From positions 1 to 12,528 of the forward strand of contig VGKN01000019.1 of assembly GCA_016867055.1 (NCBI GenBank): a stretch of 12,528 nt of DNA, in the 5' to 3' direction. Of this stretch, positions 1 through 12,528 are shown one piece after another. This DNA is from Candidatus Omnitrophota bacterium. GTDB lineage: Bacteria; Omnitrophota; Koll11; VGKN01. How positions within the stretch are numbered: position 1 is the stretch's first letter; every line of letters begins with the position of its first letter. The position numbers and the translations under genes were made by a program. The notes under the pieces were generated by a model. It was given only the letters and a program-made list of their open reading frames with translations, made no database searches and was not told the DNA's origin.

Positions 1-462
1 TGGAGATAGTTCAAATTTGCCTACTTTGAATACCTTTGTTAATCTAGTGGAATTTCGCCAGACTGTTAATGCCTTGTCAAAATTATATTGATAGCGCAAT
101 CTGTCAATTATCTTCATATCAAAAAACTCCTTCAAGGGTATTTTCCCGGTTGTGTCAAAATAAATTAAATCTGATCTATCCGCACCTTTGGCACTTTTGC
201 TTTCCTGCCAGACATAATAATGAGCAACCTCCAAATATTTGTTGAGCTTAAAGGCAATTGCCTGCTCAAGCTTAAACAGATATCTATAGCTCATATCATT
301 CTTAATTCGCCATTCAGGTTTTATAAGATAGCTTATCTCTTTAGTAAGCGGTGCCTCAAAAGAATATCTTGACCAGTATTCCCAATCCCTGTCAGCAAAA
401 GAGAACTTGGGATTGCTTAATGATATGAGTAATGCAACAACCAGAAAAACTGTCTTCTTCAT
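1..462 (-). CDS. DUF2490-type outer-membrane beta-barrel protein, 3' end outside the window
   Basis: The first 154 codons are visible and the frame runs off the left edge of the window. It starts with a typical Sec signal peptide (MKK, a hydrophobic stretch, then a likely cut after FSFA near residue 23). The mature part has alternating polar and aromatic residues of a beta-barrel kind (DRDWEYWSRYSFE, then further strands rich in Y, W, K and R), which resembles the DUF2490 family of probable outer-membrane barrels. The ATG at 460-462 has a good AGAAGGA ribosome site about 9 bases upstream. It lies 12 bp after the stop of the 4Fe-4S membrane protein gene, so it is almost certainly the last visible gene of the ArsR-led operon. 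The family's molecular role is not known. The family call is from pattern recognition only. Confidence 0.75.
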   Translation of the reverse strand, partial: MKKTVFLVVALLISLSNPKFSFADRDWEYWSRYSFEAPLTKEISYLIKPEWRIKNDMSYRYLFKLEQAIAFKLNKYLEVAHYYVWQESKSAKGADRSDLIYFDTTGKIPLKEFFDMKIIDRLRYQYNFDKALTVWRNSTRLTKVFKVGKFELSP

Positions 463-474
463 TTTAAATTCCTT

Positions 475-1134
475 CTATAAACTTAGGGCTTTCTTAGGAC
501 AGACCACTACACAAAGATTACATTTTAAGCAGTCGCCATCTTTAACTATTTCAATATCGTCTTTCTTGAATTTAAATGGCGCAACCTGAATGGGGCAGGC
601 TTTATAGCAGAGCTGGCATTCGGTGCAGAGTTTAGATTCTATCTTTAAAAGATATTTTCTCCTGCCTACCCAGTTTGCCATTGAGCCAATAGGACAGAAA
701 TAGCACCAAGTGCGCTGATGAAAAAAGAAAGACAGGATAATTCCTATAATCGTCGTGACGCTAAGAAGGATTACGAAAAACATCCCTATTTTATAAGGAT
801 CAGGCCAGCGCTTGATAATCTGTATAGTCATCATAGCCATAAGGAAAGATAGAAAGCCGATTCTAAAAGGTAGCCCTTTAAAAAATTTTGGGATTTCTTT
901 TTTAGGGCTTATGGGTTTTATCAAAGTATCAAAAAAGCTCCCTCTGGGGCAAAACCAGTCACACCATTTTCTGCCTTTAAAGAAACCTATGCCAATACCT
1001 AAAAGCATGCATAGGGGAATAAAATAACCCAAAAGGGGATAGCGCCAGCCTCCAATAATAACTATAAAAAAGGCACTAGCCATAAGAAGCTGCTTAATCC
1101 TTCTTTTTATCTGAAAAACCTTATATTCTGCCAT
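475..1134 (-). CDS. Membrane-bound 4Fe-4S ferredoxin-like protein (NapH/NosR-type polyferredoxin)
   Basis: This 219-residue protein has a hydrophobic N-terminal half with about three or four membrane segments (around 17-50, 90-106 and 116-137). Two short CP motifs lie at the membrane edges, CDWFCP at 58-63 and CYFCP at 144-148. They are followed by two classical 4Fe-4S sites, CTECQLCYKACP (C170, C173, C176, C180) and CLKCNLCVVVCP (C202, C205, C208, C212). This architecture is that of NapH/MauN/NosR-like membrane ferredoxins, which pass electrons between the quinone pool and a periplasmic partner. All cluster cysteines are present, so it should be functional. The ATG has an AAAGGAA site about 10 bases upstream. 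It sits 49 bp after the ArsR-type gene and 12 bp before the DUF2490 gene. No partner reductase is visible, so the electron acceptor is unknown. Confidence 0.88.
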   Translation of the reverse strand: MAEYKVFQIKRRIKQLLMASAFFIVIIGGWRYPLLGYFIPLCMLLGIGIGFFKGRKWCDWFCPRGSFFDTLIKPISPKKEIPKFFKGLPFRIGFLSFLMAMMTIQIIKRWPDPYKIGMFFVILLSVTTIIGIILSFFFHQRTWCYFCPIGSMANWVGRRKYLLKIESKLCTECQLCYKACPIQVAPFKFKKDDIEIVKDGDCLKCNLCVVVCPKKALSL

Positions 1135-1183
1135 ACCGAATATATTCCTTTATTAGAATAGAGTGATATATCCAAGAAAAAAA

Positions 1184-1519
1184 TTATAGCTGCCTAACCT
1201 TGCGGATATCCTGGGACAGCTTTTCTGCCCGGGCTAATTTTTCCAGAAGCATCTCTCTTATGATGTCGAAGGCTTTACTGATTTTAGGATTGGTCAAGGA
1301 ATAATAAATCGTTACACCAGCCCTGCGCGTTTTGACAATACCCTTCTCCCTCATGATACTTAAATGCTGCGAAAGGTTTGCCTGACGAATCTTTGCCATC
1401 CTAGCCAATTCCCCAACAGACAACTCTTTGTTTCGTAAGAGATTTAATATCTCCAGACGTTTTGGTGAGGTAAAAACCTGACACATCTGCGCGTGAAGCT
1501 CATAAAGCTTCTGTTCCAT
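1184..1519 (-). CDS. ArsR/SmtB-family winged-helix repressor
   Basis: This 111-residue protein has the standard ArsR fold order. Helices around SPKRLEILNLL are followed by the recognition motif (SVGELARMAKIRQANLSQHLSIM) and the beta-wing (GIVKTRRAGVTIYYSL). I chose the ATG at 1517-1519 rather than the GTG two codons upstream, because that GTG is itself part of the ribosome site (AAGAGGTG). The usual metal-site CVC of ArsR in helix 3 is replaced by SVG, and the only cysteine is C13, so an arsenic or cadmium sensor of the classical type is unlikely. The ligand is unknown. It is the first gene of a three-gene operon and has its own operator over the promoter, so autoregulation is expected. Confidence 0.9.
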   Translation of the reverse strand: MEQKLYELHAQMCQVFTSPKRLEILNLLRNKELSVGELARMAKIRQANLSQHLSIMREKGIVKTRRAGVTIYYSLTNPKISKAFDIIREMLLEKLARAEKLSQDIRKVRQL

Positions 1520-1535
1520 AATCACCTCTTAATTC

Positions 1536-1575
1536 AATATATGCGAATATTAGCATATATTATTGCCCTTGTCAA
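1536..1575 (-). promoter_or_regulatory. ArsR promoter with overlapping 26-bp operator
   Basis: On the minus strand a perfect TTGACA (1570-1575) is followed after 17 bases by TAATAT (1547-1552), with TG one base before it (extended -10). Positions 1536-1561 form a 26-bp inverted repeat with one mismatched pair (1545/1552). Its outer arms are AATATATGC and GCATATATT. The palindrome covers the -10 box and part of the spacer, as expected for repression by an ArsR/SmtB dimer. The repeat layout resembles the 12-2-12 operators of that family. The start codon of the repressor gene follows 17 bp later. Confidence 0.85.
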
Positions 1576-1618
1576 GAGATTCTTGAAAGCTCTTTTTACC
1601 TAACATTACCCATCCCCC

Positions 1619-1840
1619 TTATTCCATCCCATTTATCCTCTTCAGAATCTCAAGCACCATCCCTAGCCACTGTAACGTTCGGTCAGCCAAAATTTTTAAT
1701 GAACACTCTTTTTGTCATAACTTATTCTTTCACAAAATATTATGGTGATTTTTTCTCTCTAACAAGGGGCGTCAAAAACTGTAAAACAAAAATTGCTCTT
1801 TTGAATTATCTCGCTGCAAATCAAGTTGTTACATAAAATC
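1619..1840 (-). other. Conserved tail downstream of HTH-1 (tail 1)
   Basis: No standard gene is present between the ArsR promoter and HTH-1, but the sequence is not random. About 170 bases align without any gap to the same region after HTH-3 (8086-8320), at roughly 80% identity by eye. Read on the minus strand it holds an open stretch ending in FLTPLVREKKSP (stop near 1743). Next comes a mini-frame starting ATG at 1716-1718 that reads MTKRVFIKNFG and ends at TGA (1683-1685). From that TGA-C, the +1 frame reads DRTLQWLGMVLEILKRINGM and stops at 1619. The mini-frame has no good ribosome site. It may be a frameshifted small gene, a decayed gene or a structured RNA; see the finding on the three tails. 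Confidence 0.5.
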
Positions 1841-2095
1841 CTAAACATCCCTACTAACATACGGTTCTCTGCTCAATTTTATAGTGTTGCGCCATTTAAT
1901 GATTTTGTCTATGTCAAAAACTGTAAAAACAGGATAGCGTCTATAATCGCGCCAGGGTTTAACCCAGCCTTTCTTAATCCAGTAATATAAAGTTTGTCTT
2001 GGCACATTAAGTATCTTTGCTGTTTGCGATAAGTTGTATCTTTTTAATTTTCTCTTTTCTACCTTGCGGATAATTTTCTTATCCGGCTCATCCAA
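1841..2095 (-). CDS. MerR/HTH_17-like DNA-binding protein, N-terminally truncated (HTH-1)
   Basis: This 84-codon frame has a TTG as its only plausible start. Its core (KRYNLSQTAKILNVPRQTLYYW, then IKKGWVKPWRDYRRYPVFTV) is a MerR/HTH_17-type helix-turn-helix with a wing, nearly identical to that of HTH-3. In-frame homology continues upstream of the TTG (LEKLLNKKKEREEQVNKI) to about 2149, where a TAA codon ends it. The first 45 or so residues present in HTH-2 and HTH-3, including the PYGSEE motif, are gone. A short match to the HTH-3 upstream region (GTGTAAAATGATA) just beyond suggests an internal deletion. No ribosome site is visible. It may be a remnant, or a short protein that still binds DNA. 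Confidence 0.5.
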   Translation of the reverse strand: MDEPDKKIIRKVEKRKLKRYNLSQTAKILNVPRQTLYYWIKKGWVKPWRDYRRYPVFTVFDIDKIIKWRNTIKLSREPYVSRDV

Positions 2096-2197
2096 TATTT
2101 TGTTTACTTGCTCTTCGCGTTCTTTCTTTTTATTAAGTAGCTTCTCTAAGTGTTATTGATTATCATTTTACACTGAGCACAAAATAGTTTATCTTAT

Positions 2198-2237
2198 AAA
2201 AAATTAGCCTGCAACGCGGATTAATCGCTTGCAGGCT
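2198..2237 (-). terminator. Rho-independent terminator of ATPase A
   Basis: On the minus strand, 29 bp after the ATPase A stop codon, a perfect 9-bp stem (AGCCTGCAA pairing with TTGCAGGCT) is extended by three more G-C pairs after a one-base bulge and closes a 7-base loop. It is followed by AATTTTTT. This separates the ATPase A transcript from HTH-1. Confidence 0.85.
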
Positions 2238-2265
2238 GCATTAACTTTATTGGTTATGAAATACG

Positions 2266-3522
2266 CTATTCAAACAAAAGAGGGAGCAGATAGGCATAAT
2301 AATTGGGAACGAATATTACCTTTTTCCCTTGATATATTATTGTTTCCTGCAAGTCATCATTTAAGATTACAACCTTTTTGCATTCAGGGTATTTATGAAT
2401 AAATTTCTTTACTCCTTCTGGAATTTCAGGCACCTGCAACTTCGATTTAACTTCAATCGGGATAGGAATCCTGTCTTGCACTAAAACAAAGTCTACCTCG
2501 TCTTTTTCTCTAGTGCGCCAATAGTAAATTTCCTGACTTACTCGTAAATTCTTCTGTATCTCATGCAAGACAAATGATTCAACGAGTACTCCCTTATCTT
2601 GCCTTTGATTAAGAGACCTAAAATCTCGCAAAATAGCATTACGAATGCCGCTATCAAAATAATATATTTTATTCGTCTGTTTAAGTTCTCTACCTCGATT
2701 AGTAAAGAAAGGTTTAAGAATGTCCAGAAGAAACATCTGGTTCAAAATTGCTAAATCTTTTCTTACCTGCCGTAACGAGTAATTAAGTGCCTGAGAAGTG
2801 CTATTTTCGCTTAAGAACCCTCCTTCTTGAGCTGCTAACAGACTAAGTAATCGATTAAAAGAAAGAATATCTTCCTCTCGCAGAAGTGCTTTAATATCTT
2901 TCTGTACATATGTTACAACGTAATCCAGAAGAAGTCTCTTTTTTGCTTCTATATTCTTCTCGTGCACAAGCCCTGGCATCCCTCCAAAAATAATGAATTC
3001 CTCGAGGTATTTCTTAAATACTCGATGGGCCTGTGAACTAATCCTAGACCGAATATCCCTTGGAAGTTTAATGATTTTAGACTTGCTGGGAAGCCACTCT
3101 AAAAATGACAGTGGGAAAAGTCGATAAAGCCGTCTTCTCCCAGCTAAACTCTCTTTCAGGTGTCGGTGCATTTCAACCGCTGAAGAACCAGTGGCATAGA
3201 CTTTTACCCCCGGTAAACCATCATATATTGCTTTAAAGAGCTTGGTAGCATTGGGTAAATAATGAAATTCATCTATAAGAACAACTCCTTTCCCCTTTTC
3301 AATATCGGTCAGGACATCCTTAAAATCACGCCCAAAATAATGAGCATCCGAAGGCATCTCGAGATTAAAATACCTATACAGATCCTTAGCCTTTCTGTGG
3401 TGAGAAGCTAACTCTTTTAAAAGAGTAGTTTTGCCAACTTGACAGGGACCTATAATAATGCCGATTTCTTTACGTTTAAGGTCACCAACCACATCATTAT
3501 AAATAATTCTTTTTAAACTCAT
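2266..3522 (-). CDS. AAA ATPase with C-terminal DUF4143 domain (ATPase A)
   Basis: This 418-residue protein is of the AAA_14/DUF4143 family. Walker A is GPCQVGKT (25-32), Walker B VVLIDE (80-85), and a sensor region ATGSS lies at 110-114 before the family motif HLKESLAGRR. The C-terminal DUF4143 part keeps the residues expected of a PD-(D/E)XK-like fold: E315 in VLVES, D344 in DEVDF, and E357-V-K359 in PIEVK. Whether it cuts DNA is unknown; many family members are annotated only as ATPases. It is a paralogue of the 6845-8035 protein, with the same motif order. No ribosome site precedes the ATG, and a strong promoter ends only six bases upstream, which points to a leaderless mRNA. A terminator follows the gene, so it forms its own transcription unit. 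Confidence 0.92.
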   Translation of the reverse strand: MSLKRIIYNDVVGDLKRKEIGIIIGPCQVGKTTLLKELASHHRKAKDLYRYFNLEMPSDAHYFGRDFKDVLTDIEKGKGVVLIDEFHYLPNATKLFKAIYDGLPGVKVYATGSSAVEMHRHLKESLAGRRRLYRLFPLSFLEWLPSKSKIIKLPRDIRSRISSQAHRVFKKYLEEFIIFGGMPGLVHEKNIEAKKRLLLDYVVTYVQKDIKALLREEDILSFNRLLSLLAAQEGGFLSENSTSQALNYSLRQVRKDLAILNQMFLLDILKPFFTNRGRELKQTNKIYYFDSGIRNAILRDFRSLNQRQDKGVLVESFVLHEIQKNLRVSQEIYYWRTREKDEVDFVLVQDRIPIPIEVKSKLQVPEIPEGVKKFIHKYPECKKVVILNDDLQETIIYQGKKVIFVPNYYAYLLPLLFE

Positions 3523-3528
3523 ATCGAC

Positions 3529-3557
3529 ATTTTATACGATATCGTATAGATTGTCAA
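3529..3557 (-). promoter_or_regulatory. Leaderless promoter of ATPase A with 16-bp palindromic operator
   Basis: Minus strand: TTGACA (3552-3557), a 17-base spacer, then TAAAAT (3529-3534), with only six bases before the ATG. Transcription should start at or next to the start codon. The perfect palindrome TATACGATATCGTATA (3533-3548) lies inside the spacer and overlaps the -10 box by two bases. A dimeric repressor bound there would block RNA polymerase. The repressor is not identified; the HTH proteins of the island are candidates by context only. Confidence 0.82.
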
Positions 3558-3748
3558 GAGAATTATTTCGCTTGCAATCCTGAAGTAAGCTACCTTCCCA
3601 TCAACACATTTTTATTATTATTCTACCGACTCTCTACAATCTCTATAGAACCAATATAGCCATGAAATGTCAAGTTTTCATGAAAAATCCTTAGATACAT
3701 CATGCAACATTGTTGCACATTATGATACATTGCTTTGATTTCAAAATT
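3558..3748. other. Intergenic stretch between tail 2 and the ATPase A promoter, with palindromes
   Basis: I see no gene here. Two perfect palindromes stand out: TGCAACATTGTTGCA (3703-3717) and TTTTCATGAAAA (3675-3686). Just beyond the second, on the minus strand, is another TTGACA (3668-3673) without a convincing -10 box 17 bases on. GATACAT occurs near-directly on either side of the larger palindrome. These may be operator sites or remains of an older promoter of the same type. Confidence 0.4.
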
Positions 3749-3962
3749 TCAACCAAATTTCGCATAACCCTTTCGCTCCAAATCACTTAACCCCTTTAAA
3801 ATGCCTAAAATCATATCGCGGTACTTACACCAACGGTCATCCCCAACTGCGGATAAAAATTTTCTTTGTATCTTCTTTCATATAAATAAGTTATGGCTTC
3901 GCGGTCAATTGTCTAAAGCTGCACAAGAAGATGAATGATTGTGATTTTAGGTAGCTTTTTAA
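3749..3962 (-). other. Conserved tail downstream of HTH-2 (tail 2)
   Basis: This is the counterpart of tails 1 and 3, more diverged at the DNA level. A mini-frame starting ATG at 3879-3881 reads MKEDTKKIFIRSWG and ends at TGA (3837-3839). The +1 frame from the TGA-C continues as DRWCKYRDMILGILKGLS and runs on to a TGA at 3749-3751. TKK(I/V)FI(R/K) and the following DRW are shared with the other tails although the codons differ. An upstream frame reads ITIIHLLVQL up to a TAG, then DREAITYLYERRYKENFYP. Confidence 0.5.
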
Positions 3963-4355
3963 TTACAATTTTATCGAGTTTTTCCATTTTATCAGATTTT
4001 CAATGTCTAAAACTGTAAAAACTGGATAATTCCTGTAGTCTCGTTTTGGCTTAAGCCAACCTTTTTTAATCCAGTAATATAATGTTTGGCGGTGAACTCC
4101 TAATATCCCTGCTGTCTGTGTCAGGTTATATCTTTTATCTGACCTTTTAATACATTTGCGAAATATCTTTTTGTCGTTTTCGTCAATTTGTTTTTCTAGT
4201 ATCTTTTCTCGCTTTAATTTTTTATCTAGCCGCCTTTCTCGATCTATCTGATACAACTTAAATAGTAAATTAATACCCTGTTCAAATCTCTGCTGCTCTT
4301 CGCTACCATAAGGCCAGACTTTTATTATTTCGCCTTTTCTATTACGAAAAACCAA
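3963..4355 (-). CDS. MerR/HTH_17-like DNA-binding protein (HTH-2), coupled to the primase-helicase
   Basis: The 130-codon frame has an N-terminal region with PYGSEE (16-20), a charged helical stretch (about 37-72) and a C-terminal helix-turn-helix with wing (YNLTQTAGILGVHRQTLYYW then IKKGW, about 76-125). The given start is a TTG at 4353-4355 with no ribosome site. Homology to HTH-3 extends seven codons further, to an ATT at 4374-4376 that overlaps the TAA of the helicase gene and has a perfect AGGAGG four bases upstream, at the position where HTH-3 has its ATG. ATT is a rare but known start codon, so the protein may really be 137 residues and translationally coupled to the helicase. Its likely role is regulator or DNA-targeting subunit of the island. 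It is the most intact of the three paralogues. Confidence 0.78.
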   Translation of the reverse strand: MVFRNRKGEIIKVWPYGSEEQQRFEQGINLLFKLYQIDRERRLDKKLKREKILEKQIDENDKKIFRKCIKRSDKRYNLTQTAGILGVHRQTLYYWIKKGWLKPKRDYRNYPVFTVLDIENLIKWKNSIKL

Positions 4356-4375
4356 ATCTTTTTTAAAATCGTAAA

Positions 4376-6808
4376 TTACGCCTCCTGTTCATCTAGCCCA
4401 TCCAGACTTGTATACCCCATCGTCTTATAAACCTTTAGTCTCTTTTCATACATTCGCCACAATACCGGAATATTTTTATCAATATAGTCATAAATTTTAA
4501 CGTCTCGCTTTCCCTTGCATTCTCGATGCAGCCTTCCTGCGTATTGGATTACTCTTCCTTTAAATGAAATGGGCATGGTAATAAATAATGTGTCTAACTG
4601 TGGAATATCAAATCCTTCTCCAATATAGGAACCTGTGGCTAAAATAGCTTTTGTCTCTCCAGGAAGGATGTGGGATAATTCTTTTAGCAGCTCTTTACGT
4701 CTTTTCTGTTTTGTAGCACCATACAATACAATTAAGTGCTCAACTTTATCCTTGAGCATCTCAGTCAATGTCTTAAGGTGTCCCCTTCTTTCTGTAAGAA
4801 TGATTGGGAATCTGCCCTCATGCAGGGTATTTAGTATATCGCCAATTATTAATTTATTTCTTTCATTATCATTTATTAGTTTTGGCCAAAGGTCGTAAAT
4901 ACTATCTTCACCAGACCGCTCGGTCTTAAATTCAGTTGTTCTTGGAATAGCAATATATTGAGAAATTGGTTGCACAATATCCTTCTGTTTTTTCTGATAA
5001 CAAATCGGACCACATTGCATATGAATGATTGGCTGATGCCCATCACGTCGATAAGGAGTAGCTGTAAGTCCTAAAACATACTTTGCTTTAGCTTTCATCA
5101 GAACCCTCTCAAATGAAACGGCACTCACATGGTGACATTCATCTACAATGACAAAGCCATAGTCGATTATCCTATCATCTACGACGCCTTTTCGTTCCAT
5201 GCTTTGAATCATTGCTACATCCAAAATCCCATTTGATTTATTTTTACCTGCACCTATTTGCCCAATATCCTTTAAATCAACTGCTAATAAAGAGGCTAAT
5301 TGCAACCGCCATTGCTCCATAAGTGGCTTTCTATGAACCAAGATTAAAGTATTTGTTTTTCTTCTGGCAATAGCGTAAATAGCGATAACTGTCTTACCCA
5401 TACCGGGTGGCGCAACTAAAACTCCTATATCATCTCTTAAAACTTTTCTTGCAGCTACTTTTTGCTCCCTGGTCAAAGTACCATAGAATTTGAATTTAAC
5501 CTTCCTACCTGCTATTCGTTCATCTTTAATATTTATTTTAAGGCCATACTCGTTCAGTAAACCAGATAAATCATTTAAACAACCTCGCGGAATCGCAAGA
5601 TAACCATCCAAAATTTCAGAACACGATATAACTCGTGGCGTTAAAAAGGTTGATAAACGCATATTTTGGCGTTTATAAAACTCGGGGTTTTGAAACGCTG
5701 CTAACCGTTTGATTTGATTTAAAAGTACTGATGGCAAACCGTTTGTCTTGATATATATCCTATCAGCGATTACTAATTCGATTTTATCTGGTAGGTCTTT
5801 TATGATAGGTTTATACCTACGCTTACCTGAAGGGAGGCGCATCCAAGGTGGATCATTTTCGTCAATAGGGCTCATTCTAACACCAATAATTTCTTTATTA
5901 CTTGATACTTCTTTTGAAAATCGTTCGATATCCATCAATGACATTCTTTTTATAGAAGACAAAAATATCCATTGATCAATATAAGGATTACCGTTTTCAT
6001 CAATGAAAATACTATTTCCCTGCCGCATTGCCTCTTTTTGAAATGGAAGTGCTATCAAATTGCCAAATCCACCCTTAGGAAGAGTATCTTGGTTGGGAAA
6101 TAGTCTGTCGTAGCTCTTCATACTAAGCTGATACCGCTTGGACATTGTTTTAGTTATCAAAAAACTACCCATGCGTCGCGCTAAGCTAGCCGGAACTTTA
6201 TCTTCAAAGAATATCCAGGTATGCGCTCCTTTACCTGAACGAGAACGCTCAATAGCAATAGGAACTTTTTCCTCCAAACACGTCTTTCTAAAAACAGAAA
6301 TATTATCAATCCAATCTTCTCCATCAAAATCGACTACCAAAAAATAACAGGTTTCATCCTGTAGCATAGGATAAATCCCAATCACATGTCTACCTGTCAA
6401 ATGTTTGCGGATTACTTCATCATCTAAAGGCAATAATTCCCTATTTGGACACCCTGAACACTTCATTATTGGTTTCTGACAAATCTTGGTTACCCATTCA
6501 TTCTTACACATAGGGCTATAACCGCTTTTCCCTGTTTTCCTACTTACCCATAAACGTGCAAAAACATCATCGCGGCCACGAAACAAACTACGAAATAATT
6601 TTATTTGTTGTTCTTCTTGGGAACATTCCAAAATATTGTTTATAGCGGGAGGGTAGATTGAAGAATCTGCTGAAATGATAGGAGATGTTTTCGATGAAGG
6701 AGCCATTTCTTTCTCAATATCATCCAGCTTTTTGAGTAATTGTTCTCTCTCTGTATTCAAAAGAGCGAGTTTTGCCTTTATAAATTTGATTTGTCTCGAT
6801 TTATCCAT
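4376..6808 (-). CDS. TOTE-type archaeo-eukaryotic primase fused to SF2 helicase
   Basis: The domain order of this 810-residue protein is as follows. A coiled coil occupies about 1-36. A cysteine cluster follows (C101, C110, C117, C120), probably zinc-binding. The archaeo-eukaryotic primase domain has the metal motif VVDFDGEDW (D160, D162), the SGKGAHTWIFF motif (H196) and GFGNLIALPF. The SF2 helicase has Walker A APPGMGKT (466-473), DECH (556-559), TATP (582-585), a motif V around GEGFD, and motif VI QYAGRLHR (755-762). All catalytic motifs are intact. This is the architecture annotated as the TOTE conflict system, thought to act on invading or selfish DNA. No nuclease domain is fused here. 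It begins 36 bp after ATPase B without a clear ribosome site, and its stop overlaps the putative ATT start of HTH-2. Confidence 0.93.
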   Translation of the reverse strand: MDKSRQIKFIKAKLALLNTEREQLLKKLDDIEKEMAPSSKTSPIISADSSIYPPAINNILECSQEEQQIKLFRSLFRGRDDVFARLWVSRKTGKSGYSPMCKNEWVTKICQKPIMKCSGCPNRELLPLDDEVIRKHLTGRHVIGIYPMLQDETCYFLVVDFDGEDWIDNISVFRKTCLEEKVPIAIERSRSGKGAHTWIFFEDKVPASLARRMGSFLITKTMSKRYQLSMKSYDRLFPNQDTLPKGGFGNLIALPFQKEAMRQGNSIFIDENGNPYIDQWIFLSSIKRMSLMDIERFSKEVSSNKEIIGVRMSPIDENDPPWMRLPSGKRRYKPIIKDLPDKIELVIADRIYIKTNGLPSVLLNQIKRLAAFQNPEFYKRQNMRLSTFLTPRVISCSEILDGYLAIPRGCLNDLSGLLNEYGLKINIKDERIAGRKVKFKFYGTLTREQKVAARKVLRDDIGVLVAPPGMGKTVIAIYAIARRKTNTLILVHRKPLMEQWRLQLASLLAVDLKDIGQIGAGKNKSNGILDVAMIQSMERKGVVDDRIIDYGFVIVDECHHVSAVSFERVLMKAKAKYVLGLTATPYRRDGHQPIIHMQCGPICYQKKQKDIVQPISQYIAIPRTTEFKTERSGEDSIYDLWPKLINDNERNKLIIGDILNTLHEGRFPIILTERRGHLKTLTEMLKDKVEHLIVLYGATKQKRRKELLKELSHILPGETKAILATGSYIGEGFDIPQLDTLFITMPISFKGRVIQYAGRLHRECKGKRDVKIYDYIDKNIPVLWRMYEKRLKVYKTMGYTSLDGLDEQEA

Positions 6809-6844
6809 TCATTTAAATATTTTTGAAAATGAGATCTACGCCAG

Positions 6845-8035
6845 TTATTCAGGTTGAAAATGTTTAGAAAATTTTTCAAAGGTGAAAAAATGAATCGAGC
6901 AATCCACATGCTTAATTTCTTTTTCTATTTGTTCATTAATAACATAAGCTAATTTGACATCCGGATATCGGTTAAGAAATCTTTTAAGACCTGAAGGGAC
7001 CTCTGGCATAGTCATCTTGCCTTTAACTTCAATGGGAATGGGTTTTCTGTCTTTAAGGAGGATAAAGTCAACTTCCCCACTGTCTTTAGTCCTCCAAAAT
7101 TTAATTTCCATATTAGGTGTAAGCATGGCCTGTAGTCTCAAAAACACAAACGATTCCAAAATAACTCCTTTATCAGGCCGAGAATCAATAGCGGAAAAAT
7201 CTCTCAAAAGCATATTCCTCACACCCAAATCATATAAATAAGTCTTACATGATTTTCTTAATTCATTCCCTAAGTTTTTCGAATAAGTGTAGATGCGGTA
7301 ATTAACGTAAGTCTGTTCAAGAATATCAAAGTAGCGATTGATGGCTTTGGAACTCAAACCCACTTCAGCACTTAGAGAATGCACAGAAATTGTCGACCCC
7401 TGATTCTGAGCTAAAAGGTACAAAAGATGATTGAAGGCGCGGATATTTTCTTCTTTGATGAGAGATTTAATATCTTTTAGAATGTAACTTCCCACAAGCT
7501 CATTTAAAATTTGCTGTTTTCTTTCCCTAGAATCCGTGTGAGTTAAACCTGGCATACCGCCAAAACGCAGATAATCCTCAAATGTAAAATCCGGATAGCT
7601 ATTTTTAATTTCAGCATATTCTAGAGGGTAAATACGGTACAAGAATCTTCTACCAGCCAGACTCTCCTTCAGATGTTTATGAATCTCTAAAGAAGATGAG
7701 CCGGAACAGATAATCTTAATCTTCTTTCTGGAGTCAAAAATAGCTTTTAATATCTTGGAGATATTACGCACATATTGGAATTCATCAATAAAAACAACCT
7801 CTCCTGCTTCGCTTATTATTTGCACAATCTCTTTATCTGGACGGTTAAAATCAGCTAATACCTGAGGTTGCTCTAAATCAAAAAAAGCTACTCTTAGCCC
7901 CTTTTGTCTGGCATAATCTTCTAACATCCTAAGGAGCGTTGTTTTACCGACTTGGCGAGGACCCAGAAGAATAAGGATTTCCGGCTGGATTAATTCTTGT
8001 TGTAACTTATTAAGGATATTACGCTTAATTATCAT
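6845..8035 (-). CDS. AAA ATPase with C-terminal DUF4143 domain (ATPase B)
   Basis: This 396-residue protein is a paralogue of the 2266-3522 protein. Walker A is GPRQVGKT (25-32), Walker B VVFIDE (80-85), the sensor CSGSSS (110-115), followed by HLKESLAGRR. The DUF4143 part has E294, D323 (GEVDF) and E336-V-K338 (PIEVK), matching a PD-(D/E)XK-like site. Walker A here has the usual R where ATPase A has C. The ATG has no ribosome site and lies seven bases after a -10 box, again suggesting a leaderless transcript. The primase-helicase starts 36 bp after its stop and has no promoter of its own that I can see, so this promoter probably drives ATPase B, primase-helicase and HTH-2 together. Confidence 0.92.
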   Translation of the reverse strand: MIIKRNILNKLQQELIQPEILILLGPRQVGKTTLLRMLEDYARQKGLRVAFFDLEQPQVLADFNRPDKEIVQIISEAGEVVFIDEFQYVRNISKILKAIFDSRKKIKIICSGSSSLEIHKHLKESLAGRRFLYRIYPLEYAEIKNSYPDFTFEDYLRFGGMPGLTHTDSRERKQQILNELVGSYILKDIKSLIKEENIRAFNHLLYLLAQNQGSTISVHSLSAEVGLSSKAINRYFDILEQTYVNYRIYTYSKNLGNELRKSCKTYLYDLGVRNMLLRDFSAIDSRPDKGVILESFVFLRLQAMLTPNMEIKFWRTKDSGEVDFILLKDRKPIPIEVKGKMTMPEVPSGLKRFLNRYPDVKLAYVINEQIEKEIKHVDCSIHFFTFEKFSKHFQPE

Positions 8036-8042
8036 ATTGACA

Positions 8043-8071
8043 AATATAACCTATTAGGTCAAAAAAGTCAA
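8043..8071 (-). promoter_or_regulatory. Leaderless promoter of ATPase B with palindromic operator
   Basis: Minus strand: TTGACT (8066-8071), a 17-base spacer, then TATATT (8043-8048), and seven bases to the ATG. A palindrome ACCTATTAGGT (8049-8059, plus-strand reading, single central base) lies in the spacer directly against the -10 box. The layout copies that of ATPase A, but the palindrome sequence is different, so the two genes may answer to different repressors. Confidence 0.78.
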
Positions 8072-8085
8072 GAAAATTTTTCTTC

Positions 8086-8320
8086 CTAATCTAATCTTAA
8101 AATAGCCTCTGCTATCCTCTCCATAGTCCGTCTTTGCCACATCCATCGGTCAGCCCAGAGTCCTTATAAATACCTTTTTTGTCATAACTTATTATTTAAC
8201 AGAATATTATGGCGATTTTTTCTATCTAATAAGGGGTGTAAAAAACTGTAAAACGGAAAATGCTTTTTTAATTTATCTCTTTGCAATTTAAGGTATTACA
8301 AAAAATTATCGTCATCCCTA
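8086..8320 (-). other. Conserved tail downstream of HTH-3 (tail 3)
   Basis: This is the counterpart of tail 1 and aligns to it with no gap over about 170 bases. On the minus strand a stretch reads AFSVLQFFTPLIR up to a TAG. The mini-frame from the ATG at 8183-8185 reads MTKKVFIRTLG and ends at TGA (8150-8152). The +1 frame from TGA-C continues as DRWMWQRRTMERIAEAILRL to a stop at 8086-8088. Between tails 1 and 3 the mini-frame differs mostly at third codon positions (GTG/GTA, TTC/TTT, ATT/ATA). Confidence 0.5.
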
Positions 8321-8617
8321 CTAACATACGGTTTCCTTGCACAATTCTATTGTATTACGCCATTTAATGATTTTCTGTATGTCAAAAACTGTAAAAACAG
8401 GATACCGTCTATAATCGCGCCAGGGTTTAACCCATCCCTTCTTCATCCAGTAATATAAAGTTTGTCTTGGGACATTAAGTATCTTTGCTGCTTGCGAGAG
8501 ATTATATCTTTTAAGTCTCCTCTTTTCTGCCTTGTGGATGATTCTTCTATCTGCTTCATCTAATATTGTATTTACTTGTTCATTGTGTTCTTTCTTTTTA
8601 TTGAGTAATTCCTCTAA
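8086..8617 (-). repeat. Direct repeat, right copy (tail plus HTH-3)
   Basis: Partner of the repeat at 1619-2149, same orientation, about 6.5 kb apart. Together they bracket ATPase A, HTH-2, the primase-helicase and ATPase B. The extra HTH sequence beyond 8617 is absent from the left copy. Confidence 0.75.
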
Positions 8618-8753
8618 TTTTTTCCTGCTTGCTTCAGTTAATATCTCTAATACTTGTTCGTATCTTAACCATTCTTCGCTGCCATAAGGAAAAACCTTGA
8701 TAGCCTTGCCTGTTGTGTTACCTTTAACCCGGCACTTTTTTAAAATTGCCCAT
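8321..8753 (-). pseudogene. MerR/HTH_17-like gene with frameshift in an A6 run (HTH-3)
   Basis: The ATG at 8751-8753 has a perfect GGAGG four bases upstream, but its frame reads only MGNFKKVPG before a TAA. If one A is removed from the six-A run (8736-8741 on the plus strand), the frame continues as MGNFKKCRVKGNTTGKAIKV, then FPYGSEEW, a charged helix and an intact helix-turn-helix (LSQAAKILNVPRQTLYYW), stopping at 8321. The corrected product is about 140 residues and aligns along its whole length with HTH-2. It could be a true frameshift mutation, an assembly error at a homopolymer, or expression by slippage on the A run. The C-terminus ends earlier than in HTH-1 because of a one-base difference near the stop. 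Confidence 0.75.
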
Positions 8754-8764
8754 ACCGCCTCCTT

Positions 8765-8781
8765 TTAAAATATCATTTTAA
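8765..8781 (-). promoter_or_regulatory. Inverted repeat upstream of HTH-3, candidate operator
   Basis: Perfect 7-bp arms TTAAAAT and ATTTTAA are separated by three bases and placed 12 bp upstream of the HTH-3 ATG, just before its GGAGG site. Position and symmetry fit an autoregulatory site for an HTH protein, but AT-rich palindromes arise by chance easily. Confidence 0.3.
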
Positions 8782-8876
8782 CACAAAAAAGGGTAGGAAT
8801 ATACAGAATAGATATACGAGAATATATCATCTCTTTTGTGTAAAGAAATGATTATTATCTGGCAAAAATCAAGGAA

Positions 8877-9059
8877 TTATTCAATAAGGTTTCTTTTCTT
8901 GGCTGTAAAATAGATATTACAGCAAGGGTAGATTCTGCTCCAGAGGAAAATTGCTTTGGCAAACTTTGACTGCGGGAATTTGCGGGAGATGACACAAAGA
9001 GGGCAGATTTTATGTATAAAAGAAAAGGATATTAGCAAGTTATTAACAAAAGGTCTCAT
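8877..9059 (-). CDS. Possible small cysteine-containing protein, uncertain
   Basis: A 60-codon frame starts 20 bp after the amidase stop. It contains a CPLC pair and a later CC pair (KICPLCVISRKFPQSKFAKA, then IYPCCNIYF), which could be a zinc-ribbon-like spacing. The ribosome site is poor (GAAAGAG) and I recognise no family. The opposite strand also has stop-interrupted frames of similar length, so this may be chance. Confidence 0.18.
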   Translation of the reverse strand: MRPFVNNLLISFSFIHKICPLCVISRKFPQSKFAKAIFLWSRIYPCCNIYFTAKKRNLIE

Positions 9060-9079
9060 TTTTACTCTTTCTTAATTTA

Positions 9080-9829
9080 CTACTTAAGCTGCTTTTTAAA
9101 TTGCCCCCAAGGAAAATTACGACCCGGGCATTCTGTCTTTGCTCCGCGTACTTGACCGTGACCTAAAATATTCCTCACGGGAATACGATACTGTCTCTTT
9201 AAGAGATTAACCAAATATACCAGAGAGCCCATTTGTTTATCCGAAAGTCTTTCTTTATTAAAGTTGCCAACAAGACAGATGCCAATTGCTCTCTCATTCA
9301 TATCGCCTGCTTTACAATGCGAGCCGTTCTCCTGTTTTAACCACCGAGGAGAAACTTCAATCTGGCCATCCTGTTTTTCTTTTGTGCCGTTATCAATTAC
9401 AAAATGATAGCCTATCCCCTCCCATCCTTTGCCTTGATGAAACTTATCAAAGTCCAAGGAACTGCCTTCATCAGTTGCGCTGTGATGAATAACAATGTAT
9501 TTCCATTTCTTAGAAGGATACAAAGGGATAACCGGCACAATTGGCGCAGCATTAGGAATTAAAAGACGCTGACCTTTCTCTAAAGTTTCTGTCTTTAAAT
9601 TATTCGCGAATGATAGATCCTTTATAGGGACATCATACATTTTACTAATTCGCCAGAGCGTCTCTCCGGGAGCTACTACATGAAAAACATCCTGTCTTAA
9701 AACAGAGGGGGCTAACGCAGGATATATTTCTTTAATAGGCATGGTGGGGGGTTTGACAGGTGTGGTGGCGCAGGAACTCAAAATAATCGCTAAGCCTGCA
9801 ATTAATACTAAATAAATTAGCCTTTTCAT
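9080..9829 (-). CDS. LysM-domain N-acetylmuramoyl-L-alanine amidase (amidase_2), lipoprotein
   Basis: This 249-residue protein starts at the ATG at 9827-9829, which overlaps the znuB stop as ATGA, so the two are translationally coupled. The longer TTG-started frame would add ten residues before the signal peptide and is rejected. Residues 1-20 are a lipoprotein signal (MKRLIYLVLIAGLAIILSSC) with the lipidated cysteine at C20. One LysM domain (about 49-93, FHVVAPGETLWRISKMYDVP) binds peptidoglycan. The C-terminal amidase_2/PGRP fold starts with YIVIHHSATD. The zinc ligands by family analogy are H115, H224 and C234, with Y141 as likely catalytic tyrosine. It should cleave the bond between N-acetylmuramic acid and L-alanine, acting at the cell wall from a membrane anchor. 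Its place in a zinc-import operon is unusual. Confidence 0.9.
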   Translation of the reverse strand: MKRLIYLVLIAGLAIILSSCATTPVKPPTMPIKEIYPALAPSVLRQDVFHVVAPGETLWRISKMYDVPIKDLSFANNLKTETLEKGQRLLIPNAAPIVPVIPLYPSKKWKYIVIHHSATDEGSSLDFDKFHQGKGWEGIGYHFVIDNGTKEKQDGQIEVSPRWLKQENGSHCKAGDMNERAIGICLVGNFNKERLSDKQMGSLVYLVNLLKRQYRIPVRNILGHGQVRGAKTECPGRNFPWGQFKKQLK

Positions 9830-10635
9830 TTCTTTGTTATAAGTAATTTTACTCCCCAAAAAAGCAAAAAGAGTAAACTATATAACACTACAATCATAGG
9901 GCTGGATGGTAGATCCCACAAATAAGAAAAACTTATCCCCAAGATAACACATAATACCGCAACCAAACAAGAAACAGCAAATATTACCGGGGTCCGCTTA
10001 ACAAAAACTAAAGCTGTTAGCGCCGGTATAACCAACGATGCAAATACAAATACTATTCCGCATATCTTCATAGATAAACTAATCACAATGCCGATGGTTA
10101 AATAAAGTAAGAAATCTAAAAGGTTTGCCTTCAACCCGCAGGTTAAAGCGGTTTCCCTATCAAAAGAAACAAAAATAAACTCTTTAAAGAACAAGGCATG
10201 TAAAGTTACAATTAAGACAGACACCATTCCTAAAATATTTATATCAGCCCAACTCGTATAAAGTAAATTCCCAGAAATAAGATTAAGTCCCCTTGATTCG
10301 GCAAGAGGATTTTTGGCAATTAAAATGATGGCTGTCGCAGCGCAAAAGGCATAAGTAAATCCTAAAAAAGCTTCTCTGGAGATATTGCGTTCAGTAAAAG
10401 GAAACCAAAATAAGATTATACCTACAAGAGTCAACAAAAATGCGGTCAGTTCTGGGTTTACTCCCACAAAAAGACCTAACGCTACACCCAATGCTGCCAC
10501 TTGAGATAATGCTATCCCTACAAAAACAATCCTTTTTAATATGACAAATACTCCTAGGTAAGCACAAAGACAGGCAGTTATTAAGCCGCCTAAGAGGGCT
10601 GTTTGCACAAAGGGCTCTTTAAAGATTTCTAACAT
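9826..10635 (-). CDS. znuB: Zinc ABC transporter permease, ZnuB family
   Basis: This 269-residue polytopic membrane protein of the ABC-3 family has about eight hydrophobic segments. It shows the family's N-terminal pattern (QTALLGGLITACLCAYLGVF, then VILKR) and the later cytoplasmic-loop region (FDRETALTCGLKANLLDFLLY) that contacts the ATPase. It forms the membrane channel for metal delivered by the binding protein. The ATG has an AAGGA site eight bases upstream that originally lay right at the znuC stop. A 52-bp repeat now separates them. Its stop overlaps the start of the amidase gene. Confidence 0.93.
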   Translation of the reverse strand: MLEIFKEPFVQTALLGGLITACLCAYLGVFVILKRIVFVGIALSQVAALGVALGLFVGVNPELTAFLLTLVGIILFWFPFTERNISREAFLGFTYAFCAATAIILIAKNPLAESRGLNLISGNLLYTSWADINILGMVSVLIVTLHALFFKEFIFVSFDRETALTCGLKANLLDFLLYLTIGIVISLSMKICGIVFVFASLVIPALTALVFVKRTPVIFAVSCLVAVLCVILGISFSYLWDLPSSPMIVVLYSLLFLLFWGVKLLITKK

Positions 10636-10649
10636 TGGGGAATTCCTTT

Positions 10650-10701
10650 ACCCCGCCCTTTCTTAAGTCAAAGAGATTCTTTAGGGAAGAAAGGGCGGGG
10701 T
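10650..10701. repeat. 52-bp palindromic repeat, copy 1 (znuC/znuB junction)
   Basis: Terminal inverted arms of 14 bp (ACCCCGCCCTTTCT and AGAAAGGGCGGGGT) enclose a 24-bp centre containing AGAGATTCTT on the plus strand. The element is flanked by TT on both sides, which would fit a 2-bp target duplication. It begins directly after the znuC TAA. Removing it restores a tight znuC-znuB junction in which the TAA runs into the AAAGGAA ribosome site of znuB. It could form a strong hairpin in the operon mRNA. Confidence 0.88.
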
Positions 10702-11490
10702 TTAGAGAACTATCTTTCTTCCACCAATCTCTTTCAAATTTATTTGTGTTTCAAAAATTTCAGAAAGAAGTCCTTCGTTTAATTCGTCTCTTTCGAAGAT
10801 CTTATAAGGCGCCTTCTTATTCACCCCGCCCTTTCTCTGTTCAAGAATCTCTCCTCTGCAAGAAAGGGCGGGGTTCAAAAACATAAACTTCTGGGCATAG
10901 TTGATAACCTCATTCAATTCATGGGTTACTAAAGCTATGGTTAAATGCCCATCTTTATGTAACATTCTTATTAATTCTAATATTTCCCGCTCTGCTTTAA
11001 CATCTAAGTCAGTGGTTGGCTCATCAAGGATTAAAAAATTAGGCTCAAGTGCAAGGGCTCTGGCGATAATGGTGCGTTGCTTCTGACCGCCGGAGAGATT
11101 ATAAAAGCGTTCTCTAGATAACCCCCTAATGCCAGTGATATCTAAGACCTCTAAAACTTTTTGCTTATCTATGCTGCTTGGTTTTCGTAAATACCCAATG
11201 ACTTTAGTCCGCGCCATCATCACAATTTCAAAAACAGTAAAGGGAAAGAGGGTATCAATAAACTGCCTCTGCATGCAGTAGCCAAAGCGCAAGTTTTTGT
11301 CCTTTATAACCTGTCCCGCTTGCGGCTTTAACAGCCCAATTATGCTGCGTAAGAGTGCGGTCTTGCCAGAGCCGTTCGGCCCAATGATTCCCAAGAAATC
11401 TCCTTCAAATATATCAAGGTTTAAGGAGTCGAATACCGCTAATCTGCCATAGCCCAGTTTAGCATTTTTAAATTCAACGAGCTTTTTCAT
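10702..11490 (-). CDS. znuC: Zinc ABC transporter ATPase, ZnuC family, with repeat-encoded insertion
   Basis: This is a 262-residue ABC ATPase. Walker A is GPNGSGKT (37-44), the Q-loop region CMQRQF lies at 72-77, the signature LSGGQ at 132-136, Walker B LILDEP at 153-158, and the switch histidine is H190 (VTHELNEV). It powers metal import through ZnuB. The ATG overlaps the znuA stop as ATGA. Residues 206-223 (NPALSCRGEILEQRKGGV) are encoded by an in-frame 52-bp palindromic repeat plus two bases. Without them the chain reads smoothly from FMFLN to KKAPYKIF. The insertion lies after all catalytic motifs, near the C-terminus, so activity may survive. Confidence 0.93.
   Translation of the reverse strand: MKKLVEFKNAKLGYGRLAVFDSLNLDIFEGDFLGIIGPNGSGKTALLRSIIGLLKPQAGQVIKDKNLRFGYCMQRQFIDTLFPFTVFEIVMMARTKVIGYLRKPSSIDKQKVLEVLDITGIRGLSRERFYNLSGGQKQRTIIARALALEPNFLILDEPTTDLDVKAEREILELIRMLHKDGHLTIALVTHELNEVINYAQKFMFLNPALSCRGEILEQRKGGVNKKAPYKIFERDELNEGLLSEIFETQINLKEIGGRKIVL
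10823..10874. repeat. 52-bp palindromic repeat, copy 2 (inside znuC)
   Basis: It has the same 14-bp arms as the copy at 10650-10701 and the same 24-bp centre length, with the shared core AAGAATCTCT in the opposite orientation. The flanks are TC on both sides, again fitting a 2-bp target duplication. Then 52 + 2 = 54 bp, a multiple of three, which explains why znuC stays in frame. The element resembles in behaviour the protein-coding palindromic elements known from Rickettsia, but the sequence is not one I recognise. Confidence 0.9.
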
Positions 11491-12407
11491 CCTTCCAAGC
11501 CTTTCGCCAATTTATCTACAATTGTATCTATGAGGTCAAAGTAATCTTTTGCCTCTTTTGTGCCGCCAACTGAATTAGGCACAATTCCCACTTTAGCGCC
11601 TGTCTGTTCAGCAACGAACCTTGCTGGTTTCTCATCGTAAAAAACCTCCATCAGGATTACCTTGATATTCTGTTGCTTTATTGTATGGATAACTTCTTTT
11701 AAATGGCCTGGCGAAGGCGGTATCCCTGGTTTTGGCTCAAGTTCACAGGCAACTTCTAAGCCAAATCTATTAGCAAAGTAAGACCAACTGCGATGATAGA
11801 TAGCAATCTTTTGCCCTTTAAAAGGAGCGAGTTTTGCTTTCCATTCAATCATCTTTTCGTCTATTTTCTTATTAAATTTAATAAGATTATTATTAAAAAA
11901 AGATGCATTTTGTGGTGATAGTTGCGACAGTCTTTCTGCAATATTACCTGCGATTATCTTGGCATTCAAAGGATCAAGCCAGTAATGGGGATTGCCATAA
12001 GGATGAACGTGTCCCATCGAGGCATTAACTTTTCCTAAAAGGACATCTAATTTCTCAATGCCCATCGAAGCATCTAAATATCCCAATCTTCCATAACTAA
12101 TTTTAGGGTTCCGAGAGGCATCGATTAAAGCCTGCACCCATATATCTAAGTCCATCCCGATTAAAATAAGTAAATCTACATCTTTTAACTTCATCACCAT
12201 TGAAGGACGCACTTCTATAAAATGAGGGTCTTGTGTTCCTTTAGAAAGGCTATTCACTTGTATCCTATCCTTGCCGATTTCTTTTGCTATTGAGGCTAAA
12301 TCAGAAGTGGTAGTAACGATTTTTATCATTTCCTCTGCTCTTAGGGGTAAAGGCGAGACCAAAAAAAGAATCACCAGGCTAAAAATTAAAAAAACTCTTG
12401 TCTTCAT
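11487..12407 (-). CDS. znuA: Zinc ABC transporter substrate-binding protein, ZnuA family
   Basis: This 306-residue protein starts at the ATG at 12405-12407, which has a GAGGA site eight bases upstream and opens a Sec signal peptide (KTRVFLIFSLVILFLVSPLPLRA). The GTG start 19 codons upstream is rejected because it lies across a hairpin and spoils the signal peptide. Candidate metal ligands are H62 (DPHFIEVRP), H141 (NPHYWLDP), H205 (IYHRSWSYF) and an acidic residue near 254-259 (EVFYDE). A histidine at the third position is typical of zinc-type proteins, where manganese-type ones have glutamate. The His-rich loop is short (GHVHPYGNPH). It captures zinc in the periplasm and hands it to ZnuB. 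Confidence 0.93.
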   Translation of the reverse strand: MKTRVFLIFSLVILFLVSPLPLRAEEMIKIVTTTSDLASIAKEIGKDRIQVNSLSKGTQDPHFIEVRPSMVMKLKDVDLLILIGMDLDIWVQALIDASRNPKISYGRLGYLDASMGIEKLDVLLGKVNASMGHVHPYGNPHYWLDPLNAKIIAGNIAERLSQLSPQNASFFNNNLIKFNKKIDEKMIEWKAKLAPFKGQKIAIYHRSWSYFANRFGLEVACELEPKPGIPPSPGHLKEVIHTIKQQNIKVILMEVFYDEKPARFVAEQTGAKVGIVPNSVGGTKEAKDYFDLIDTIVDKLAKGLEG

Positions 12408-12432
12408 TTTGATTTTCCTCCCACAGTCTTTT

Positions 12433-12460
12433 AGAGGGGTGGAATTTATACCACCCCTCT
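12433..12460. repeat. Perfect hairpin in the znuA upstream region
   Basis: The 10-bp arms AGAGGGGTGG and CCACCCCTCT close an 8-base loop AATTTATA. It lies 25 bp upstream of the znuA start. No T-tract follows on the minus strand (AAAAG comes next), so it is not a standard terminator of an upstream gene. It could be a leader hairpin, a small palindromic repeat, or hide a -10-like TATAAA in its loop. I found no Zur-type 9-1-9 palindrome here. Confidence 0.6.
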
Positions 12461-12479
12461 TCACCGATAACCGTTCTTC

Positions 12480-12528
12480 CTATTCTAATGGATGGGCATG
12501 AGGTCCGATTCCAAAAGTTGCTTGTAAA
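12480..12528 (-). CDS. Possible C-terminal end of an upstream gene, cut by the window
   Basis: One frame from the right edge reads LQATFGIGPHAHPLE and ends at TAG (12480-12482). The two histidines and the position 72 bp before znuA would suit a metal-related gene of the same operon, but 15 residues are too few to name anything. Confidence 0.3.
   Translation of the reverse strand, partial: LQATFGIGPHAHPLE

Follow-up and report, generated by a model that had tools for sequence, protein, structure and literature searches.

The locus described here is very probably part of an array of cassettes that a large serine recombinase (LSR) has inserted, one by one, at a single point within the 5' end of miaB. 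The window, by which we mean the whole 12 528 nt stretch of DNA analysed, contains neither an LSR nor an intact miaB gene, and the end of the array is therefore not visible; Rfam families and tRNA genes were also not found in it. On the best reading, two complete cassettes without an LSR lie in the window, cassette 1 (8150 to 3838), which would comprise ATPase B, a primase-helicase and HTH2, and cassette 2 (3837 to 1684), which would comprise ATPase A and HTH3. The features, in the order in which they are read on the minus strand, are as follows.

8321..8753, minus strand: HTH1, a long MerR-like HTH gene (ORF and sequence comparison)
8151..8185, minus strand: miaB 5' stub 1, reading MTKKVFIRTLG up to the joint, left half of joint 1 (joint model, E 1.3e-11)
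8086..8150, minus strand: tail 1, the conserved right half-site, reading RWMWQRRTMERIAEAILRLD and a stop in the LSR frame (joint comparison)
6845..8035, minus strand: ATPase B, AAA_14 and DUF4143 with a PD-(D/E)XK-like motif, cargo of cassette 1 (domain search, motifs)
4376..6808, minus strand: TOTE-type archaeo-eukaryotic primase and SF2 (XPB/RadD-like) helicase, 810 aa, cargo of cassette 1 (PF22548)
3963..4376, minus strand: HTH2, a long MerR-like HTH gene lying within cassette 1 at the miaB-proximal end (ORF and sequence comparison)
3838..3881, minus strand: miaB 5' stub 2, reading MKEDTKKIFIRSWG up to the joint, left half of joint 2 (joint model, E 1.9e-17)
3749..3837, minus strand: tail 2, reading RWCKYRDMILGILKGLSDLERKGYAKFG and a stop in the LSR frame (joint comparison)
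2266..3522, minus strand: ATPase A, AAA_14 and DUF4143, cargo of cassette 2 (domain search, motifs)
1841..2149, minus strand: HTH3, a 5'-truncated copy of the long HTH gene (sequence comparison)
1684..1718, minus strand: miaB 5' stub 3, reading MTKRVFIKNFG up to the joint, left half of joint 3 (joint model, E 2.5e-13)
1619..1683, minus strand: tail 3, reading RTLQWLGMVLEILKRINGME and a stop in the LSR frame (joint comparison)
475..1525, minus strand: genes for an ArsR-type regulator and a 4Fe-4S membrane protein, immediately after joint 3 and probably the cargo of a next cassette that ends beyond the window (domain search)

Each HTH copy in the window is followed by a cut-off miaB 5' end of 11-14 codons, fused at the same base to a conserved tail of ~65 bp. 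The three joints were found by a model built from 37 outside joints only. The next-best match of this model in the window had an E value of 0.87, and the best in 100 mononucleotide-shuffled windows had an E value of 2.5, so the window joints are not a product of chance. The initial annotation had noted a repeat with a shared tail; the repeat is real, and is larger than was claimed, since it includes non-coding DNA, the miaB stub and the tail behind all three HTH copies. An alignment of positions 1679-2149 with 8146-8617 spans 474 bases at 83 % identity and takes in the non-coding DNA behind the HTH gene.

Across genomes, the joints share one layout, in which a miaB 5' end closing with GGN TG is followed directly by a tail that begins with RCCG. 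We counted 40 distinct joints, three of them in the window. The regular expression used misses the variants TGACGA (L099, L202) and TGAACG (L220), and the counts also depend on the loci taken in, so that the totals of 40 joints and 24 intervals should be taken as minimum values. The left arms vary in a codon-like manner (third-position difference of 0.64 versus 0.30 and 0.27), whilst conservation among 25 tails of the common type was not codon-periodic (p 0.29). The tail thus failed as a candidate for a selected protein C-terminus, and we treat it mainly as a DNA site whose coding role in the LSR is uncertain. Two tails, G167:C9 and G095:C85, follow sequence other than miaB.

The similarity between copies 1 and 3, like the near-identical tandem Fic-HTH units of L009, could be explained by tandem duplication or homologous recombination between HTH-miaB copies, with no site-specific recombination involved. 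We regard this as highly improbable, because the joints are exact to the base in many genomes despite differing stubs and cargo, and because the same tail is present at the ends of LSR genes; homologous exchange between repeats may nevertheless act as an additional process. The possibility that the HTH-miaB stubs are decayed miaB operons was rejected, as the joints agree to the base and bear the LSR tail.

The link between the joints and an LSR comes from related genomes of the Omnitrophota. Close relatives of the LSR were found in 31 of 285 genomes (E <= 1e-100), as 34 matches representing 33 genes, all of which were inspected. Twenty-nine of the 33 genes run into miaB (27 of 30 loci, plus G286 and the second gene of G102), one (L120) runs into the miaB paralogue mtaB at the same codon, and the remaining three (L113, L121 and L202) have the tail as their gene end. 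In 24 of the 30 loci the LSR stop falls on one and the same base of the miaB motif, and in the genes that end inside miaB the last LSR codons overlap a miaB 5' end in a different frame. The tail forms the LSR gene end in L099, L100/L113, L121 and L202, and was recognized by eye as the C-terminus of an LSR remnant in L220. None of six less related LSRs (L081, L082, L083, L085, L087 and L103) lies at miaB. This concentration on a single target point, at which 30 of the 33 LSR genes end whilst the other three end in the tail, argues against an ordinary transposon or IS carrying the HTH gene and inserting into miaB-like sequence, an explanation that we consider extremely unlikely even though IS3-like ORFs were seen by eye in one cassette (L004) and the HTH protein has weak matches to transposase and excisionase families.

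The identity of both partners was confirmed with protein models. The LSRs of L099, L100 and L101 contain the Resolvase N-domain, Recombinase and zinc ribbon domains (PF00239, PF07508 and PF13408) and belong to the LSR family, and the LSR of L206 matched the phrog_95 integrase. Of five miaB products tested, four scored above the cut-off of the MiaB equivalog model; the remaining one (L101) reached 347 bits against a cut-off of 355, with MiaB still its best equivalog. In 23 of 25 loci the miaB frame stayed open past the LSR for the full 300 codons read, and it closed after 59 codons in L119 and 12 codons in L126. Tyrosine recombinases were present in 36 of 37 genomes, as expected for Xer. Amongst named phages, 726 records matched one LSR, all at <60 % identity and at 29-33 % for the best of the matches listed; among IMG/VR contigs, none could be confirmed as carrying a close relative of the LSR. 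The viral contigs also yielded no confirmed HTH relative and no exact tail of the common type, and the primase-helicase search returned two distant helicases. Searches of open PMC papers listed none on serine recombinases at miaB and no primary paper on TOTE; a MiaB-like gene, rimO, is named as a mobile-element target in a passage of one of them (PMC4482086).

The HTH gene goes together with the LSR and miaB. It lies immediately upstream of the LSR in 19 of 33 cases and within 3 kb in 25 of 33, and reading by eye placed it ahead of miaB, or of a miaB stub, in 29 of the 31 copies, the exceptions being L011 and a partial copy of L012. A MerR-like HTH gene adjoins the LSR in many LSR elements, and occupies the miaB-proximal end of LSR-less ones. 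The first 15 codons of a long HTH gene take the form SD-ATG...TTTTAAAAAAGG. In HTH1 the SD and ATG (8753-8751) are one frame off the HTH frame, so that the gene would need a +1 shift at TTTTAAAAAAG. HTH2 has no ATG, and would start at an ATT overlapping the primase-helicase stop or at a TTG at 4355. The three HTH genes initially annotated are three repeated copies, but the first has an off-frame start, the second lacks an ATG and the third is a truncated fragment. The protein has a RacA/MerR-like fold, and a PDB sequence search with the HTH profile gave no match. By fold and neighbourhood it is a candidate recombination directionality factor, which would switch the LSR from integration to excision.

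The initial annotation had instead placed the HTH proteins in one defence system with the primase-helicase and the DUF4143 ATPases, and the HTH repeats would then be regulatory modules of that system. The genes do lie on the same strand with short gaps: as originally described, 36 bp separate ATPase B from the primase-helicase, which touches HTH2. Of 16 close primase-helicase loci, four also have a DUF4143 ATPase adjoining that gene (18 of 20 matches were taken in, two of them distant), and in PADLOC the ATPases hit model PDC-S01 and the primase hits PrimPol. Recurrence in other genomes had been named beforehand as the test of this proposal. The window's primase-helicase or ATPases were found near the HTH gene in none of 31 loci in the named genomes (tblastn, E <= 1e-4, 3.7-20 kb each), and the HTH gene was found at none of the 16 close primase-helicase loci; in these loci the trio did not occur together, and only the ATPase-primase pair recurred. 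As the HTH gene is not found with these genes and has the LSR and miaB as its partners instead, we rejected it as a member of the system. The proposal as a whole is improbable, and its HTH part is largely refuted. Inclusion of the ATPases in a system with the primase-helicase retains some support from the adjacency in the four loci, but DUF4143 genes occur widely, in 174 of 285 genomes.

The description of an intact primase-helicase between two paralogous DUF4143 ATPases held up. The primase-helicase matched PF22548 AEP-TOTE (328 bits), ResIII (81 bits) and Helicase_C, and its motifs are all present (DFDGED, GKGAHTW, APPGMGKT, DECHH, LTATP and QYAGRLHR). It is thus a member of the TOTE family, an AEP-TOTE primase fused to an SF2 helicase with catalytic motifs intact, and the protein itself showed no unusual feature; what is new is its position in a cassette. 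The two ATPases are 41 % identical, and both contain Walker A, Walker B and EVDF...IEVK motifs, the last PD-(D/E)XK-like, which places them among the AAA_14-DUF4143 ATPases (PADLOC candidate PDC-S01). A PDB sequence search with ATPase B gave a P-loop match to RecA only. Within the phylum sample, a primase-helicase lies between joints in 1 of 16 loci.

Related Omnitrophota genomes contain arrays of up to five stubs, some of which have intact miaB at the end. In G118:C21 three stubs lead to intact miaB and then miaA, hflX, hrcA, grpE and dnaK (names by eye), G152:C16 has five stubs, and G167:C14 has two stubs followed by an LSR running into miaB. In G096 a chloride-channel cassette precedes a 14.6 kb element with terminase and replication genes that ends in the same way. 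A second TOTE primase-helicase lies between two joints in G242, as does a lone DUF4143 ATPase in G152. Cargo elsewhere includes AbiE, Fic, HamB (Hachiman) and CBASS-type cyclase/E2/phospholipase genes as well as ion transporters, and transporters or unknown genes are the cargo of many cassettes. L009 carries two near-identical Fic-HTH units in tandem, and one cassette of L004 contains IS3-like ORFs. The primase-helicase architecture is that of the TOTE conflict system, considered a defence against selfish DNA. Given this family name and the defence-type genes in like cassettes, defence would be the most likely function of the cargo, and the original suggestion of a conflict or defence island gains support in the form of a mobile island.

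These comparisons of sequence are consistent with a mechanism in which insertion splits the ...T-[LFYW]-G-C-Q-M-N start of miaB at the boundary of its Gly and Cys codons. An attP in the LSR 3' end would recombine with an attB in miaB, with strand exchange at TG. The incoming element would rebuild miaB with its own 5' end, leaving the old 5' end as a stub, and miaB would survive because each element brings a replacement. LSR-less cassettes, such as those in the window, are predicted to be mobile and would be moved by an LSR in trans, and the MerR-like HTH protein may control the direction of recombination or expression. Cargo may be retained for host benefit; in cassette 1 the primase-helicase would act on invading DNA, with the ATPase-nuclease as its partner.

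Several known systems share parts of this arrangement. The integrases of dusA islands are of the tyrosine type. In the passages available from PMC4482086, dusA-associated islands and prophages enter the 5' end of a tRNA-modification gene, replace it and leave the old remnant, and their integrases are placed in a tree with IntI and XerDC. The miaB elements appear to do likewise with another tRNA-modification gene, swapping its 5' end and keeping a remnant, as seen in the LSR genes that run into miaB or mtaB and in the upstream stubs, but they use a serine recombinase at miaB rather than a tyrosine integrase specific for dusA, and form arrays with small LSR-less cassettes. In staphylococcal and enterococcal cassette chromosomes (SCC), serine recombinases (CcrAB/CcrC) act at the 3' end of rlmH, a conserved gene for RNA modification, and this single site takes up tandem cassettes, some of them recombinase-less. 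The miaB arrays resemble these in recombinase class, single conserved target and tandem cassettes with or without a recombinase, but here there is one LSR, the site is predicted to lie inside the LSR gene end, and the target is the 5' end of miaB. Integrons combine the IntI tyrosine recombinase and attC sites with small cassettes of varied cargo, each with its own recombination site. The miaB cassettes are similarly small and varied and each would bring a recombination site, but the linked recombinase is a serine enzyme and the cassettes carry the 5' end of a host gene. Finally, passages of PMC8371274 describe suicidal (SSV-type) integrases as exclusively archaeal tyrosine recombinases that are cut in two, the integrase gene containing the recombination site so that integration alters it. 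The LSR gene end may contain the recombination site; the enzyme here is a bacterial serine recombinase, which would lose no more than its final ~20 codons to the exchange and retain the catalytic part.

Taken further, Omnitrophota and their neighbours may possess an integron-like, serine-recombinase platform for gene capture, a model to which we give even chances. The LSR 3' end would have three roles at once, coding for the end of the integrase, providing an attP half-site and, read in a different frame, supplying a spare miaB 5' end; cassettes that lack an LSR, 0.5 kb to several kb long and in many cases bearing defence genes, would line up in miaB (once in mtaB) through an LSR acting in trans, and the MerR-like partner, made via a conserved +1 frameshift, would set direction or timing. 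If true, a serine integrase gene end that holds both attP and a spare target start would be a new way into an important gene that leaves it unbroken, and would supply new attP/attB pairs for testing. The junction of miaB stub and tail provides a base-exact signature for cataloguing cassettes, cargo and recombinases in any genome. The LSR-miaB arrays resemble dusA islands and SCC arrays but differ in enzyme, target and site layout, and, if LSR-less cassettes move in trans, would represent a second, serine-recombinase route to integron-like arrays. They would offer a mechanism for the gathering and turnover of defence genes in a little-studied bacterial phylum.

Behind 29 of 31 HTH copies, inspection by eye found, within about 330 bases downstream, either miaB or just its first codons, truncated after GGN TG; L011 and the partial L012 copy were the exceptions. 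The start of miaB behind the HTH reads ...KKVFIRTLGCQMN.DSE, and the cut ends run on as RCCG[AT].. in most cases, including all three copies in the window. We refer to the cut-off miaB 5′ end as the stub, to the conserved right half-site of ~65 bp as the tail and to stub|tail as the joint. In total, 40 distinct joints were collected; their stubs differed widely, and an HTH gene preceded some joints but not others. A nucleotide model built from the 37 joints outside the window picked exactly the three window sites. Four of five full-length downstream proteins passed the MiaB equivalog cut-off; the fifth, at L101, was just below it, with MiaB as its best equivalog.

The tail was also seen joined to sequence other than the miaB 5′ end, at L107 (contig G167:C9, about 8.7 kb) and L109 (G095:C85, about 5.25 kb), which are possibly secondary integration sites. 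Partial matches at L222, L227, L214 and L099 combined stub-like left arms with other right halves, GGCTGACCCTTGGT... and GGATGGCCTTATGC..., that recurred between loci and are perhaps further tail families of other large serine recombinases (LSRs). By eye, a ACAGTTTT..ACAC-like motif recurs between HTH and miaB or stub, at 8321-8185 and 1841-1718 of the window and in relatives, and could serve as a promoter or as an operator for the HTH.

A serine recombinase search of the 37 genomes with HTH or tail revealed several recombinases adjoining HTH matches. Three of these genes were read: L099 and L100 end in a tail, L101 runs into miaB, and all three carry LSR domains. A profile made from them identified a close relative in 31 of 285 genomes (34 matches, representing 33 genes); 29 of the genes run into miaB, one into mtaB, and three end in a tail or tail variant. 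The LSR that runs into mtaB, a miaB paralogue (L120, G265:C14, 1495-4373; mtaB scoring 397 bits where the cut-off is 357), does so at the equivalent Gly-Cys codons and, judged by sequence, represents a target change within one LSR family. The LSR stop codon, TGA, falls at the same base of GGNTGYCARATGAA in 24 of 30 loci, and thus the LSR frame overlaps the first miaB codons in a different frame. Behind the LSR, miaB was read on in 25 loci, up to a limit of 300 codons; it stayed open throughout in 23 of them and closed early at L119 and L126. Six more distantly related LSRs in these genomes showed no miaB, and a loose tail pattern matched behind non-miaB sequence in two of the six. A short HTH gene of the same family directly precedes the LSR in 19 of the 33 cases and lies within 3 kb in 25.

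The simplest reading is that the LSR would mediate insertion at the TG. The tail would arrive with the element as the right half-site, the left half-site being miaB itself; the other end of the element would carry the left half-site again, so that miaB would be rebuilt and its old 5′ end left behind as a stub. The left arms vary in a codon-like manner and the tails do not, which fits a left arm maintained as part of miaB and a tail maintained as a putative binding site. The main window ORFs are on the minus strand and, in the direction of transcription, encode an amidase with LysM, HTH1, ATPase B, the primase-helicase, HTH2, ATPase A, HTH3, an ArsR-type regulator and a 4Fe-4S protein:

9080-9859, minus strand: amidase with LysM
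8150-3838: cassette 1, with HTH at its miaB-proximal end and without LSR
3837-1684: cassette 2, with HTH at its miaB-proximal end and without LSR

Both cassettes would rely on an LSR acting in trans. Upstream of HTH1, zinc/manganese-type ABC transporter genes occupy 9826-12464.

We delimited 24 closed intervals, 12 running from joint to joint and 12 from joint to miaB, ranging from 476 bases to 14.6 kb; an ORF that matches the HTH model is present in eight and an LSR in one. In G096 (L206), a chloride-channel cassette is followed by a 14.6-kb element encoding a terminase small subunit, an internal virion protein, a replication initiator and an LSR, which ends the element and overlaps miaB. Three stubs precede intact miaB, then miaA, hflX, hrcA, grpE, dnaK and dnaJ (named by eye), in G118 (L110), and G152 (L108) has five stubs, with a lone DUF4143 ATPase in one interval. 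The G167 array (L220) comprises a stub|tail with an in-frame LSR remnant (by eye), a HamB interval and an element ending in LSR|miaB, whose PADLOC cyclase, E2 and phospholipase genes we take to be CBASS parts. Further cargo includes AbiEi/AbiEii, Fic, RhuM-Fic, nucleotidyltransferases, TrkH/TrkA, CrcB, cation efflux, methyltransferase and carbamoyltransferase genes. Thirty ORFs were hand-chosen from the 62 sense ORFs of ≥100 aa in intervals, HTH and LSR excluded; 8 of the 30 had no Pfam match at 1e-5. In raw numbers, defence and toxin–antitoxin genes were common among the cargo, alongside other kinds.

The primase-helicase combines AEP-TOTE and SF2 helicase domains. Its nearest solved structures by sequence are XPB for the helicase part and, for the primase part, 7nqd, labelled a TPR-region protein, which is a CRISPR-associated primase-polymerase; NCBIfam PrimPol_Msp matches below the model cut-off. 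The best named relatives of the primase-helicase (P0121, 89%) and HTH2 (P0026, 74%) are both from Omnitrophota MAGs. The initial annotation had joined the HTH genes to the primase-helicase and ATPases in one system. This proposal was not supported for the HTH genes: tblastn with the window proteins against 31 HTH loci in named genomes, several of them short contigs, found the HTH and neither the primase-helicase nor such ATPases (0/31). Conversely, among 285 genomes of the phylum, 18 yielded a total of 20 primase-family matches; 18 of these matches were fetched, 16 of them close relatives, and HTH was present at 0/16. One of the 16, in G242, lies with a DinG-like helicase between two joints. 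The suggested ATPase neighbour fared better: a DUF4143 ATPase adjoins the primase-helicase in 4 of the 16 (G001, G110, G187 and G139). DUF4143 occurs in 174 of 285 genomes, and the expectation for one copy within 1.5 kb is estimated at 1-2%, so the pairing looks enriched, which sharing of islands by both gene kinds may explain. ATPases A and B are both AAA_14-DUF4143 proteins, 41% identical to each other. The DUF4143 ATPase beside a TOTE primase-helicase in these four genomes (L162, L186, L187 and L190) is a candidate two-gene unit. By eye, at least four further primase-helicase loci (L179, L182, L185 and L189) have AbiE-like pairs nearby.

The HTH protein is predicted, with good local and low overall confidence, to comprise a short hairpin and a helix of 50 residues as well as a winged HTH of the MerR type; among solved structures, RacA and the MerR-type DNA-binding domains come closest in fold, with one match at E <= 0.001. 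Among 31 distinct long HTH starts, none had an in-frame SD-ATG; in 24 it was out of the HTH frame, 23 of these sharing one frame (+1), and a run of A6-A8 usually separated it from the HTH. In 18 of the 24, the stretch preceding the conserved block contained neither ATG nor GTG nor TTG in the HTH frame. The remaining seven had no recognized SD-ATG, three of them (L009, L043 and L018) having an in-frame ATG. HTH1 has the out-of-frame start and HTH2 does not. The pattern looks like the trace of a programmed +1 frameshift or slippage. The out-of-frame start ATGAACGGTTTTAAAAAAGG is conserved in long HTH genes, at 8753-8700 of the window and in L001, L002, L004, L008, L013, L024 and others.

Tandem serine-recombinase cassettes are familiar from SCC. 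The miaB elements resemble dusA islands, for which PMC4482086 sets out insertion into a tRNA-modification gene at its 5′ end with replacement of that end. Integrase genes that contain their own recombination site are known for archaeal tyrosine integrases, which PMC8371274 describes as exclusively archaeal. Given these precedents, and as no report of serine recombinases at miaB was found in the open PMC papers searched, we regard the miaB elements as a variant of known systems that is new in itself.
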